Source: an uncultured Luminiphilus sp. (GTDB lineage Bacteria > Pseudomonadota > Gammaproteobacteria > Pseudomonadales > Halieaceae). Taken from it: a stretch of 64,000 bases of DNA. Below, piece by piece: positions 1-64,000 of this stretch (its first letter is position 1; each line of letters opens with the position of its first letter). Location: positions 62,001 to 126,000 of the forward strand of contig CALSUB010000001.1 of the NCBI GenBank assembly GCA_943789425.1, written 5' to 3'. The position numbers and the translations under genes are program-made. Below the pieces are notes generated by a model. It searched no databases, was not told the DNA's origin, and saw only the letters and a list, made by a program, of their open reading frames with translations.

Positions 1-10
1 AGGGCGTCGG

Positions 11-538
11 TTGGGTTCTAAGGAAGACAATCCGTCTGTGACGTCTGGCGAGCTTCGGCTCGCCGCGATGGACCTGTTGGCGAGGCGCGAGCACGGCTTT
101 CAGGAGCTGTTGGTCAAACTTCGTCAGCGATTCCGAAGACGAACCTGCTCAGATGAGCAGGTGCTGGACGTGCTCACTGCGCTGGTTGATGAGGGTCTCC
201 TGAGTGATGAGCGTTTTGCCCTATCCACCGTCAGGCAGTTAGTGAATCGTGGATACGGGCCTCGGCGCATTGCCGAAACATTTCGTCAGCAGGGCATCGA
301 AGACTATCTTTCGGGAGCTTTGGCAGCGGCCTTCGATACTCCGATAGACTGGCATGCCGAAGCAGCGAGTGCGTATCAAAAAAAGTATCGCGGTGACGCC
401 ATTATCGGTGATTGGGATGCGCGTCAGCGCGAGAGGGCGAAGCGAATGCGGTTTTTACAATATCGTGGATTTGACGCTGAGGTTTGTCAGGCCTTGGTTT
501 TTGATGGCCCAACCGCAGACGAACTGACACCGGGGTAG
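11..538 (+). CDS. recX: Regulatory protein RecX
   Basis: RecX binds RecA filaments in the cytoplasm and modulates recombination and the SOS response. The 175-residue product has the family's small three-helix repeats. The first contains a conserved-looking LLARREHGFQEL stretch near residues 22-33, followed by LVDEGLLSDERFA and a later RGYGPRRI segment. recA normally lies just upstream, here outside the window. The start is uncertain because the reading frame opens with TTG at 11 and the true start may be this codon, an upstream one off the edge, or GTG at 38. The family call is based on sequence pattern and is fairly secure. Confidence 0.85.
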   Translation: MGSKEDNPSVTSGELRLAAMDLLARREHGFQELLVKLRQRFRRRTCSDEQVLDVLTALVDEGLLSDERFALSTVRQLVNRGYGPRRIAETFRQQGIEDYLSGALAAAFDTPIDWHAEAASAYQKKYRGDAIIGDWDARQRERAKRMRFLQYRGFDAEVCQALVFDGPTADELTPG

Positions 539-569
539 GCATTGCGCTGGGTTAAGACAGTGAGTCCTG

Positions 570-615
570 CAGCACGCCCTATTGCGTGAGCGAACCTGAG
601 CGGCAAGGCGTGCTG
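570..615. repeat. Inverted repeat between convergent recX and DUF3014 genes
   Basis: Two perfect 9-base arms (CAGCACGCC at 570-578, GGCGTGCTG at 607-615) enclose a 28-base loop. The loop can itself pair through TTGC and GCAA at 582-585 and 603-606. The element lies between two convergent genes, which suggests a bidirectional transcription stop. It has no T tract on either side, so it is not a standard intrinsic terminator. Confidence 0.4.
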
Positions 616-643
616 AGCGCTTGGGCGGCAGCAGGCGATACCG

Positions 644-1537
644 TCAGCTAGGCTCAGCCAGTGTTGTCAACCACAACGCCCTGACTTGCATCGCTTTTTG
701 CTTAACTGCTGAGGCGTTACTAGGACCCATACGCAAAATCTGTTTCTGCATCGGCGCGAGTGTCTCGATAGCTGGGTTCTCATAAATCCAGACAGCCTCT
801 TTGCGAATAAGGCGTTCTTCAGTGATGTCGATCTCTGGCGTGGCAATGATCGTATCGAGCGTCTCTATTACCGCTAGGTCAAAATAGGCGGGATCTTCTC
901 CGTAAAAGCCCCATGCCTCCCTAAACAGGGGCAAAAAGCGAGCGAGCGCGTCAATGATCGCCGCCGCATCGAGGCTTTCTATCCAACGCGTGATGGGGTC
1001 ATAGCGTGAGAACCCCTCTGGATCCGCGACGACCTGAGTGCCATCGTCGACAATGGGAAACGGGGCTTTGGGTCTGGCAATTGGAACCAATTTGTAGGGA
1101 ACATCTCCTTGCGCTGTGAGATAGATCAAGCTGGCGCTGCGCTCAATGATACTGCTTGGCATGAGGTACTGCTGTCCCGCGGTACCGAGTGGTATGGCGG
1201 CGAGGGCGTCCCGAACGGCATCATCACTTTCGAATAAAGAGGGTAGGGGTTCCACCGCGGGTTCAGCCGTCGGGATAACGACAGGGATTGCAGGCTCTGG
1301 CAGGCTGATGGGTGGTGTCTCTTCTGCGGGAGGGGCCGGCGGTGCGGGCGCGGTGGGCGCGGACTCCACAATCACTGCGTCTTCTTGAGGCCAGATGCCG
1401 GTCAAGACCACCACGCCAGCAGTCACAACACAGACCAGCGCCACCATTAACAGTTTCTGCGCTCTGCTGACGCTCCGCTGGGGCTGAGCGGTGGATCGGT
1501 TGCTGCTAACCGATGCCTCTTGGTCGGTTGCCGACAT
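644..1537 (-). CDS. DUF3014 domain-containing membrane-anchored protein
   Basis: Function unknown. The 297-residue protein has a short cytoplasmic N-terminus, one hydrophobic segment at about residues 29-48, and a proline/alanine/glutamate-rich linker to about residue 98. The C-terminal domain has the DUF3014 pattern, including SLIYLTAQG, FSRYDPI and the WGFYGEDPAYFD region. This architecture predicts a single-pass inner-membrane protein with a periplasmic domain. It begins with ATG at 1537 and follows the secreted peptidase gene on the same strand after about 190 bases in which I see no gene. Nothing visible indicates a reaction or partner. Confidence 0.8.
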   Translation of the reverse strand: MSATDQEASVSSNRSTAQPQRSVSRAQKLLMVALVCVVTAGVVVLTGIWPQEDAVIVESAPTAPAPPAPPAEETPPISLPEPAIPVVIPTAEPAVEPLPSLFESDDAVRDALAAIPLGTAGQQYLMPSSIIERSASLIYLTAQGDVPYKLVPIARPKAPFPIVDDGTQVVADPEGFSRYDPITRWIESLDAAAIIDALARFLPLFREAWGFYGEDPAYFDLAVIETLDTIIATPEIDITEERLIRKEAVWIYENPAIETLAPMQKQILRMGPSNASAVKQKAMQVRALWLTTLAEPS

Positions 1538-1727
1538 GGTCTACCTCATTTGGGTTGTGAATGTGAAGCTGACGCTCCTCTTGTGGCCACCATTGTGAGC
1601 GGAGCCCAAGGCGTCCTAAAGATCATACTGCGTTGACCCCCTACAATTCACCCTTGTGGCGGGGTGTTTCTCGGTAACAATCCCGTTTTGTCGTGCTATC
1701 AATGGTTCGGCATCAGTCGATAGTGAC

Positions 1728-3635
1728 TCAGGGCTTAATGGCCGAGGTCGCCTCCATATCGCGCAGCGCCTGCTCTAACTGGCCCACTAAATCGTCAAAG
1801 ACATCAACGGTTGCCTTAATCGGTTCCGCTGAGGTCATGTCGACGCCCGCTTTTTTCAATAACTCAATCGGATAATCGTTTGAACCCGACTTCAGCATGG
1901 CGAGATACCGTTTGCGAGCGGGTTCGCCCTCTTCCAGAATTTGTTTCGCTAAGGCGGTGGCGGCAACAAAAGAAGTCGAGTATTGGTAGACATAGAAATT
2001 GTCGCTACGCAAGAAGTGAGGAATGCGACTCCATTCAATTTGATTTAAGTCGTCAGTATGTACCGCATCACCGTAATAATCTGAAAACACATCCGCGTAC
2101 AGTGCGTTGAGGACGTCTGCGGTGAGGGCTTCACCTGCCTCTACCTTGGCGTGAGCGCGCGCCTCAAAATCCGCGAAGGAGGCTTGCCGATAAAAACCAC
2201 CCCGAAACTCATCCAGATAGGAGCTGAGTAAATAAGCCCGCTCGGCGGCGGAGGAGGCCTCTGTCAGCATCTTCTGCATCAGAATAGCTTCATTAGTCAT
2301 GGAGGCGATTTCAGCTATGAAGGTGCGGTAATCCCCGTAGACCTGCGGCTGCGTGTTACGTGTCAAATAGCTGTGTATTGAATGGCCATATTCGTGGGCT
2401 AAGGTAGAGACATTGTTCAACGTGCCTTCAAAGTTCATTGATAAATAGGGTTTGGAGGTATAAGTCCCCCAACTGTAAGCGCCGCCTCGCTTGCCTCGGT
2501 TGGCGAGCGCATCCACCCAGCCCTCATCAAAGCCTTTCCAGTAAATGTCGAGATACTCATCTCCCAGTGGGGTCAGTGCTTCAGCAACAATATTTTTGGC
2601 CTCATCAAAGCTGATATTGGCCAAGCTGGGCTCAACAATGGGCGCATACATATCCCAGACCTCCAAACGATCGACGCCCAATGCGCGCTCTCTGAGCTTT
2701 AAATAGCGTTGGAGGGGGCCACTCCCGGCGCGCACCGCAGTGATCAGGTTATTGAAGACTTCGATGGGAATCGCATTGGTGTAAGTGGCCTGTTGCAGTC
2801 GCGAGTCGAACCCCCGAGCGCGTGCGAAAAAAACGCGGCTTTTGACGTGCCCTTCGTAGTTGGCGGCAAGGGTATGATTGAGTGTCCGGTAACCCTCGAA
2901 TAACTGGGTCCAGGCGGCTTTCCGGACCCGCCGATCCGTTGAGTGTAAAAAAGCGCCGTATCGTGAGGTCGTGAGCTCAACGTCGACGCCTGCCTCATCG
3001 ACTATGCGACCGAACTGTAAATCAGAGCTGTCGATGGCCGTGAAGACGCTATCAAACTTACTGAGTGGATCTGAGGCCATTGCCAGTAACTTTTCCTCTG
3101 CCTCTGACAGGGTATAAGCGCGCATGCGTGCCGTTTCATCCAGATAGTGCTCGTAGATCGACAGGCCGGGCGTCGTGGCCACATAGTGAGCGAGCGTGTC
3201 CTCTGGTATCGATAAGAGCTCCGGAGAGAAAAAAGCCAAGGCTTGTTGAAACTGAGAATAAAGGCCCTGCGCTTCTGAAAAACGCGCACCATTCTCAGAG
3301 ATCCGGGTGTCTTCAAAATTTTTGAGTCCGGCATAGACATACAGATTGGCAACGATCGCTTCCACCGCTTGAATGGCCTCAATGGCCGCCAGCAAAGTGC
3401 TGCCATCGTTACCCAGTTTTCCTCGGTAGTCGGCGATGCTGGGCAAAAGGGCAATTAAGGTAGCTTTGTCATCCTCCCATGCACTGGCATCGCGATACAT
3501 ATCAGTCAGGTCCCACTTGTATTGATCCTCAACCTGGGACCGCTCAGGTACGTCCTCTGCAACAACCGTTAGGGGATGCATCAGGGTCATGAGTGAGATC
3601 GCTAGCAGGTGGCGCAACGGCTTGGATAGGGGCAT
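1728..3635 (-). CDS. pepF: Secreted oligoendopeptidase F-like M3 metallopeptidase
   Basis: A zinc metallopeptidase of family M3 that cleaves oligopeptides. The 635-residue protein carries the HEYGH zinc motif at about residues 413-417, with the further glutamate ligand region EIASMTNEA about 28 residues later. PepF is usually cytoplasmic, but here the first 26 residues form a clear signal peptide (PLRHLLAISL core, cleavage probable near VVAED). It is therefore probably periplasmic or exported. The start ATG at 3635 is preceded by an AAGGAAG ribosome-binding site. It is the penultimate gene of a minus-strand run, ahead of the DUF3014 gene. A role in peptide scavenging is inferred. Confidence 0.92.
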   Translation of the reverse strand: MPLSKPLRHLLAISLMTLMHPLTVVAEDVPERSQVEDQYKWDLTDMYRDASAWEDDKATLIALLPSIADYRGKLGNDGSTLLAAIEAIQAVEAIVANLYVYAGLKNFEDTRISENGARFSEAQGLYSQFQQALAFFSPELLSIPEDTLAHYVATTPGLSIYEHYLDETARMRAYTLSEAEEKLLAMASDPLSKFDSVFTAIDSSDLQFGRIVDEAGVDVELTTSRYGAFLHSTDRRVRKAAWTQLFEGYRTLNHTLAANYEGHVKSRVFFARARGFDSRLQQATYTNAIPIEVFNNLITAVRAGSGPLQRYLKLRERALGVDRLEVWDMYAPIVEPSLANISFDEAKNIVAEALTPLGDEYLDIYWKGFDEGWVDALANRGKRGGAYSWGTYTSKPYLSMNFEGTLNNVSTLAHEYGHSIHSYLTRNTQPQVYGDYRTFIAEIASMTNEAILMQKMLTEASSAAERAYLLSSYLDEFRGGFYRQASFADFEARAHAKVEAGEALTADVLNALYADVFSDYYGDAVHTDDLNQIEWSRIPHFLRSDNFYVYQYSTSFVAATALAKQILEEGEPARKRYLAMLKSGSNDYPIELLKKAGVDMTSAEPIKATVDVFDDLVGQLEQALRDMEATSAIKP

Positions 3636-3743
3636 GGTTTTAACTTCCTTGCTGCTGGGGTAAGAGAGAAACTAGGTCAGCGGATAGGATACTCGGATTA
3701 GGGAAATCACTAAACCAGCCGCTAATAACGACTTTGGTGCGAG

Positions 3744-4391
3744 TCATTGCTCCCGCAGGGGGGTATCCACGCGAGCTAGGTCAAAGCGACGCGCCTTGCC
3801 GGGTTCCGAGTAGGTATCCAACCCAGAGACGGTGGCCAAGTCCAGCTTGGCGAGATCGAGGCTGCCGTCAGCGCGCTGCGCGTCTGCTGCACAATACAAC
3901 GCAGTGACTTCACCGATCAGTAAATGAGTGCCATTGATATTCAGCGCTTGGTGCTCACGGAGCCGGCAGCCGACCTGCAGAGGCGATGATTTGACATAGG
4001 GTGCATCGGTTCCTATCCGCCATTCGGCATCAAAACCACAGGCACTAAACTCCGATACGTTTTTGGCATACGGTGCGGAAGTTTGATGTGCCTGAGCAGC
4101 CGAATCGAGCCGAAAGCCATTGAGCGTCCAACACTCGGTTTTTAAGACATTGTGAAGCGTGTGCCGCTCCCCTTTGCCAGTATCGGGTCTGAGAATCATG
4201 CCGAGTAAGGCTGGGTTGGAACCCAAGTGAAAGTGAGAGCTGATAATCGCTAGATTAGCGGACCCACTCTCATAGGTTCCGACCAACATACCGCTCTTAT
4301 AACCGGGCAAACTATTGATTAATCGCGCGCGCCAACTGTTAGACATTCCTGATAGCGCTTCAGCGTTGAGCTGCAAAAGAGGAGAGTCCAT
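3744..4391 (-). CDS. Flavin reductase-like (FMN-binding split barrel) protein
   Basis: The 215-residue product looks like the flavin reductase-like split-barrel family that binds FMN. Visible pointers are the LPGYKSGMLVGTYES start of the barrel, the NPALLGMILRP strand, a HTLHNV segment and a long LLIGEVTALY strand. Family members include NAD(P)H:flavin oxidoreductases and FMN-dependent proteins of other activities, so the substrate cannot be stated. The gene lies 5 bases downstream of the DCC-family gene on the same strand, so the two are probably cotranscribed. No frame break or unusual composition is seen. Confidence 0.75.
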   Translation of the reverse strand: MDSPLLQLNAEALSGMSNSWRARLINSLPGYKSGMLVGTYESGSANLAIISSHFHLGSNPALLGMILRPDTGKGERHTLHNVLKTECWTLNGFRLDSAAQAHQTSAPYAKNVSEFSACGFDAEWRIGTDAPYVKSSPLQVGCRLREHQALNINGTHLLIGEVTALYCAADAQRADGSLDLAKLDLATVSGLDTYSEPGKARRFDLARVDTPLREQ

Positions 4392-4396
4392 AGCGC

Positions 4397-4750
4397 CTAC
4401 CGATTATCGGCAGTGTCGTAGCGCTTTTCGTAGCGTTTCGCTGCCCAGATGGTGTAGCACCACGAGGCGATTGGTTTGATCAGCGGCCAACTTAGCCATC
4501 GCCACAGAATGCCAATCCGCGTGTATTGCCAGGCCGCGATATTGGCATCGATACCCACAATCCACTTGTCCCCTCGCCGAAGATGTAGGGATTTGAGCAG
4601 TGCTTCTTTGGGCGGCACGTCACCTTCGGTCTCGAGGGCATGAATGTCTCGCAAAACCAATTGGTCTGACTTCATTTTCGCCAGATGTGCCATCTCCCGC
4701 TGGCATAGCGGGCAAGAACCATCGAAATAGAGTACGTCAGGATTTTCCAT
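4397..4750 (-). CDS. Thiol-disulfide oxidoreductase, DCC (DUF393) family
   Basis: A small 117-residue protein of the DCC family, named for its conserved Asp and two cysteines. The motif is visible as YFDGSCPLC with Asp10, Cys13 and Cys16. The fold is thioredoxin-like, and a redox role is assumed for the family but rarely proven. The C-terminal half contains a tryptophan-rich, weakly hydrophobic stretch (GILWRWLSWPLIKPIASW) that could sit against the membrane. The gene lies between a TlpA-like thioredoxin and a flavin reductase, so three redox proteins are adjacent on one strand, which suggests a shared thiol or flavin task. Confidence 0.85.
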   Translation of the reverse strand: MENPDVLYFDGSCPLCQREMAHLAKMKSDQLVLRDIHALETEGDVPPKEALLKSLHLRRGDKWIVGIDANIAAWQYTRIGILWRWLSWPLIKPIASWCYTIWAAKRYEKRYDTADNR

Positions 4751-4815
4751 GGTGTCTCTACGAGGGTCTAGCTCAATTGGATGTCATGATGCCCCTGTCG
4801 CCAGGGGCGCAGGAA

Positions 4816-5361
4816 TCAGTCGGATTCCGCGAGAAGAGCAGCGATGCGCTCTTGGAGAATCACCTCGTCACCCTTTCTGAAGCCGACGTGAATTTCACGA
4901 ATCATTCCTTTTTTATCGATGAGGTAACCCGAGGGCATGCCGGCTACCGAAAAAGCACGCCCCGAGTCTCCCGTGGTGTCGATCGCAATCGGATACGCCA
5001 CGGGGTAGCGGGCCAAGAAGTCCAGTGCGTCTTCCTCGACATAATCAACGCTGATGGCTACCACGTTAAAGGCTTCAGACGAAAACGTGTCGCGAAGTCG
5101 GTTCAGCGCTGGCAAGGACAAGCGACAGGGGCCGCACCAACTGGCCCAAAAGTCGAGATAGGTAACGCGTCCACGCAGGTCAGTATCAGAGACGGTGCCG
5201 CTACCATTGGCGATCAGTGGCAGCTCCCAATCTGGCTGTGGCAGCGGTTCTGCCAGCGAGATATGAGAATCGCGATCGGCTGCGACGCCGCCCGCTGCCA
5301 TAATGAGGAAGATGAAGTGAGCCATTTTGCTCAACAGAGTACGACGCAACATCTGAGACAT
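4816..5361 (-). CDS. TlpA-like membrane-anchored or secreted thioredoxin
   Basis: A periplasmic thiol-disulfide oxidoreductase of the TlpA/ResA type, about 181 residues from ATG at 5361. It has an N-terminal hydrophobic signal or anchor (about residues 13-28), then a thioredoxin fold with the active site WCGPC (Cys76, Cys79) after the TYLDFWAS strand. The cis-proline region is SVAGMPSGYLID. A longer frame reaches 5445 but would overlap the HMG-CoA reductase gene by 68 bases, and the shorter start leaves a natural 16-base gap. The family maintains reduced thiols for cytochrome maturation or repairs oxidised proteins; the actual client here is unknown. Confidence 0.85.
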   Translation of the reverse strand: MSQMLRRTLLSKMAHFIFLIMAAGGVAADRDSHISLAEPLPQPDWELPLIANGSGTVSDTDLRGRVTYLDFWASWCGPCRLSLPALNRLRDTFSSEAFNVVAISVDYVEEDALDFLARYPVAYPIAIDTTGDSGRAFSVAGMPSGYLIDKKGMIREIHVGFRKGDEVILQERIAALLAESD

Positions 5362-5377
5362 CACTGGCTCCTGTGTT

Positions 5378-6568
5378 TCAGCGATTTCGGCCAAGGCGTT
5401 CATGAGCGTCGACCCATTCGTTGACCCGTGTGGTTTTGTCGACACGCGCGGCAGCAGACAGGGAGAGCTCTCCCGCTACCACCAGGGCGGCAGCAATTTC
5501 GCAGAGCTTGAGTGCTTTACCCTGACCTTCGCAGCCTAGCATTCTCAGGCACTCGCGCTGAGTTGGCAAAGACGTGCCACCTCCATAAGTGGCCATGATG
5601 ACGGCGGGCAGCGTGATGGAAAAATAAAAGTCACCCTTGCTGGTGGCTCGTTGAAAAGTGGTGCATTGATTCGATTCGCCGATGTTCGCGACATCTTGCC
5701 CTGTCGCCAGGTAAAGCGCTGCCAGCGCATTGGCGGGATGATTCGCATTGTTCGATGAATTGGTCAGAATCGCCGATAGTGTCGAAATCTGTTGCCCGTA
5801 AGCAATTTGCTCAGGAGCGACCCGTAAGTGCTTCATCAGAATGTCACGTGGAATTGTGATTTCCGCTGTGACACGCTTACCGCGCGTTTTCAATAAATTC
5901 ACGGAGGAGGTTTTCTTTTCGGTGTCAAAGTTGCCCGACAGCATGTAGTGCAACATTTCGGGACGCTGTTGATTAATCCACTCACAGGCAATAAAGGTGG
6001 CTCTGCTGACCATGTTTTGTCCGGCAGCGTCTCCAGTGGAATAGTCAAACCGAGTGAAGATCATGCTGTGTGCATGATAACTCTCGATATCGTGGAGCTT
6101 GCCGACCGAGGTGGAAGTCTCGGCCTGTGCTTTGATATTCTCAAAGTTTTCCTTGAGCCAAATTTGGAAGTCTCTGGCTTGGCGCGAGTCCTTAAAGATA
6201 AACACGGGGGATCGCTGCATTGACTCCTCTGAGACGGTTGTCAGGACGCCACCGGCCTCTTTGATCACCTTCATGCCACGGTTATACGATGCCAACATGG
6301 TGCCTTCGACGGTTGCCATCGGGACGTAAAACTCACCCTGAGCGTGCTCTCCATTGACCAGCAGCGGTCCTGCAACACCAATGGGAATTTGTGCCACACC
6401 CCAAAAATTTTCGATGTTGCCGTCCATCTCATGAGGGTCAAAAGAGAACTGTTTGGTGTGTTCTAGTGTGGCGCCCGTCTGCGCTTCGATGAAGCGCTGT
6501 CGCTGCTCGACGATATCAGCGCTGTAGTCGTCCTCGCCGCTTCGGGGGATTTTTGTATCGTCTGTCAT
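5378..6568 (-). CDS. Hydroxymethylglutaryl-CoA reductase
   Basis: Reduces HMG-CoA to mevalonate with NAD(P)H, or runs in reverse. The 396-residue protein has the whole catalytic domain and all four catalytic residues of the family: Glu88 in MATVEGT, a Lys at 218-219 in FDTEKKT, Asp292 in ATGQDVAN, and His389 in DAHERLGRNR. The substrate-binding segment ENFWGVAQIPIGVAGPL and the cofactor loop GDAAGQNMVSR are clear. It resembles the catalytic half of class I enzymes, without their membrane domain. Its ATG overlaps the stop of the nitronate monooxygenase gene by 4 bases, so the two are translationally coupled. No other mevalonate-pathway gene is in this window, so the physiological role is open. 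Confidence 0.93.
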   Translation of the reverse strand: MTDDTKIPRSGEDDYSADIVEQRQRFIEAQTGATLEHTKQFSFDPHEMDGNIENFWGVAQIPIGVAGPLLVNGEHAQGEFYVPMATVEGTMLASYNRGMKVIKEAGGVLTTVSEESMQRSPVFIFKDSRQARDFQIWLKENFENIKAQAETSTSVGKLHDIESYHAHSMIFTRFDYSTGDAAGQNMVSRATFIACEWINQQRPEMLHYMLSGNFDTEKKTSSVNLLKTRGKRVTAEITIPRDILMKHLRVAPEQIAYGQQISTLSAILTNSSNNANHPANALAALYLATGQDVANIGESNQCTTFQRATSKGDFYFSITLPAVIMATYGGGTSLPTQRECLRMLGCEGQGKALKLCEIAAALVVAGELSLSAAARVDKTTRVNEWVDAHERLGRNR

Positions 6569-7530
6569 AAGCTATTAATCCGCGCTTTGGCGTCGACATA
6601 TTCGGTCGTCAATTTAGCCACATAGTCGGCCGTGGTGCCCAATTTTTTCACCGCACCAATGCCTTGGCCACAGCCCCAAATGTTTTTCCACGCCTTGGCA
6701 TCGGAGTCGCCGCCGGAGCCAAAATCCATCTGGCTCGGGTCGCTCTCGGGCAGGGCGTTGGGGTCAAGGCCGGCAGCTTCAATGGAGGGCTTGAGATAAT
6801 TGCCGTGGACTCCAGTGAACAGGTTGCTGTAGACGATATCATCTGCGCCAAAGTCTACTATTGCTTGCTTATAGCCTTGCTCTGCATTGGCTTCCTCGGT
6901 CGCAATAAAGGCTGAGCCAATGTAGGCCAAGTCTGCTCCCATCGCTTGAGCCGCCAGTACGGCATCGCCCGTTGCAATGGCGCCTGAGAGGAGCAGCGGG
7001 CCGTCAAACCACTCACGGATTTCCTGAATCAGCGCCATCGGAGAAACGGTACCCGCATGGCCTCCTGCTCCAGCGGCCACTGCAATCAGTCCATCGGCGC
7101 CTTTTTCAATCGCTTTCTTGGAAAAACGGTTGTTGATCACATCGTGCAGAACGATGCCACCATAACTATGCACCATCTCGTTGACCCACTCCTTGGCGCC
7201 CAGCGATGTGATGACAATGGGGACTTCATACTTCACACACATATCCATGTCATGTTTGAGTCGTGCATTGGACCCATGCACGATCTGGTTGACTGCAAAG
7301 GGCGCCGAAGGCGCGTCCGGATTCGCCGCATCATAGGCCGCCAGCTCTGAAGTGATGCGCTCCAGCCACTCTTCTAAAACGGGTTCTGGTCTGGCGTTCA
7401 GCGCGGGAAAGGAGCCTATGATTCCCGCTTTACACTGAGCGATGACAAGATCAGGATTGGAGATGATGAAAAGTGGTGAGCCGACAACGGGGAGCCGAAG
7501 GGCGTTCTGCAGCGAGGGTGGTAATGACAT
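6565..7530 (-). CDS. Nitronate monooxygenase family protein (FMN-dependent)
   Basis: A flavin-dependent TIM-barrel enzyme of the nitronate monooxygenase / 2-nitropropane dioxygenase family, 321 residues. Family features seen are the PVVGSPLFIISNP start, the GIIGSFPALNARP loop, the AVAAGAGGHAG phosphate-binding segment with the His typical of class I enzymes, and GAIATGDAVLAAQAMGADLAYIGSAF near residue 200. The start is set at ATG 7530, preceded by an AGGAG ribosome-binding site. The longer frame to 7632 lacks one. It leads the operon with HMG-CoA reductase. Homologues act on alkyl nitronates such as 3-nitropropionate, but some related proteins are enoyl reductases, so the substrate is uncertain. 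Confidence 0.87.
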   Translation of the reverse strand: MSLPPSLQNALRLPVVGSPLFIISNPDLVIAQCKAGIIGSFPALNARPEPVLEEWLERITSELAAYDAANPDAPSAPFAVNQIVHGSNARLKHDMDMCVKYEVPIVITSLGAKEWVNEMVHSYGGIVLHDVINNRFSKKAIEKGADGLIAVAAGAGGHAGTVSPMALIQEIREWFDGPLLLSGAIATGDAVLAAQAMGADLAYIGSAFIATEEANAEQGYKQAIVDFGADDIVYSNLFTGVHGNYLKPSIEAAGLDPNALPESDPSQMDFGSGGDSDAKAWKNIWGCGQGIGAVKKLGTTADYVAKLTTEYVDAKARINSL

Positions 7531-7753
7531 GTAAACTATCTCCTGTGGTGAATCGTGTGGCGCCGCTAGGATCACGCCAAGTCGAGTGTGTCGCCAGCTA
7601 CCCAGTTGCCATGCCACGGGGCCTCCGTGCATAGACGCTCAGGTCGGCACGTTGAAGTGGCAGTCGGGTGTTAGCCCGAAAAAAACAAATGGCACTGTAA
7701 TTGCCAATATGTGTCGTTGCAACTCTGGACGCTAGTGGAGCGAACCGCCGACT

Positions 7754-9412
7754 ATGTATCACCCTTTCTTCGGACTGACTGAGCAACCGTTCTCGATCGC
7801 TGTTAATCCGCGTTACTTGTTCATGAGTGATCGTCATCGCGAGGCGTTGGCTCACCTGTTATACGGTGTGGGGAGTGGCGGTGGATTCGTCTTGTTGACC
7901 GGTGAGGTTGGGACAGGGAAGACCACCTTAAATCGCTGTTTGTTGGAGCAGTTGCCCACCGACACGGATATCGCCATTGTGCTGAACCCAGCTCTGAGTG
8001 CCATTGAGCTGTTAGCGAGCGTTTGTGATGAGTTCGAAATTCACTATCCGTCTGACACGCAAAGCCTGAAAACGCTGACCGACGCGCTGCATCAGTTTTT
8101 GCTCAGCAATCATACCAAGGGTCGTCAGACCGTATTGATGATCGATGAAGCTCAGCATCTTGATTTTGACGTTCTGGAACAGATCCGGTTGCTGACCAAC
8201 CTTGAAACAGACGAAAAAAAACTCCTACAAATTATTCTGACCGGACAGCCAGAGCTGGAGTCGATGCTGGGGCGCCCCGAGCTTCGGCAGTTAAACCAGA
8301 GGATCACAGCCCGCTATCAATTGACGGCGCTGGATGCTCAAGAGACGCAGAACTATGTCCGTCATCGACTCTCGATCTCTGGCTTAACGATTGGTCGTTC
8401 CCTCTTCACTGCGTCAGCGTTGAGACGGGTGTTTAAATTAACAGGGGGCATTCCCCGGTTGATCAATCTATTGTGCGATCGGGCAATGATGGGCGCTTAC
8501 GGACGGAACGAACCGGTAGTGTCGGCGGCGATTGTCCGTCAGGCGGCGCAGGAGGTCTTCGGTGGGAGCACCGCGCCATTGGCGCGACAGCGCGGGGCGA
8601 CTGGCATAGGGAGTGCACGGCGAGTGGCGTTGGCTTTCGCTGTTCTGAGTACCATCTTGGCAGGTTTGCTGGCCTATAACGCCTGGGTGCCTGAGCGGAT
8701 TGCGGTCAGCGAAAGGGGCAACTCAGCCGAGCGCCCGGTAACGGATACCGTGGGGTCTGCGAACGCGCCGGTGGGTCCGGCAGCGGTTATGTCAGATTGG
8801 TTGGTAAGCCCCCGAGTTGCGGAGTCCGCCTTGTGGTCCCTGTGGCGTGATACGCCGTTGTCCAGCGACGCATGCGATGCGCCCGGCTCGTCTGGGTTGC
8901 GTTGTGAATTTGCCGATAGCAATACCTGGGATGCAGTATTGGAGCTGAATCGCCCAGTAGTACTTGATTTGCAACGTCGGAACCGCTTTGCAGCGGCGAC
9001 GGTCCTTTTGGCGGTAAAGGAAGAGGTGGCTACCGTGTTTACCGGCGCAGTGGTTTGCGAAGTCCCTTTGACGACGGTGGCTGATCGCTGGCAGGGGCGC
9101 TTTCGGTATTTTTGGGAGAGCCCTCCGGGTTGGACTGGGCCGGTGCGGATCGGTGATCAAGGCGCGGTGGTCGCTCACGTTGTCGGCCAATTTGCGCGCT
9201 TGGATAACTTGCCTGCGCCACCACTGACCATTTTTACAGAGGCGCTAGAAGCACGCGTGAAAGTATTTCAGACTGCAGTGGGGCTCAGGGTCGATGGCGT
9301 GATCGGTGTGAGAACGTTGCAAGCATTAAACGACAAGTTGGGGAGCGGCTTAACCTCAAGTAGGGCACTGCGCGGCGCTATCGAGCGCTTTGGGATTGAG
9401 TCATGTCGCTGA
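7754..9412 (+). CDS. gspA: General secretion pathway protein A (ExeA/GspA-type ATPase)
   Basis: Inner-membrane AAA+ ATPase that works with GspB to insert the type II secretion outer-membrane pore through peptidoglycan. The 552-residue protein begins with the family signature YHPFFGLTEQPFSI. It has Walker A GEVGTGKTT at about residues 50-58 and Walker B VLMIDEAQ near residue 130. A transmembrane segment lies at about 290-310. The C-terminus is a peptidoglycan-binding domain ending with FQTAVGLRVDGVIG and RTLQALN. gspB follows and overlaps it by 10 bases. The core gsp genes are not in this window, which is common for this detached pair. Confidence 0.92.
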   Translation: MYHPFFGLTEQPFSIAVNPRYLFMSDRHREALAHLLYGVGSGGGFVLLTGEVGTGKTTLNRCLLEQLPTDTDIAIVLNPALSAIELLASVCDEFEIHYPSDTQSLKTLTDALHQFLLSNHTKGRQTVLMIDEAQHLDFDVLEQIRLLTNLETDEKKLLQIILTGQPELESMLGRPELRQLNQRITARYQLTALDAQETQNYVRHRLSISGLTIGRSLFTASALRRVFKLTGGIPRLINLLCDRAMMGAYGRNEPVVSAAIVRQAAQEVFGGSTAPLARQRGATGIGSARRVALAFAVLSTILAGLLAYNAWVPERIAVSERGNSAERPVTDTVGSANAPVGPAAVMSDWLVSPRVAESALWSLWRDTPLSSDACDAPGSSGLRCEFADSNTWDAVLELNRPVVLDLQRRNRFAAATVLLAVKEEVATVFTGAVVCEVPLTTVADRWQGRFRYFWESPPGWTGPVRIGDQGAVVAHVVGQFARLDNLPAPPLTIFTEALEARVKVFQTAVGLRVDGVIGVRTLQALNDKLGSGLTSSRALRGAIERFGIESCR

Positions 9413-10329
9413 TTCTTGACGCCTTAAAACGTTCAGAACAAACGGATTCGATGGTCTCCCATGCGCCGGCTGACGCGCATCAGAGTGCCGGCGCCATGGT
9501 ACTGCGGCCGGCAGTGGCGGCGCTGTTATTGGGTGCGTTGTTAGGTGTCGGGGTGGCGACGTGGTTCTTGCGGGCGCCGCCTGATGATTCGGCGTCACCG
9601 AGCCCGTTAGCATCGCCCGTGAGGCCAATCGATTCGGGTCAGCCTGGCTCGCCGGCCGCGGATGATCAACCTAAGTGGTTAAATCGATCGAGTACAGAGC
9701 AAGTGCTCGCTGCTCGAGCGGAGTCACAATCGGTAACAGATCCATCGATGCGAGGGATGGCTGCGGCACCTTTGGAGGCGTCGTCCCCCTCACGTCTCGT
9801 CGACGCCGGGCCAACTGAGACCACTCGAGCAGTGGCGGAACTCAACGCTCAAATGTGGTCCGATTCGGAATTTGCTGACGTCGAAGCGCCAGACCGACCA
9901 TCAGTGGAAGCGCCAGACCGGGCGCGAGAAACCGTGGCGGGAGAGCCCAAAGTCCGTCAGTTGCCTGAGACCCGTAACGCGCCCAGTGAGGTCGCTGATC
10001 TTGGTAAAATCGCACCGCCCATCAATCTGGAGAAAGCGATAGCCGAGGCGGCTAATGCATTGGGTGAGAGGTCCTTAGTGCCACACGCGGCAACGATGAT
10101 TGAAAACTTGTCGCAGCAGCAGAAAGACGACATTCCGACGCTGATCTATTCTGCGCACGACTTCCAGACCGATGGCTCCGCCGCCGTCGAGCTCAATGGA
10201 CAACGATTGACGGTTGGCCAGCGGGCGGGACCGGTGATGGTAAAGGACATCCTGGTCGATAGTGTCATTTTAGAAAAGAGCGGCGTGACCTTCCGTCTGA
10301 CCGCACTGAATTCTTGGATCAATATGTGA
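9403..10329 (+). CDS. gspB: General secretion pathway protein B (GspB/ExeB)
   Basis: Partner of GspA in assembling the type II secretion secretin in the outer membrane. The 308-residue protein starts with the family-typical SLILDALKRSE, followed by one transmembrane segment (about residues 30-52). A long proline- and acid-rich periplasmic linker follows, then a C-terminal GspB domain (IYSAHDFQTDGSA, VELNGQRLTVGQ, VKDILVDSVIL). The linker contains an 8-residue unit (VEAPDRPS, then VEAPDRAR) repeated in tandem from a 24-base repeat at 9880-9927. Translation is coupled to gspA by a 10-base overlap. It runs tail to tail with the phosphatase gene, with only 9 bases between. Confidence 0.9.
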   Translation: MSLILDALKRSEQTDSMVSHAPADAHQSAGAMVLRPAVAALLLGALLGVGVATWFLRAPPDDSASPSPLASPVRPIDSGQPGSPAADDQPKWLNRSSTEQVLAARAESQSVTDPSMRGMAAAPLEASSPSRLVDAGPTETTRAVAELNAQMWSDSEFADVEAPDRPSVEAPDRARETVAGEPKVRQLPETRNAPSEVADLGKIAPPINLEKAIAEAANALGERSLVPHAATMIENLSQQQKDDIPTLIYSAHDFQTDGSAAVELNGQRLTVGQRAGPVMVKDILVDSVILEKSGVTFRLTALNSWINM

Positions 10330-10338
10330 GTGCGCGGG

Positions 10339-11760
10339 CTAGCGTGACGCCGGCGATGTGTTTTTAGCAAGGGGGGGTTCGGTGGCGCCCATTAGGAACG
10401 CGCTCATTGCATCGTGAACTTCGCGTTGTCGCAGAAAGGGTCGAAGCTGTTGCGCCCCTATTTCATTGGCAAACAAGGGGACGTTGGCCCCGGTATGCTC
10501 TTCGCTGAACCCATTATTGGTGGCGTAGTTAATCCGCATGACGCCCCCCTCAGGGGTGTTGATCCGTGCCGTCAGACCCGGAGAATAAATAGGAATGGGG
10601 TAGCCGCTGTACAGAGTGGGCTCGGGGAGTATCTGAGCTGCTTGGGCGTGATCGGCCGTCACAATGATCAGCGTATCGGGATGTTGCTGAGCGAAGTTCT
10701 GAGCATGATGCAGCGCCTCCTCGAGCTGTTCTATCTCGCCAATTGAGCCACAGGGATCACGTTTGTGGCTTTGCTTGTCGATGGAAGCGGATTCGATCAT
10801 CAGAAAGAACCCCTGGTCGTTATCAGTCGATAAGTGCTCCAGAGCGGTCTCAGTCATGATGGCAAGAGAGGGGGTATCGCCGTACGCTGGATTCGGCTCA
10901 CAGTCCATCACCTCGGGTTCTTTGGTGTCGCCAAGATAATCCGATAAGTAGTGCAGCCAGCCAGTCTCGGTCGCTTCAGCAGTCCGACCGTCCGTACCCT
11001 GCCAGCGAACAGCTAGCGTCTCCTCGCTAAACACGCCGATGAGCGGTTGCTCCGAGCTGGCACTTGCCAATTCCTCAACGCTTGTGACAACTTGAAAACC
11101 GTATCGCGCAGCCATCGCAGCGACGGTTTCATTATCAATGGTCCTCTGCTCAATGAATTTTTGTCCCCCACCCAATAGGATTGACGCGCCGCTGCTGACA
11201 AGCTGCTCTATGATCGATCCTGGGCCTTCATTATCTCTGGCGTCAGCCAGGCATGCTGGCTGAGGTATGCCGTAATACGTGCTGCCTAGCACTTCTTCAG
11301 GGCCCTCACAGCTGCGCGCCGAGACGTGAGTCAAAAAAGACGCGGGTGTGGCATCGGTGAGTGACGAAGTGGTGACAAGTCCAACCTTGAAGCCAGCTGC
11401 GATGGCGCGTTCGCCGATCGTCGTGACGTCACGGTCCCCGATGTCAGTCGCGATACGCCCCATGCTGGTGACCGCGCCTGTAGCCAGCGAGGTGGCTGTA
11501 TTGGCTGAGTCAGCAACATAACTGGGTGCGCCTGACGGCGTTACCGTTTCTACCTGCACTGATGCTCTGAAGGGCAGGTCGTCTACCTTAAGTTTGCCGC
11601 TCATGCCCGCGAGATAATTTCGTCCCATGGTGACATGCTGATCGTCGAAGCCGTCCCCAATAATCAAAATAACGTTCCGCATTCTGGCATCGGCAGCGCT
11701 GTCTAATGACAGAGCAAGCAAGGTAATCAGTAGCGCAACGGTTCGCGACATGGTGGGCAT
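10339..11760 (-). CDS. Alkaline phosphatase (secreted)
   Basis: A periplasmic metal-dependent phosphomonoesterase of the PhoA-like superfamily, 473 residues. It has a signal peptide (residues 5-25) and the first metal site NVILIIGDGFDD. The nucleophile motif ADSANTATSLATG places Ser85 as the phosphorylated residue. Further metal sites are MIESASIDKQSH, TADHAQA and EEHTGANV. ATG at 11760 has a GAAGGAA ribosome-binding site. It faces away from the ammonium transporter gene, so two nutrient-acquisition genes share a 128-base upstream region. I could not identify a Pho box in that gap. It releases phosphate from organic esters. Confidence 0.93.
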   Translation of the reverse strand: MPTMSRTVALLITLLALSLDSAADARMRNVILIIGDGFDDQHVTMGRNYLAGMSGKLKVDDLPFRASVQVETVTPSGAPSYVADSANTATSLATGAVTSMGRIATDIGDRDVTTIGERAIAAGFKVGLVTTSSLTDATPASFLTHVSARSCEGPEEVLGSTYYGIPQPACLADARDNEGPGSIIEQLVSSGASILLGGGQKFIEQRTIDNETVAAMAARYGFQVVTSVEELASASSEQPLIGVFSEETLAVRWQGTDGRTAEATETGWLHYLSDYLGDTKEPEVMDCEPNPAYGDTPSLAIMTETALEHLSTDNDQGFFLMIESASIDKQSHKRDPCGSIGEIEQLEEALHHAQNFAQQHPDTLIIVTADHAQAAQILPEPTLYSGYPIPIYSPGLTARINTPEGGVMRINYATNNGFSEEHTGANVPLFANEIGAQQLRPFLRQREVHDAMSAFLMGATEPPLAKNTSPASR

Positions 11761-11888
11761 TTCCTTCTGGGTCAGCGCGGAGAGTAATCCTGAGTGACGA
11801 GAATCACAATCGCTAGACCATTTGTCGTTTGGGTTTAGCGCTTCACGTGTGGCAAAATCCAGCTTTCTTTATCAAGGTCACGGCCCTC

Positions 11889-13208
11889 ATGTCTGTAAAA
11901 GCGATTAGAACTTCATTGGGACTCACAGCATTTTTATTGCCTGCTTTGATGAGTACACCCGCGATGGCGGACGCCATCTCTGGCGCCGACACCGCTTGGA
12001 TGCTCACTTCGACAGCGTTAGTGTTATTCATGACGCTGCCTGGGTTGTCGCTCTTTTATGCGGGCCTGGTTCGGGTGAAAAATGCATTGTCGGTTTTAAT
12101 GCAGTGTTTTGCGCTCACCGCATTAATGTCGGTCTTATGGTTTGTGATCGGATATACCTTAGCGTTTGGTTCGTCCGGTGTTGAGCAGGGTCCTTGGATC
12201 GGCGACTTGGGGAACCTGTTTTTGGCCAAGGTAACGATAGATAGCGTTAGCGGCTCAATTCCTGAAACGCTGTTCGTCATGTTCCAGCTGACCTTTGCTG
12301 TGATCACGCCCGCGTTAATTGTGGGCGGTTTCGCTGAGCGAATGCGCTTTTCGGCGATGCTAATTTTTAGCTCTTTCTGGTTGTTGCTGGTTTATGCGCC
12401 TATCTGCCATTGGGTTTGGGGCGGCGGATGGTTAGGTGCGATGGGTCTGCAAGATTTTGCAGGCGGTGCGGTGGTGCACATTACAGCGGGGGCGGCAGCG
12501 TTGGTTGCTGCGATGTCTCTCGGTGGAAGACGAGGCTTTGGTCAGACGGCGATGCCTCCGCATAATCTGACGATGACGGTAACGGGCGCAGGCATGCTGT
12601 GGGTCGGTTGGTTCGGTTTTAACGCGGGTTCGGCAGTGGCGGCGGACAGCAGTGCGGCAATGGCGATGTTGGTAACCCATTTGTCGGCAGCCTGTGGCGC
12701 GTTAGCGTGGATGGCTATGGAGTGGATCCGACATGGCAAACCGTCAGTGCTGGGGATTGTGACCGGCATGGTGGCGGGGTTGGGTACGATCACGCCCGCA
12801 TCGGGTTCTGTGGGACCGGCAGGTGCCGTCGTGATTGGGTTGACTGCTGGCGTCGTCTGTTACTTCGCGACGATTGCTTTGAAGAATCGGCTCAAAATTG
12901 ACGATAGCTTAGATGTATTTCCGGTACACGGGGTGGGGGGTGCGCTTGGCTTGTTCATGGCAGGTATTTTCTGCTCACCTTCACTGGGTCTGTTCAGTGG
13001 CAATGGATTCTCCGACGGCGTAACCACGATTGTCGGTCAGTTAGGTATCCAGCTGACGGGTATTGTTGCCACCTTTTTCTATACGGTGATTGTGAGCTGG
13101 CTGTTGCTTCGATTGGTTGATCGGTTGGTCTCTTTGCGCGTCGATCAGGAGGAAGAGACAGTGGGTCTCGATATTGTGCTGCACGACGAGCGTGGTTATG
13201 ACCTCTGA
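11889..13208 (+). CDS. amt: Ammonium transporter (Amt family)
   Basis: An inner-membrane trimeric channel that conducts ammonia/ammonium. The start is placed at ATG 11889, giving 439 residues with an N-terminal signal-like segment (LTAFLLPALM, then STPAMADA) followed by about eleven membrane helices. Amt landmarks are ADTAWMLTSTALVLFMTLPGLSLFYAG, the pore region HITAGAAALV with the first pore His, GWFGFNAGSA, and VHGVGGALG with a further His. An in-frame upstream codon at 11829 is possible but would add residues before the signal segment. No glnK-type PII gene is adjacent, although these usually accompany amtB. Confidence 0.93.
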   Translation: MSVKAIRTSLGLTAFLLPALMSTPAMADAISGADTAWMLTSTALVLFMTLPGLSLFYAGLVRVKNALSVLMQCFALTALMSVLWFVIGYTLAFGSSGVEQGPWIGDLGNLFLAKVTIDSVSGSIPETLFVMFQLTFAVITPALIVGGFAERMRFSAMLIFSSFWLLLVYAPICHWVWGGGWLGAMGLQDFAGGAVVHITAGAAALVAAMSLGGRRGFGQTAMPPHNLTMTVTGAGMLWVGWFGFNAGSAVAADSSAAMAMLVTHLSAACGALAWMAMEWIRHGKPSVLGIVTGMVAGLGTITPASGSVGPAGAVVIGLTAGVVCYFATIALKNRLKIDDSLDVFPVHGVGGALGLFMAGIFCSPSLGLFSGNGFSDGVTTIVGQLGIQLTGIVATFFYTVIVSWLLLRLVDRLVSLRVDQEEETVGLDIVLHDERGYDL

Positions 13209-13226
13209 GGATTAACTGATCGGGTT

Positions 13227-14159
13227 TCAGGTATGTGCCAGCAGCTCGTGGATGACCCCTTCGCGCAAAGCGCTCGCTGACGTGTTCATCGATTCGAGGC
13301 GCAGTCCGTCAAAAATACCCTGGGTAATGGCTAAGCCCGCTGTGACGACCGCTTTACGGTGTGCGCTCAGTCCCGCCAAATCGATATCGCCTACGCGATG
13401 GAAGCTCAGTAATTTCTGTCGGAGCGCGCTCAGTGATGCTTGGTCGATGCCCGATGGGCGCCAGCCAGCAGCGACAATGATTCGCTCTAGGGCGATGAGC
13501 GTTCCCGACGCGCCAATTGTCTCTTGCCAGGGGGCATGGCTGAAGCTTGGATAGAGCGCTGAGACCGCATGGCTTGCTTGTTGGCGCGCTGCATCGAACC
13601 GAGCCGCCGTGATGTCTCCGCCTGAAAAAAAGGCTTCACCATAGGATACGCAACCGAGGGGAAGGCTTTCTAAACGAAGTGGCTTTGCTTCGCAGCCTAA
13701 GATGAACTCGGTGCTGCCTCCGCCCACATCGATCACTAAATGAGGCGTTTGGTTATCGGAAAGGGTTTGCGCGACGCCAGTGTAGATGAGCCTCGCCTCT
13801 TCTTCGCCCTGCAGTATCTCAATCGGTGTGCCAAGCAGCGCCTCGGCTGGGGTAATAAAGTCACTTCGGTTCTTCGCTCGTCGTAATGCATGGGTGCCGA
13901 CCACTCGGATAGCGCAGGGACCGGTCTCATCAAGTAGTTGTTTGAATTGTTTTAGGCAGGCCAGCCCGCGACCAATCGCCGCCGGTGTTAGTGCTCCCGA
14001 ATCGGTTTCCTCGCCCAGTTGCACCCTTTCTGACAGAGTGTGAATCGGGCCTATTTGATCGTGATCGACCCGCGTGATGTTGAGGTGAAACGAGTTGCTG
14101 CCTAAGTCGACGGCAGCCAGGCAGAAGGCTTGCGGAGAGCGCGGCGAGGTTTCAGTCAC
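13227..14159 (-). CDS. Ppx/GppA family phosphatase
   Basis: An exopolyphosphatase or guanosine pentaphosphate phosphatase of the actin-like ATPase superfamily. At 310 residues it contains only the two core domains and lacks the C-terminal HD-like extension of E. coli Ppx and GppA. Visible motifs are VDLGSNSFHL near the start, the LQGEEEARLIYTGV loop with catalytic Glu, and the phosphate-binding VIDVGGGSTEF. It starts with GTG at 14159 without an obvious ribosome-binding site. Short forms cannot be assigned to Ppx or GppA by sequence reading alone. It converges on the ammonium transporter gene with an 18-base gap. Confidence 0.88.
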   Translation of the reverse strand: MTETSPRSPQAFCLAAVDLGSNSFHLNITRVDHDQIGPIHTLSERVQLGEETDSGALTPAAIGRGLACLKQFKQLLDETGPCAIRVVGTHALRRAKNRSDFITPAEALLGTPIEILQGEEEARLIYTGVAQTLSDNQTPHLVIDVGGGSTEFILGCEAKPLRLESLPLGCVSYGEAFFSGGDITAARFDAARQQASHAVSALYPSFSHAPWQETIGASGTLIALERIIVAAGWRPSGIDQASLSALRQKLLSFHRVGDIDLAGLSAHRKAVVTAGLAITQGIFDGLRLESMNTSASALREGVIHELLAHT

Positions 14160-14243
14160 GATGAAGGCCTGTGTCGACGGAGCGCCCTCTGAGAACGCTA
14201 CGACTTGTCGTATCCCCGGGCAGTGCGCTTTGGTAAGGCAGCG

Positions 14244-15311
14244 CTATGGGTGATAACACCGAGGTACCCGACTGGTCACACGAGTCATTAACTCGTAGCC
14301 AATGGTATTGCAATGTTGCGCGACCTCATCAACGCTGGGTTGAGAGCCCCATAGCACCGCGGGCGCGCCGACTTCGATGTGCGCGCAGTCGGTCACATCG
14401 ACTGTCACCATGTCCATTGAGACTCGACCCGCCAGTGGGGCAATGTGATCGGCGATACCGATCGGTGCGCCGTCACGGGCAGCCCAGGGGTAGCCGTCGG
14501 CGTAGCCGACTGGCAAGGTGGCGATGCGACTGTCGCGCTGTGCCACCCAGCGTCCACCATACCCAACTGACTCGCCACGTTTGACATCCCGAAGCGTGAG
14601 CACCGAGGTCGCAAAGCGCATGGCGGGTTGCAGAGTCTCGTCGTTTGGAAGTCCGTTTATTTGCCCTCCATACAGGGCGTAGCCCAGTCTTGCCCAGTCA
14701 CTGGCGCCCATTGAACGCGTGCGAGCGGCAGCCGAATTATGGAGACTGACAGCCCCTTGCCAGTCCTTTAGTTGCTCCTGCCAGGCCGCCAGCTGAAAGT
14801 TTGTCAGCTCCGCATCAGGATGCTCCGCTATAGCAAGGTGCGACATGAGCGTAATGTCGTTGATTCCTGCCGCGTGTAGAGCACTGAGTGCCTCGGGGAG
14901 CGCGTCTGAAGAGAAACCGAGCCGGTGCATACCCGTATCCAGTTTCAACCACGCTGCTGACAGGAGGGAGGCATGCTGTCCACACCAGGTCAGCTGTTCG
15001 CTATGGTGTAGCGTTGGCCACAGCGCCATTTCTGCCATCAAGCCGATTTCATCCTCTGACTGCGGCCCCTCTAATACCAAGATAGGTGCGGTGACACCCG
15101 CTTTGCGCAAAATAATCGCCTCTTCTGTCATTGCGACAGCCAGGGCGTCGACCTGAGCTTCGATATGTTTTGCTACGTGAACGGCGCCGTGTCCGTAGGC
15201 ATCGGCTTTGACGACTGCCATAAGTTTTTGCGCGCCAATACGCGTTCTCAACGTCACTACGTTCGCGCTGATCGCGCTTAGATCAATATGGAGTGTTGTC
15301 GCCCGCGCCAT
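14244..15311 (-). CDS. alr: Alanine racemase
   Basis: A PLP enzyme interconverting L- and D-alanine, 355 residues and so of normal family size. The PLP-binding lysine is Lys35 in VVKADAYGHG. The C-terminal domain contains GYGGRW, LPVGYADGYPW and RVSMDMVTVDVTD, which hold the second active-site residues. It is the last gene of a seven-gene operon, 2 bases after the transaminase gene. Beside a D-amino-acid transaminase it can turn over D-alanine made or consumed in D-glutamate transamination. Whether another alr serves cell-wall synthesis elsewhere cannot be seen here. Confidence 0.95.
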   Translation of the reverse strand: MARATTLHIDLSAISANVVTLRTRIGAQKLMAVVKADAYGHGAVHVAKHIEAQVDALAVAMTEEAIILRKAGVTAPILVLEGPQSEDEIGLMAEMALWPTLHHSEQLTWCGQHASLLSAAWLKLDTGMHRLGFSSDALPEALSALHAAGINDITLMSHLAIAEHPDAELTNFQLAAWQEQLKDWQGAVSLHNSAAARTRSMGASDWARLGYALYGGQINGLPNDETLQPAMRFATSVLTLRDVKRGESVGYGGRWVAQRDSRIATLPVGYADGYPWAARDGAPIGIADHIAPLAGRVSMDMVTVDVTDCAHIEVGAPAVLWGSQPSVDEVAQHCNTIGYELMTRVTSRVPRCYHP

Positions 15312-15313
15312 AA

Positions 15314-16171
15314 TCAGCGGTCAAACCGATACAGGTGAAAGAGGCGCTGTGCCTCAGACCACAGTGGACCCGGCTGGCCAGACCCCACTGGCTGACCATC
15401 GATCTGAATCACTGGAGCCAGCTCCTTGGTCGACGAGCTGAGCCAGATCTCTTCGGCGCTGCGGACTTCCGCACGCGTGACAGGACGAATTTCGACGCTC
15501 CAGTTGGTGTGTGCCGCCAAGAGGTCAAGGCAGAGGCGACGCGTCACACCGGGTAAAATGTGATGATCGAGTGCTGGCGTGAGTATTTTACCAGCGTCGA
15601 CAATAAACACGTTACAGGCTGCCGCTTCAGTAAGCTCGTCTCGTTCGTTGAACAACAGGACTTCCTGAGCTCCGTCATCAACGGCCTCCATCATATGCAG
15701 CACGTTACCCAGTAGCGCAGTCGACTTAATATCACAGCGCGACCATCGCTTATCGGTTCGGGTTACCGCAGTAAAGCATGTTGCAGTGGCAGGTGAGCCG
15801 TCTGATGGTGACGCGATCGTAAAAGGGTAGGCAAATAGGGTTGGGGTACTCTCTGCGGAAAAGGCATGCTGTCGCTTTTCTACGACCCCTCGAGTGATTT
15901 GAAGATACACCCCGTGATCACCGCTACCATTTTGTCGGCACAGTTCGTCAAGCAAGGCGACCAGTTGCTCGTTGGACTGGTTGATGGCCAGATCAATGCC
16001 CTCAAGGGAGTTTCTTAATCGCTCCAGATGATAATCCAGCGCCACAAACTGGCCTTGATAACTGGGAATGACTTCATAGACGCCATCGCCGAATAAGAAG
16101 CCTCTGTCCATCGGCGAGATGCGCGCCTCGGTCAGTGGAATAAAGTCGCCGTTGAGGTAAGCAATGGTCAT
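15314..16171 (-). CDS. dat: D-amino-acid transaminase (class IV)
   Basis: A fold-type IV PLP aminotransferase, most like D-alanine aminotransferase, which exchanges D-Ala and 2-oxoglutarate for pyruvate and D-Glu. The 285-residue protein has the family start AYLNGDFIPL and MDRGFLFGDGVYEVI. Lys149 in CDIKSTALLGN is the PLP lysine, and Glu182 in LTEAAACNVFIV is the cofactor-contacting glutamate. The start overlaps the DUF4392 gene by 4 bases. Branched-chain aminotransferase and aminodeoxychorismate lyase are related alternatives, but the adjacent alanine racemase and D-glutamate cyclase genes favour the D-amino-acid role. Confidence 0.88.
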   Translation of the reverse strand: MTIAYLNGDFIPLTEARISPMDRGFLFGDGVYEVIPSYQGQFVALDYHLERLRNSLEGIDLAINQSNEQLVALLDELCRQNGSGDHGVYLQITRGVVEKRQHAFSAESTPTLFAYPFTIASPSDGSPATATCFTAVTRTDKRWSRCDIKSTALLGNVLHMMEAVDDGAQEVLLFNERDELTEAAACNVFIVDAGKILTPALDHHILPGVTRRLCLDLLAAHTNWSVEIRPVTRAEVRSAEEIWLSSSTKELAPVIQIDGQPVGSGQPGPLWSEAQRLFHLYRFDR

Positions 16172-17022
16172 GCCGCCGCCGTCCTAGTCAGAATGGTATT
16201 GGCTTCTGCCAGCAGGTGGGGGCCTGCGTTGGCCGGAAATCCGTCTTCGGTTGGGGTGGGCAGCCCTGTGACACCATCTACCGCGCCAACTGCAACGAGG
16301 TAGGCCAACGCCTGTTGAATATCGAGCGCTGGATCGTTCAGCTTGTTATCTAACCACTGAACAAGGGCACAGAGAGCATAGGCAGCCCAATTCGACACGT
16401 CTGCCACGATTAATTCATCACAATCGCTAATCGCCGCCCTGATATCGAGAGAGCGGAGGGCTGCTTGAGCTTTGCCCATGCCTAACTCGTTGCCGCCATC
16501 TCCTATCGCAATCGTAGGACAGGTGGCGAGCTCGAGGTAGGGCTCGGCCGAGCTGCAAGCCGCTGATATATCGTCACCTGCCATGTTGTAACAATGACCG
16601 TCCGCCGCGGTCCCTGGGCGTTCGATGCTGATCACTAGGTCAGGTGGGGCCTGCTGATAAAGCAAAGAGACCGCGTCAGCGATCTCGCCACGGGTACCGG
16701 TAGCGAGTTCAGTACACAGGAAGTCTGTCGATAAAGCATGGGCGATGGGTCGGTCGGATAGGATCGTCGGCTGAGCGCCGCGTTGCCGTAAAAGCTGGTA
16801 TAACGCCATTGCGCCAGCGGGTCCGTCGGTCTCAAATGTGCCGGCTACTGGGAACCCCGTTAGGATATAAGCTCGCCCCGTGCATCCGTGAATCATGTCC
16901 GCAGCGCGCAGCAAGTAGCCTGGTTCTAGCGTTGCTCGCACATCCCGCATGCCCCGGTGATTATGGGCCACCAAAAGTGTTTCAAGCGCTTCTGAAGCAG
17001 TGAGGGTGGCCTGGTCTCTCAT
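16168..17022 (-). CDS. D-glutamate cyclase C-terminal-type protein (DUF4392)
   Basis: The 284-residue product matches the DUF4392 domain, which in mammals forms the C-terminal half of mitochondrial D-glutamate cyclase (DGLUCY). That enzyme converts D-glutamate to 5-oxo-D-proline. Conserved-looking segments are YILTGFPVAGTFETDGPAGA near residue 55, DLVISIERPGTAADG with the acidic cluster near 130, and AIGDGGNELGMGK near 172. It overlaps pxpC upstream and dat downstream by 4 bases each. The partner DUF1445 half is a separate gene at the head of the same operon (19381-20181). The domain assignment is good; the activity is inferred from the mammalian fusion and the neighbours. Confidence 0.82.
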   Translation of the reverse strand: MRDQATLTASEALETLLVAHNHRGMRDVRATLEPGYLLRAADMIHGCTGRAYILTGFPVAGTFETDGPAGAMALYQLLRQRGAQPTILSDRPIAHALSTDFLCTELATGTRGEIADAVSLLYQQAPPDLVISIERPGTAADGHCYNMAGDDISAACSSAEPYLELATCPTIAIGDGGNELGMGKAQAALRSLDIRAAISDCDELIVADVSNWAAYALCALVQWLDNKLNDPALDIQQALAYLVAVGAVDGVTGLPTPTEDGFPANAGPHLLAEANTILTRTAAA

Positions 17023-17951
17023 CGCAGTCGCGTCTCAACATAATGATGTTCTAGCCACCTGATGTTGTCGGCTTCCTGCGGAGTGCAAGCGGCGAAACGA
17101 ATTGTCTGTCCTGGCCGTGCTTGAGCAAGGCGCACACAGTCGCTTTCAATGACGGCGCCGGGAATGGGATAGCCACCCATTGTTTGTCGATCTTTCATGA
17201 GGACGATAGGGTTTCCGTCGGGTGGAATTTGAATGGCGCCCTGGCAGGTTGCCTCTGACAGTAGCGACTCTACACCGGTCTTCAACGGAGGGCCATTGAG
17301 GGTAATCCCCATTCGATTGGCCTTCGAAGTAACCTCAAAGTGGTCCTCGTTGAGCCTTTGAATGAGCGCAGGGGCAAGCTCATCGTATTGGTAGCCCGGT
17401 ACGTAGCGAAGGGTCAAAACGGCTCTTTGTTCGATGCTGCACAGACCTGGGTCCGCGCCGTAAGTGTCGATGGGTGGTGCGCCGTCGCCCAGAGGGACCG
17501 TGTCTTGATCCCGAAGGTAACCGCCATGTAATCCGCCGATGCCCTCTCTCGGAGCGGTACTTCGACTGTTAAAAATGGGTTGAGTATCAAAGCCTCCTGA
17601 GACGTGGAGGTAACTATAGATGCCCTCTGAGGGCGGGCCGATGGTCAGTGTCTGACCGGCGCTGAGTGTCTGTATGGACCTCATAGGCACAGACTCGTTA
17701 TCAATCAATAGCATCGCTGGTGCGCCCGTGACCACCAGGGCGCAGTCGTGGGACGGCGTTGCCCTGACATTGCCATAAGCGATCTCGATAGCCGCCTCTC
17801 CAGCATGATGTCCGAGGCAATGCTGTCCAGCCTTTAATGCGAGGGGATCCATAGCGCCTGCGGCGGCAATGCCGGCGTGCAGGGTGCCGAGCCGACCACC
17901 GTCTTGTATGGTGGAGGCGATGCCTGCTTTGTCGAGGGTCAACGTTCTCAC
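17019..17951 (-). CDS. pxpC: 5-oxoprolinase subunit C (biotin-dependent carboxyltransferase family)
   Basis: Subunit of the ATP-dependent 5-oxoprolinase PxpABC, which opens 5-oxoproline to glutamate in the cytoplasm. The 310-residue protein has the AHS2 signatures STIQDGGRLG and AGAMDPLALKAGQ at its start, VTGAPAMLL, YLHVSGGFD, and RMGITLNGPPL with the GAIQIPPDGNP loop. AHS1 and AHS2 are also found fused in allophanate and urea carboxylases, but here the three separate pxp genes in order identify the oxoprolinase. It overlaps pxpB and the DUF4392 gene by 4 bases each, which points to coupled translation. Confidence 0.92.
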   Translation of the reverse strand: MRTLTLDKAGIASTIQDGGRLGTLHAGIAAAGAMDPLALKAGQHCLGHHAGEAAIEIAYGNVRATPSHDCALVVTGAPAMLLIDNESVPMRSIQTLSAGQTLTIGPPSEGIYSYLHVSGGFDTQPIFNSRSTAPREGIGGLHGGYLRDQDTVPLGDGAPPIDTYGADPGLCSIEQRAVLTLRYVPGYQYDELAPALIQRLNEDHFEVTSKANRMGITLNGPPLKTGVESLLSEATCQGAIQIPPDGNPIVLMKDRQTMGGYPIPGAVIESDCVRLAQARPGQTIRFAACTPQEADNIRWLEHHYVETRLR

Positions 17952-18643
17952 AGTTGCCCCCCAAGTGAGCGGTAGGTTTGCTCATCAATGGCCTCAAAGC
18001 GCACTGAATCCCCCACAGCCAGCGTGCTAACGGGCGTCGCGGCAAGGTCAAAAAGTGTGACCGGGCACGCGCCAATGATTCGCCACCCACCGGGCGACTC
18101 ACAGGGATAAACGGCCGTTTGTTGATCTGCGATGGCGACCGCGCCGGCGGGTACACGCTGTCGAGGCGTGCTCAGTCGCGGCGTTTTTAGGCGCGGATCC
18201 AGTGTGCCGAGGTAGCAAAATCCGGGGGCAAATCCAGTCGCGTAGGCGAAGTAAGGCGTTGCGCTGTGCAAGGTGGTCAGTGCGTCAACTGTCATGCCAA
18301 GGTCGTCGGCTAAAGTCACCAAGTCGGGCGCTACGGCTGGATCATAAAAAACCGGGAGCACCACGGTCTCTTTGCTGTCCGCAGCGTGGGTCTCTTGCGC
18401 GTCGCTCAGCGAGCGGGCTGTTTTTTCCAGCCAGGCAGTTACCTGGTCACGTTGCAAACTGAGTGGGGTAAAAAATAGTGTGAGGGTGGCATAGCCCACG
18501 ACGCTGTCACTGAGTGCGTTTAAAAAATAATCCTGCGCAGTGCGCTGCAGCTGCAGCAACAGTCGAGTCAGACGGGGGCTAGGCGGTTCCTGAAAACTCA
18601 GGCGCATCGCCGTGTCGCCGGCTGGTCCGATGGTAAATGACAT
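17948..18643 (-). CDS. pxpB: 5-oxoprolinase subunit B
   Basis: Kinase-like AHS1 subunit of 5-oxoprolinase, thought to phosphorylate 5-oxoproline with ATP. The 231-residue protein shows GDTAMRLSF at its start, the PVFYDPAVAPDL strand, YFAYATGFAPGFCYLG, and the characteristic KTPRLSTPRQRVPAGAV followed by YPCESPGGWRIIG. The gene starts directly after pxpA with no gap (18643/18644) and overlaps pxpC by 4 bases. Homologues in Bacillus were named KipI because they inhibit the sporulation kinase, but the operon context here supports the metabolic role. Confidence 0.93.
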   Translation of the reverse strand: MSFTIGPAGDTAMRLSFQEPPSPRLTRLLLQLQRTAQDYFLNALSDSVVGYATLTLFFTPLSLQRDQVTAWLEKTARSLSDAQETHAADSKETVVLPVFYDPAVAPDLVTLADDLGMTVDALTTLHSATPYFAYATGFAPGFCYLGTLDPRLKTPRLSTPRQRVPAGAVAIADQQTAVYPCESPGGWRIIGACPVTLFDLAATPVSTLAVGDSVRFEAIDEQTYRSLGGQL

Positions 18644-19384
18644 TTACGAGTGATCCAGGGCCTGTCGAATGGCGCGGATCATCTTCACTGCGCCCGGTGA
18701 ATCACTGTGAACGCACAACGTATCGGCACTAACGGGTATGCGTTTTCCCTTAGATGTTTTTAGTTTGTTGTGGGTGATGGCGATCGCTTGTTGCGCCGCC
18801 TCCTCAGGTGTCAGCACGGCACCGGGCTTGTCTCGGCTCAGAAGGAGCCCTCGGGTCGTGTAGCCACGGTCAGCAAACGCCTCATAACGCAAGTTGAGGC
18901 CGTGTTCTACGGCGAGCTGGACCGTTTTACGATCTCTCGGGGTGGCGAGGACCACGAGCTCTAAGCTGGCATGCCAACTAGCGGCCGCGCGCATGATGTC
19001 ATTCATGAGACTGGGGTCAGCGAGTATGGCGTGATACAGCGCACCATGGGCCTTGATGTAGGTAACGCGGCGACCGTGGGCGCGTGCAATACCGTCCAGT
19101 GCGCCCACTTGATAGTGAATCAAATCCACGAGTGCTTGCCCGCGGATATCCATTGCTCTGCGCCCGAAACCTTCTTTATCGGGGTATGAGACATGTGCGC
19201 CAATCTCGGTATCGTGCCTGCGCGCGAGCGCAACGCACTGACGCATTGTGCTGGGGTCACCCGCATGGCCGCCGCAGGCGATATTTGCCGCATCGATCAG
19301 GGGCATGATGCCTTCGTCATTACCCATCTTCCAGGGGCCAAAGCCTTCGCCCATATCGCAGTTTAATGTCAGCGGTTGGTTCAT
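18644..19384 (-). CDS. pxpA: 5-oxoprolinase subunit A (LamB/YcsF family)
   Basis: Subunit A of PxpABC, with a TIM-barrel-like fold, proposed to hydrolyse the phosphorylated 5-oxoproline. The 246-residue protein begins with the family hallmark LNCDMGEGFGPWKMGND, followed by ANIACGGHAGDP, IGAHVSYPD and YIKAHGALYH, with the metal and substrate residues Asp, Glu and His visible. Its ATG at 19384 overlaps the DUF1445 gene stop by 4 bases, so the whole run is probably one transcript. Known PxpA enzymes use the L form of 5-oxoproline; which enantiomer is used here cannot be told from sequence. Confidence 0.95.
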   Translation of the reverse strand: MNQPLTLNCDMGEGFGPWKMGNDEGIMPLIDAANIACGGHAGDPSTMRQCVALARRHDTEIGAHVSYPDKEGFGRRAMDIRGQALVDLIHYQVGALDGIARAHGRRVTYIKAHGALYHAILADPSLMNDIMRAAASWHASLELVVLATPRDRKTVQLAVEHGLNLRYEAFADRGYTTRGLLLSRDKPGAVLTPEEAAQQAIAITHNKLKTSKGKRIPVSADTLCVHSDSPGAVKMIRAIRQALDHS

Positions 19385-20181
19385 TGTGATATCGCCAAGT
19401 CGGTGTTTTTAAGATCGGTCACAAGCATGTGGCCGGGTTCGTGGGTGATCGCCATTGGCAATTTGGCCGCCTCAAGTGCCACCTGAGGCGTGACACCGCA
19501 GGCCCAAAATACCGGCATATCGGTGGGGTGCAGGGTGACGGGGTCGCCAAAATCAGGGTTGCCGAGATCATCAATGCCGAGGTGGCCAGGATCCCCGATA
19601 TGGATGGGCGCGCCATGAACGGACGGAAAGCGAGCACAAATTTGAATCGCTTCAATGGCGTCGGCCGCTGGCATGGGACGCATGCTGACCACCATATTGC
19701 CCGCGAAGGGGCCAGCTGGGGTACAGGGGATATTAGTGCGGTACATCGGGACGTTGACTCCCTCAATGATATTGCGAATGGCTATGCCTGCACCGATGAG
19801 TGCCTCCTCAAAAGAAAAGGAGCAGCCAAGCGCAAAAGCGACCCAGTCATCCTCCCAGACGTGCGTCACGTTGTCACATCGTTCGGTGAGCATGCCGTCT
19901 CGCCAGATTCGATACTGGGGGAGGTCAGTGCGTATATCGATGTCCTGTGCCAAAGCCTTCAGCGCGACCGAGCCGGGTGCCTCGCTCATTGCGAGCAGCG
20001 GGCAGGGGCGAGGATTGTGTTCGCAAAAGCCCAGAAAGTGATGCGCTGAATCGGCGGGCATCATCACGACGTTGCACTGGACGTACCCGGGCGCCCGCCC
20101 TGACGTCGGCTCGACGAAGTCCCCTGTGCGGCAGAGGCGCCTGATATCGAGGCCAGATTCGCTGTCGCAGGTCACTACCAT
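19381..20181 (-). CDS. DUF1445 putative hydro-lyase / D-glutamate cyclase N-terminal-type protein
   Basis: A 266-residue member of the DUF1445 family, annotated as putative hydro-lyase. The same domain is the N-terminal half of mammalian D-glutamate cyclase. Visible features are TSGRAPGYVQCNVVMMP near residue 26, FALGCSFSFEEAL with its cysteine, PMYRTNIPC, the FAGNMVVSMRPM loop, and the C-terminal FWACGVTPQVAL and ITHEPGHMLVTD. It is the first gene of the seven-gene operon and is divergent from an acyl-CoA ligase gene. ATG at 20181 has GGAG immediately before it with no spacing; GTG at 20175 is 6 bases past that site and may be the true start. Confidence 0.85.
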   Translation of the reverse strand: MVVTCDSESGLDIRRLCRTGDFVEPTSGRAPGYVQCNVVMMPADSAHHFLGFCEHNPRPCPLLAMSEAPGSVALKALAQDIDIRTDLPQYRIWRDGMLTERCDNVTHVWEDDWVAFALGCSFSFEEALIGAGIAIRNIIEGVNVPMYRTNIPCTPAGPFAGNMVVSMRPMPAADAIEAIQICARFPSVHGAPIHIGDPGHLGIDDLGNPDFGDPVTLHPTDMPVFWACGVTPQVALEAAKLPMAITHEPGHMLVTDLKNTDLAISQ

Positions 20182-20236
20182 CTCCAGTCCGAACTTGTAT
20201 AGTTAGGGCGAATGATAATCTGAAATAGAGGCAGCC

Positions 20237-21763
20237 ATGACGCATTTTTCGACTTATGCTATCGAGACGCCAGATCGACCGGCCTACATAATGGCCAACT
20301 CCGGCGAGACGGTGACCTATGGGCAGTTGGATCGTCGGTCGAACCAAATTGCCCACCTATTGCGCTCACTGGGGCTGAGACCGGGCGACCATATCGCCAT
20401 GATGCTCAAAAACTGTCCTGAGTTCCTGCAGGTGGCGCAGGCGGCCAATCGCGCCGGAATCATTTTTACGCCAATCAGTACTCATCTCAAGAAAGACGAG
20501 ACGGCCTACATCATCAATAACTGTCAGGCCAAAGTTTTCATTGCGTCATCTAGTCTCTCTGCTGTGGCGTCAGAGGCATCACGGAGCGCGGCGGGATTAG
20601 TGCGCTGCCTTAGTGTTGGGGGCGATATCGAGGGCTTTGATGCATTAACTGGGTTGTTAGACGAGTGCCCAGAGATACCGATTGAAGATGAGTGTTTGGG
20701 TGCTCCCATGCTGTATTCGTCAGGAACAACCGGCAAACCGAAGGGGGTATTCTGGCAGCCCCATTCGGATAGCATTCAGGCACCTCATCCTCTAGCCGGC
20801 AGTATTGGTGCTTTTTTTGGCTTCGATGAAAAGACCGTCTATCTGTCGCCTGCGCCGCTCTACCATGCGGCCCCGTTGCACTACAACCTGATGGTGCTGG
20901 GAATGGGTGGGACCTCCGTAATCATGGAGCAATTTGACCCCGAGCGGTCGTTAGCCCTCATCGAGCAATATCAGATAACCCACAGTCAGTGGGTGCCCAT
21001 CATGTTCGTGCGCATGCTCAAATTGCCAGAGGCGAACCGTTCTGGGTATGACCTGAGCTCTATGAAAGTAGCGATTCATGCGGCAGCGCCATGCCCGATC
21101 GACATCAAGGAGCAAATGATTGATTGGTGGGGTCAGGTCATCGTCGAATACTATGCCGCGAGCGAGTCGATCGGCTTTACCATTATCGATTCTGCGGCAT
21201 GGCTCACACACAAAGGCTCGGTGGGTCGGCCCCTGTTTGGTGATCCTAGAATCGTTGGTGAGGATGGCGAGGTATTGGCGACGGGCGAAGTTGGTGAAAT
21301 TTATTTTGCCGATAGCCGACCCTTTGAGTATTTCGATGAGCCGGAGAAGACCCGCGAGGCTTTCAACGATCAGGGCTGGGCGACCACCGGTGATATGGGT
21401 TATCTCGATGAGGAGGGGTTCCTCTATCTGACAGACCGTAAAAACTTCACCATCATCACCGGGGGGGTCAACGTCTACCCCGCGGAAATAGAGGGGCTTT
21501 TGGTGTCTCACGACAAAGTGGCGGATGCGGCAGTATTTGGGGTGCCCCATCCTGAGTATGGTGAGGCGGTGACCGCCGTTATTCAGCCGGTCAACTGGGC
21601 CGATGCGACGGAGCAAACCGCTGCCGAGTTAACGGAGTGGATGCGAGATCGACTCTCTAGTATCAAGGTACCCAAGACCATCGATTTTTTGGAGCAGCTG
21701 CCCAGAATGGATAATGGAAAACTGTACAAGCGACATTTGCTCGATTCGTACACGGCAGCGTAA
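20237..21763 (+). CDS. AMP-forming acyl-CoA synthetase
   Basis: Activates a carboxylic acid to its CoA thioester through an acyl-adenylate. The 508-residue protein has the P-loop-like YSSGTTGKPKG near residue 157, the EYYAASESIGF region, TTGDMGYLDEEGFLYLTDR, and the C-terminal catalytic lysine in MDNGKLYKR. The segment ITGGVNVYPAEIE is the hinge region of the family. The substrate is unknown; it groups by look with FadD3/FadD13-like ligases rather than acetyl-CoA synthetase. It starts the plus-strand acyl-CoA region, 55 bases from the divergent DUF1445 gene, with an AGAGGCAG ribosome-binding site before ATG 20237. Confidence 0.9.
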   Translation: MTHFSTYAIETPDRPAYIMANSGETVTYGQLDRRSNQIAHLLRSLGLRPGDHIAMMLKNCPEFLQVAQAANRAGIIFTPISTHLKKDETAYIINNCQAKVFIASSSLSAVASEASRSAAGLVRCLSVGGDIEGFDALTGLLDECPEIPIEDECLGAPMLYSSGTTGKPKGVFWQPHSDSIQAPHPLAGSIGAFFGFDEKTVYLSPAPLYHAAPLHYNLMVLGMGGTSVIMEQFDPERSLALIEQYQITHSQWVPIMFVRMLKLPEANRSGYDLSSMKVAIHAAAPCPIDIKEQMIDWWGQVIVEYYAASESIGFTIIDSAAWLTHKGSVGRPLFGDPRIVGEDGEVLATGEVGEIYFADSRPFEYFDEPEKTREAFNDQGWATTGDMGYLDEEGFLYLTDRKNFTIITGGVNVYPAEIEGLLVSHDKVADAAVFGVPHPEYGEAVTAVIQPVNWADATEQTAAELTEWMRDRLSSIKVPKTIDFLEQLPRMDNGKLYKRHLLDSYTAA

Positions 21764-21864
21764 CCATCCACTGAGTCTTTTTGTGACTGTCAAGCTGGCA
21801 TGCGCGGAAGCTAGGCCCTATGCTAGGACATCCGCACAGCGGCAGCGATCGAGGGGAGTGGTAC

Positions 21865-23505
21865 GTGACTGTCAAGACTGAGCTACGCGAACTTGAGCAA
21901 GGGATGGACTCTGCCGAGTCTTATCAGGGCTGGCTAGAGGCGGCTCACGCCCACGATGAGTTAACGGGCATGTCCGAGTGGCGTGAGGAGGAAGCCTCTA
22001 GTCTGTATGACCACGCGCAGATCCGCTATCGGCTGGACCGCCTCCGCAAATTCCGCAAAAAGAAAGACTGGACGGGTCTTTTGTATTCCCTCAACGAGGG
22101 AATACACGGCAACATGGGCGGCATGGGTAAAAGTGTACTGTACCGACAGGCAAAGGCGGGCACAAAAACCCTGATTGAGCAGTACATCACGGAGATTGAC
22201 GAGGCCTTGCGGTTGATCGCAGAGTTGCCCGACGATGTAATCGCAACGCAGCAAAAATTAGACTTCTTTTACCGCAGTAACGTCTGCTATGGCCGCTCGG
22301 CCTTAATGCTGAGTGGGGGCGGCGTACTTGGATTTTTGCATTTGGGTGTGGTGGGTGAGTTATTGCGGCAAGAGTTACTGCCCCGTGTGGTGTCTGGTTC
22401 CAGTGCCGGGTCGATTGTTGCTGCGGCGCTCGCCGCGTATACCGATGAAGAGATGAAAGATGCCGACCTGATCGGGTTGATGGAAATGGGCGGTACTGAC
22501 ACCAAGAACTTCATTCGGCGATGGTTTTCGGGTAAGGGGGGTCGCTTTACTGCCGAAGATACCGCTCAGCTTATCGAAGCAACCATTCCCGATCTCACTT
22601 TCGCAGAGGCCTATGCGAAGACCGGCAGGCAGGTCAGCATTACGGTAGCGCCCGCAGAGCCGCATCAACGCTCCCGATTGCTGAATGCGGTGTCCTCTCC
22701 CAATGTCTACCTTAGATCGGCGGCCATGGCCTCTTGTGCAATACCCGGGGTGTTTCCAGCGGTGATGCTGGAGGCCAAGAACGAGCATGGAGAGGCGCAA
22801 CCCTATCTGCCGGCGCGGCGCTGGGTAGATGGTTCGGTCGCAGACGACTTGCCGGCGAAGCGGCTGTCTCGGCTATTTTCGACCAACCACTACATCGTCA
22901 GTATGGTGAATCCCATCGCCCGCGCATTTTTGCCCCGCGACGATAAAGCGAGACCGCTGCGGCAAGCGGCGACGTCTTTGGGGATGGGTATTGGTCGCGA
23001 AATGCTGAATTTTTATCGTGGTGTCGCAAAGAGATATGGCGATAATTGGCCAAAATTCAACATGATGCTACACGGAGTTCATGGATTGCTTGACCAAGAA
23101 TATTCCGGCGATATCAACATAGTCCCCAGGTTTCGCTTACAAAACCCAGTGCAGCTGATCACGCAACCGAGTGAGCAGGAGCTGCGAACCCTGGTGCGAG
23201 AGGGTGAGCGAGCTGCCTACAGTCGGATTGAGTCGATTCGGCAATGCACGCGGATTTCGAGCACGCTAGAAGAGATCCTGCATCGGTTCGAGTACGGTGA
23301 TTTAAGACCGGCTCCCGGCACCTACCGGCGGCCTAAAAGCTCCCGCCGCCGCCCGCCACCCACTGCAGTGCAGATGAAAGCCTTAAAAGCTGAGGTGAGT
23401 GCAGCCCGCGTGAGCAGCCAAGCCCGGCGCGACAAGCGAGTGCAGAAGAGCAGCGGTGTCACGGCCAAGAGATCCGGCATGAGCCGGCGCGGCGCCTTGG
23501 CGTAA
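21865..23505 (+). CDS. Patatin-like phospholipase with DUF3336 domain
   Basis: A serine acyl hydrolase related to yeast and plant triacylglycerol lipases (TGL3/4/5, SDP1 type). The N-terminal DUF3336 region (about residues 10-145) is followed by the patatin domain. That domain has the oxyanion loop LSGGGVLGFLHLG, the nucleophile motif GSSAG and the dyad aspartate in WVDGSVADD. The C-terminus (last 60 residues) is very Arg/Lys/Ser-rich and probably disordered. GTG at 21865 is preferred because GAGGGGAG lies 6 bases before it; a longer frame begins at ATG 21820. The likely role is release of fatty acids from storage or membrane lipid, feeding the acyl-CoA genes on either side. Confidence 0.88.
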   Translation: MTVKTELRELEQGMDSAESYQGWLEAAHAHDELTGMSEWREEEASSLYDHAQIRYRLDRLRKFRKKKDWTGLLYSLNEGIHGNMGGMGKSVLYRQAKAGTKTLIEQYITEIDEALRLIAELPDDVIATQQKLDFFYRSNVCYGRSALMLSGGGVLGFLHLGVVGELLRQELLPRVVSGSSAGSIVAAALAAYTDEEMKDADLIGLMEMGGTDTKNFIRRWFSGKGGRFTAEDTAQLIEATIPDLTFAEAYAKTGRQVSITVAPAEPHQRSRLLNAVSSPNVYLRSAAMASCAIPGVFPAVMLEAKNEHGEAQPYLPARRWVDGSVADDLPAKRLSRLFSTNHYIVSMVNPIARAFLPRDDKARPLRQAATSLGMGIGREMLNFYRGVAKRYGDNWPKFNMMLHGVHGLLDQEYSGDINIVPRFRLQNPVQLITQPSEQELRTLVREGERAAYSRIESIRQCTRISSTLEEILHRFEYGDLRPAPGTYRRPKSSRRRPPPTAVQMKALKAEVSAARVSSQARRDKRVQKSSGVTAKRSGMSRRGALA

Positions 23506-23553
23506 CCGGGCGTTACGATGCGGGCGGGCCATCGCGCGCCGAACAGTTCGGGG

Positions 23554-24579
23554 CTACGCGCTTTGCTTGATGTAGCCGGCACCCAGTGCGGCGAGAGGCC
23601 CGACCATCACTGCACGACTATCTGCCTCAGCACTCGATGCCGTACCGATTAAGGCGCGCTTCTTGATGCCTTGTAGGATGGCGGCGATTCTAAAAAAGCA
23701 AAAGGCCATGTAGAACGGCCAGTGGTCAATGCCTGATCGGCCGGTTCTTTGACAATAGGCCTCAATATACGCCTCGTCTGACGGTATCATGAGCGCGCCG
23801 CGCTCTACGCCTTCCAGCCCGACCATGCCGCCCTCTCTGGGGAACTGCCACGCCATCAATTGATAGGCGAGGTCGGCAAGCGGATCTCCCAGTGTGGACA
23901 GCTCCCAATCGAGAATGCCAATGATTTTTGGCTCCGTGGGATGAAAGATCATATTGTCGATCCGGTAATCACCGTGGACCAGCGCAATGGTTTCTCCCCC
24001 TGCCGGGATATTATCCGGGAGCCAGTCAATCAGCGCTTCCATTTCGGCGACTGACTCGGTCTCTGAAGCCCGGTATTGCTTTGTCCAACGGCCGATTTGC
24101 CGAGCATAATAATTGCCGGGTTTGCCATAGTCACTGAGCCCAACCGCATCGACATCGACTGAGTGCAGTGCGGCGAGGACGCGGTTCATTTCGTCGTAGA
24201 TCGCCGCGCGATCGGCGTCTCCGACCTCTGGAACGGTGGGATCCCAGAAAATACGGCCTTCTAAATGCTCCATAACGTAGAACATTGAGCCAATCAGGCT
24301 GTCGTCCTCGCAGAGTGCGACCACCTTCGGTACGGGTACGTCCGTGTTTGCTAAGGCGTCGAGCACGCGAAACTCTCTATCGACGGCATGGGCTGATGCG
24401 AGCAGCTCGCCCGGTGGCTTGCGTCGCAGGACGTAGTGTTGTGCGCCGGCAGTCAGCTTGAACGTGGGGTTGGATTGCCCGCCTGCGAATTTATCGGCGG
24501 ATAACGCGCCCTCGAATGGGGGTACTTTTCCTCGCAACCATGGTTCAAGTTTTGCTAGATCTAGTTCTTGTGCGCTCAT
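23554..24579 (-). CDS. Phosphotransferase family protein (ACAD10/APH-like)
   Basis: A 341-residue protein with the aminoglycoside-phosphotransferase / choline-kinase fold. The catalytic loop LVHGDYRIDNMIF and the metal-binding GILDWELSTLGDPLADLAY are both present, with FAGGQSNPTFKLT as the nucleotide-binding start. This subfamily is fused to or encoded beside acyl-CoA dehydrogenases (as in human ACAD10/ACAD11) and is thought to phosphorylate hydroxy-acyl-CoA intermediates. The nearby dehydrogenase gene fits that. ATG at 24579 with an AAGGAA ribosome-binding site is chosen over the longer frame to 24639. It is not an antibiotic-resistance enzyme by context. Confidence 0.85.
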   Translation of the reverse strand: MSAQELDLAKLEPWLRGKVPPFEGALSADKFAGGQSNPTFKLTAGAQHYVLRRKPPGELLASAHAVDREFRVLDALANTDVPVPKVVALCEDDSLIGSMFYVMEHLEGRIFWDPTVPEVGDADRAAIYDEMNRVLAALHSVDVDAVGLSDYGKPGNYYARQIGRWTKQYRASETESVAEMEALIDWLPDNIPAGGETIALVHGDYRIDNMIFHPTEPKIIGILDWELSTLGDPLADLAYQLMAWQFPREGGMVGLEGVERGALMIPSDEAYIEAYCQRTGRSGIDHWPFYMAFCFFRIAAILQGIKKRALIGTASSAEADSRAVMVGPLAALGAGYIKQSA

Positions 24580-24787
24580 GGGGTTCCTTTTTGACGGGGC
24601 GATAGTCGTTGAGTGGATCGCGGGCCGTGGCGTTTTCATGGCCCAGCTTATTCGCTGGGCATGATACAGGCCAAAATGGTGCTGTTGTGAACTGGTTGCC
24701 GCGAGGTCATTAGGGTATCTTGCGGGGGCTTATCAATTCAACTTGAACCACCACATCACACTCACGGTTATGGGGAGCGCAATAGGT

Positions 24788-26494
24788 ATGAGTCAGGCTA
24801 TGGACAACTATCGGCAGGCGGTGGCAATGGTGACCGCTCCCGAGGCGTTTCTCGAGCTCACCACAATTGAGCAAGGCGGGTGCACGCTCAAAGCCTATCA
24901 GCATGCACCGGGCTCTCTTCGAGACCTCTGGCTCATGGGGCAAGGCCACGGTGATAAGGAATACATTGTCTACGGTGATGAGCGCTTGACCTATGCCGAA
25001 GCGGGCCAGCTTGTCGCCAATTTTTCTGCTTGGCTTGCATCCCAAGGTATTGGCTCGGGTGACCGGGTCGCGATTGCGATGCGCAATTATCCAGAATGGA
25101 TATTGGCTTACTGGGGCGTCATTGCCGCGGGCGCGGTGGTAGTGGGAATGAATGCGTGGTGGGTTGCGGATGAAATGGCCTACGCGCTTGAGGATTCGGA
25201 GCCTAGATTATTAATCGCCGATGACCGCAGACTAGAGGTGTTTGCGCAAATCGCAGACCGTTTTAGTCAAATCGAGGTGGTGGCGGTGAGAGACGATGCG
25301 CCACCCGTTCAGGCAACGCAGTGGCGTGATGTCGTGAGCATCGAGGGCGCGCTGGTGATGGAGCCGATCGATGCGAATGATGATGCCTGTATCTTCTATA
25401 CATCGGGTACCACTGGTCGCCCGAAGGGCGCTCAGTTGACGCATCGAGGCTGTGTGCACAATGTGTTGAACGTCGCTGCAATGGGGCAGATCTTTGCAAC
25501 CACTCAAGCACTGAATAGAGATGGGGCGGTCGAGGCGCCGGTTTCTGCGCCACCGCCCACGTCGTTAGTGGCCACACCCTTGTTCCATGTCACTGCTAAC
25601 AACTGCGTGATGCAGGGTGGCACGGTGGGCGGAGGAAAGTTGGTGCTGATGTACAAGTGGGATGTTGAAGAGGCGTTAAAGCTGATCGAGCGCGAGCAGA
25701 TCAATACCCTCAGCGCGGTGCCCATGATGACTCGGGAGCTGCTCGCGCACCCGGATTTTCATGACTATGACACGTCTAGCTTGAATTCACTGGGCGGCGG
25801 CGGTGCGGCGATGCACCCAGACTTGCCGAGTAAAGTCGTTGAGACGACGAAGCGCGCTAAGCCCGCGCAGGGTTATGGCATGACCGAGGTGTGTGGTATT
25901 GCCAGTTATACGACAGGCGACTTGTTCGTGGCGCGTCCAGAAAGTTGCGGACCGTTGGTACCGACGCTGGAAGGCAAGATCGTTAACGAGGCCGGCGAGG
26001 CGTTGCCCGTTGGTGAGCGGGGAGAGCTTTGCGTTAAGGGCGCTCCAGTGATTAAGGGCTACCTGAATCGACCTGAGGCAACCGCTGAGACGATTGTTGA
26101 TGGATGGCTGCATACAGGTGATATTGGTTATTTCGATGAGGACGGATTCCTTTATCTCGTCGATCGTGCGAAAGATATGATTTTGCGCGGCGGTGAAAAT
26201 ATTTATGGCGCGGAGGTAGAGAGCGCCTTATACACCCATCCAGCCGTTCTGGAGGGCGTCGCCTTTGCGGTCCCGGATGATCGACTGGGCGAGGAAGTCG
26301 GTGTTGCGGTTCATCTGAAGCCTGCTGCGATGTTAGACGCGCCCGGGCTGCGTGAACATATGGGATCCCGGTTGGCGGCATTCAAGGTGCCCAAGTACAT
26401 TTGGTTTTTAGCTGAGCCCTTGCCGAGAAACGCGAACGGGAAGTTTTTGAAGCGCGAATTGCAAGAAGTGCTCGATCCGGGCTCCGCCGACTGA
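24788..26494 (+). CDS. AMP-forming acyl-CoA synthetase (class I)
   Basis: A second ANL-superfamily acid:CoA ligase, 568 residues from ATG 24788 (GGAG about 10 bases upstream; a TTG at 24743 would extend it). Motifs are FYTSGTTGRPKGAQLTH, GYGMTEVCG, HTGDIGYFDEDGFLYLVDR, the hinge MILRGGENIYGAEVE and the C-terminal catalytic lysine in NANGKFLKREL. It is divergent from the phosphotransferase gene and 95 bases upstream of the acyl-CoA dehydrogenase on the same strand. The four following plus-strand genes make a plausible activation and oxidation series. The substrate is not deducible from the motifs. Confidence 0.9.
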   Translation: MSQAMDNYRQAVAMVTAPEAFLELTTIEQGGCTLKAYQHAPGSLRDLWLMGQGHGDKEYIVYGDERLTYAEAGQLVANFSAWLASQGIGSGDRVAIAMRNYPEWILAYWGVIAAGAVVVGMNAWWVADEMAYALEDSEPRLLIADDRRLEVFAQIADRFSQIEVVAVRDDAPPVQATQWRDVVSIEGALVMEPIDANDDACIFYTSGTTGRPKGAQLTHRGCVHNVLNVAAMGQIFATTQALNRDGAVEAPVSAPPPTSLVATPLFHVTANNCVMQGGTVGGGKLVLMYKWDVEEALKLIEREQINTLSAVPMMTRELLAHPDFHDYDTSSLNSLGGGGAAMHPDLPSKVVETTKRAKPAQGYGMTEVCGIASYTTGDLFVARPESCGPLVPTLEGKIVNEAGEALPVGERGELCVKGAPVIKGYLNRPEATAETIVDGWLHTGDIGYFDEDGFLYLVDRAKDMILRGGENIYGAEVESALYTHPAVLEGVAFAVPDDRLGEEVGVAVHLKPAAMLDAPGLREHMGSRLAAFKVPKYIWFLAEPLPRNANGKFLKRELQEVLDPGSAD

Positions 26495-26589
26495 GTGTGA
26501 TTGGTTAACAGCAGGTTGAGCGATTGACTGATACCCAGACACTACCGTGACTAGACCGTCACACCATTTCAAAGCGATAAGGAGCCGAG

Positions 26590-27765
26590 ATGCTCACGAG
26601 ACAGTTCACTGAAGAGCAAAAGATGTTCCGAGAGGCGTACCGACGCTTTCTCGCGGAAGCCGTCGTTCCAGAGATGGAGCGCTTCCGAGAGCAAGGCATT
26701 GTCGATCGAGAGATCTTTAAGGCCGCCGGTGAGAAAGGGTTCTTGATGGTCTGGCCAGAAGAGCGATTCGGTGGTCTTGATGATTACGACATCCGCTGGG
26801 AGCAGGTCATTATTGAAGAGCTGGCCTACGCGCGGTGCGCCGATTGGTTTGGGTCGCTGCACAGCAGAATCGTCGCGCCCTACATTACGCGTTTTGGCAC
26901 GGAAGAGCAGATGCAGCGTTATATACCCGGCGCTGTCTCAGGCGACATTGTGTTGGCTGTTGCGATGACCGAACCTGATGCGGGCAGTAATTTAGCGGGC
27001 ATGCGAACGCATGCGACCGAGCAGGACGATCATTGGGTGCTCAATGGACAAAAAACCTATATTTCTAACGGCATTAACTGTGACCTCGTGGTCGTGGCAG
27101 CTAAGACTGATCCACAAAATAATCCCCACGCAATGACATTGTTTTTGGTTGAGTCCAATTGGGAGGGGTTTGAGCGCGGTCGGAATCTGAAGAAGCTGGG
27201 GCTGAAGGCGCAGGATACGGCAGAGTTGTTTTTCAACGACGTCAAGGTGCCCAAAGCCAACGTTTTGGGTGAGGCGCATCAAGGTTTTTATTATCTGATG
27301 AGCGGACTGGCTGAAGAACGGCTATTAGGGGCGATGGGTTACCTGGCCTCGGCACAATTGTCTTGGGATCTGACGGCGACCTTCGTGCAGGAGCGTGAGG
27401 TGTTTGGCAAGCCGCTGGCCGCCATGCAGAACACGCAGTTTAAGATGGCGGAGCTGCGCGCCGAACTGGATATTACGCAGTGTTACGTCGATCAGGCAGC
27501 GTTGGCGTTTAACGAAGGCACGTTGAGCGCAGAAGATGCGGCAATGGCGAAGCTGAAGACTTCTGAGCTGCAGCAGCGGGTAGCGGATGAAGGTTTGCAA
27601 CTGCACGGTGGTGCAGGATTCATGGACGAATACCCCATCAGTCGACAGTCCGCCGATGCGAAAATCGCAACGATCTATGCCGGCAGCTCTGAAATTATGA
27701 AATTGATTATTGGTCGGTATTGTTTGGGGAACCAATACGAGCCCTTTAACCAGCGTAATTTCTGA
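26590..27765 (+). CDS. Acyl-CoA dehydrogenase
   Basis: An FAD enzyme that introduces the 2,3 double bond into acyl-CoA, passing electrons to ETF. The 391-residue protein has the family signatures AMTEPDAGSNLAGMRT, WVLNGQKTYISNG, and in the C-terminal domain LQLHGGAGFMDEYPISR and YAGSSEIMKLIIGR. Position, length and these motifs resemble long-chain or isovaleryl-type dehydrogenases, but chain length cannot be assigned. The ribosome-binding site is AAGGAG, 7 bases before ATG. The alpha-methylacyl-CoA racemase gene follows after 12 bases, which suggests oxidation of 2-methyl-branched substrates of one stereochemistry. Confidence 0.92.
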   Translation: MLTRQFTEEQKMFREAYRRFLAEAVVPEMERFREQGIVDREIFKAAGEKGFLMVWPEERFGGLDDYDIRWEQVIIEELAYARCADWFGSLHSRIVAPYITRFGTEEQMQRYIPGAVSGDIVLAVAMTEPDAGSNLAGMRTHATEQDDHWVLNGQKTYISNGINCDLVVVAAKTDPQNNPHAMTLFLVESNWEGFERGRNLKKLGLKAQDTAELFFNDVKVPKANVLGEAHQGFYYLMSGLAEERLLGAMGYLASAQLSWDLTATFVQEREVFGKPLAAMQNTQFKMAELRAELDITQCYVDQAALAFNEGTLSAEDAAMAKLKTSELQQRVADEGLQLHGGAGFMDEYPISRQSADAKIATIYAGSSEIMKLIIGRYCLGNQYEPFNQRNF

Positions 27766-27777
27766 GGAATTCGGTTT

Positions 27778-28920
27778 ATGGGAACCTTAAGTGGTATCAC
27801 GGTAATCGAGCTTGCAGGCATTGGTCCGGGACCGATGGGGGGCATGATGTTGGCCGATATGGGTGCCGAGGTCATTCGCATTGAGCGACCCGGTGCAATG
27901 GATCCTAAGCTGGCTGAGCCAATCAGTGGTCGCAACAAAAAGTCGGTAGTCTTAGATCTTAAGCAGCCGGCGGGCCTTGAGGCACTCATGAAGTTGATTG
28001 AGCGAGCGGATGCCTTAATCGATCCCTATCGTCCGGGTGTTTGCGAAAAACTGGGCATTGGTCCCGAGGTGTGTCGGGCAAGGAATCCCAAATTAGTATT
28101 TGCTCGGATGACCGGCTGGGGGCAGGAGGGCCCGCTCTCGCAGGCCGCAGGGCACGACCTCAATTACATCGCGATCACCGGCGCATTGCACGCTATTGGC
28201 CGTCGAGGTGAGAGGCCGGTGGTGCCACTGAACTTAGTGGGTGATTTTGGCGGCGGCGGTATGCTGTTGGTAACGGGCATACTGGCAGCGTTACTGGAGG
28301 CCTCTCGTTCGGGTCAAGGGCAGGTGATCGATGTGGCGATGGTCGATGGGACAGCACAGCTCATGTGGATGATGCAGGGATTCCAGCAGATGGGGACCTG
28401 GAATGCAGAGGAGCGAGAGTCGAACTTGCTCGATGGTGCGGCTCATTTTTACGATACCTATGAGTGTGCTGACGGGAAATATGTCGCCGTCGGCGCTATT
28501 GAGCCACAGTTCTATGCAGAGCTAATGGCGAGAGCGGAGATCAGTGACCCGCAATTTGCAGCGCAGCATGACGTGACTCAGTGGCCGGATCTCAAGCAAA
28601 AATTGGCGGCAGTGCTGATGACCAAAACGCGAGATGAGTGGGATCAGATTATGTCGGGCAGCGACGCGTGTTTTGCGCCGGTATTAACCATGCAAGAAGC
28701 CACCGAATATAGCGCTAATATCGAGCGTGCGGTGTATACCCAAGTGGATGAGTTAGCGCACCCGTCACCGGCGCCGCGTTTTGAGCGAACCCCCTCTAAC
28801 ATTCGCCACGGTACACGAGCCCTCGGCGTCGATACGGTCTCCGTGATTCGGGCGTCGGGATTATCGGATGCGGAGGTGGAGGCGTTGTTGGCCTCTGGCG
28901 CAGCAGTGCAAAACAATTGA
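27778..28920 (+). CDS. Alpha-methylacyl-CoA racemase (CaiB/BaiF family)
   Basis: A family III CoA-transferase-fold enzyme, 380 residues. It is markedly closer in look to alpha-methylacyl-CoA racemase (AMACR) than to CoA transferases: VVLDLKQPAG, the catalytic-histidine segment AGHDLNYIAITGALHAIGR, the aspartate in NLVGDFGGGG, GQGQVIDVAMVDGTA, and the glutamate in VGAIEPQFYAEL. AMACR epimerises (2R)- to (2S)-methylacyl-CoA so that acyl-CoA dehydrogenases can act, as in pristanic acid or sterol side-chain breakdown. The gene sits 12 bases after the dehydrogenase and 33 bases before the enoyl-CoA hydratase. Confidence 0.88.
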   Translation: MGTLSGITVIELAGIGPGPMGGMMLADMGAEVIRIERPGAMDPKLAEPISGRNKKSVVLDLKQPAGLEALMKLIERADALIDPYRPGVCEKLGIGPEVCRARNPKLVFARMTGWGQEGPLSQAAGHDLNYIAITGALHAIGRRGERPVVPLNLVGDFGGGGMLLVTGILAALLEASRSGQGQVIDVAMVDGTAQLMWMMQGFQQMGTWNAEERESNLLDGAAHFYDTYECADGKYVAVGAIEPQFYAELMARAEISDPQFAAQHDVTQWPDLKQKLAAVLMTKTRDEWDQIMSGSDACFAPVLTMQEATEYSANIERAVYTQVDELAHPSPAPRFERTPSNIRHGTRALGVDTVSVIRASGLSDAEVEALLASGAAVQNN

Positions 28921-28953
28921 CACCTAGCGAACAGCAAGTTTTAGGAGAGAGCA

Positions 28954-29748
28954 ATGAGTGAATACGACACCATTTTAGTAGAGAGAGCGGGGCGAGTTGC
29001 CCGAGTCTCCTTTAACAGACCAGAGAAATTGAATAGTTTCAATGTGACGCAACGGCGCGAGTTCGTCCGTGCCGCGCAAGAGGTCAATGCCGACCGAGAC
29101 ATCTGGGTGGTGGTGCTGACTGGCGCCGGCAGAGCCTTTGGTGCGGGCGCAGATTTATCTGATACCGAGGAATCTGGATTTTCAGGTGCGGAGGGCGTCG
29201 AGGATCAATTGAACGCAGAATACAAGCCGGGCGTGTTGGCGATCCACCACGCACGCAAACCCTGGGTGGCGGCAGTCAATGGTCCTTGTGCAGGGATTTC
29301 CTATTCATACGCGATGGCTTGTGATCTCGTTTTGATGGCTGAGTCGAGTTATCTCTATCAGCCTTTCGTGGGGATCGGTTTGGTTCCCGACGGAGGCGCC
29401 ACTTGGCTATTGTCGCATCTCGTTGGTTCCAAGCGAGCTTATGAGCTCATGGCATTTGGTGAAAAAGTTGGTGCTGAGAAGGCGGTGGAGTGGGGGCTCG
29501 CCAATCGTGTGCTGGCCGACGATAATTTCTCTGAAGCATCAATGGCTTTCGCGCAGGAGCTCTCTGAGCGATCGCCGTTGGCGCTGAGATACACGAAAGA
29601 GGCGTTGAATTTTTCCGCAGCGCACAATCTGAGTGATACGATTTCGAAAGAGGCGGCACTGCAGAATATTTGTATTGGTAGTACTGATTCAAAAGAAGCG
29701 ATCACGGCTTTTTTTGAAAAACGAACGCCCGCTTGGCAGGGGAAATAA
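28954..29748 (+). CDS. Enoyl-CoA hydratase/isomerase family protein
   Basis: A crotonase-fold enzyme, 264 residues, expected to hydrate 2-enoyl-CoA made by the upstream dehydrogenase. The oxyanion-hole segments are LTGAGRAFGAGADL near residue 58 and VNGPCAGISYSYAMACDLVL near residue 108. A glycine-rich FVGIGLVPDGGATWLL holds the usual second-glutamate position as Asp, which is seen in isomerases and other crotonase subgroups. The exact reaction is therefore open between hydratase and isomerase. ATG has AGGAGAG about 7 bases upstream. It ends the acyl-CoA operon-like run of three closely spaced plus-strand genes. Confidence 0.88.
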   Translation: MSEYDTILVERAGRVARVSFNRPEKLNSFNVTQRREFVRAAQEVNADRDIWVVVLTGAGRAFGAGADLSDTEESGFSGAEGVEDQLNAEYKPGVLAIHHARKPWVAAVNGPCAGISYSYAMACDLVLMAESSYLYQPFVGIGLVPDGGATWLLSHLVGSKRAYELMAFGEKVGAEKAVEWGLANRVLADDNFSEASMAFAQELSERSPLALRYTKEALNFSAAHNLSDTISKEAALQNICIGSTDSKEAITAFFEKRTPAWQGK

Positions 29749-29788
29749 ATCGTTTGACGTCATATCGCGGCTTGTAGGAGTCACCATC

Positions 29789-31738
29789 ATGCTAACAATA
29801 AAAATTAATGGTCCTCAATTTGGTGCGTCTTCTCTACTCAAAATGACGGATCTACTCAAAGTGACGGGGCTGGTGGTGGCTGTATTGTCGTCATGCGGGC
29901 TGTCTATGCTAGCGCAGGCGCAGGAGAGGCAGCTGTTGTGGGGAGACACTCACCTGCACTCCACTTATTCGTCCGACGCTTTCACTAACGGCAATCTGAC
30001 GGCGACACCGGATACGGCATACCACTATGCAAAAGGTAAGCCGGTGGTTCACCCCGGGCATAAAGCAAGGGTTCAGATTGGCACGCCGCTCGACTTTTTA
30101 GTGGTCTCAGACCACGCCGAGTATTTAGGGGTCATCAGAAGCTTGTACTTGAACCCGATGATCACAGAGGGGCTGAGCTGGAGGGAGCGCATTTGGACGC
30201 GAATCGTTCAGTATTTACTGCGTGATGCAGTTGATAGCGGGACGGGCCGTGAGTTGTTTACCACGGTTTTGCCGAAGCCGGCGGAAAACGCGGTGGAGGC
30301 AATGTTGGGCTGGGAGGAAGACCGGGTCAGCGGGTTGGTGCCTCGACAGCCGACGGTTGAGGTCGATACTTGGAAATTGATCACTGATGCTGCGGAGCGG
30401 CACAATGATCCGGGCGTTTTTACTGCGCTGATCGGCTGGGAATATTCTTTGATTCCGGGTGGCGCTAATCTTCACCGCGTGGTGATTTCGGATATTACGG
30501 CAGAGCAAGCGCAAACCTTTGCGCCTTTCGGTTTTGATGATAGTTCTTTCCCTAGCGACCTGTGGGATTGGTTAGAAGAGACCAGCCGCGCTACCGGCGG
30601 CGATTTTATTGCGGTACCGCACAACTCAAACATTTCGAAAGGGTCAATGTTTGATGTGCGAGACCTTCGCGGAGAGGCCATTGATCGAGATTACGCTGAG
30701 GTGCGTCGCTACTGGGAGCCGATTGTTGAGATAACCCAGATCAAGGGCGATTCAGAGACGCACCCGGTGCTGGCACCCGGCGACGCGTTTGCTGACTTCG
30801 AGCGTTACCCTTATTACATTCAGCGCGAGTGGACAGACTATGTTCCCCAGAGGGGCGACTATGTTCGCAGTGCCTTAAAAGTGGGCCTAGAATTGGACGC
30901 AAAAATCGGTTTTAACCCCTATCAGTTTGGCGTCATTGGCTCTACCGATGCCCACACGGCACTGCCCTCGGCCGAGGAAGATAATTTTCACGGCAAAATG
31001 GCAACCGACTCGATTCCCTCGCGAAAAGCCGGCGGATGGTCTGAGGATGCTCGTGGGACGTTTGGCTGGGGGATGAGTGCCTCGGGTCTGGCGGCGGTCT
31101 GGGCGACTGATAATACTCGTGAAGCCATTGTGGCCGCGATGCGACGGCGTGAGGTGTATGCAACGAGTGGCCCAAGAATTGCGGTGCGCACGTTTGCAGG
31201 TTTGAATTTGGCGGCGTCTGATTTTAATCAAGCGTCTTTCCCCAATAATCTCGCCGCTGATGCTGTGCCGATGGGGGGCGAAATACAGGGGGCTCAGTCA
31301 GGTGATCAATTCACACTGATGATCGAGGCCTCAGCGGATCCACGGGGCGCTTATCTTGATCGCGTGCAGGTGGTCAAGGGTTGGCTTGATGACGCAGGGG
31401 AGACACAAGAGCAGGTCGTTGATGTGGCTTGGTCAGGTGGTGATGCTCGACTGGATGACGAGGGCGAGTTGCTGCCGGTTGGCACGACGGTTGATCTACA
31501 GACCGGGCTGACGGCCAATAACATTGGGGCGCCGAGCTTGCGAGTGGTCTGGCGTGATCCGACCTTTGATCCGCTGCAATCGGCTTTCTACTACGTCCGT
31601 GTGCTACAGATACCGACTGCAAGGCACTCACTGCTCGATGCCCTCGCGTTGGGCGGTGATGTCGATACGCGCAGGCCTGATACGATACAGGAACGTGCGT
31701 ACACGTCTCCAATCTGGTACCAGCCATCCCCTGAGTAA
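29789..31738 (+). CDS. Secreted DUF3604 domain-containing protein
   Basis: The 649-residue DUF3604 protein is of unknown function. After a signal segment (about residues 22-46; cleavage probable at AQAQE, though LSSC could be read as a lipobox) comes WGDTHLHSTYSSDAF. Its His-x-His pattern resembles the metal site of PHP-type phosphoesterases. Later VVSDHAEYLG, VPHNSN and GSTDAHTALP add further metal-ligand candidates. The start is ATG 29789 with an AGGAG site; the frame extends upstream to 29633 inside the hydratase gene and is not used. A metal-dependent hydrolase is the best guess. DUF3604 proteins are common in marine Gammaproteobacteria. Confidence 0.85.
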   Translation: MLTIKINGPQFGASSLLKMTDLLKVTGLVVAVLSSCGLSMLAQAQERQLLWGDTHLHSTYSSDAFTNGNLTATPDTAYHYAKGKPVVHPGHKARVQIGTPLDFLVVSDHAEYLGVIRSLYLNPMITEGLSWRERIWTRIVQYLLRDAVDSGTGRELFTTVLPKPAENAVEAMLGWEEDRVSGLVPRQPTVEVDTWKLITDAAERHNDPGVFTALIGWEYSLIPGGANLHRVVISDITAEQAQTFAPFGFDDSSFPSDLWDWLEETSRATGGDFIAVPHNSNISKGSMFDVRDLRGEAIDRDYAEVRRYWEPIVEITQIKGDSETHPVLAPGDAFADFERYPYYIQREWTDYVPQRGDYVRSALKVGLELDAKIGFNPYQFGVIGSTDAHTALPSAEEDNFHGKMATDSIPSRKAGGWSEDARGTFGWGMSASGLAAVWATDNTREAIVAAMRRREVYATSGPRIAVRTFAGLNLAASDFNQASFPNNLAADAVPMGGEIQGAQSGDQFTLMIEASADPRGAYLDRVQVVKGWLDDAGETQEQVVDVAWSGGDARLDDEGELLPVGTTVDLQTGLTANNIGAPSLRVVWRDPTFDPLQSAFYYVRVLQIPTARHSLLDALALGGDVDTRRPDTIQERAYTSPIWYQPSPE

Positions 31739-31759
31739 GCGAATAATTGGTATCGCAGT

Positions 31760-34510
31760 TTAGACTGCGATGCAGACGCGCAAACCCTCCAGCACTGGCT
31801 GGGCTTGGGAGAGCGCCTCGCAACAGGCGTCACGATGCTGTGCCATGGCCAGCACTTCTTCTTCTCGAATCGTGGGGTTGACGGATTGCAGATACTGCAA
31901 CCGATCCCATTCTGAATTGAGTGTTTGCCGAGCGTGCGTAACGGCCTGCTCGCGGCGAGCGATGACCGTTTTGACGGCTGCTGCATCAAGCACGGGAAAT
32001 AGGGATTCAAGTGTTGGGCGAAGTTTGCTGAGTGCTGCAGCGCTGGTTGCGGTCGGCACGTTTTGTAAATGCTCCGCGAGAAATGACGATGAGAGTCGGT
32101 CGCCCACTTCTTTGCCTTCTGCTGTTAGCAGCATTCGCAAGGGTGTTTGATCGATAAATTGTCCCGTCTCTAAATATCTTGGTGCGAGGCACTCGACCCG
32201 GTAAAGGGCTTCGAGGAGCACGGTGCCCGCCGGCACGCCTCGGTGCTTAAAAGTACCGATGCTGGCTTTCCCAATATCACTGCTGAGCAAGGTGGCCATC
32301 GACTCCATGACGATGGGGTGTTCCCAAGTCAAAAAGATAACGTCGTCGCGGCTCAATGCGGTAGTGCGGTCATAAGTGGCTGTAGCACCATTTTCATCCA
32401 ATCCTGGCAGTTGTCCCGTGACCAAATTTTCAGTGGGTTTGACGACGGTTAATTGCTCGTCGAGATAATCTTGATCAATGCCAATACGATCAAACAGCAT
32501 GTCGCAAAAAGCGTGCAACGTGTCCGCGGATTCTCGTTGTTCGAGTGCAGTGATTATGGCTGCACCTCGTTCAGCGTTGTGGGAATTGCGCTCTAGCAGG
32601 CGGTCACGCCCTTTTTCAGACTCTTGGAGCAGGTCTTGTCGGCGTTGGCGGGTTGCCTCGATCAGATCGTCTAGCCCGCTACCGTCCTCCATTGCTGCAG
32701 CTAATGCGTCAGCAAACTCGGAATACAACTGATGACCCACCGAGCAAGTGGCATTAAAGGCGTTCAGGCCTTCATCTAGCCAGCGGTACACCACTGCTTG
32801 CGCGGTACGTTCCAGAATCGGCAGGTGTAAATAAATATCGCTCCCCTGACCAATCCGGTCGAGCCGTCCAATACGTTGTTCTAGTAAGTCGGGATGCCTC
32901 GGTAGATCAAAGCAGATAAGGTGTTTGGCGAACTGAAAATTTCTCCCCTCGCTGCCAATTTCAGAGCAGATAAGCGCTTGGGCACCACCTGATTCCTCGG
33001 CGAAGTAGGCTGCCGCGCGATCACGTTCGACTAGGCTGAGGTCTTCGTGGAAGGCAGCACATCGAACGCCCGCTTTGAGGTGAAGATGATGTTCAAGACC
33101 CATGGCCGTATATTTGTCAGCACAAATCACGAGCGCTTTATGGGGCCGCAGTTGCTTCAATTGCTCTTGAAGCCAGGTGACCCGGGGGTCTGCTTCAATC
33201 CATTGCGCTTCGGGGTGCAGCGTTTCCGGATGGAGATGGTTTGCGTTGCTGAGATAAAGTTCAGGCGCCGGCAGCGGGTAGCACTGATGGTGTCGATTGG
33301 GAAAGCCAGAAATACCTTGGCGCGTATTACGATAGAGCACTCTGCCGGTGCCGTATCGATCTAACATCTGTTGGATCTGGTCTGCGGAATTGGCATTGGT
33401 GTCGATGTCAGCCGGCAGATCACAGGGCTGCCCTTGCTCGAGCTGCTCGATCGCGTGATTCCAGGCAGTAAACTGAGTTTGCTCTTTTTTGAACTGCTGG
33501 AAATCATTGAACCTTGCCGGGTCGATGAGTTGTAGCCGTTCAAAATGGCTTTCAAGGCCTGCCTGCTCGGGCGTGGCGGTCAATAGCAGAAGCCCTCGGG
33601 TGTGCTGAGAGAGCGTATGGACAAACTCGCCCAGACTCGAGCGTGGGTGATTCAGGCCGGTGATGTGGTGGGCTTCATCAATGACAACCATGTCCCATTC
33701 CGCTTGCCGAACACACTCCTGAAGCGCTGGGTCAGACTCAAAAAGATTGATGGGCGATAGCACCAGAGGGGATTCAGAGAATTCCTCACTGGGATCGGTG
33801 TCTTCGAGTCGTGCCCTATTTAATAGCGAGAAGGACAAGTGAAAGCGCCTTTGCATCTCGATGAGCCATTGATGTGTCAGCGTTTCGGGCGTGAGAATCA
33901 GCACGCGCTGCGCGCGTTGACGCAACAGTTGCTGACTGACAATGAGGCCAGCTTCAATCGTTTTACCTAACCCGACTTCATCAGCCAGTAGGACTCTTGG
34001 TGCAAATCGGGCGCCAACGGTGGCGGCGACGAAGAGCTGGTGGGAAAGGAGGGTGGTGCGAGCACCCAGTAAACCGCGTAGCCCGAACCCATCAGCTGAG
34101 GCATTATGGTCTAGTGTTGTTTGACGCAATCCAAAGTCGGCAGGCTTACCCAACTGACTGTTCAGTAGTCGCTCAACTGGCGTGTTGAGTTCGATATGGG
34201 CATCAAGCTCAGCCTCGTTGACCTGGCAGAGCTCACCCTGCTGATCCTCCGCGGCATAAATCATGATTCCTGCATGCTGTTCTGCGGTCACCACGATAAG
34301 TGAGGCGCCGTCCATGCGGATCAGTTGATCGCCGGTTTTCAGTAGCAGCCGGGTCAAAGGTGCGCGGTCAGTCGCGTAGACCCGCTCCTCTTCAACAGCC
34401 GGAAAATGCAGTGTGACGCGCCGGGTATCCGCGGTCGTGACAATCCCCAGTCCAAGGGTGCTATCGGCGTGACTGACCCATCGTTGTCCGGGAATAAACA
34501 TATCGGTCAT
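31760..34510 (-). CDS. rapA: RNA polymerase-associated protein RapA
   Basis: A Swi2/Snf2-type ATPase that binds RNA polymerase and helps recycle it after transcription. The 916-residue protein is slightly shorter than E. coli RapA (968). The N-terminal Tudor-like region begins with FIPGQRWVSHAD. The helicase core has LLADEVGLGKTIEAG (Walker A) near residue 175, VVIDEAHH (Walker B), LLLTATPEQ, and helicase motifs V-VI in SEIGSEGRNFQFAKHLI and LEQRIGRLDRIGQ. The RapA C-terminal region follows. It lies 3 bases after tatD, an unusual partner, and may be cotranscribed with it. Confidence 0.95.
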   Translation of the reverse strand: MTDMFIPGQRWVSHADSTLGLGIVTTADTRRVTLHFPAVEEERVYATDRAPLTRLLLKTGDQLIRMDGASLIVVTAEQHAGIMIYAAEDQQGELCQVNEAELDAHIELNTPVERLLNSQLGKPADFGLRQTTLDHNASADGFGLRGLLGARTTLLSHQLFVAATVGARFAPRVLLADEVGLGKTIEAGLIVSQQLLRQRAQRVLILTPETLTHQWLIEMQRRFHLSFSLLNRARLEDTDPSEEFSESPLVLSPINLFESDPALQECVRQAEWDMVVIDEAHHITGLNHPRSSLGEFVHTLSQHTRGLLLLTATPEQAGLESHFERLQLIDPARFNDFQQFKKEQTQFTAWNHAIEQLEQGQPCDLPADIDTNANSADQIQQMLDRYGTGRVLYRNTRQGISGFPNRHHQCYPLPAPELYLSNANHLHPETLHPEAQWIEADPRVTWLQEQLKQLRPHKALVICADKYTAMGLEHHLHLKAGVRCAAFHEDLSLVERDRAAAYFAEESGGAQALICSEIGSEGRNFQFAKHLICFDLPRHPDLLEQRIGRLDRIGQGSDIYLHLPILERTAQAVVYRWLDEGLNAFNATCSVGHQLYSEFADALAAAMEDGSGLDDLIEATRQRRQDLLQESEKGRDRLLERNSHNAERGAAIITALEQRESADTLHAFCDMLFDRIGIDQDYLDEQLTVVKPTENLVTGQLPGLDENGATATYDRTTALSRDDVIFLTWEHPIVMESMATLLSSDIGKASIGTFKHRGVPAGTVLLEALYRVECLAPRYLETGQFIDQTPLRMLLTAEGKEVGDRLSSSFLAEHLQNVPTATSAAALSKLRPTLESLFPVLDAAAVKTVIARREQAVTHARQTLNSEWDRLQYLQSVNPTIREEEVLAMAQHRDACCEALSQAQPVLEGLRVCIAV

Positions 34511-34513
34511 CGT

Positions 34514-35317
34514 CTAGAAAAACAGTTGGTAGCTGTTGCGTCGTGCGTGCTCAAGAAACACTTCAGTATCGAGCTTTTTGATGCCGGCTAAGGTTTCAGC
34601 AATAAAAGGCAGGTAGCGTGGTTCATTGGGCTGCCCGCGATAGGGCACGGGGGTTAAGTAGGGGGCATCAGTTTCTAAGACAATGCGGTCAGTGGGTGTG
34701 GCGTCAGCGACCTCGCGGACATTATCGGCATTACGGAAGGTGATAATGCCATTGAACCCCAGCATAAATCCCTCGCTCAAGCAGAATTCGGCGAGGGATA
34801 GCGAGCTTGTAAAACTGTGTATCACTCCCTTATTTTTCAGTGTCTGGCTGTGGTTTGCCAAGATAGCGCGAGTGTCTTCATCGGCTTCGCGGGTATGGAT
34901 GACGACGGGTAAGCCCGCCTCTGAGGCAATATTCAATTGTGCGTCAAACGCTGCTGCTTGGATTCGGCGATCGGCGTGGTCATAGTGATAGTCGAGACCA
35001 ATCTCACCAATTGCGACGACCTTTGTGCTGCTGCAGTATTCGGTAATGCGTTCGCTGAGCTCATCACTCCAGCTATCGGCTTCGTGAGGATGGATTCCCT
35101 GTGTGCACCAAACTTGATCGTGATCGGTGGCGATGCGCCGCACCGTATCGAGATTATCTGCTGATACCGCAATCGTGACAATGCGCTCGATACCGACATC
35201 CTCCGCGGCATGTAAGGCGCTTTCTAGCCCCTCATCACCGAGATAGTCGAGATGGCAGTGCGTTTCAACGATAGGCGTGTCAAAGCGCGGTATGGCACGG
35301 CGTGTAGATGAGCTCAT
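34514..35317 (-). CDS. TatD family metal-dependent hydrolase
   Basis: A TIM-barrel metal-dependent DNase/hydrolase, about 267 residues from ATG 35317. Metal-binding landmarks are VETHCHLDYL at the start, IGEIGLDYHYD with Glu, VIHTREAD with His, VIHSFTSS, and ETDAPYLTPVPYRG near the C-terminus. TatD-family enzymes act as 3'-5' exonucleases or D-aminoacyl-tRNA-type hydrolases; the precise substrate is not known for this subgroup. A TTG codon at 35329 could extend it by four residues through a proline run, made by a C-rich stretch just before the ATG, and is less likely. rapA follows after 3 bases. Confidence 0.92.
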   Translation of the reverse strand: MSSSTRRAIPRFDTPIVETHCHLDYLGDEGLESALHAAEDVGIERIVTIAVSADNLDTVRRIATDHDQVWCTQGIHPHEADSWSDELSERITEYCSSTKVVAIGEIGLDYHYDHADRRIQAAAFDAQLNIASEAGLPVVIHTREADEDTRAILANHSQTLKNKGVIHSFTSSLSLAEFCLSEGFMLGFNGIITFRNADNVREVADATPTDRIVLETDAPYLTPVPYRGQPNEPRYLPFIAETLAGIKKLDTEVFLEHARRNSYQLFF

Positions 35318-35391
35318 TGGGGGGGGCAACGCAAGTTATCAGTTCTAATTATCGCACAATTTGCGACAAGGATTGTCAGTCAGTCGCTATT

Positions 35392-36333
35392 CTATCCGCG
35401 ATGGACCGTGCGAAAGCGCATCGCCTGAACCGTATCGATAATTTCTTGCCAAAGCCATCGGTGCATCGGCGAGTGATCGGTGCGCCGATGCGCAATGAGT
35501 GAGTACTGAACGCTGAAGGTGAGGTCAACCGGTAAGGTCAGTGCCACAATGTCCCGCGTGGCCCCCTCGTTGCGAGCAAGGTAGGCGGGGCATATTAGGA
35601 GATAGTCAGTCTCTCTGAGAATCTCAAAGGCGGTTAAGAGGTGAGAAGTTTCCAATATGCCCTTGTCACTCTCAAATAACTCTTTCGCGAGCACTTGTCC
35701 GCCGATCAGCTCCTCTCGATCGGCGACATAGAGCGCGATGTGCGGATACTGGCGGATCATCTCTTTGGTGAGCGTCAGCTGGACGAGGGGGTGATCTTGC
35801 CGCACGAATATGGCTAGCGGTGAATCTGCTAAGGGGAAAACTGAGAATTCTGGTGCGTAGTCTTCCCTCTGAATTTGGATGGCAAAATCGAGCTCTCCAC
35901 TCGCTAGCTGATCCAGCTGCCGTTCTGCTCTGGTGATGGTGCGCAATCGCAGTTTCGGCGCACTTGATTGCAGTCTGGCTGAGAGCGGCGGTAACAGCGT
36001 AAAGCCCACATATTCAGAGATCGCCAGCGTGATCTGACCTCTATACGAAGCAGGTAGAAATTCTCCCGCGTCCAGCAGACCGTCGATTTGTTCGAGCGTG
36101 ACTTTTAATTCCGCGGCGAGCCCAATGGCTCGAGGCGTGGGTTGTACCCCTCTTTTACTGCGAACGAATAGCGGGTCATCGAACGTCTCCCGCAGCCGAC
36201 CCAGCGTTTTTGACATGGCAGGTTGGGTGATCGACAGCTTGGTGGCGGCTTTAGAAACGCTGCCTTCTTCGAGTAAAATATGCAGTGCAACCAATAGGTT
36301 AAGGTCAATTTTTGCCAGGCGACTGAGGTTCAT
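35392..36333 (-). CDS. LysR family transcriptional regulator
   Basis: A 313-residue LysR-type DNA-binding regulator. The N-terminal winged helix-turn-helix (about residues 8-65) contains LNLLVALHILLEEGSVSKAATKLSITQPAMSKTL split over its helices, then RLRETFDDPLFVRSKRGV. The C-terminal substrate-binding domain follows (QITLAISEYVGF, FVRQDHPLV). It resembles the NodD/LinR-like branch with the YTLLPP-like effector cleft, but the effector is unknown. It faces upstream towards the candidate small RNA and the TPR/TonB-like gene, which are the most likely neighbours under its control. ATG 36333 starts it. Confidence 0.9.
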   Translation of the reverse strand: MNLSRLAKIDLNLLVALHILLEEGSVSKAATKLSITQPAMSKTLGRLRETFDDPLFVRSKRGVQPTPRAIGLAAELKVTLEQIDGLLDAGEFLPASYRGQITLAISEYVGFTLLPPLSARLQSSAPKLRLRTITRAERQLDQLASGELDFAIQIQREDYAPEFSVFPLADSPLAIFVRQDHPLVQLTLTKEMIRQYPHIALYVADREELIGGQVLAKELFESDKGILETSHLLTAFEILRETDYLLICPAYLARNEGATRDIVALTLPVDLTFSVQYSLIAHRRTDHSPMHRWLWQEIIDTVQAMRFRTVHRG

Positions 36334-36418
36334 TGGGTTCTCTTATAACGGCGGGGACTACGTCGAATCAAAAAAATACATTAGGAGTAATGATACAGCT
36401 CATTCATATTAATTCACA

Positions 36419-36512
36419 GGCCCAGCGCGGGTCGCGCAGTTCCCTCTCAGCGCGTGCCGCGGCCAGAGTCCGTAAAAGCTTTTACCCGCCGATCTCTCGG
36501 CGGGTTTTTTTT
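36419..36512 (+). ncRNA. Candidate structured small RNA ending in a perfect terminator
   Basis: A 94-base stretch between the divergent LysR gene and the downstream TPR gene. The first hairpin has arms 36426-36437 and 36450-36461: ten pairs and a two-base internal mismatch, extendable by GGCC/GGCC on the outside. Its 12-base pyrimidine-rich loop contains TTCCCTCTC, which could pair with Shine-Dalgarno-like sequence. A short linker leads to a perfect intrinsic terminator at 36485-36512. No convincing reading frame fits the region. The structure is read directly; transcription from a promoter somewhere in 36340-36415 and a regulatory role are inference. A 5' leader of the downstream gene is the main alternative. 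Confidence 0.45.
36485..36512 (+). terminator. Rho-independent terminator
   Basis: A perfect 8-bp GC-rich stem (CCCGCCGA at 36485-36492, TCGGCGGG at 36497-36504) with a TCTC loop, followed directly by eight T residues at 36505-36512. It is the clearest intrinsic terminator in the window. No plus-strand gene ends just before it, because the LysR gene upstream is on the other strand. It must therefore end a short transcript or attenuate the gene starting at 36552. Confidence 0.88.
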
Positions 36513-36551
36513 GCGTTATATTCCCCTGCGACCCCGCTAGGCTCATGCACT

Positions 36552-37760
36552 GTGAAATACCTGACGCTCCTGTTGCTGTTAGCAGGCAACCCTATCTTAG
36601 CCGATACACCCGTGCCCTTTGGGCTGTTTGTGGAGTTATCCGACGCCACAGAAAATCCCAGTGCCGAGGCGCCGCCCGATCTGAGCACAAGAGCGGATCT
36701 TGCTGCGGCTGAGGCGATTCTGCTTGAGCAAGAGCAGGCCCTTGGGCCCTATCACCCTTCACTAGCGGCGTTAATGGTGGAGGTTGCCGCCGTCGCGTCA
36801 GCATCGGGCGATCTGTCTCGTGCGGCGGAGTTCTATGACCGGGCATTGCATAATGCGCGGGTTAACAACGGCCTTTACGGCGATCAGCAATTACCTATCT
36901 TGCGGGGCTTGATCGCTCTGTATTTAGAATCTGGTGACCGTGAAGCCCTAGAGGAGAGGGCGGCGTATCAGTTCCGATTACTCGGATCCGGGTTACCGCC
37001 ATTCGAGGAGGGAGAGCTTAAGGCGGCACTCGAGTTTTTTGATGTCACTTTGGACGTCTTGATGGATGTCGAATGGGGCCCGCGAGGTCGCGAGTTACTT
37101 CGGTTTCATGACCGATTTGACGACATGACTGCGGCAGTCTGTCAAGACCCGTCGGTTAGCAGTCAATGGTGTCAGCCTTTTACTTTTCGCCTAGCGGGTT
37201 TTTATTATGTCCTCGAGTTTAAGCTAGATGTGTTAGTGGACGATCAACGGTTCGAGAGCACTTTTTCGGACCCCGAATGGAGTTCGTTAGAGCGAGAGCC
37301 GCGGCTCGAGGCGTTACAGAGGCGCCTCATGAGCAAAGGGGAGGACTTGTTTGAGCAGTTGTTGAGCGTCGCACCTGCTCAGCATGATGCGCTCTCAGCG
37401 CTTGCCGATTGGCGGTGGTTTTATCGGCAGAAAACTCGTGCGCTGGCACTGTACGAGCAGGCTTGCCAGATACACCCAGGTCGTTTCGAAAAGCCCGGAG
37501 CGCTGCCAGAGTACCCCGCTATAGGGCGCCTCTTGCTCCCTGATCCGGGCCCACCTATAACTCAGGTGACGCTCTCAGTCACGGATCGTGGTATCGCCAA
37601 GGAGGTTGTGGTGACCGCCTCCAATTCGCTCAGTGATGACCGCGCCGGGGCCAAGCTCAAAAGACTGCTGCGCAACACCGCTTTCCGTCCAGCCCTGCGT
37701 AACTGTGTGGAGCCTGTTGAGTTAAGCCCGTTGATCATGGAGGTGGTGTTGACGCAGTGA
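36552..37760 (+). CDS. Secreted TPR-type protein with TonB-like C-terminal domain
   Basis: A 402-residue exported protein. GTG at 36552 gives a signal peptide (KYLTLLLLLAGNPILAD) just after the terminator at 36512; the frame also runs back to 36333 but without plausible protein sequence. The middle has helical repeats of TPR character (LAAAEAILLEQEQALGPYH, LSRAAEFYDRALHNA, LSALADWRWFYRQK with LALYEQACQIHPG). The C-terminal 70 residues resemble a TonB carboxyl domain (ITQVTLSVTDRGIAKEVVV, then FRPALRNC). Unlike a true TonB it shows no membrane anchor beyond the signal peptide and no exbBD neighbours. Function unknown. Confidence 0.65.
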   Translation: MKYLTLLLLLAGNPILADTPVPFGLFVELSDATENPSAEAPPDLSTRADLAAAEAILLEQEQALGPYHPSLAALMVEVAAVASASGDLSRAAEFYDRALHNARVNNGLYGDQQLPILRGLIALYLESGDREALEERAAYQFRLLGSGLPPFEEGELKAALEFFDVTLDVLMDVEWGPRGRELLRFHDRFDDMTAAVCQDPSVSSQWCQPFTFRLAGFYYVLEFKLDVLVDDQRFESTFSDPEWSSLEREPRLEALQRRLMSKGEDLFEQLLSVAPAQHDALSALADWRWFYRQKTRALALYEQACQIHPGRFEKPGALPEYPAIGRLLLPDPGPPITQVTLSVTDRGIAKEVVVTASNSLSDDRAGAKLKRLLRNTAFRPALRNCVEPVELSPLIMEVVLTQ

Positions 37761-38453
37761 TCAGTCGTTGTGAATGACGAGCAGAGCGCCCGTTGCTTTA
37801 ACTGACCCCGTGAGCCGCCAGTTCAGCAACTCGCCGCCGTGCCTTTGGATTGCTTTTTCGGCCATTTGGTGAAAGGTGGGCCGCTCGGGATCTCCGATCA
37901 CGATCGTGCCGACACCTGCGTCGATGGCGCGGTCGATCATTGTGCCGACTGGCTTAACGAGTTCGTCCCAGAAGCAAATATCGCCGCCGAATAAAATATC
38001 GGTTTGCTTGAGGTCTTTTTTCCGCACCTTTTCAAAGCGCTGTACCCAGGGCGTGGTGGAGACCCCATTGAGCGCAGCGACGGCATCGAGATAAGGGAAT
38101 ACAGCGGGATCCGCGTCCATTGAGACGACCTCTGAGCCCCATCGTTGAGCACACCAAATTCCAGTGATGCCCCATCCGCAGCCAGCATCGAGTATGTGCT
38201 GCCGCCGCGGTGGCGTATTTTTTTTGAGGTAGTCAATGATGAGGCAGCTCGATTTCCACAGCTTGGTCCCGTGGATGCTGGGTTCATGACCTGCACGTTT
38301 TACTGCACGGATGCAAGCATGGCTTGCATAAGGCATTGCGACACCCCGAAAACGGCGCAGTTTTTTAGTGCTGACGGCAGAAGGTCGTGACTTTTTTTGA
38401 CGGGCCGACGCCGCCTTGGTTTGTTTGGCAGCAGAGGGTTTCGAGGTTGACAT
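37761..38453 (-). CDS. Class I SAM-dependent methyltransferase
   Basis: A 230-residue methyltransferase of unknown substrate. The SAM-binding motif I is HILDAGCGWGITG near residue 95. An acidic residue in VVSMDADPAVF follows (motif II) and DILFGGDICFWDEL serves as motif IV. The first 40 residues are Lys/Ser/Ala-rich and low-complexity, probably disordered. The order of motifs recalls the protein-lysine / nicotinamide N-methyltransferase-like group. ATG 38453 is preferred over the frame start at 38471. The gene meets the TPR/TonB-like gene tail to tail with no gap and follows the cold-shock gene on the same strand. A 6-bp inverted repeat (38461-38466, 38478-38483) lies just before its start. 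Confidence 0.8.
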   Translation of the reverse strand: MSTSKPSAAKQTKAASARQKKSRPSAVSTKKLRRFRGVAMPYASHACIRAVKRAGHEPSIHGTKLWKSSCLIIDYLKKNTPPRRQHILDAGCGWGITGIWCAQRWGSEVVSMDADPAVFPYLDAVAALNGVSTTPWVQRFEKVRKKDLKQTDILFGGDICFWDELVKPVGTMIDRAIDAGVGTIVIGDPERPTFHQMAEKAIQRHGGELLNWRLTGSVKATGALLVIHND

Positions 38454-38510
38454 AGCACTTCTCGCGTTCACAGGGAGCGCGAGCTTAACAAACCTGCTGA
38501 CGCGAGGGTA

Positions 38511-38723
38511 TCAGCGTTTGGTAACTTCCTCGGCCTGCAGACCTTTAGGGCCCTCTACCAAAGCGAACTCTACTTCCTGCCCTTCGTTAAGGCTACGATA
38601 TCCATCGCCTTGAATTGCCCTGAAGTGCACAAAGATGTCGTCTGGCCGATCGGCCATGGTGATGAAACCAAAACCTTTGGCGTTGTTGAACCACTTAACG
38701 GTCCCTACCTGGCGGTCTGACAT
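38511..38723 (-). CDS. Cold-shock protein (CspA family)
   Basis: A 70-residue single cold-shock domain that binds single-stranded RNA and DNA. It shows [14 protein letters not shown] with RNP1 (KGFGFI) and DIFVHF as RNP2, ending [16 protein letters not shown]. The length is typical of the family. The ATG at 38723 lies only about 50 bases from the 3' end of valS on the same strand, so the long 5' leader typical of cold-induced cspA genes is not visible, unless it overlaps valS. Expression control therefore cannot be judged. Which csp paralogue it represents is not assignable. Confidence 0.95.
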
Positions 38724-38773
38724 AAAAACTCCACCGCATAGCTATTATTATTGTGTGTAGTCTTATCAGGGCT

Positions 38774-41548
38774 TTAGGTGGAACGCAATACCTCTATTTG
38801 CGTTCTCTGTCGTTGCAGTGTGGCAATCGACGCCGCGGCTTGCTCTTGCTTCTGACGTTCTGCGACCACGACCTCGGCGGGAGCTCGCTCGACAAAGGCC
38901 TTATTGTTGAGCTTTCCCTCGAGTCGCGCGAGTTCAGACTCGTACTTGTTGATCTCTTTGTCCAGTCGCACGAGCTCTTGGTCGATATCAATGACCCCTG
39001 CCATGGGCACCCGAATTTCAAGCTCTCCACAAAGCGCCATTAGGCTGGGTGGGGGGGCTGCGTCGGGTGATAGGGCAGTCAGCTGGCTGACCTTGGCCAA
39101 TTTAGCGAGGTAGGCTGTATTTCGTACCAGGCGCGCTTTGTCTTGTTCGGATGCGTGGCTTACCAATACGTTCAATTCAGTTGATGGTGGGATATTGGCT
39201 TCCGCACGAATCGTGCGGATCGCAATAATTATTTTCTTCAGCCACTCGATTTCACCCTCCGACTCCTCGTCGATCTGCTCCGCGCGGTAAGTTGGCCAGG
39301 GAGCCAGCATGATGCTCTTACCCTGCGTGCCAGCGAACGGGCTGACGTTCTGCCAAACCTCTTCGGTTAAGTAGGGCATAAAGGGGTGCAGCATACGAAG
39401 CGATTGCTCCAGCACCGTAATGAGTGTCTGTCGTGTCCCCAGTGCCGCCATCGCGTTGGTATCCTCATCCCAAAGCACGGGTTTGGAGAGTTCGAGGTAC
39501 CAGTCGCAAAATTCATTCCACACAAAGTCGTATAGCGCTTGCGATGCTAGATCAAATCGATACTGAGCATAGGCGTTATCGACCACTTGAAGGGTTGACT
39601 CCATCCGGCTTTTGATCCAGCGGTCCGCTAGTGAGTCCTCGCCTCGTTCAGATAGCAAATCATGGCCTTCAGCATGGCTTAAGACGTACCGGGACGCATT
39701 CCAGATCTTGTTGCAGAAGTTGCGGTAGCCCTCTATTCGCCCGATATCAAATTTGATGTCTCTTCCCGTTGAGGCCAATGAATAAAACGCATAACGCAGT
39801 GCGTCGGTGCCGTAGCCCAGAATGCCATCTGGAAATTGTTTGCGCGTGGCTTTATCAATTTTAGCGGTTAACTGCGGCTGCATGAGGTTGGCCGTGCGCT
39901 TCGCCAGCAACGCGTCGAGGGATATGCCGTCGATCAGATCGATTGGGTCTAATACATTCCCTTTGGATTTTGACATCTTCTGCCCTTCACCGTCGCGCAC
40001 TAGTCCATGAACATAGACCGTGTGGAAAGGCACTTCCTTCATAAAATGCAGTGACATCATGATCATCCGCGCGACCCAAAAGAAGATGATGTCAAAGCCG
40101 GTGACCAGTACCGATGCCGGGTGGAACGTCTTGAGATCATCGGTGTTATCTGGCCAGCCAAGGGTAGAAAACGTCCACAGTGCAGAGGAAAACCAAGTAT
40201 CGAGCACGTCGTCATCTTGTCGCAGGATCATGGTGTCCGGCAGTTGATGCTTTAATGCGCACCGCTGCTTCAGAGTCACCCACATAAATGTTGCCTGCGT
40301 CGTCGTACCATGCCGGTATGCGATGTCCCCACCACAGCTGGCGGCTGATACACCAGTCTTGAATGTCGCGCATCCACGAAAAGTAGGTGTTTTCCCATTG
40401 CTTGGGTACGAATTGAATGGCGCCCTGTTCGACAGCTTCGATAGCGGGAGCGGCGAGTTTTTTTGCATCGACATACCACTGTGGCGTCAGCCAAGGCTCT
40501 ATGACGGCGCCCGAGCGATCGCCTCGTGGCACTTTGAGGGTATGAGGCTCAATTGTTTCGAGTAGCCCCAGTGCCTCGAACTCAGCGACGACTGCCTTTC
40601 TCGCATCAAAGCGATCCATTCCCCTGAACCGCTCTGGTGCGGCATCGTTGATCGCCGCGTTGGCGGTGAGGATATTAATTTTGGGAGCTGATGACGCTCT
40701 CCCATCGCATAATCATTGAAGTCGTGTGCCGGTGTGATCTTGACGCAGCCTGAGCCAAATTCAGGATCGACATAGTCATCAGCAATGATGGGGATAATAC
40801 GGTCGGTCAGGGGCAGGGCAATGTGGCTGCCGATCAGGTGTCGATAACGCTCGTCATCTGGATGGACTGCAACCGCCGTGTCCCCCAGCATGGTCTCGGG
40901 GCGAGTGGTTGCCACCACCAGGTGCCCGTCTTGGCCCTGCAGCGGATATCGCAGATGCCACAAAGAGCCCGCTTCTTCCTCTTGCACAACCTCAAGATCA
41001 GAAATGGCAGTGTGAAAAGTGGGGTCCCAGTTGACGAGCCGATGCCCTCGGTAAATGAGTCCCTCTTCAAATAGCGTAATAAAAACGCGCTGAACCGCCT
41101 GTGATAGCCCTGGGTCCATCGTGAAGCGTTCGCGGCTCCAATCCGGTGACGTGCCCAAACGCCTTAACTGTTGCGTGATTGCTCCGCCGGATTCCGCTTT
41201 CCAGTCCCATACCCGCTCAATAAAGGCTTCCCTGCCCAGTGCTTCGCGGGAGGAGCCCTCTGACTCTAGCTGTCGCTCGACCACCATTTGCGTGGCGATA
41301 CCCGCGTGATCCGTGCCCACCTGCCACAGCGTGTTGTGGCCTCGCATTCGCTGGTAACGCACTAATGCGTCCATGATGGCTTGTTGAAAACCATGCCCCA
41401 TGTGGAGCGTGCCGGTGACATTAGGGGGAGGGATGGGGATGCAAAACGCGGGCCCTTCGCCCGATGGTGCAAAGTAACCATTGGCCTCCCAATAGTCATA
41501 CCATCGTCCTTCGATGTCGGTGGGTGAAAAGTTCTTGTCCATAGTCAC
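38774..41548 (-). CDS. valS: Valine-tRNA ligase (frame interrupted twice in this sequence)
   Basis: Charges tRNA-Val; essential in all bacteria. The gene spans 2,775 bases, about 924 residues. Motifs are [15 protein letters not shown] (HIGH region), the editing region [36 protein letters not shown], and [12 protein letters not shown] (KMSKS). The frame is broken at the T run 40679-40682 (one base short) and at 40251-40253 (one base extra). The middle 143 residues lie in another frame, while the two ends share one frame, so the two indels cancel. Correcting both gives continuous ValS. MDKNFSP at 41542 may be the true start. Sequencing error is by far the likeliest cause. holC follows upstream on the same strand. 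Confidence 0.93.
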
Positions 41549-41583
41549 GGTAGTGATGGGCCTCTAATGGTTAATCAGCTCGT

Positions 41584-42003
41584 TCAGAGATCGTGTTTGG
41601 TCAGTGAGTAGCCACGGTCTCGATAAAACCGCCATGCATCTCGTGAAGATGCTAGTGACGACTCATCTGGCGCTACGATTTCGGCAAGACGCGTAAATCG
41701 AGAAAAGTAATCGAGGATCACCCCGGTAGTGTTAATTAACACATCGTTTTGCTCAAGGGGAGGCTCAGACCAGCCAATGCTAACCAGCTCTTTGTCATCA
41801 TCGTTGATGAGAGCATGCGGTAGAAAACTTTCGGCACGAAATGTCCACAGCGCGTTGTCAAAGGTGTGAGCTTGCTCCTCATCGCAGACGCTAACAAATA
41901 GGTGATGGCCGCGCGAAACGGCTTTTTCTGCAATACGGCCTACCGCGTTGACGACCGGTAGGCTGCCGTCGCGCGGGAGGACATAGAAGTCAATCTGCGT
42001 CAT
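41584..42003 (-). CDS. holC: DNA polymerase III subunit chi
   Basis: Clamp-loader accessory subunit that links the gamma complex to SSB, 139 residues. It begins TQIDFYVLPRDG and carries RIAEKAVSRGHHLFVSVCDEEQA, DNALWTFRAESFLPHAL, and the PPLEQNDVLINTT region. All are family-typical, and the size matches E. coli HolC (147). It lies between pepA (4-base overlap) and valS (35-base gap) on the same strand, the standard gammaproteobacterial arrangement pepA-holC-valS. The sequence is intact. Confidence 0.93.
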   Translation of the reverse strand: MTQIDFYVLPRDGSLPVVNAVGRIAEKAVSRGHHLFVSVCDEEQAHTFDNALWTFRAESFLPHALINDDDKELVSIGWSEPPLEQNDVLINTTGVILDYFSRFTRLAEIVAPDESSLASSRDAWRFYRDRGYSLTKHDL

Positions 42004-43499
42004 GAATGACCAGCACGTTCCCGCAAATACGCGATCAGCAATGGGACGGGCCTGCCGGTTGCGCCTTTGGGTGCGCTTCTGAATGCGCTGCCCGCAATAT
42101 CAAGGTGAGCCCATTTGTAGTCTTCCGCGAACTGCGCCAAAAAGCAGGCCGCCGTGATGCTGCCAGCGCCGCCAGCACCAATATTGGCTAGGTCGGCGAA
42201 TGGGCTGTCTAGCTGTCGGTGATACTCGTCCCAGATTGGGAATCGCCACCCTCGGTCGTAGCTGCGTTCTCCCGCACTGATCAGACTATTGGCGAGATGG
42301 TCATCATTTGAAAATATGCCCGTTGCCTCGTGTCCTAAGGCGACGATAATCGCGCCGGTAAGGGTGGCAATATCGACCACCTCGATTGGCTCGAAGCGGG
42401 CAGCGTAAGTGAGTGCATCACACAATACGAGTCGTCCTTCAGCGTCGGTATTTAGCACCTCTATTGTTTTGCCAGACATGCTGGTGACGACATCGCCGGG
42501 TTTGGTGGCTCGTCCACTCGGCATATTTTCAGCTGCTGCGATCACGCCCACGATGTTGATGGGTAACGCCATTTCTGCCGCCGCGTGCAGCGCACCGAAG
42601 ACGGAACCGGCACCCCCCATATCGAACTTCATCTCGTCCATTTTACCGCCGGGCTTAAGGCTAATGCCTCCAGTATCAAAGGTAATGCCTTTGCCCACGA
42701 GACAATACGGACGCGTCTTTGCGGAAGCGCCCTGATACTTCATGACGATGAGTTGGGAGGGTTGATCGGAGCCGTTACCCACCGACAATAAAGAGTGCAT
42801 ACCCAATGCCGCCATCTTCTGCTCGTCCAGTACGGAGACGGACAGTTTCGAGTGCATCCGTGCAAGCTTTCGGGCCTGGCCACTGAGGTATTTTGGCGTG
42901 CAGATATTGCCAGGCAGGTTTACCAGTTCTCGCGTAAGGTTTGCTCCCTCGCCAGTGGCCCCACCTATCGCAACTGAGCGCTTTGCTTGCGCGACGGAAC
43001 AGAGGTTGCCTGGCGATACGGCGACCCGTTTGAGGGGGCGAGCAGGCTTTTTACGCTGGTTGAGCGTGTGTTCATATTGATAATGTGCCAACGTGAGTTG
43101 CAATGCGATTTGCTCAAGCAACATGCCCGCATCCCGAACTTTACCCGTCAGGCCATCTGTCCAGACGAGGGCGTCCTTGGCTTGGCTACTCATGAGCGAT
43201 CGGGCAAGCGTCTCTGCCAATTTTTTTGCTGAGCTCACAGTTTGGCCGCCGATGTCTCCGCAGCCGATCAGCAACACACGTTGAACCTCAGCATTTCCGG
43301 GAAGCCAATGGTGACTTCCCAATGACGACGAGAAGTCGCCGTTCTTAATGGCATTGGTGACGGTGCCGCCCAGCAATTTATCAAGCGCCTTTAAAGGAGG
43401 CGGCAGTGTTTTTTTGTCGGGAACCAGCGCCACGAGGGCCTGAGTCTTTATTTGGCCGATGGTGTTGGCGGTACGTGCGGTAATACTCAATGTGGCCAT
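42000..43499 (-). CDS. pepA: Leucyl aminopeptidase (cytosol aminopeptidase, M17)
   Basis: A manganese/zinc exopeptidase that removes N-terminal residues from peptides; in enterics it also binds DNA at recombination sites. The 499-residue protein has the M17 metal and active-site motifs GKGITFDTGGISLKPGG, EMKFDMGGAGSV, and the signature NTDAEGRLVL. The N-terminal non-catalytic domain includes LLIGCGDIGG. The gene starts at 43499 and is divergent from lptF. Its stop overlaps the holC start by 4 bases. Size and motifs match the family, and no break is seen. Confidence 0.95.
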   Translation of the reverse strand: MATLSITARTANTIGQIKTQALVALVPDKKTLPPPLKALDKLLGGTVTNAIKNGDFSSSLGSHHWLPGNAEVQRVLLIGCGDIGGQTVSSAKKLAETLARSLMSSQAKDALVWTDGLTGKVRDAGMLLEQIALQLTLAHYQYEHTLNQRKKPARPLKRVAVSPGNLCSVAQAKRSVAIGGATGEGANLTRELVNLPGNICTPKYLSGQARKLARMHSKLSVSVLDEQKMAALGMHSLLSVGNGSDQPSQLIVMKYQGASAKTRPYCLVGKGITFDTGGISLKPGGKMDEMKFDMGGAGSVFGALHAAAEMALPINIVGVIAAAENMPSGRATKPGDVVTSMSGKTIEVLNTDAEGRLVLCDALTYAARFEPIEVVDIATLTGAIIVALGHEATGIFSNDDHLANSLISAGERSYDRGWRFPIWDEYHRQLDSPFADLANIGAGGAGSITAACFLAQFAEDYKWAHLDIAGSAFRSAPKGATGRPVPLLIAYLRERAGHS

Positions 43500-43606
43500 G
43501 CGATATCCTAATCCTGTTACGCGGGAGGCGGGAGGGCGCTAGTGTATGATGCCGGAGCCTTTAACGAAATAACCATCTATCGGACTTTCAACCCAATATT
43601 GAGCTC

Positions 43607-44695
43607 ATGCGGATACTTCGGTACTTAACACGCGATATTTTACTGCACACGGTGGCGGTCAGTTTTGTCCTCTTCCTGGTCGTGTTTGCGGGTCGATTCA
43701 TCCGGTATCTGGCTGAGGCGGCAGTGGGCTCGCTGACGGGCGACGTATTGCTCCCTATTATGCTGTTCAAGTTGCCTGGGTTCTTCGAAATGATTCTGCC
43801 GCTTGGTCTCTTCATCGGCATTTTGCTGAGCCTCGGTCGACTGTATGCCGAGAGCGAAATGGTGGTGCTTAGGGCTTGTGGCGTTGGCCCGGGTAGACTC
43901 GCCGGATATGTCTTAGTGCCCACCATGGTGGTGGTTGGCGCAGTGGCGTTCTTATCGCTCTATGCGGCGCCCGAGGGCTCTGCTCGTGCCCAAGTGCTGT
44001 TGGATAACCCGCGATCAGCAGAGGGGCTTCATATTCTTAACGAAGGTCGGTTCCGGAAGCAGCGTGATGGGCATTACGTCACTTATGCCGAGCAAATCGA
44101 CGAAGCGGGTGTGATGCACAATATTTTTGTTTTCGAGCGAGAGCCGGGATCGCAATCAGACATCTATAACGCAACTTTCGCACGAGAAGGCGAAATTGTT
44201 TTTCAGGAATCGACGGGGCGTCGGTATCTGGAGCTGCGGGGAGGGACGCGATATCAGGGGGAGCCAGGAAGGCTCGCGCTTGAAGAAATACAATTTGATC
44301 TGTATGGCGAGTTGATCCCGGAGTCGCAAGGGAGTCTTCGCCGCACCACTAAAGTGCAAGCTATGGCGACACAAGCATTGTGGGACAGTAGCGATCCAAA
44401 ATTACGTGGCGCTTTGTGGTGGCGTGTGTCCTTGCCGCTCATGGTGCCGGCTATCGCAATGATCGCGCTGGCGCTGAGTCGCACCGATGCTCGGCGAGGT
44501 CGCTATGCAAGGATTGGGCCCGCGATGGTGGTTTTGCTGCTCTATTTTCTGGGTTTGACTCAGGGCAGGGGGCTGATTGAATCGGGGCAGGGTCCGGGGG
44601 TCATGTTAGCGGTGCACGTGGTTTTTGCTGTTTTGTCTCTCGTTTTACTGCATTGGGAGCGCATCAGTAAACGCTGGAGCATCGTCAATGTCTAA
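43607..44695 (+). CDS. lptF: LPS export permease LptF
   Basis: Inner-membrane component of the LptB2FG transporter that extracts lipopolysaccharide from the membrane. The 362-residue protein has the YjgP/YjgQ topology: membrane helices at about residues 10-35, 55-75 and 100-120, a periplasmic domain (about 135-265), then three C-terminal helices. LYAESEMVVLRACGVG is the coupling-helix region that meets the ATPase LptB. It begins at ATG 43607 after a 107-base gap from pepA. It overlaps lptG by 8 bases. lptB itself is not in the window, as is usual. Confidence 0.93.
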   Translation: MRILRYLTRDILLHTVAVSFVLFLVVFAGRFIRYLAEAAVGSLTGDVLLPIMLFKLPGFFEMILPLGLFIGILLSLGRLYAESEMVVLRACGVGPGRLAGYVLVPTMVVVGAVAFLSLYAAPEGSARAQVLLDNPRSAEGLHILNEGRFRKQRDGHYVTYAEQIDEAGVMHNIFVFEREPGSQSDIYNATFAREGEIVFQESTGRRYLELRGGTRYQGEPGRLALEEIQFDLYGELIPESQGSLRRTTKVQAMATQALWDSSDPKLRGALWWRVSLPLMVPAIAMIALALSRTDARRGRYARIGPAMVVLLLYFLGLTQGRGLIESGQGPGVMLAVHVVFAVLSLVLLHWERISKRWSIVNV

Positions 44696-45749
44696 GCTTG
44701 ATCGTTATATCGGCGGCGGTGTGTTGATGGCGACGCTCGGAGTGTTGCTGCTGCTGGTGGGGCTGGATGCTTTGACCTCCGTCATCGACGAAACGGATGA
44801 TATCGGCGATGGGTATGGTTTTCTCGATATCTTAGTCTACGTGGGCTACACCTTGCCTCGTCGCATTCACGAGTTCGTGCCATTTGCAGCGTTAATCGGG
44901 GCGCTTATTGCGCTCGGTCGTCTTGCTGCTTCGAGCGAGCTGGTGGTGATGCGTGCCGCAGGCGTATCGATCAGTCGTATGGCAGTCACTGTGCTAAAGC
45001 CCGCGCTACTCGTGGCGGCCCTCGGGTTTTCAGTCGGAGAATTTGTTGCGCCGCACTCGGAGCAACTGGCGATGAGCTATCGTGCACTAGCTCAGCGGTC
45101 CGAGTCTGCGGTCGCTGGCCGGTTTGGTGCGTGGAATCGTGATGGTAATACTTTTATCCATGTCGACGCAGTCCAGAGAGGCGGCGTCGCTTACGGAATT
45201 ACCTTACTTAATTTTACTGAGGACCGGCGCCTAGACACCACGCTGATGGCAGAACGAGCGACCCATGCGGGGGATCACTGGATGTTGGAGCGCGTCAAGC
45301 TGACACGCTTAGAGCCCAATGGCACAGTGGTGCTGGAGGAGACGTTAAGGCGATGGGATACGGCCATTACACCCCAGTTGCTCACTCTGGATGTGGTGGA
45401 TCCAGAGACGTTATCTGTGATGCAGCTTTGGCCCTACGCGCAATATTTGCAGCAGCAGGGCATGGTCTTTACGGATATTAAGCTCGCATTCTGGCGGAAG
45501 GTGTTACAGCCCTTTGCGACCTTGGGCTTAGTGCTTGTCGCCATGTCATTTATTTTCGGGCCGCTGCGAGAAGGCACGATGGGAGCTAGGATCTTTGTCG
45601 GCGTGATCGTCGGAGTTGCCTTCCGAATCAGCCAAGATTTTTTCGGGCCCGCCAGCCTGATTTTTGGCTACGACCCGCTACTGGCTGCGCTGTCGCCGAT
45701 AGTCGTCTGTTGGTTGGGGGGCATGTGGTTACTACTCCGCCGCACCTAG
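44688..45749 (+). CDS. lptG: LPS export permease LptG
   Basis: Partner of LptF in the LPS-exporting ABC transporter, 353 residues from ATG 44688. The start is set by the overlap with the lptF stop; the frame also runs back to 44625 without support. The YjgP/YjgQ fold is seen with an N-terminal helix (GGVLMATLGVLLLLVGLDA), the coupling segment RLAASSELVVMRAAGVS, a periplasmic domain with DGNTFIHVDAV, and C-terminal helices ending in WLGGMWLLL. The lptF-lptG pair order matches enteric bacteria. It ends 10 bases from the convergent RDD gene. Confidence 0.93.
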   Translation: MSKLDRYIGGGVLMATLGVLLLLVGLDALTSVIDETDDIGDGYGFLDILVYVGYTLPRRIHEFVPFAALIGALIALGRLAASSELVVMRAAGVSISRMAVTVLKPALLVAALGFSVGEFVAPHSEQLAMSYRALAQRSESAVAGRFGAWNRDGNTFIHVDAVQRGGVAYGITLLNFTEDRRLDTTLMAERATHAGDHWMLERVKLTRLEPNGTVVLEETLRRWDTAITPQLLTLDVVDPETLSVMQLWPYAQYLQQQGMVFTDIKLAFWRKVLQPFATLGLVLVAMSFIFGPLREGTMGARIFVGVIVGVAFRISQDFFGPASLIFGYDPLLAALSPIVVCWLGGMWLLLRRT

Positions 45750-45759
45750 CGGCACAGGC

Positions 45760-46218
45760 TCACCCCTTTTTGGGAATCAGTACCAGCCGCGTTCCCGACA
45801 GCTGATCATGCCAGTATGCGTTGTCCGCCGAGACGAAACGCCAGGCATAGCCGAGACCGAGGCACGTCGCTGATAAAAGAGCGCCCACTACACGTATTAG
45901 CGCTTGTCTCCAGGTTGGCCGTTCGCCACTCTGAGTGATCAGCTTAATGCGCCATGCCTGCATGCCGAGGGTCTGGCCGCCTCTGCGCCAAAAAATGCCG
46001 AAGAACAGGATGACGATCAACAGCCAGCCCGCCCACTGCAGTACTCGCGGGACAGTGGGTTCAGCAATACTGTCTGTGGGCCCCAGTATCGCGACCCAGA
46101 TGGCGGTTGCGGCCATAAACAGAGGGAGTATCAGCAGCAAGTCGTAAAGCATGGCTAGCATATGGCGCCAAATGGGTGGGCTAGGGAGGCGGTTCAGTGA
46201 TGCAGACTCTGGGGTCAT
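45760..46218 (-). CDS. RDD family membrane protein
   Basis: A small 152-residue inner-membrane protein of the RDD family, whose function is mostly unknown (some members have been linked to ion transport). It has three or four hydrophobic segments: MLAMLYDLLLILPLF, AGWLLIVILFFGIFW, and ALLSATCLGLGYAW. The RDD-type arginine and aspartates lie around MLYDLLLI and the GGQTLGMQAWRIKL loop. ATG 46218 is chosen. The frame continues to 46317 but that stretch overlaps the divergent bolA start and is not protein-like. The gene order between lptG and bolA has no obvious functional link. Confidence 0.8.
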   Translation of the reverse strand: MTPESASLNRLPSPPIWRHMLAMLYDLLLILPLFMAATAIWVAILGPTDSIAEPTVPRVLQWAGWLLIVILFFGIFWRRGGQTLGMQAWRIKLITQSGERPTWRQALIRVVGALLSATCLGLGYAWRFVSADNAYWHDQLSGTRLVLIPKKG

Positions 46219-46294
46219 AGTAACGTTGGCCGTTAAAGATGAAATCGTGATTTCAGCGTAAACTAGCATGAACTGGATAAGATCGATGCCCATC

Positions 46295-46603
46295 ATGATA
46301 AAAGACGAAATCAACACGGCGTTGCAAGTTGCGTTTGCGCCGCAGACGTTGCGAGTGGAAAACGAGAGCTTTCGCCATAACGTGCCCGAGGGTTCGGAGA
46401 CTCACTTCAAAGTGACGTTAGTGAGCGAGGCGTTTTCTGGGCAGCGCAGTGTCAAGCGACATCAGTCGGTCTATGCCGTGCTCAAGGAATGGTTGGCGGG
46501 ACCTGTCCATGCGCTGGCACTTCACACCTATACGCCCGACGAGTGGGATCAAGTGGCTGCAGTACCGGCGTCACCTGATTGTCGAGGAGGAACGGGGAAG
46601 TGA
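46295..46603 (+). CDS. bolA: BolA family protein
   Basis: A 102-residue BolA-type protein; the family works with monothiol glutaredoxins in iron-sulfur cluster handling and in cell-shape and stress regulation. Visible signatures are [22 protein letters not shown], with the conserved histidine, and [15 protein letters not shown], which lead to the helix-turn-helix-like region. The C-terminus (last 30 residues) is less conserved, with TPDEWDQ. ATG codons at 46286 and 46295 are both possible. It overlaps the start of trhO by 4 bases (46600-46603), so the two are cotranslated. Confidence 0.88.
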
Positions 46604-47565
46604 TTAGTCACGTTGACGACTTGGACCGCGTGGTGGTCGCCTTGTATCGTTTTGTTCGACTCGATGATTTTCCGTTACTCCGCGCGCCGTTGCTGGAGGT
46701 GTGTCAGCAGGCGCAAGTCAAAGGGACGTTACTGCTCGCGAAAGAGGGCATTAATGGCACGATTTCTGGGAGTCGAAAGGGTGTTGATACCGTCATCGCT
46801 TGGTTAGAGCAGGACCCTCGTTTCGCGAGTCTTGACTGGAAAGAGTCTTTTCATGGCGCGGAGCCATTTCATCGTATGAAAGTGAAGTTGAAGAAAGAAA
46901 TTGTAACGATGGGGGTTGAGGATATTGACCCGACCGTTTGCGTAGGCCAGTACGCGACGCCCGCACAATGGAACGCATTAATCGACGATCCCGATTGCCT
47001 GGTCATCGACACGCGCAATGATTATGAGGTGGCCATTGGCACTTTTCGGGGTGCCATTAACCCAGAAACGGAGCATTTCCGCGATTTTCCTAGCTGGGTC
47101 GATACGCACTTACAGCCATCTCGCCATAAAAAAGTCGCGATGTTTTGTACCGGTGGCATACGATGTGAAAAATCGACTTCTTATTTAGTGTCTCAGGGGT
47201 TTGAGCAAGTCTGGCATTTGCAGGGGGGCATTTTGAAGTATCTCGAGGAGGTGCCGGTATCTGAATCGCGTTGGCAGGGGGAGTGCTTTGTTTTTGACGC
47301 CCGGGTCGCGGTAAATCATGATTTAGAGCAGGGCAGTTTTGACCAGTGTTATGCCTGTCGTCACCCTATCACTGAGGCAGCAAAGGAATCCCCACAGTAT
47401 GAAAAGGGTATTTCTTGTCCGCGATGTTACGACCAGCGCAGCGACCGCCAGCGGGCGCGTTTTCAAGAACGTCAAAAGCAGGTAGAGCTTGCGGCATCGC
47501 GAGGTGAGCGGCATATCGGCGGCGAGCCGCCGATTCGTCAGACCAAGGATGCTTCATCGCAATGA
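46600..47565 (+). CDS. trhO: tRNA uridine(34) hydroxylase TrhO (rhodanese-like)
   Basis: Hydroxylates uridine at position 34 of certain tRNAs as the first step to 5-carboxymethoxyuridine (also known as YceA). The 321-residue protein has an N-terminal acylphosphatase-like part ([15 protein letters not shown]), then a rhodanese domain with [17 protein letters not shown] and the active-site loop [13 protein letters not shown]. It ends with a C-terminal cysteine-rich region ([15 protein letters not shown]). GTG at 46600 is chosen because GAGGAGG and GGGGAA lie just upstream; TTG 46579 is less likely. Intact and of normal size. Confidence 0.93.
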
Positions 47566-48303
47566 GCGAACGCGATTGATTAGCCCGTCAGTGGGATGAA
47601 AGTAGCTCACGGACGTGCCATCACCCGCCGATATCACCCCGACCACTCGGACACTGCCGCTGGCTGTGCGTCGCAGAATTGCGCCGCCTGATGCGCCTTT
47701 TTTGGCTACGCAGTCGGATCGTGCGGGCTGGCTAGTGGGGGTGATTACCACACAGTCTGGATCATACATCAGCCCTCGCGAGGGTGGCGTTTCCCCGGGT
47801 TCCTCGGACCTACTTGAATCAGTTGTAGGGGCAAAGCCTGCTGCGATGACGCGAGTGCCGCGTTGAGTGGGGTGGGATGAAAGGGGGATCCAAGCGCCGA
47901 TGACGGTGCTGGTTACCGGAGTGAGAATCGCCCAGTCCGCAGACATCGAGCCGCCGCTGATAATGAGACGGACTGGCAACGGTGTGTCAGGTGAGTGTTG
48001 CGCGAATAATTGAATGGGCCCTTGTGTGGCGGCGTAATCTTCGAAGCAATGCCAAGCACTGAGCAGTAACGTGTTTGGCCCCGGTGTGATGGCGGTGGCG
48101 CTGCAGTGTTCAGTGAAGTGGCGCATGCGGCCCTCTACTGAGCGGATGACAGGCACCTCAATGCGGACCATGGCGGACTGCCAGTAGAGCGCTTGCAGAT
48201 CTGGGGCAAGCCTTGGGTCTGCAATGAGTGGCTGCGATAGCATGAGCAAAGCGAGCGACGCTAACAGGAGGGTCAGAACTGTAGTGGCATGAAATGGCCG
48301 CAT
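47554..48303 (-). CDS. Secreted trypsin-like serine protease
   Basis: A 249-residue chymotrypsin-fold (S1-like) protease with a signal peptide ([21 protein letters not shown]). The catalytic triad can be placed: His in LLSAWHCF (about residue 83), Asp in SADWAIL (about 127), and Ser in [10 protein letters not shown] (about 207). The usual GDSGG is GASGG here. Paired cysteines around the His and near the C-terminus suggest disulfides. The ATG at 48303 is used; the frame runs to 48345. It converges on trhO and overlaps its 3' end by 12 bases. Its target is unknown. Confidence 0.82.
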
Positions 48304-48507
48304 GGCGATTCCGGTGAGTTGGTGCAGGCTGATTGACCTTAGCACTATTGAAGTTGCCTCGGCGCATTGTCTAAATCTAACTGATCATGAGGCGAGCAGA
48401 GCTGGTGTATGCTCGCTCAGCACGGCATCGTCGGCTGCAAAACTAGGCCGCAGAGGCTGCTATTTGAGCATCGCGCTCTGAGAGAAAGAGAATTGGAGTC
48501 GAACACG

Positions 48508-49404
48508 TTGGATTACTCTGGGCAGCAATTAAAAATGGGCCTTACCTTGGCGGTCACTGCCAACATAATTTGGGGGATAGCGGCGTTATATTGGATTGAA
48601 ACACAGCCTGTGAGAGCGGTTGATGTGGTCGCGCATAGAGCAATTTGGAGTTTGCCGATTGCGACGGCAATCCTCTTATGGTTGCGCCGTTTGCCCGCGA
48701 CATGGGCGCTGATCAAACATCGTAAAACGCTCCTATGGAGCGCATTGGGCACGCTACTACTGAGCACTAATTGGGGGGTTTTTGTCTATGCGGTGAACGC
48801 GGGTCGAGCGACGGAAGCGAGCCTGGGTTATTTCATGTTGCCGCTATTGACCATCATTGTGGGTAGATTTGTGTTTCAGGAAACCCTCAGCACGGCGCAC
48901 CGACTGGCCATTGCGCTAGCCATCGCGGCAGTTGTTTTGCAGCTTGTTGCCTATGGGAGCCTGCCATGGATCAGCCTAATCGTATCGACTTCATTTGCGC
49001 TTTACGGCGCCATTCGCAAAAATATTGTGGCGGATTCGATGCAAGGTTTATTTATAGAAACCCTCTGTATGGCGCCGTTTGCTCTGGGTTGGCTTTGGTT
49101 TACTGGTGGGGCAGGAATGGGGGCGCATGGTCTTCGTGTGGATGTGTTCCTGTTGTTGGCGGGTGTTTATACGACGGCGCCGCTGCTGACCTATATCGCG
49201 GCGGCCAGATTGTTGCCACTGAGTATTGTGGGTTTTACCTCTTATCTGGGACCCACGCTACAGTTGTTGGTCGCGCAAACGGCACTGGGAGAATCGATTG
49301 ATTTAGTGACCGCTGTGTCATTTGGACTCGTTTGGATGGGTGTTGTACTGGTGTCTGGTCAGGGTCTTTTGCGGGTTCGACGACAGCGTCGGCAGCAGGT
49401 TTGA
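48508..49404 (+). CDS. rarD: EamA-family transporter RarD
   Basis: An inner-membrane drug/metabolite-type transporter of the RarD group, about 298 residues with ten membrane helices. Landmarks are NIIWGIAALYWIE, the VVAHRAIWSLP segment typical of RarD, GTLLLSTNWGVFVYAVNAG, EASLGYFMLPLL, and SFALYGAIRKN. The start is uncertain: TTG 48508 with GGAG 9 bases upstream aligns with the E. coli start. ATG 48535 or TTG 48493 are alternatives, and the open frame reaches 48409. The natural substrate is not known. It is divergent from the protease gene. Confidence 0.85.
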   Translation: MDYSGQQLKMGLTLAVTANIIWGIAALYWIETQPVRAVDVVAHRAIWSLPIATAILLWLRRLPATWALIKHRKTLLWSALGTLLLSTNWGVFVYAVNAGRATEASLGYFMLPLLTIIVGRFVFQETLSTAHRLAIALAIAAVVLQLVAYGSLPWISLIVSTSFALYGAIRKNIVADSMQGLFIETLCMAPFALGWLWFTGGAGMGAHGLRVDVFLLLAGVYTTAPLLTYIAAARLLPLSIVGFTSYLGPTLQLLVAQTALGESIDLVTAVSFGLVWMGVVLVSGQGLLRVRRQRRQQV

Positions 49405-49475
49405 AAAATAGGGTTTATTAAAGGGTGTTGAGTTGGTGAGCAGTCAATACAGCGAGGTAACAGGCATCTCAGTAA

Positions 49476-49489
49476 CCTGTGATCACAGG
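49476..49489. promoter_or_regulatory. Perfect 14-bp palindrome just upstream of ung
   Basis: CCTGTGATCACAGG is a perfect palindrome ending 6 bases before the ung ATG at 49495. It overlaps the place where the ribosome-binding site (ACAGGG) would lie. It could be an operator for a dimeric regulator or a small hairpin covering the Shine-Dalgarno sequence. It contains the CRP half-sites TGTGA and TCACA, but with no spacer. Confidence 0.35.
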
Positions 49490-49494
49490 GTTTG

Positions 49495-50187
49495 ATGGTC
49501 CAGTTGGGCGCATTGAGGCAGGAGTGGCGAACGCTGCTTGATGACGAGTTTCGGCAACCTTACCTGTCTGACTTGAGCGCCTTTTTGCGAGCTGAGAGGG
49601 CGGCTGGTAAAGAAATCTTTCCTGCTGAGAGTGAGTACTTTGCCGCCCTAAATGCCACACCACCCAGTGCGGTGAGAGCGGTGGTGTTAGGGCAGGATCC
49701 GTATCATGGTCCTGGCCAAGCGCATGGACTGAGTTTTTCGATCAGGGGCGGGGGTCGGGCTCCCCCGTCTTTGCGCAATATTTTCCGCGAGTTGGTATCC
49801 GACCTTGGCATTGCAGCGCCTGAGAGTTCTGATCTGACGCATTGGGCGGGGCAGGGTGTGTTGTTGCTTAATAACGTGCTCTCGGTTGAGAGGGGCTCTG
49901 CGGGCTCGCATCAAGGTAAGGGTTGGGAGCACTTCACAGACGCCGTTGTGCGTGCGGTGAATCAGGGTGAGCATCCGGTCGTGTTTATGCTTTGGGGAAA
50001 CCACGCTCAAAGGAAGGGCGCGGCGATTGATCGATCGCGGCATTGTGTGTTGCAGGCGCCGCACCCTTCACCGCTGTCGGCCCACAGAGGGTTTTTGGGT
50101 TGTGGGCACTTCAGTCGGGCGAACGCCTTCTTGCGCGCCCATCAGAGAGGCGAGGTAGATTGGTCGCTTTCTTCGAAGCACGCTTGA
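49495..50187 (+). CDS. ung: Uracil-DNA glycosylase (family 1)
   Basis: Removes uracil from DNA as the first step of base-excision repair. The 230-residue protein has the water-activating loop GQDPYHGPGQAHGLSFS (Asp near residue 70), the uracil-binding LLLNNVLSVE, and the leucine-intercalation loop HPSPLSAHRGF. ATG 49495 is used; a TTG at 49492 precedes it. A short 14-bp palindrome lies just upstream. Its last 46 bases overlap the convergent ygfZ gene, and both C-termini look genuine. Size matches E. coli Ung (229). Confidence 0.96.
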   Translation: MVQLGALRQEWRTLLDDEFRQPYLSDLSAFLRAERAAGKEIFPAESEYFAALNATPPSAVRAVVLGQDPYHGPGQAHGLSFSIRGGGRAPPSLRNIFRELVSDLGIAAPESSDLTHWAGQGVLLLNNVLSVERGSAGSHQGKGWEHFTDAVVRAVNQGEHPVVFMLWGNHAQRKGAAIDRSRHCVLQAPHPSPLSAHRGFLGCGHFSRANAFLRAHQRGEVDWSLSSKHA

Positions 50188-51065
50188 ATAGTAGAAAGCG
50201 CGCGCTCAGGCTCGCCGAGAAATACCGAGTCGCTTGCCGCATCAGGAGTCAGCTCAATCAGTACCTGCTGGGCGTTATCCTGGCTGGCTAGATTGACGAC
50301 GCTACCGACAGCCCGATTCGCTTGGTTACTCAGGCGAGCACCGGGAGCGATCGCGTCATGCCTCTCGTCGAACGTGTTGTCAAGCGAGGCACGGTACAAA
50401 CGTCGTTTTGGCGTGCCACGATAATGTAGTCGAGCGACGATCTCTTGCCCTGTATAGCAGCCTTTCGTGAAGCTGACGGTGCCGTTGAGGTCGTAATTCA
50501 AATCTTGTGGCAAATAGGCGCCAATCGTATCGAGCTCCACTCTGGCCCGAGCGGTTATTATGTCAACCTCAGCTAACGGCAGGAGCGCCGTGTCGTTGGT
50601 TGGCGCTGCAGATTCGCTAGCCTGCCAACGCTCGATGATGCCATCGCCGCGCGGTATCTCAATACCCACGATCGTGTCGGCGTCATAGTGCATCAGTGCG
50701 GTGTGTTCTGGTGGCGGCTTAGCAGCATTTACGGTCCGACATGAAACGCACCAGTCTGAGTGACTCAGCGAGCTTTTGGAGAAAGAAAGATAGGGCTTGA
50801 GGTGTACTGCCAGCGCGGCCATGACGGCTTGCCGACCCCGCATCATGACGTGTTCGGCATTGACGATGACGGCGAGCACGTCCGCGATCACTCTGCCTTT
50901 TGGGTTGCAAAAGGCCGCGAAACGAACGGCACCTGGCTCAGTATTCTCAAAGTCCGCGGTCGTCTGTCCTTGGAGGAAGTGGACTGCATCTGCGCCGGCC
51001 AACGTCATAACAAGGTCAGTGTCGGCGGAGGCAGCGGTTTGCGGTGGGGGGGTCATGTCAGTCAC
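50142..51065 (-). CDS. ygfZ: Folate-binding protein YgfZ
   Basis: A folate-dependent protein that helps assemble and repair certain iron-sulfur enzymes, related to the glycine-cleavage T protein. The 307-residue product has the diagnostic KGCYTGQEIVARLHYRG with its conserved cysteine (near residue 210), the LQGQTTAD start and FCNPKGRVIADV. It neighbours sdhE divergently (77-base gap); sdhE and ygfZ are adjacent in many Gammaproteobacteria. Its 3' end overlaps the convergent ung gene by 46 bases. The sequence is intact. Confidence 0.93.
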   Translation of the reverse strand: MTDMTPPPQTAASADTDLVMTLAGADAVHFLQGQTTADFENTEPGAVRFAAFCNPKGRVIADVLAVIVNAEHVMMRGRQAVMAALAVHLKPYLSFSKSSLSHSDWCVSCRTVNAAKPPPEHTALMHYDADTIVGIEIPRGDGIIERWQASESAAPTNDTALLPLAEVDIITARARVELDTIGAYLPQDLNYDLNGTVSFTKGCYTGQEIVARLHYRGTPKRRLYRASLDNTFDERHDAIAPGARLSNQANRAVGSVVNLASQDNAQQVLIELTPDAASDSVFLGEPERALSTIQACFEESDQSTSPL

Positions 51066-51142
51066 GCAATTATCATGTTCTCGGCAAGGCTAATGGAAGA
51101 CGCCTATACTACACCTTTGGGTAGGCAGATTGGATCGTTAGC

Positions 51143-51400
51143 ATGGACCAGCGCGAAGAATGGAACAGAGCACGATGGGCCAGTCGCCGAGGGCTGTTGG
51201 AATTAGACTTGCTGTTGTCGCCGTTTGTTGATGACGGGTTCGCGCAAATGAGTGCGGAGTTGCGGGCGATGTATCGAGAGCTGTTATTTCAGGATGATCA
51301 AGATTTACTTGAATGGGTCATGGCGCGCAGCGATGCCCCAGAACCACGCTGGCAACCCGTGATTGCCGAAATCCGACGCTTCCACCAACTGGACATTTAG
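51143..51400 (+). CDS. sdhE: FAD assembly factor SdhE
   Basis: A small 85-residue protein (formerly YgfY/DUF339) that inserts FAD covalently into the succinate dehydrogenase flavoprotein subunit. The diagnostic RGxxE motif is seen as RRGLLELDLLL, followed by FVDDGF. The C-terminal helices carry LLFQDDQDLLEWVMA. ATG 51143. It converges on nadB, a flavoprotein homologous to SdhA, with a 10-base gap. It is divergent from ygfZ. Confidence 0.94.
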   Translation: MDQREEWNRARWASRRGLLELDLLLSPFVDDGFAQMSAELRAMYRELLFQDDQDLLEWVMARSDAPEPRWQPVIAEIRRFHQLDI

Positions 51401-51410
51401 CAGCGGTTAA

Positions 51411-53057
51411 TCAACGATACTCAGGCAGTTGGTGCACCGGACCGTCTAACGCCAGTGTTGGATCAAAATTGGGCGGTATCAATACTGAGTCCCGCGCATC
51501 GGGCAAGGCGTCAGGATAATCTGAGTTAAAATGTAGCCCGCGACTCTCATTCCGTCCCGACGCACACGACACCATAAGCTGTGAGACCTGAGTCAGATTG
51601 CGCATCTCGAGCAAGGGCCGCGTAATTTGGAAGCGACCGTAGTACCGAGAGACTTCCTGCTGAAGTAGGGCGATGCGCGCGGCGGCGTATTCTAGGCGCC
51701 GTGTAGTCCGGACGATGCCCACGTAATCCCACATCAAGCGTCTGAGCTCTTGCCAGTTATGCTGTATCACCACCATTTCGTCAGAGTCGCGAACACGACT
51801 GTCGTCCCAGACTGTAGGTGTGGCGGCAGAGCCAGAGATAGGGCTAGAGAGTGAGGTGGCGATGTGCTCCGCGGCGGATTGTGCGTATACAAAGCACTCA
51901 AGCAGCGAATTACTGGCCATTCGATTGGCGCCATGCAGTCCAGTGCACGCCGATTCGCCGACCACGTAGAGCCCGGGAATATCGGTAGCCCCATGCTGAT
52001 CCACGACGACTCCGCCGCAGGTGTAATGCGCTGCGGGCACTACCGGTATGCGCTCAGTCGTAATGTCGATTCCCAATGCCAGGCAGCGTTCATGGGCTTG
52101 AGGAAAGTGACGCGTGATAAAATCAGCGGGGCGGTGACTGATGTCAAGATAAACACAATCCGCGCCCAGCCGCTTCATTTCATGATCAATCGCCCGCGCG
52201 ACAATATCCCTTGGTGCGAGTTCGGCCCGAGGGTCGAAGTGTGGCATGAACCGTTCGCCATCCTCGAGGTGCAGCGTGGCGCCCTCGCCGCGCAAAGCCT
52301 CGGTGACTAAAAAGGAGCGTGTCTTCGGATGGTAGAGGCAGGTTGGGTGAAACTGATTGAATTCGAGATTGGCCACTCGACAGCCAGCGCGCCATGCCAC
52401 CGCGATGCCGTCCCCGCTGGCTCCGTCGGGATTGGTGGTGTATCGATACGCCTTACTGGCTCCGCCCGTAGCCAGTACCACCGCATTGGCGCTCAGGGTT
52501 TCAACGCGTCGGGTTTCAGTGTTGAGTAAGTGGGCGCCACAGACTCGGCCCCCCGACTTGATCACATCAACCAAGCAAAGGTCAGTGAGCAACGTGATGT
52601 TAGACGCCTGCTCGGCGCGATTGGCGAGTACCTCGGAGATGGCGAGGCCTGTCTGGTCAGCCGCGTGGATGACACGTCTGTGGCTGTGGCCGCCCTCCAT
52701 CGTGAGGTGAAATTCACGAAACTCAAGGTCAGACTGATCGTCTCTTAGATCAAATGCCATGCCTTGTGATACCAGCCAATCGACGCTTTGTCGGCTACGC
52801 CCGATAGTAAAGCGCACTGCGGGCTCATGACATAGACCCGCGCCGGCATTGAGCGTGTCAGTCACATGAGCTTCTACTGAGTCACGGTCGTGTAATACGG
52901 CCGCCATACCGCCTTGTGCCCAGGAAGTTGACCCCGAGCCAAGCTGACTTTTTGACAAGACCGCTATTTGCAGCGTGTTGGGGAGTTGCAGCGCGAGACT
53001 CAGCCCAGCGGCCCCGCTACCGATGATGAGCACGTCAAAGCTAGGAAAGGTGGACAT
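51411..53057 (-). CDS. nadB: L-aspartate oxidase
   Basis: An FAD enzyme that oxidises L-aspartate to iminoaspartate, the first step of NAD synthesis. The 548-residue protein has the dinucleotide fold [18 protein letters not shown] at the start, [12 protein letters not shown], the substrate region [22 protein letters not shown], and [12 protein letters not shown] followed by [29 protein letters not shown]. The length is close to E. coli NadB (540). It is divergent from rpoE, with the sigma-E promoter in the 154-base gap. This nadB/rpoE head-to-head pairing is standard in Gammaproteobacteria. Confidence 0.96.
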
Positions 53058-53121
53058 GTTCGGTTGACCGTAAGTGTGACGTGAGTGCTGTATAGTAATG
53101 GCCTGTGAGTGTAAATGATCG

Positions 53122-53149
53122 GGAACTTTTTGCTTGCGACGCGATCTGA
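53122..53149 (+). promoter_or_regulatory. Sigma-E (AlgU/RpoE)-type promoter of rpoE
   Basis: GGAACTT at 53122-53128 is followed after exactly 16 bases by TCTGA at 53145-53149. This is the consensus -35 and -10 of RpoE/AlgU promoters. It lies about 60 bases before the rpoE start codon, as expected for autoregulation. The spacing and both boxes are read directly; use of the promoter is inferred from the known rpoE/algU loci. Confidence 0.88.
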
Positions 53150-53211
53150 TACGTCAGTAAATAGCCGGGAAGCGTTATCGCCTGGCAAATTGGGTGGATT
53201 GAAGGTGTATT

Positions 53212-53802
53212 TTGACAGCCTCTGAGACAGATCAGCAACTGGTTCAGAGGGCGCAACGCGGCGATTTGCGGGCGTTCGACCTGTTGGTACTGAAGTATCA
53301 AGGTCGAATCGCGGCGCTGGTCAGCCGATACGTGTCGGATCGGTCTGAGGTGGAAGATGTTACGCAAGAGGCCTTTATCAAGGCATACCGGGCCCTCGAT
53401 AAGTTCCGAGGGGACAGCGCCTTTTACACCTGGTTATACCGCATCGCTGCCAACGCCGCCAAAAATTATTTGGTGTCGAGAAGTCGCCGGCCAGCAGCTG
53501 ACGCCACAATAGAAGATGCGGAGGTGGGCGAGCAGGCCGAGTTGTTGGCCGACGTGGGAACCCCAGAGGCGGTCGCAATGGGGGAAGAGTTGGCCGCAGT
53601 GGTGGAAGACGCTTTGGCGGCCCTACCTGAAGAACTGCAGGCAGCACTGACATTGCGGGAGTTTGAGGGGTTAAGTTACGACGACATTGCAGCAGTTTTG
53701 GACTGCCCTGTCGGTACAGTCAGATCTAGGATTTTTCGGGCACGCGAAGCGATTGATCAGCGTGTTAAGCAGCAAATGAGTGGGGAGTCTGGATTCAGAT
53801 GA
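53212..53802 (+). CDS. rpoE: RNA polymerase sigma factor RpoE (AlgU)
   Basis: The extracytoplasmic-stress sigma factor, 196 residues. It resembles Pseudomonas AlgU closely: QQLVQRAQRGDLRAFDLLVLKYQ at the start, then region 2 with VEDVTQEAFIKAYRALDKFRGDSAFYTWLYRIA, and region 4 with LREFEGLSYDDIAAVLDCPVGTVRSRIFRAREAI. It starts with TTG at 53212 after GAAGGTG. The promoter at 53122-53149 implies autoregulation. rseA overlaps its stop by 4 bases. It heads the envelope-stress operon rpoE-rseA-rseB-rseC-mucD. Confidence 0.97.
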   Translation: MTASETDQQLVQRAQRGDLRAFDLLVLKYQGRIAALVSRYVSDRSEVEDVTQEAFIKAYRALDKFRGDSAFYTWLYRIAANAAKNYLVSRSRRPAADATIEDAEVGEQAELLADVGTPEAVAMGEELAAVVEDALAALPEELQAALTLREFEGLSYDDIAAVLDCPVGTVRSRIFRAREAIDQRVKQQMSGESGFR

Positions 53803-54416
53803 CAACCAATGAGAGAGAATTCGAAACGCTGTCCGCGGTGATGGATGGGGAAGCTGATGAGCTCGAGTTACGACGTATGCTCGATGCTACCAGCAGCGAC
53901 CCTGAGTTAAGAGCAAAGTGGCGTCGGCAGCAAATGGTGCGGGAATTGCTTCAAACCCGCCGCATTAGTCAGCCCGACATTGAGGTGTCCGCTGCCGTAA
54001 AGGAGACGTTGACTGGCGGAAACAGTGCGCTCAGAAATCCGCTTTGGAGTATGGCCGTGGCTGCTTCTGTGACCATGGCTGTTGTGCTGGGTGGTCAGCA
54101 ACTGTTGGTGCCCCAAAATAGCGTCATGCAAGGCGCCGTAGTCAGTGATGTTGTGGGCGGTGTCGTCCCGGTTTTGGGCGCACAGCCCGTTCAGGCGAGC
54201 CTCGGTGCGAGGTCATTACCGGTCGCAGGGCGGCAAGTCGATTCGGCTGACAATGAGCGACGAGAAGCGGCGGCAATGTATGAGCGGCTGGCGCAAGATC
54301 GTTACCGTAATCTGGGCCGTCGTCACGCATCGGCCTCTGCGCAGACCCATCCTGCCCCTTATATTTCTTATATTCGTGCGCCGGCGGCTAGCGGTGAAAA
54401 TCCCCCGTTGCAGTAA
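53799..54416 (+). CDS. rseA: Anti-sigma-E factor RseA (MucA)
   Basis: A single-pass inner-membrane protein that holds RpoE inactive until cleaved under envelope stress. The 205-residue protein has a cytoplasmic sigma-binding N-terminus (LSAVMDGEADELELRRML, then LRAKWRRQQMVRELL), one membrane segment at about residues 84-106 (LWSMAVAASVTMAVVLGG), and a periplasmic tail. The tail includes YERLAQDRYRNLGRRHA and a C-terminus of Ala/Pro-rich residues. Translational overlap with rpoE is 4 bases. rseB follows 4 bases on. The match is by position and architecture as well as sequence. Confidence 0.92.
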   Translation: MTTNEREFETLSAVMDGEADELELRRMLDATSSDPELRAKWRRQQMVRELLQTRRISQPDIEVSAAVKETLTGGNSALRNPLWSMAVAASVTMAVVLGGQQLLVPQNSVMQGAVVSDVVGGVVPVLGAQPVQASLGARSLPVAGRQVDSADNERREAAAMYERLAQDRYRNLGRRHASASAQTHPAPYISYIRAPAASGENPPLQ

Positions 54417-54420
54417 GCCG

Positions 54421-55305
54421 ATGAGCGACTGGTGGGTGCGGTGTTTAGGCGCACTATCGCTCTGTGTTGTCTGTCTGCCGCTGCCGGCACAGGTCTCTGC
54501 GCTCGACTGCGAATTAACGACTGAGCCTGAGCGGGCGCTCGCAAAACTGTTAGATGCCCACAGTGCCATTTCCTATGAGGGAACGGTACTGTTCGAGCGA
54601 GCAGACAATCGGCAATTCTTGGAGGTCGCATGGCCAAGCCAGGATGCCCCTGACGAGCATCGTCAGGGAACGCTGCGTCGCCTCAATGCTACGGTTAATC
54701 CCCAGGCGGAAGTTTGGCCAAGCGCGTTCGTCCCAGAGGGCCGCGTGTGCGATCTCGGCAAGTTTTATTCAGTGAGCCTCGATTTGAGTCGTGTCATTGC
54801 GGGTCGATTGACCAAAAAGCTGGTACTTCGTCCGCGTGACACATTGCGGTTGGCGCACTTTGTTGATGTGGATGTACAAACAGGCATGGCGCTTGCGATG
54901 GTCACTGCTGAACCGGGCGGAAAAGTGCTGGAGCGATTTGAGTTTGCGGCTATCCGCTATCGAGATTTGCCTCCGTTGGAGGTTGGTCAGCCTGCTGAGG
55001 CGGACGGTGGCTCGATTGCGCGGGGCCGGGGCGTGATACCGGGTTACTTTGTGGTGGCTGAAAATCACGAGCAAGGTGTCTTCGTGGTCAGCGACGGCTG
55101 GGCTACTGCTTCTGTATTTATTGAGCCGTTGCCGCCGACGGCGCCCTCGGGCGAGGGTGCTGTCATTGATGGTGCCACGCTCACCTACACTCGAGGCACG
55201 CGAGTTGGCAATAATGGCGTGTTGATTAGCGTGTTGGGAGAGGTGCCTGTGGTCACGGCAAGACTGTTAGCTGACGCGGTGCGTTCTGCCGGGTCAGGGC
55301 CATAA
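54421..55305 (+). CDS. rseB: Sigma-E regulatory protein RseB (MucB)
   Basis: A periplasmic sensor that binds RseA and shields it from DegS-type proteolysis until lipids or LPS displace it. The 294-residue protein has a signal peptide (LGALSLCVVCLPLPAQVSA) and a LolA-like N-terminal domain (AHSAISYEGTVLFERADNR). A second domain contains GKVLERFEFAAI and ends with VFIEPL, YTRGTRVG and TARLLADAV. ATG at 54421 follows the rseA stop by 4 bases; the frame runs back to 54145 but overlaps rseA entirely there. rseC starts in its stop codon region (1-base overlap). Confidence 0.93.
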   Translation: MSDWWVRCLGALSLCVVCLPLPAQVSALDCELTTEPERALAKLLDAHSAISYEGTVLFERADNRQFLEVAWPSQDAPDEHRQGTLRRLNATVNPQAEVWPSAFVPEGRVCDLGKFYSVSLDLSRVIAGRLTKKLVLRPRDTLRLAHFVDVDVQTGMALAMVTAEPGGKVLERFEFAAIRYRDLPPLEVGQPAEADGGSIARGRGVIPGYFVVAENHEQGVFVVSDGWATASVFIEPLPPTAPSGEGAVIDGATLTYTRGTRVGNNGVLISVLGEVPVVTARLLADAVRSAGSGP

Positions 55306-55787
55306 TGGGCGGGGTAACGGAGCCCGGTATTGTGGTGGGTGTAGAGACCAATGCTGTGTGGGTGGAAGCCGATCGAAGCGCTGCCTGTGGTCGCTGTGCA
55401 GCGCGCGCGGGTTGCGGGCAAGGTGCCTTGTCAGCCCTGTTGCAACAGGGCAAGGGTCGAGTGAAGGCATTGTCGAGCGACACGCTGCAGGCATCAAGTT
55501 GTCAAGTTGGCGATGAGGTTATGATCGAGATTCCCGATTCCACTTTGCTAGGCGGTACGCTATGGCTCTACGGTGCGCCTTTAATGCTGGGGACAGGCTT
55601 TTCATTGTGGGCGGCTTCCTGGGGTGATTTGTGGGCCGCCAGTGCGTTCTGCCTTGGGTTGTTGAGCGGGTTTGCTATCCTTCACCAGGTGAGCTACCGC
55701 TTTCAAGGTCGGTTGCCCGGCATGGCGGAACCTCGGTTAGCGTCTAAAGCTGCGGAGCCGCATTTCGAGTTGCTCGCAAAACAGTAA
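55305..55787 (+). CDS. rseC: RseC/MucC family protein
   Basis: A 160-residue inner-membrane protein of the RseC family, linked to sigma-E control and to redox enzymes; its mechanism is not settled. The cysteine-rich N-terminal motif is ACGRCAARAGCGQG (four-cysteine pattern). Two membrane helices follow (about residues 85-105 and 108-127). ATG 55305 overlaps the rseB stop (TAATG). The C-terminal tail is hydrophilic. Gene order matches algU-mucABCD of Pseudomonas, where mucC lies between mucB and mucD. Confidence 0.9.
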   Translation: MGGVTEPGIVVGVETNAVWVEADRSAACGRCAARAGCGQGALSALLQQGKGRVKALSSDTLQASSCQVGDEVMIEIPDSTLLGGTLWLYGAPLMLGTGFSLWAASWGDLWAASAFCLGLLSGFAILHQVSYRFQGRLPGMAEPRLASKAAEPHFELLAKQ

Positions 55788-55817
55788 CGTCAATCTTGTT
55801 AGATCTGGAGTACGGCC

Positions 55818-57218
55818 ATGATGGTACGCGCTGTGTTGTTTATTTCTGTTTTTTGGGGACTGTGTGGTTTCGTCAGCCTGTCGAGTGCGGCGCTGCCTGA
55901 CTTCACTGAAATAGTCGAGGCGTCCTCACCTGCAGTCGTGAAGATACTTGTAGAGTACGAGGCTGAAAACCCTCGCTATCAAGAGGAATTAGAGGAGCTA
56001 CCCGAATCTTTGCGAAGATTCTTTGACTTTCGCGGCCGCCCCCCAGTGCCGCGTGAGCGGGCGGGCATGGGCTCTGGATTTATCTTCTCCAGCAATGGTT
56101 TCGTGATTACCAATCATCATGTCGTCGACGGTGCGAAACACGTCGTGGTGCGTTTGCCCACCCGGCAGGAATTTGATGCCGAGATCATTGGTACTGATCC
56201 GCGTTCTGATCTGGCGGTGCTAAAGATTGCCGGTGATAGCCTGCCCATCCTGCGCTTGGCGGATGACGGGGCGGTGAAGGTGGGGCAGTGGGTGCTGGCG
56301 ATCGGCTCACCCTTTGGGCTGGATTTTTCAGTTACCGCTGGCATTGTCAGCGCAGTAGGGCGCAGTTTGCCGACTACTGCTGGTGACAACTATGTGCCTT
56401 TTATCCAAACGGATGTCGCGATTAACCCGGGCAACTCGGGTGGGCCGTTGTTTAATCTTGAGGGAGAGGTCATCGGTGTTAATTCTCAGATATTTACGCG
56501 CTCGGGCGGATCAATCGGATTGTCGTTCGCGATTCCGAGCTCAGTGGTCCGCAATGTTGTCGCTCAAATACAAGAAACAGGCGAGGTAGAGCGCGGGTGG
56601 TTGGGTGTCAGTATTCAAGATGTCGACCGCAATCTTGCCGACTCCTTCGGTTTGGATCGTCCTAGGGGGGCCTTAATCGCTCAGGTGGGTAAGGATTCAC
56701 CTGCCGAAAATGCCGGTCTAGCATCAGGCGATATTATTGTGAGCTTCGATGGTCATGCCGTTGAAACGTCAGCAGACCTGCCTCACATCGTTGGCCTCAT
56801 TGCGCCGGGGACGTCAGTTGAGGCGGTGATTATGCGCGATGGCAAAGAGCGATCCATTGAAGTGGAGGTGGGTGTGCTGGCTGCGGATGCAGTGGCCAGG
56901 GTTGAGACAGAGGCCGCATCAGATGGGACGGTGAGGCTCTTGGGTATGCGTATTGCACCGGTCGAGGCGGAATTGCTGTCGGAGCTGGGATTATCCGGTG
57001 GCGTCTGGGTGGTCGGCGTTAAGCCCGGCTCCCCGCAGGCGAATCGGGTGTGGAAGAGGGCGATATATTGACTCGATTGGGCAGTCGTCCGATCAGCCAG
57101 ATAAGCGGATCTTGATGGCGTTGCAGACGAGTTGGTGTCTGGCGCTTCTGTCCCGGCGAGGCTGATTCGCGGACGTAGCCCCCTATTCATTGGCATTCGT
57201 ATACCTGAAAGCGACTGA
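55818..57218 (+). CDS. mucD: Periplasmic serine protease MucD/DegP-like (frame interrupted twice here)
   Basis: A periplasmic HtrA protease and chaperone controlling envelope stress. It has a signal peptide (residues 1-24). The trypsin-like domain has His in VITNHHVVDG, Asp in DPRSDLAVL and Ser in NPGNSGGPL. It continues with the first PDZ domain (GWLGVSIQDV) and a second one. The frame shown from 55818 ends at 57071, but one base is missing near 57035 and one is extra at 57107-57108. With both corrected, the second PDZ domain reads on through GVEEGDILTRLG and ISDLDGVADELV to a stop at 57216-57218, giving about 466 residues. The indels cancel, which favours sequencing error. Confidence 0.9.
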
Positions 57219-57231
57219 TGCTAGGGCGTTT

Positions 57232-57252
57232 AGCGTGCTAAAATGGCACGCT
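57232..57252. repeat. Short inverted repeat between mucD and lepA
   Basis: AGCGTGC at 57232-57238 and GCACGCT at 57246-57252 pair perfectly around a 7-base loop (TAAAATG). The element follows the corrected mucD stop by 13 bases, so it could end the sigma-E operon. It lacks a T tract. The loop TAAAAT also resembles a -10 box for lepA. Confidence 0.35.
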
Positions 57253-57309
57253 TCGATGTTATGGATTGTCGTTTCTGACAGTCCCCATTCCTTTTGAGGC
57301 GACCAAGCA

Positions 57310-59110
57310 GTGGCTGAACTCAGTCATATACGTAACTTTTCTATCATCGCGCACATCGACCACGGCAAGTCGACGCTGGCTGATCGTTTTATTCAGCACT
57401 GCGGCGGACTGTCAGAGCGAGAAATGGCCGAGCAGGTACTCGACTCCATGGACTTGGAGCGCGAGCGCGGTATCACAATCAAAGCGCAGAGCGTCACGCT
57501 AGATTACGAGTCTGCAAGCGGTCAGGTGTATCAGTTGAACTTTATTGATACGCCGGGGCACGTCGACTTCTCCTATGAGGTTTCTCGCTCACTGGCTGCC
57601 TGCGAGGGCGCCCTGCTGGTGGTGGACGCGGGTCAGGGTGTCGAGGCGCAGTCAGTTGCAAACTGTTACACCGCAATTGAGCAAGGTGTCGATGTGCTGC
57701 CTGTGCTCAACAAGATGGATTTGCCTCAGGCTGATCCTGAGCGCGTGCAGCAGGAGATTGAGGAAATTATTGGGATCGACGCCACAGAGGCGGTCCCGAC
57801 GAGTGCAAAGACAGGGCTGGGTATCGAGGATGTGCTCGAGTACCTGGTTCGAAAAGTACCGGCACCAATCGGTGACCGCGACGCGCCATTGCAGGCGCTT
57901 ATTATCGACTCGTGGTTCGATAATTACTTGGGCGTCGTGTCGTTGGTCCGCGTGATGCATGGGCAGCTCAGTAAGCGAGACAAGTTTCTAGTGTCGTCTA
58001 CCGGCAAGCAGCACCAAGCGGACATGATTGGCGTGTTCACGCCGCGACGGACCACGACAGACCGCTTGATGGCAGGTGAGGTGGGTTTCGTCGTCGCGGG
58101 CATTAAAGACATCAAGGGCGCGCCAGTGGGCGATACCCTGATTTCAGCCTCACACCAAGAGACGTCGGCTTTGCCCGGTTTTAAACAGGTCAAACCGCAG
58201 GTTTATGCGGGCATTTTTACGGTCAACTCCGACGACTATGAAGATTTTCGAGAGGCGCTGGGCAAATTGACGCTCAATGATGCGTCGCTGTTTTACGAGC
58301 CGGAATCTTCGGATGCGCTGGGCTTCGGGTTTCGCTGCGGCTTCTTGGGCATGCTGCATATGGAAATCATTCAGGAGCGGCTGGAACGTGAATACAATCT
58401 AGATTTGATCACGACCGCCCCGACGGTGATTTATGAGGTCGTGAAAAAGGGGGAGGAGGTAATCTATGTCGATAACCCCTCCAAGCTGCCCGATCCCGGC
58501 GACATTGAAATCATGCGCGAACCGATCGCCCGCTGCACTATTTTGACGCCTCAGGAGTACCTTGGTGCTGCCATAACGCTGTGTGTGGAGAAAGCGGGGT
58601 TCACAAGTTGATTTGCAATTCTTGGGGCAGCAGGTGCAGCTGATCTACGATGTGCCGATGGCTGAGGTCGTATTAGACTTTTTTGATCGGTTGAAATCGG
58701 TCAGCCGGGGTTACGCTTCCCTCGACTACAGTTTTGAACGGTTTGAGGCGGCGCCGCTATCGCGGTTAGATGTCTTGATTAATGGCGATCGAGTGGATGC
58801 GCTAGCGATTATTGTCCACCGGGATTATGTCCAATCTCGCGGACGCGTGTTGACCGAAAAAATGAAAGAATTGATCCCGCGACAGATGTTCGATGTCGCC
58901 ATTCAGGCGGCGGTGGGAGGCAAGATTGTCGCTAGACAAACCGTCAAGGCGTTGCGCAAAAATGTCACCGCCAAGTGTTACGGTGGTGATGTGACGCGAA
59001 AAAAGAAGCTGCTTGAGAAGCAGAAGGCGGGCAAGAAGCGTATGAAGCAAGTCGGCAATGTTGAGATACCCCAGTCGGCCTTCTTGGCGGTATTGCAGGT
59101 GGACCATTGA
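57310..59110 (+). CDS. lepA: Elongation factor 4 LepA (frame interrupted once here)
   Basis: A ribosome-binding GTPase. The first 428 residues or so are in one frame, with the P-loop [22 protein letters not shown], and NKMDLPQAD. The rest, including [10 protein letters not shown] and [21 protein letters not shown], is in the next frame. The break sits at 58594, where one surplus base separates CVEK from RGSQVDLQF. Removing it gives a 599-residue protein, exactly the length of E. coli LepA. The start is GTG 57310. lepB follows on the same strand, the classic arrangement. Confidence 0.93.
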
Positions 59111-59183
59111 AGCCTGCACGTTTTTGCCCTGCGTGAACGGCTCGTTTCAGTGATAATTGGGGCTCAGGCCTGAGGCGTTTAGC

Positions 59184-60028
59184 ATGATGAATATCGATTT
59201 CCCGCTGATTCTTGTGATTGTTGTGTTGGGTAGTGGTGCGATTTGGCTCCTCGATACACTGCTGTTAGCTGGGGGACGTCAGTCCCGTCGGCAGGAATTG
59301 GCAGCCCGGTTTCCGGGGTACGAGGAAGAGGGCTCAAAGGCCGCGCACGCTTTCAATGAGGCGTGTCTCGCTGAGGCGGCTGAGCCAGCGGTTGTCGAGT
59401 ATGCCCGCTCATTCTTTCCTGTATTGGCGGTGGTATTGGTATTGCGCTCATTTTTGTATGAGCCGTTCCAGATTCCCTCATCTTCCATGGTGCCCACCCT
59501 CGAAGTCGGCGATTACATATTGGTGAATAAGTATGCCTACGGCTTGCGACTGCCTGTGACGCGAACCAAAGTATTGGAGCTGGGCGAACCAGAGCGAGGT
59601 GACGTCATGGTCTTTTTCCCGCCACACCAAAATCAAACCTATTACATTAAACGGGTCATTGGTAAGCCCGGTGACCGTGTGGCGTATCGCGACAAACAAC
59701 TCACCGTGAATGGCGAGCCAGTCCCTCAGATGTGGTTGGCCGAGATACCGACTGGGCGCTATGCCGTAAAAATGGGGCGGGAGTCACTGCCCGACACCGA
59801 TGGACACCTGATGCAAATCGATAATCGCCGGCCGCCTCGCAACTTTTCGGTCGTCGTTAAGCCCGGACACTATTTTATGATGGGCGATAACCGAGACAAC
59901 AGCAGTGATAGTCGTGTTTGGGGGCAGGTGCCAGAGCGCGATATTGTGGGTAAAGCGGTCGCGATCTGGATGCACTGGGAGGCTTTCTCAGCGTGCCCTC
60001 GTTTAAGCGGGCAGGCGCCATTGACTGA
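59184..60028 (+). CDS. lepB: Signal peptidase I (C-terminus in a shifted frame)
   Basis: Inner-membrane protease that removes signal peptides from exported proteins. The start ATG 59184 (GAGG 8 bases upstream) gives two membrane segments (about residues 5-25 and 70-92). The nucleophile Ser is in QIPSSSMVPTL, the general-base Lys in YYIKRVIGKPGD, and the box E signature is GDNRDNSSDSR. The uncorrected frame ends at 60053 with an unlike-family tail. One missing base near 59983 restores the family C-terminus FLSVPSFKRAGAID with a stop at 60026-60028, giving 281 residues. Confidence 0.92.
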
Positions 60029-60045
60029 TGGTTCAGGGAGCGTTT

Positions 60046-60461
60046 GTGAGTAGACTTGAGCAGCAGCGCTCACAGGTAAGCCCAAGCGCCGCGACGCGGG
60101 GTTTGGTTTGTGGGCGATGACAACGAACTTAGTCTTTTTCGGGCTGCTCCTGATCGCTGCGCTTCGTGTGGCACCAACTTACTTTGAGTACCTCACCGTC
60201 AAGGACATGGTCAGGCGGGCTGTGGTCGAGCAACCCGTGTCTGGCGAGACCGTGCCGCAACTCAAAAATCGACTGGCAGCGCTATTGGTGACGAACCAGG
60301 TGCGCGGCATCGAGATCGATGACATTGCGATCTATCCAGAGCGAGGTGTCATCGTGATTGATGCGCGTTACGAAACCCGATTTCCGTTGTTTTGGATTCT
60401 AGACGGCGTGATGCAATTTGACGATCTGGTTTTTGAAACCACCCCGGTGGGGCGTTCTTGA
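60046..60461 (+). CDS. DUF4845 membrane protein (probable frame break near its start)
   Basis: A small membrane protein of unknown function, found between lepB and rnc across Gammaproteobacteria. The clear part begins at ATG 60117 with a membrane segment (LVFFGLLLIAALRVAP), then YFEYLTVKDMV and the C-terminal RGVIVIDARYETRFPLF. GTG at 60046 has a strong GGGAG site 5 bases upstream, but its frame stops at 60120. Adding one G to the G run at 60098-60101 joins it to TRGFGLWAM and yields 138 residues. A short form from TTG 60108 is the alternative. Confidence 0.75.
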
Positions 60462-61153
60462 CTGGGCTCAGACCGATTGAGGTCGCATCTCTGCAGGCAA
60501 AGTTGGGCTATGAATTTTCTAATGCCGACCTACTGGTCCGCGCCCTGACGCATCGAAGTGCGGGCAAGCATCACAATGAGCGATTAGAGTTCCTCGGCGA
60601 TGCCATTATTGGTTTTGCAGTGGCGGAGGCTTTTTTTCATCGGTTTCCTGAAGTCGACGAGGGTACCCTGAGTCGCATGCGAGCCAGTGTGGTCAGTGGT
60701 GAGGCGCTGTCGAGGGTGGCGCGCGAGCTGGGATTAGCAGAGCACCTTATTTTGGGCGAGAGCGAGCGCAAAAGCGGTGGGCGGCATCGGGAATCGATCC
60801 TTGCCGATACACTTGAGGCGTTGGCAGGCGCTGTGGTGTTAGATGATGGTACGGAGCGTGCCCGCACCGTCGTTGGTCATTGGTTGCTCTCGAGCATTGA
60901 GGCGGTGTCGCCGCATGATGTCGTTGATGCGAAGACACAGCTGCAAGAATGGCTCCAGGCAAGAAAAGAAGCGCTCCCTGAGTACACCATTACCGCTGTC
61001 TCAGGCAGTGATCATGCCCAATCTTTTCAGGTGCAGTGTCGGCTACCCAGTCGAAAGTTGAGCACGGAGGCAGAGGGCTCCAGTCGGCGACGTGCGGAGC
61101 AGAGCGCAGCTTCTCTGATGGTTGCTAAGTTGGTACATCATGACCCAGTCTGA
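60458..61153 (+). CDS. rnc: Ribonuclease III
   Basis: Double-stranded RNA endonuclease that processes rRNA and mRNA. The 231-residue protein has the catalytic signature [13 protein letters not shown] (near residue 41) and [15 protein letters not shown] (second catalytic acidic pair). The C-terminal dsRNA-binding domain runs [20 protein letters not shown] to [16 protein letters not shown]. It starts with TTG at 60458, overlapping the DUF4845 stop by 4 bases, and overlaps era by 14 bases. The sequence is intact although its neighbours carry frame breaks. Confidence 0.96.
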
Positions 61154-62051
61154 TCAGTACTGTGGCGTGGTCGCGATCGTGGGTCGACCCAATGTTGGTA
61201 AGTCAACACTGCTTAACCATTTGCTCGGTCAAAAGCTGAGTATTACTTCTCGGAAGCCTCAAACAACGCGGCATCAATTGTTGGGTGTGAAAACTGAAGG
61301 TCCGCTGCAGCTTGTATTCGTGGACACGCCCGGTATTCACAAGGGACAGTCGAAGGCAATTAATCAGGTTATGAACAGGACAGCCGCCGCGGCGATGAAC
61401 GACGTTGACGTCACCTTGCTACTGTGTGATCGAACCCGTTGGACAGATGAGGACGAGCTGGTGCTGTCACTGGCAGCTCAACAAAGTAGCCCGGTGGCAC
61501 TCGTGATCAATAAAGTCGATCTACTTGAGCATCAGTCAGTATTGTTGCCGTTTGCGAAAAGCCTCTCAGCGCGCTGCCCATTCGATGCGGTTTTGCCCGT
61601 GTCAGCGCTGCGCCGGCGAGGTCTGGATGAATTGACGCAGTATGTGCAGCAACACGCTCCCTTGGGCCCTCACTTATTTCCTGAAGATCAGATCACGGAT
61701 CGGAGTCAGCGATTTCTTGCTGCAGAACTGGTGCGCGAAAAAATCATCAGGCAGTTGGGCGACGAGCTGCCCTACGCAACTGCCGTTGAAATAGAGGCCT
61801 TTAACGCGGATGACAGGGGCGTGCTACACATTCATGCGCTCATTTTGGTGGAGCGAGGCGGTCAGAAAAAGATTCTTGTCGGCGAGTCGGGCGAGCGTCT
61901 TAAAGCGATCGGTACCGCCGCCAGGAAGGATATGGAGCGTGCGTTCGACGCTAAGGTCATGTTGAAGCTATGGGTGAAAGTGAAGTCGGGTTGGTCTGAC
62001 GATATCAGGGCGCTGAAAACACTGGGGCTGGATCCGCTGAGTGAATCATGA
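61140..62051 (+). CDS. era: GTPase Era
   Basis: A GTPase that binds 16S rRNA and aids 30S maturation. The 303-residue protein has G1 [13 protein letters not shown]2 [11 protein letters not shown]3 [10 protein letters not shown]4 NKVD and G5 [14 protein letters not shown]-binding domain follows ([29 protein letters not shown]). ATG 61140 overlaps the 3' end of rnc, and recO begins 4 bases before its stop ends. The rnc-era-recO order is normal for the class. No frame break. Confidence 0.97.
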
Positions 62052-62775
62052 CCACACTGCAGCCGGCATGGGTGCTGAACCGAAAAGCGTATGGAGATAA
62101 CGGCCTCTTAGTCGAGCTTTTTACGGCCGAATCAGGTCGATGCAGCGCGGTGGTTCGAGGTGCTCATCGCCGCAAGCAGGGGGGCTCACTCGCCGCTCTA
62201 CTGCAGCCATTTCACCCCCTACTGATCACCCTGGTGGGGCGAGGTGAGTTACGGACGTTACGCGCCGCGGAGTCGCCGCGATCGCTTATATTCTGCGCGG
62301 TGATGCCCTCATGAGTGGGTTGTATGTCAACGAGCTGGTAAACCGAGTGGTACCGCGCTTCGATCCGCATCCCGATATTTTCGTGAGCTATGGTGAAAGT
62401 GTTGAAGCGCTGAGTAGCGGTCCGTCTGAGGCGATTCTCAGGCGTTTTGAGCTGAGACTGTTGAGTGAGTTGGGGTACCGCGTTGATTGGCTTTGCGACA
62501 GTGAAGGTGATGCTATTCAACCTGAGTGCGCATACCGCTTCGAAGTGGGTCGCGGGTTTTGCCCGGTGGTGCTGTCCGAGAAGCCCAGTGTCGCGGGGCC
62601 AGTGATCATGGGGGCGCAAATGACCGCGGTGGCAAACTGGCTTGCCGTGGGCCAAGCCCCGCCGGCCTTAGATTGGGCACCGTTCAAGCAGGTAACCCGC
62701 GCCGCGCTGAGTCAGCTCACAGCGGGTCGCACCTTGCACAGCCGAGATATTTATCGGCAGCTAAAAAAGACATGA
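62048..62775 (+). CDS. recO: DNA repair protein RecO (frame interrupted once here)
   Basis: Loads RecA with RecR in gap repair. The N-terminal OB-fold part is [20 protein letters not shown], with [12 protein letters not shown]. The remaining helical part is in another frame ([19 protein letters not shown], then [15 protein letters not shown]). One missing base between 62277 and 62278 explains the shift; supplying it joins the two through [14 protein letters not shown] and gives 242 residues, the E. coli length. ATG 62048 overlaps era by 4 bases. pdxJ, which often follows recO, is not present; cysM follows instead. Confidence 0.9.
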
Positions 62776-62875
62776 TGCTTAGACTGCTTGGTTGTCGCGG
62801 CGGATTCCGTCGTGCACAATAAGTTGTCGAGTGTCGGTATACTGAGCCCTTTTCGGCTTGAGGCAAGCAAACCAA

Positions 62876-63783
62876 GTGAGTGATTTCCCCACGATTGAAG
62901 ACACTATCGGCAACACGCCGCTGGTGCGTTTGCAGCGCATTCCAGGCGACACCTCTAATCTGATTCTAGGTAAGCTTGAAGGCAATAATCCGGCGGGTTC
63001 CGTTAAAGATCGCCCTGCGATCAGTATGATCAGAGAGGCGGAGAGCCGCGGTGAGATTGCGCCGGGTGATACGTTGATTGAGGCCACGAGCGGGAATACG
63101 GGTATCGCATTAGCGATGGCGGCGGCGATCAAAGGTTATCGGATTAAGTTGATTATGCCTGCCAATCAAAGTGAGGAGCGCAAGGGCGCGATGCGTGCTT
63201 TTGGTGCTGAGCTGATCGATGTCTCTGCCGAAGAGGGTATGGAAGCGGCAGCGTGATCTCGCGCTGGCAATGCAAGCGCAAGGGCAGGGCTTGGTATTGA
63301 ATCAGTTTGCAAACCCCGATAATCCCGTGGGGCACTTTGGATCGACTGGCCCGGAGATATGGGAGCAGTCGGGAGGCCGGGTTACCCATTTTATTTCTTC
63401 AATGGGGACGACTGGAACGATCATGGGCGTTTCACGTTTTTTAAAAAGCCAGAACCCGGCAATACAAATCATTGGATTGCAGCCGACAGATGGCTCGCAA
63501 ATTCCCGGTATACGACGATGGCCGCAAGGCATATTTGCCCGAAATTTATTCTGCTGATCGTGTTGACCGTGTCATGGACATTGGGCAGTCAGAGTCTGAG
63601 GTAATGATGCGCCGTCTGGCGCGAGAAGAGGGCATCTTTGCGGGCGTCTCTTCTGGCGGCGCAGTGGCTGCCGCTTTGCGCTTGAGCGCCGAGGTTGAGC
63701 ATGCTGTCATTGTGGCCATTATTTGTGATCGCGGTGATCGCTATCTTTCAACTGGCGTATTTTCCGACACTGAGTCAGCTTGA
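62876..63783 (+). CDS. cysM: Cysteine synthase B (frame interrupted twice here)
   Basis: A PLP enzyme making cysteine from O-acetylserine with sulfide or thiosulfate. The start is GTG 62876 (SDFPTIEDTIGNTPLVRLQRIP). The PLP lysine is in GSVKDRPA, with TSGNTG following. Two surplus bases, A at about 63250 and one G of 63528-63529, divide the gene into three frames. They separate GMEAA from RDLALAMQAQ and RRWPQ from AYLPEIYSADRVD. Correction yields about 301 residues including SSMGTTGTIMG and DRGDRYLSTGVF. CysM is favoured over CysK by RRWPQ, AYLPEI and the size. Sequencing error is the best explanation. Confidence 0.9.
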
Positions 63784-63847
63784 GCGCTATTTCTTGTCCT
63801 GGGGCCTCTCTCGAGGCTTCGGCCTGAATGAGTAAGAGGGGACCAAA

Positions 63848-64000
63848 ATGGTCGATGAAAGCGGCCCTGAGCCCGTTCAAATAGAGCACTTGTTGGGTAT
63901 TGTCCGTCGGTTACGAGATCCTGAGCAGGGTTGCCCGTGGGATGTCGGTCAGACTTTTCAATCCATTGTTCCCCATACACTCGAGGAAGCTTATGAGCTG
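63848..64000 (+). CDS. mazG: Nucleoside triphosphate pyrophosphohydrolase MazG (partial, runs off the window)
   Basis: Only the first 51 codons are inside the window. ATG 63848 is preceded by GAGGGG 8 bases upstream. The visible sequence holds the MazG start VRRLRDPEQGCPWD, then QTFQSIVPHTLEEAYEL, which includes the EExxE-type metal-binding region and is diagnostic. The enzyme hydrolyses NTPs to NMP and pyrophosphate, limiting noncanonical nucleotides and ppGpp signalling. relA and rlmD, which often lie between cysM and mazG in Gammaproteobacteria, are absent here: only 64 bases separate the two genes. Confidence 0.9.
   Translation, partial: MVDESGPEPVQIEHLLGIVRRLRDPEQGCPWDVGQTFQSIVPHTLEEAYEL

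Follow-up and report, generated by a model that had tools for sequence, protein, structure and literature searches.

A conserved seven-gene operon joins homologues of both halves of D-glutamate cyclase to 5-oxoprolinase, D-amino-acid transaminase and alanine racemase genes in Luminiphilus

Results

The window, the whole stretch of 64,000 nucleotides analysed here, comes from an incomplete genome (G000, 80% complete) of the genus Luminiphilus. By ORF coordinates, seven minus-strand genes fill positions 20181-14244 in the order DUF1445, pxpA, pxpB, pxpC, DUF4392, dat, alr. Four of the junctions are 4-base overlaps, pxpA and pxpB abut with a gap of 0, and dat and alr are separated by 2 bases. All seven products match their Pfam families well over cut-off (Table 1). 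Coordinates and Pfam matches thus confirm the gene list, order, single strand and tight spacing (4-base overlaps or gaps of 0-2) read off by an earlier note from the letters alone, along with its observation that DUF1445 and DUF4392, fused in mammals, are split here and flank pxpABC. No transporter or regulator gene lies within the operon in the window's gene list, promoter and terminator scans gave signals not above those of shuffles, and a scan for close relatives among viral contigs found none.

Table 1. Genes of the operon in the window, with the profile matches of their products.
Product	Coordinates	Strand	Pfam match	Other profile match
DUF1445, homologue of the N-terminal half of mammalian D-glutamate cyclase	19381..20181	-	PF07286, 220.8 bits (cut-off 25)	
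PxpA, LamB/YcsF-type 5-oxoprolinase subunit	18644..19384	-	PF03746, 294.8 bits	NF003816, 301 bits (cut-off 213)
PxpB, divergent 5-oxoprolinase subunit	17948..18643	-	PF02682, 205.7 bits	
PxpC, divergent 5-oxoprolinase subunit	17019..17951	-	PF02626, 250.7 bits	
DUF4392, homologue of the C-terminal half of mammalian D-glutamate cyclase	16168..17022	-	PF14336, 206.6 bits (cut-off 27.9)	
Dat-like class IV aminotransferase	15314..16171	-	PF01063	
Alr, alanine racemase	14244..15311	-	PF01168 + PF00842	TIGR00492, 304.5 bits (cut-off 168)

The two cyclase domains, PF07286 and PF14336, are both present, as two genes with pxpABC between them and not as one chain. The DUF1445 protein also scores 391.9 bits against NF003969 (cut-off 324) and has 3db9 and 2pif as solved relatives; an in-frame GTG at 20175 has a better-spaced GGAG than the ATG at 20181, and may be the start codon in its place. 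Among 14 control genomes, PF07286 matched that of B. subtilis, whose YcsI we take to be a DUF1445 protein, and PF14336 matched none. A general tie of PF14336 to the operon was rejected, as two rhizobial loci place it near bhc or amino-acid ABC transporter genes. DUF4392 likewise has solved relatives. When it was aligned to TON_0340, whose six metal ligands are named in PMC5132392, the corresponding residues were E64, D66, E134, D175, E179 and D260, unchanged in all 14 aligned sequences. The mouse protein 9030617O03Rik, which carries both domains, is described as converting D-Glu to 5-oxo-D-proline (PMC5339696).

All three 5-oxoprolinase families are encoded together in the operon, and the solved relatives of PxpA include E. 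coli YbgL (1xw8). PxpB and PxpC do not reach the curated thresholds set for the known type (134.6 bits against 145.55 for TIGR00370 and 206.3 bits against 500 for the equivalog NF045499), with 35% and 37% identity to their E. coli counterparts. Operon-type PxpC from 25 chosen loci formed a single branch (100/98), separate from both E. coli PxpC and the type found in operon-free Luminiphilus; judged by sequence, the operon PxpABC is a branch of its own. The two pxpC types occur together in 0/57 Luminiphilus genomes. In one MAG (L154), pxpC and DUF4392 form one 590-residue frame, which might stem from a single-base error in assembly, given that the window's two genes overlap in different frames. 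A hydantoinase-B/oxoprolinase-family gene (PF02538) was matched in 40 of the 57 Luminiphilus genomes, with no match in the 80% complete G000. PxpABC therefore need not be the sole 5-oxoprolinase, and the proposal that it is the only one of its genome was not upheld.

Dat scores under the cut-offs of both TIGR01121 (227.8 bits against 277.45) and NF005209 (240.3 against 320), and no Luminiphilus genome (0/57) has a TIGR01121 match over cut-off. Of its 12 solved matches, the top nine are aminotransferases of D-amino acids or D-alanine and the last three are branched-chain enzymes. Aligned to 4m0j, the protein has K149, presumably the PLP lysine, together with R100 and H102, which we take to be the R-x-H carboxylate motif of D-amino-acid transaminase. 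The single alr match in the incomplete G000 is the operon copy. Across the 35 operon-bearing Luminiphilus genomes, alr was matched in 33, one gene each, and sits on the operon in 32; the one alr of the remaining genome (G189) lies on a different contig, next to a dat fragment. Of 16 Luminiphilus genomes that carry the other, operon-free type of pxpABC, 14 likewise have dat adjoining alr. A profile search that found MurI over cut-off in 8/14 control genomes found it in 0/57 Luminiphilus genomes, operon or not. Because the only alr matched is on the operon, MurI is unmatched across the genus sample and the dat-alr pair is found in most of the genomes with operon-free pxpABC, Dat-Alr probably supplies D-Ala and D-Glu and is more than a catabolic branch; an alternative to MurI is known in the D-amino-acid aminotransferases (PMC8788868). 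The operon as a marker of MurI loss was rejected as a general rule: MurI is over cut-off in 20/51 genomes with a whole or partial operon (the 51 being G221, G223, G229 and those that hold 48 of the 57 outside loci described below) and in 60/185 genomes of the class.

DUF1445 is found in 35 of the 57 Luminiphilus genomes, and the block is present in every one. The seven genes form one run in 32 of them, a count that includes the window's own genome and G195, where genes are frameshifted; in the other three the run is broken by contig ends. Of 57 further loci outside those genomes, 20 hold all seven genes. Cultivated bearers of the operon include Rheinheimera. Conservation of the block in relatives, whose failure the earlier note had named as refuting its reading, held. 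Gene by gene, these outside loci include pxpC in 56, pxpA and pxpB in 53 each, dat in 55, DUF1445 in 38 and alr in 22, part of the missing genes being due to contig ends. DUF1445 heads the operon in all 38 and is absent from that place in 15 despite the contig reaching far enough, and dat follows DUF4392 in 55 of the 57. Recurrence of the same order on one strand, in Luminiphilus and at further loci, puts the arrangement beyond chance. The 80 PF14336 loci were the ones most similar to the query among 531, so this set favours the operon type. For six genes, distance correlations were 0.80-0.94 (64 of 83 loci, the other 19 having genes that were missing or short) and, without 22 Luminiphilus loci, 0.61-0.80 (861 pairs over 42 loci, one Luminiphilus locus, L064, being retained). 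DUF1445 was taken in even where it stands apart from the operon, and the correlations, made without a control gene, indicate co-inheritance only.

Some genes flanking or interrupting the operon were scanned at some loci. A LysR-type regulator gene stands between DUF4392 and dat at L106, L157, L096 and L027, and on the opposite strand at L147. In Marinomonas (L117), TRAP transporter genes (DctP, DctM) lie upstream on the same strand. A GH3 gene is first in the row in Pseudoalteromonas (L021, L022, L025); that of L021, the sole one of the three scanned, is beta-N-acetylhexosaminidase-like (190.2 against a cut-off of 207).

Discussion

Gene content and order, their conservation, an intact metal site, a single alr and the lack of a MurI match are direct observations. 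As the most likely reading, which we hold tentatively, the operon would serve D-glutamate/5-oxoproline homeostasis. In a supply arm, Alr would convert L-Ala to D-Ala, and Dat would transfer the amino group from D-Ala to 2-oxoglutarate, giving D-Glu for peptidoglycan; in Luminiphilus, with no MurI match, this would probably be the main D-Glu source. In a disposal arm, DUF1445 and DUF4392, with Mn2+ in the DUF4392 site, would jointly convert D-Glu that is in excess or derived from the wall to 5-oxoproline, the conversion carried out by the mammalian two-domain protein. In a recycling arm, PxpABC would use ATP to return 5-oxoproline to glutamate. We infer each of these reactions, with its metal and direction, and the union of the three arms in one pathway, from the genes. 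Several points count against homeostasis. An operon that both produces D-Glu through Dat and breaks it down could run a futile cycle, and Dat by itself could clear any D-Glu in excess. The mouse protein yields the D ring, whereas PxpABC in Corynebacterium is described for 5-oxo-L-proline. Absence of MurI is not linked to the operon, MurL would offer a further route to D-Glu, Dat is under both of its cut-offs, most Luminiphilus genomes have the PF02538 gene, and 15 of the outside loci lack DUF1445 at the head.

The earlier note had proposed a D-amino-acid catabolic or recycling module. A disposal and recycling arm is retained above; a purely catabolic or recycling module was not supported, given the only alr matched lying on the operon, MurI in 0/57 genomes and the kept dat-alr pairs. 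A catabolic operon, in which PxpABC opens rings, the cyclase pair works in ring opening or on D-Glu, and Dat and Alr hand on the nitrogen and carbon of D-Glu to 2-oxoglutarate and alanine, is somewhat unlikely. The LysR-type regulator genes, the upstream TRAP transporter genes of Marinomonas and the leading GH3 genes of Pseudoalteromonas would all suit it, as would the Bacillus ycsFGI-kipIAR operon, described as derepressed on poor nitrogen sources (PMC3412718), but the window's operon has no transporter or regulator gene, and the only alr found in Luminiphilus operon genomes would be awkwardly placed in a purely inducible catabolic operon. The operon-type PxpABC might act on the D ring, so that one enzyme set interconverts D-Glu and 5-oxo-D-proline without epimerisation. 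The single PxpC branch, the PxpB and PxpC scores under the cut-offs of the known type and the fused PxpC-DUF4392 frame point this way; yet the branch could be plain divergence, the frame comes from one possibly misassembled MAG, and the failure of the two pxpC types to co-occur fits replacement in the same, L-ring job, and we regard such an activity as quite unlikely. Very doubtful is a closed D-glutamate loop within one operon, in which Dat-Alr replace MurI, the two-protein cyclase drains the surplus and the PxpABC branch reopens 5-oxo-D-proline directly, as a 5-oxo-D-prolinase of a kind for which the literature searched gave no description.

Least probable of those considered is that DUF4392 is a Mn2+-dependent phosphatase acting on a phosphorylated intermediate while DUF1445 alone does the ring chemistry, a judgement that jointly covers its other part, the placing of dat-alr there merely through a shared glutamate and alanine theme. 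TON_0340, a DUF4392 protein alone, has a Mn2+-dependent phosphatase activity for which its metal site is needed (PMC5132392), DUF1445 keeps company with pxpABC in Bacillus, PF14336 is absent from the controls that include B. subtilis, and the rhizobial DUF4392 genes stand in other settings. Set against this, the mammalian cyclase has both domains, the six ligands are retained, dat follows DUF4392 in nearly all outside loci, and the physiological substrate of TON_0340 was, in that report, not known to its authors.

Taken together, the seven genes seem equipped for making, removing and recycling D-glutamate, a building block of the cell wall. The recurrence of the block in many related bacteria makes it a way to learn how bacteria employ D-glutamate and its ring form, and the operon suggests a MurI-free D-Glu supply in the marine genus Luminiphilus. 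In animals, DUF1445 and DUF4392 are fused; here the halves are encoded apart, are conserved and share an operon with the 5-oxoprolinase, Dat and Alr genes, which makes the role of each half testable gene by gene. The placement of the only alr matched, the lack of MurI matches in Luminiphilus and the dat-alr pairing in genomes with operon-free pxpABC are new here; that DUF1445 goes together with pxpABC was known before, from Bacillus.

Compared with mammalian mitochondrial D-glutamate cyclase (9030617O03Rik / C14orf159, DGLUCY), the Luminiphilus operon has both domains and retains the DUF4392 metal ligands, but has the domains in two separate proteins, a putative cyclase pair, encoded on either side of pxpABC and with dat and alr. 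Gut bacteria also have split homologues of the human enzyme (GLUCM_HUMAN): a table in PMC11580864 gives 6 that are split and 0 that are full-length, a count not tied to PxpABC, Dat or Alr. The prokaryotic 5-oxoprolinase PxpABC (Bacillus ycsF-kipI-kipA, E. coli pxpBCA) comprises the same three families, and the Bacillus ycsFGI-kipIAR operon also holds ycsI beside pxpABC (PMC3412718; PMC10448178). We take ycsI to be the DUF1445 gene. Unlike these systems, Luminiphilus has divergent PxpB and PxpC and adds DUF4392, dat and alr, and it is without the Mn2+ importer gene that is ycsG/mntG in the Bacillus operon (PMC10448178). The known route to D-Glu through D-amino-acid transaminase and alanine racemase has the same supply chemistry as that proposed for the operon's Dat-Alr, which the Luminiphilus operon joins to a putative D-Glu disposal pathway.

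Layout and conservation of the operon in Luminiphilus

The operon DUF1445-pxpA-pxpB-pxpC-DUF4392-dat-alr consists of seven open reading frames (ORFs) on the minus strand, joined by four 4-base overlaps and gaps of 0 and 2 bases, and the ORF coordinates and Pfam families bear out the earlier claim of seven coupled, same-strand genes. The families are PF07286 (DUF1445), PF03746 (PxpA), PF02682 (PxpB), PF02626 (PxpC), PF14336 (DUF4392) and PF01063 (class IV aminotransferase, Dat), and the Alr ORF carries both alanine racemase domains. DUF1445, PxpA and Alr exceeded the NCBIfam curated cut-offs, PxpB, PxpC and Dat fell below theirs, and the DUF4392 protein had no match in the NCBIfam search. The gene upstream is divergently oriented, and the next gene downstream is ppx, a relative of which follows alr in 30 of the 34 fetched Luminiphilus operon loci. 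A GTG may be the start of DUF1445, since it lies at a better distance from a GGAG than the ATG does.

Coordinates of the operon and of related features
Feature	Sequence	Coordinates	Remark
Seven-gene operon	window	20181 to 14244	minus strand
DUF1445 candidate starts	window	20175-20181	GTG 20175, ATG 20181
Ppx/GppA phosphatase gene (ppx)	window	13227-14159	same strand as alr; 84 bases after alr
GH3-DUF1445-pxpA-DUF4392-aminotransferase	L021	6532-11652	Pseudoalteromonas plasmid
GH3-DUF1445-pxpA-DUF4392-aminotransferase	L022	4570-9667	Pseudoalteromonas plasmid
GH3-DUF1445-pxpA-DUF4392-aminotransferase	L025	4563-9661	Pseudoalteromonas plasmid
Frameshift-split operon and flanks	L049	6228-14729	genome G195
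PxpC-DUF4392 frame	L154	7038-8807	Porticoccaceae MAG
Two DUF4392-type genes, then transporter	L024	5387-8825	Sinorhizobium sojae

DUF1445 was found in 35 of 57 Luminiphilus genomes, and DUF4392 lies close by in all 35 (the PF14336 profile itself, run on 37 of the genomes, gave 22 matches). All seven genes stand in a single run, with one order and strand, in 32 of these 35, made up of the window plus 31 of the 34 loci fetched. This goes against the condition that would have refuted the earlier note, lack of a conserved block in relatives. In the three exceptions, G189, G197 and G259, the contig ends before the full seven. The count includes G195 despite its frameshift-split genes. Many operon and flanking genes are split there, a pattern that suggests assembly error more than decay. 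The window's own genome (1.7 Mb) is 80% complete; DUF4392 in two loci from its genus is 96% and 94% identical to the window's, and the genome of strain HTCC2080 also belongs to this genus.

Sixteen further Luminiphilus genomes carry a different, operon-free pxpABC, whose pxpA is 34-42% identical and beside which none of DUF1445, DUF4392, dat or alr was found in the stretch examined, which was short in some. Both types were not found together in any of the 57 genomes. No pxpC was matched in six genomes, each less than 90% complete; among those at least 90% complete, pxpC is present in 17/17 and DUF1445 in 8/17.

The operon outside Luminiphilus

PF14336 was matched in 3 of 21 genomes from other genera of the order; among 185 genomes drawn evenly from the class, only the window's own matched. 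Of the three, G229 has all seven genes in order, G221 has all seven with a LysR gene inserted between DUF4392 and dat, and G223 has only pxpA-DUF4392-dat-alr, with pxpC on a separate contig. DUF4392 relatives among genome contigs numbered at least 531. The best 80 went into the analysis, 23 of them matched by contig to the Luminiphilus genomes examined and the other 57 treated as outside loci. Among these 57 of the best 80, the seven are complete in 20, the first six occur with no alr downstream in 14, only pxpABC-DUF4392-dat in 13, dat is missing from 2 and a contig end cuts 8; DUF1445 lies farther off on the same strand in four. The family has another setting in Sinorhizobium sojae, where two DUF4392-type genes precede an amino-acid ABC transporter.

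Five Pseudoalteromonas plasmid records (0.8-0.9 Mb each) were also matched. Because pxpBC is absent from the stretch examined in the three loci opened, PxpBC is a part that may be lacking next to the other operon genes. In trees of 25 chosen operon loci, nine operon-free Luminiphilus loci and E. coli, operon sequences all fell on one side of a branch for PxpC (support 100/98) and, more weakly, for PxpB (89/76), and operon and Pseudoalteromonas/G223 rows grouped together for PxpA (29 rows, 96/93). The E. coli sequences of PxpA and PxpB sit on long branches, and their placement is unsure. From this branch support, operon PxpABC looks like a separate lineage. At one of the 57 outside loci (from the best 80 of at least 531), PxpC and DUF4392 share one 590-residue open frame with both Pfam domains complete, which may be a true fusion or a one-base indel or assembly error.

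Supply of D-Glu

A need for D-Glu in Luminiphilus is presumed from the usual cell wall. No match to MurI, another D-Glu source (TIGR00067), passed the cut-off in any of the 57 genomes, including 17 nearly complete ones; nine had weak matches below it. Of the 35 operon genomes, 33 yielded a single alr, which lies within the operon itself in 32 (in three pieces in G195) and on another contig, adjoining a piece of dat, in G189; none was found in G197 and G259, where contig ends cut the operon. Among the Dat matches listed, a Dat-like gene adjoins alr in at least 14 of the 16 genomes with operon-free pxpC, the two without such a pair being G192, where a contig end interrupts alr, and G250, where alr was not matched. 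Given the missing MurI matches, the single operon alr and the adjoining dat, D-Glu in Luminiphilus is probably made by Alr and Dat, barring another route such as MurL; among the MurL genera given in the accessible part of PMC8788868, no Halieaceae is named. Absence of MurI as a general mark of the operon was ruled out, as MurI occurs in 20 of 51 genomes outside the genus with the operon or part of it. In the class sample, by comparison, MurI passed the cut-off in 60 of 185 genomes, below our expectation.

Possible roles and known enzymes

The leading account, possible if a little short of probable, is that the operon keeps D-Glu in balance: Alr and Dat would supply it, DUF1445 with DUF4392 would drain it to 5-oxoproline, and PxpABC would return this as glutamate. 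LysR-type genes at the operon of some bearers, a TRAP transporter at one Marinomonas locus and the GH3 gene in the Pseudoalteromonas loci point instead to scavenging from outside. Balance of D-Glu and scavenging may both be true, in different hosts.

No description of the operon was recognised among the literature matches listed for D-glutamate cyclase, DUF1445/DUF4392, Pxp, D-pyroglutamate and YcsI/KipI/YcsF, or for MurL, Dat with MurI and pyroglutamate transport, subscription journals being mostly outside the scope of these searches. Its parts can be compared with known enzymes. Dat K149, the PLP lysine, and R100 and H102, of the D-amino-acid transaminase motif, line up with the matching positions of a D-amino-acid aminotransferase of solved structure. 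Mouse 9030617O03Rik, which carries both cyclase domains, converts D-Glu to 5-oxo-D-proline (PMC5339696), and TON_0340, which has only the DUF4392 domain of the two, is a phosphatase that depends on Mn2+ and has six acidic ligands (PMC5132392). These ligands are all kept in the window's DUF4392 protein and invariant across 14 relatives. PxpABC is described as an ATP-dependent 5-oxoprolinase in C. glutamicum (PMC13274462) and B. subtilis (PMC10448178).
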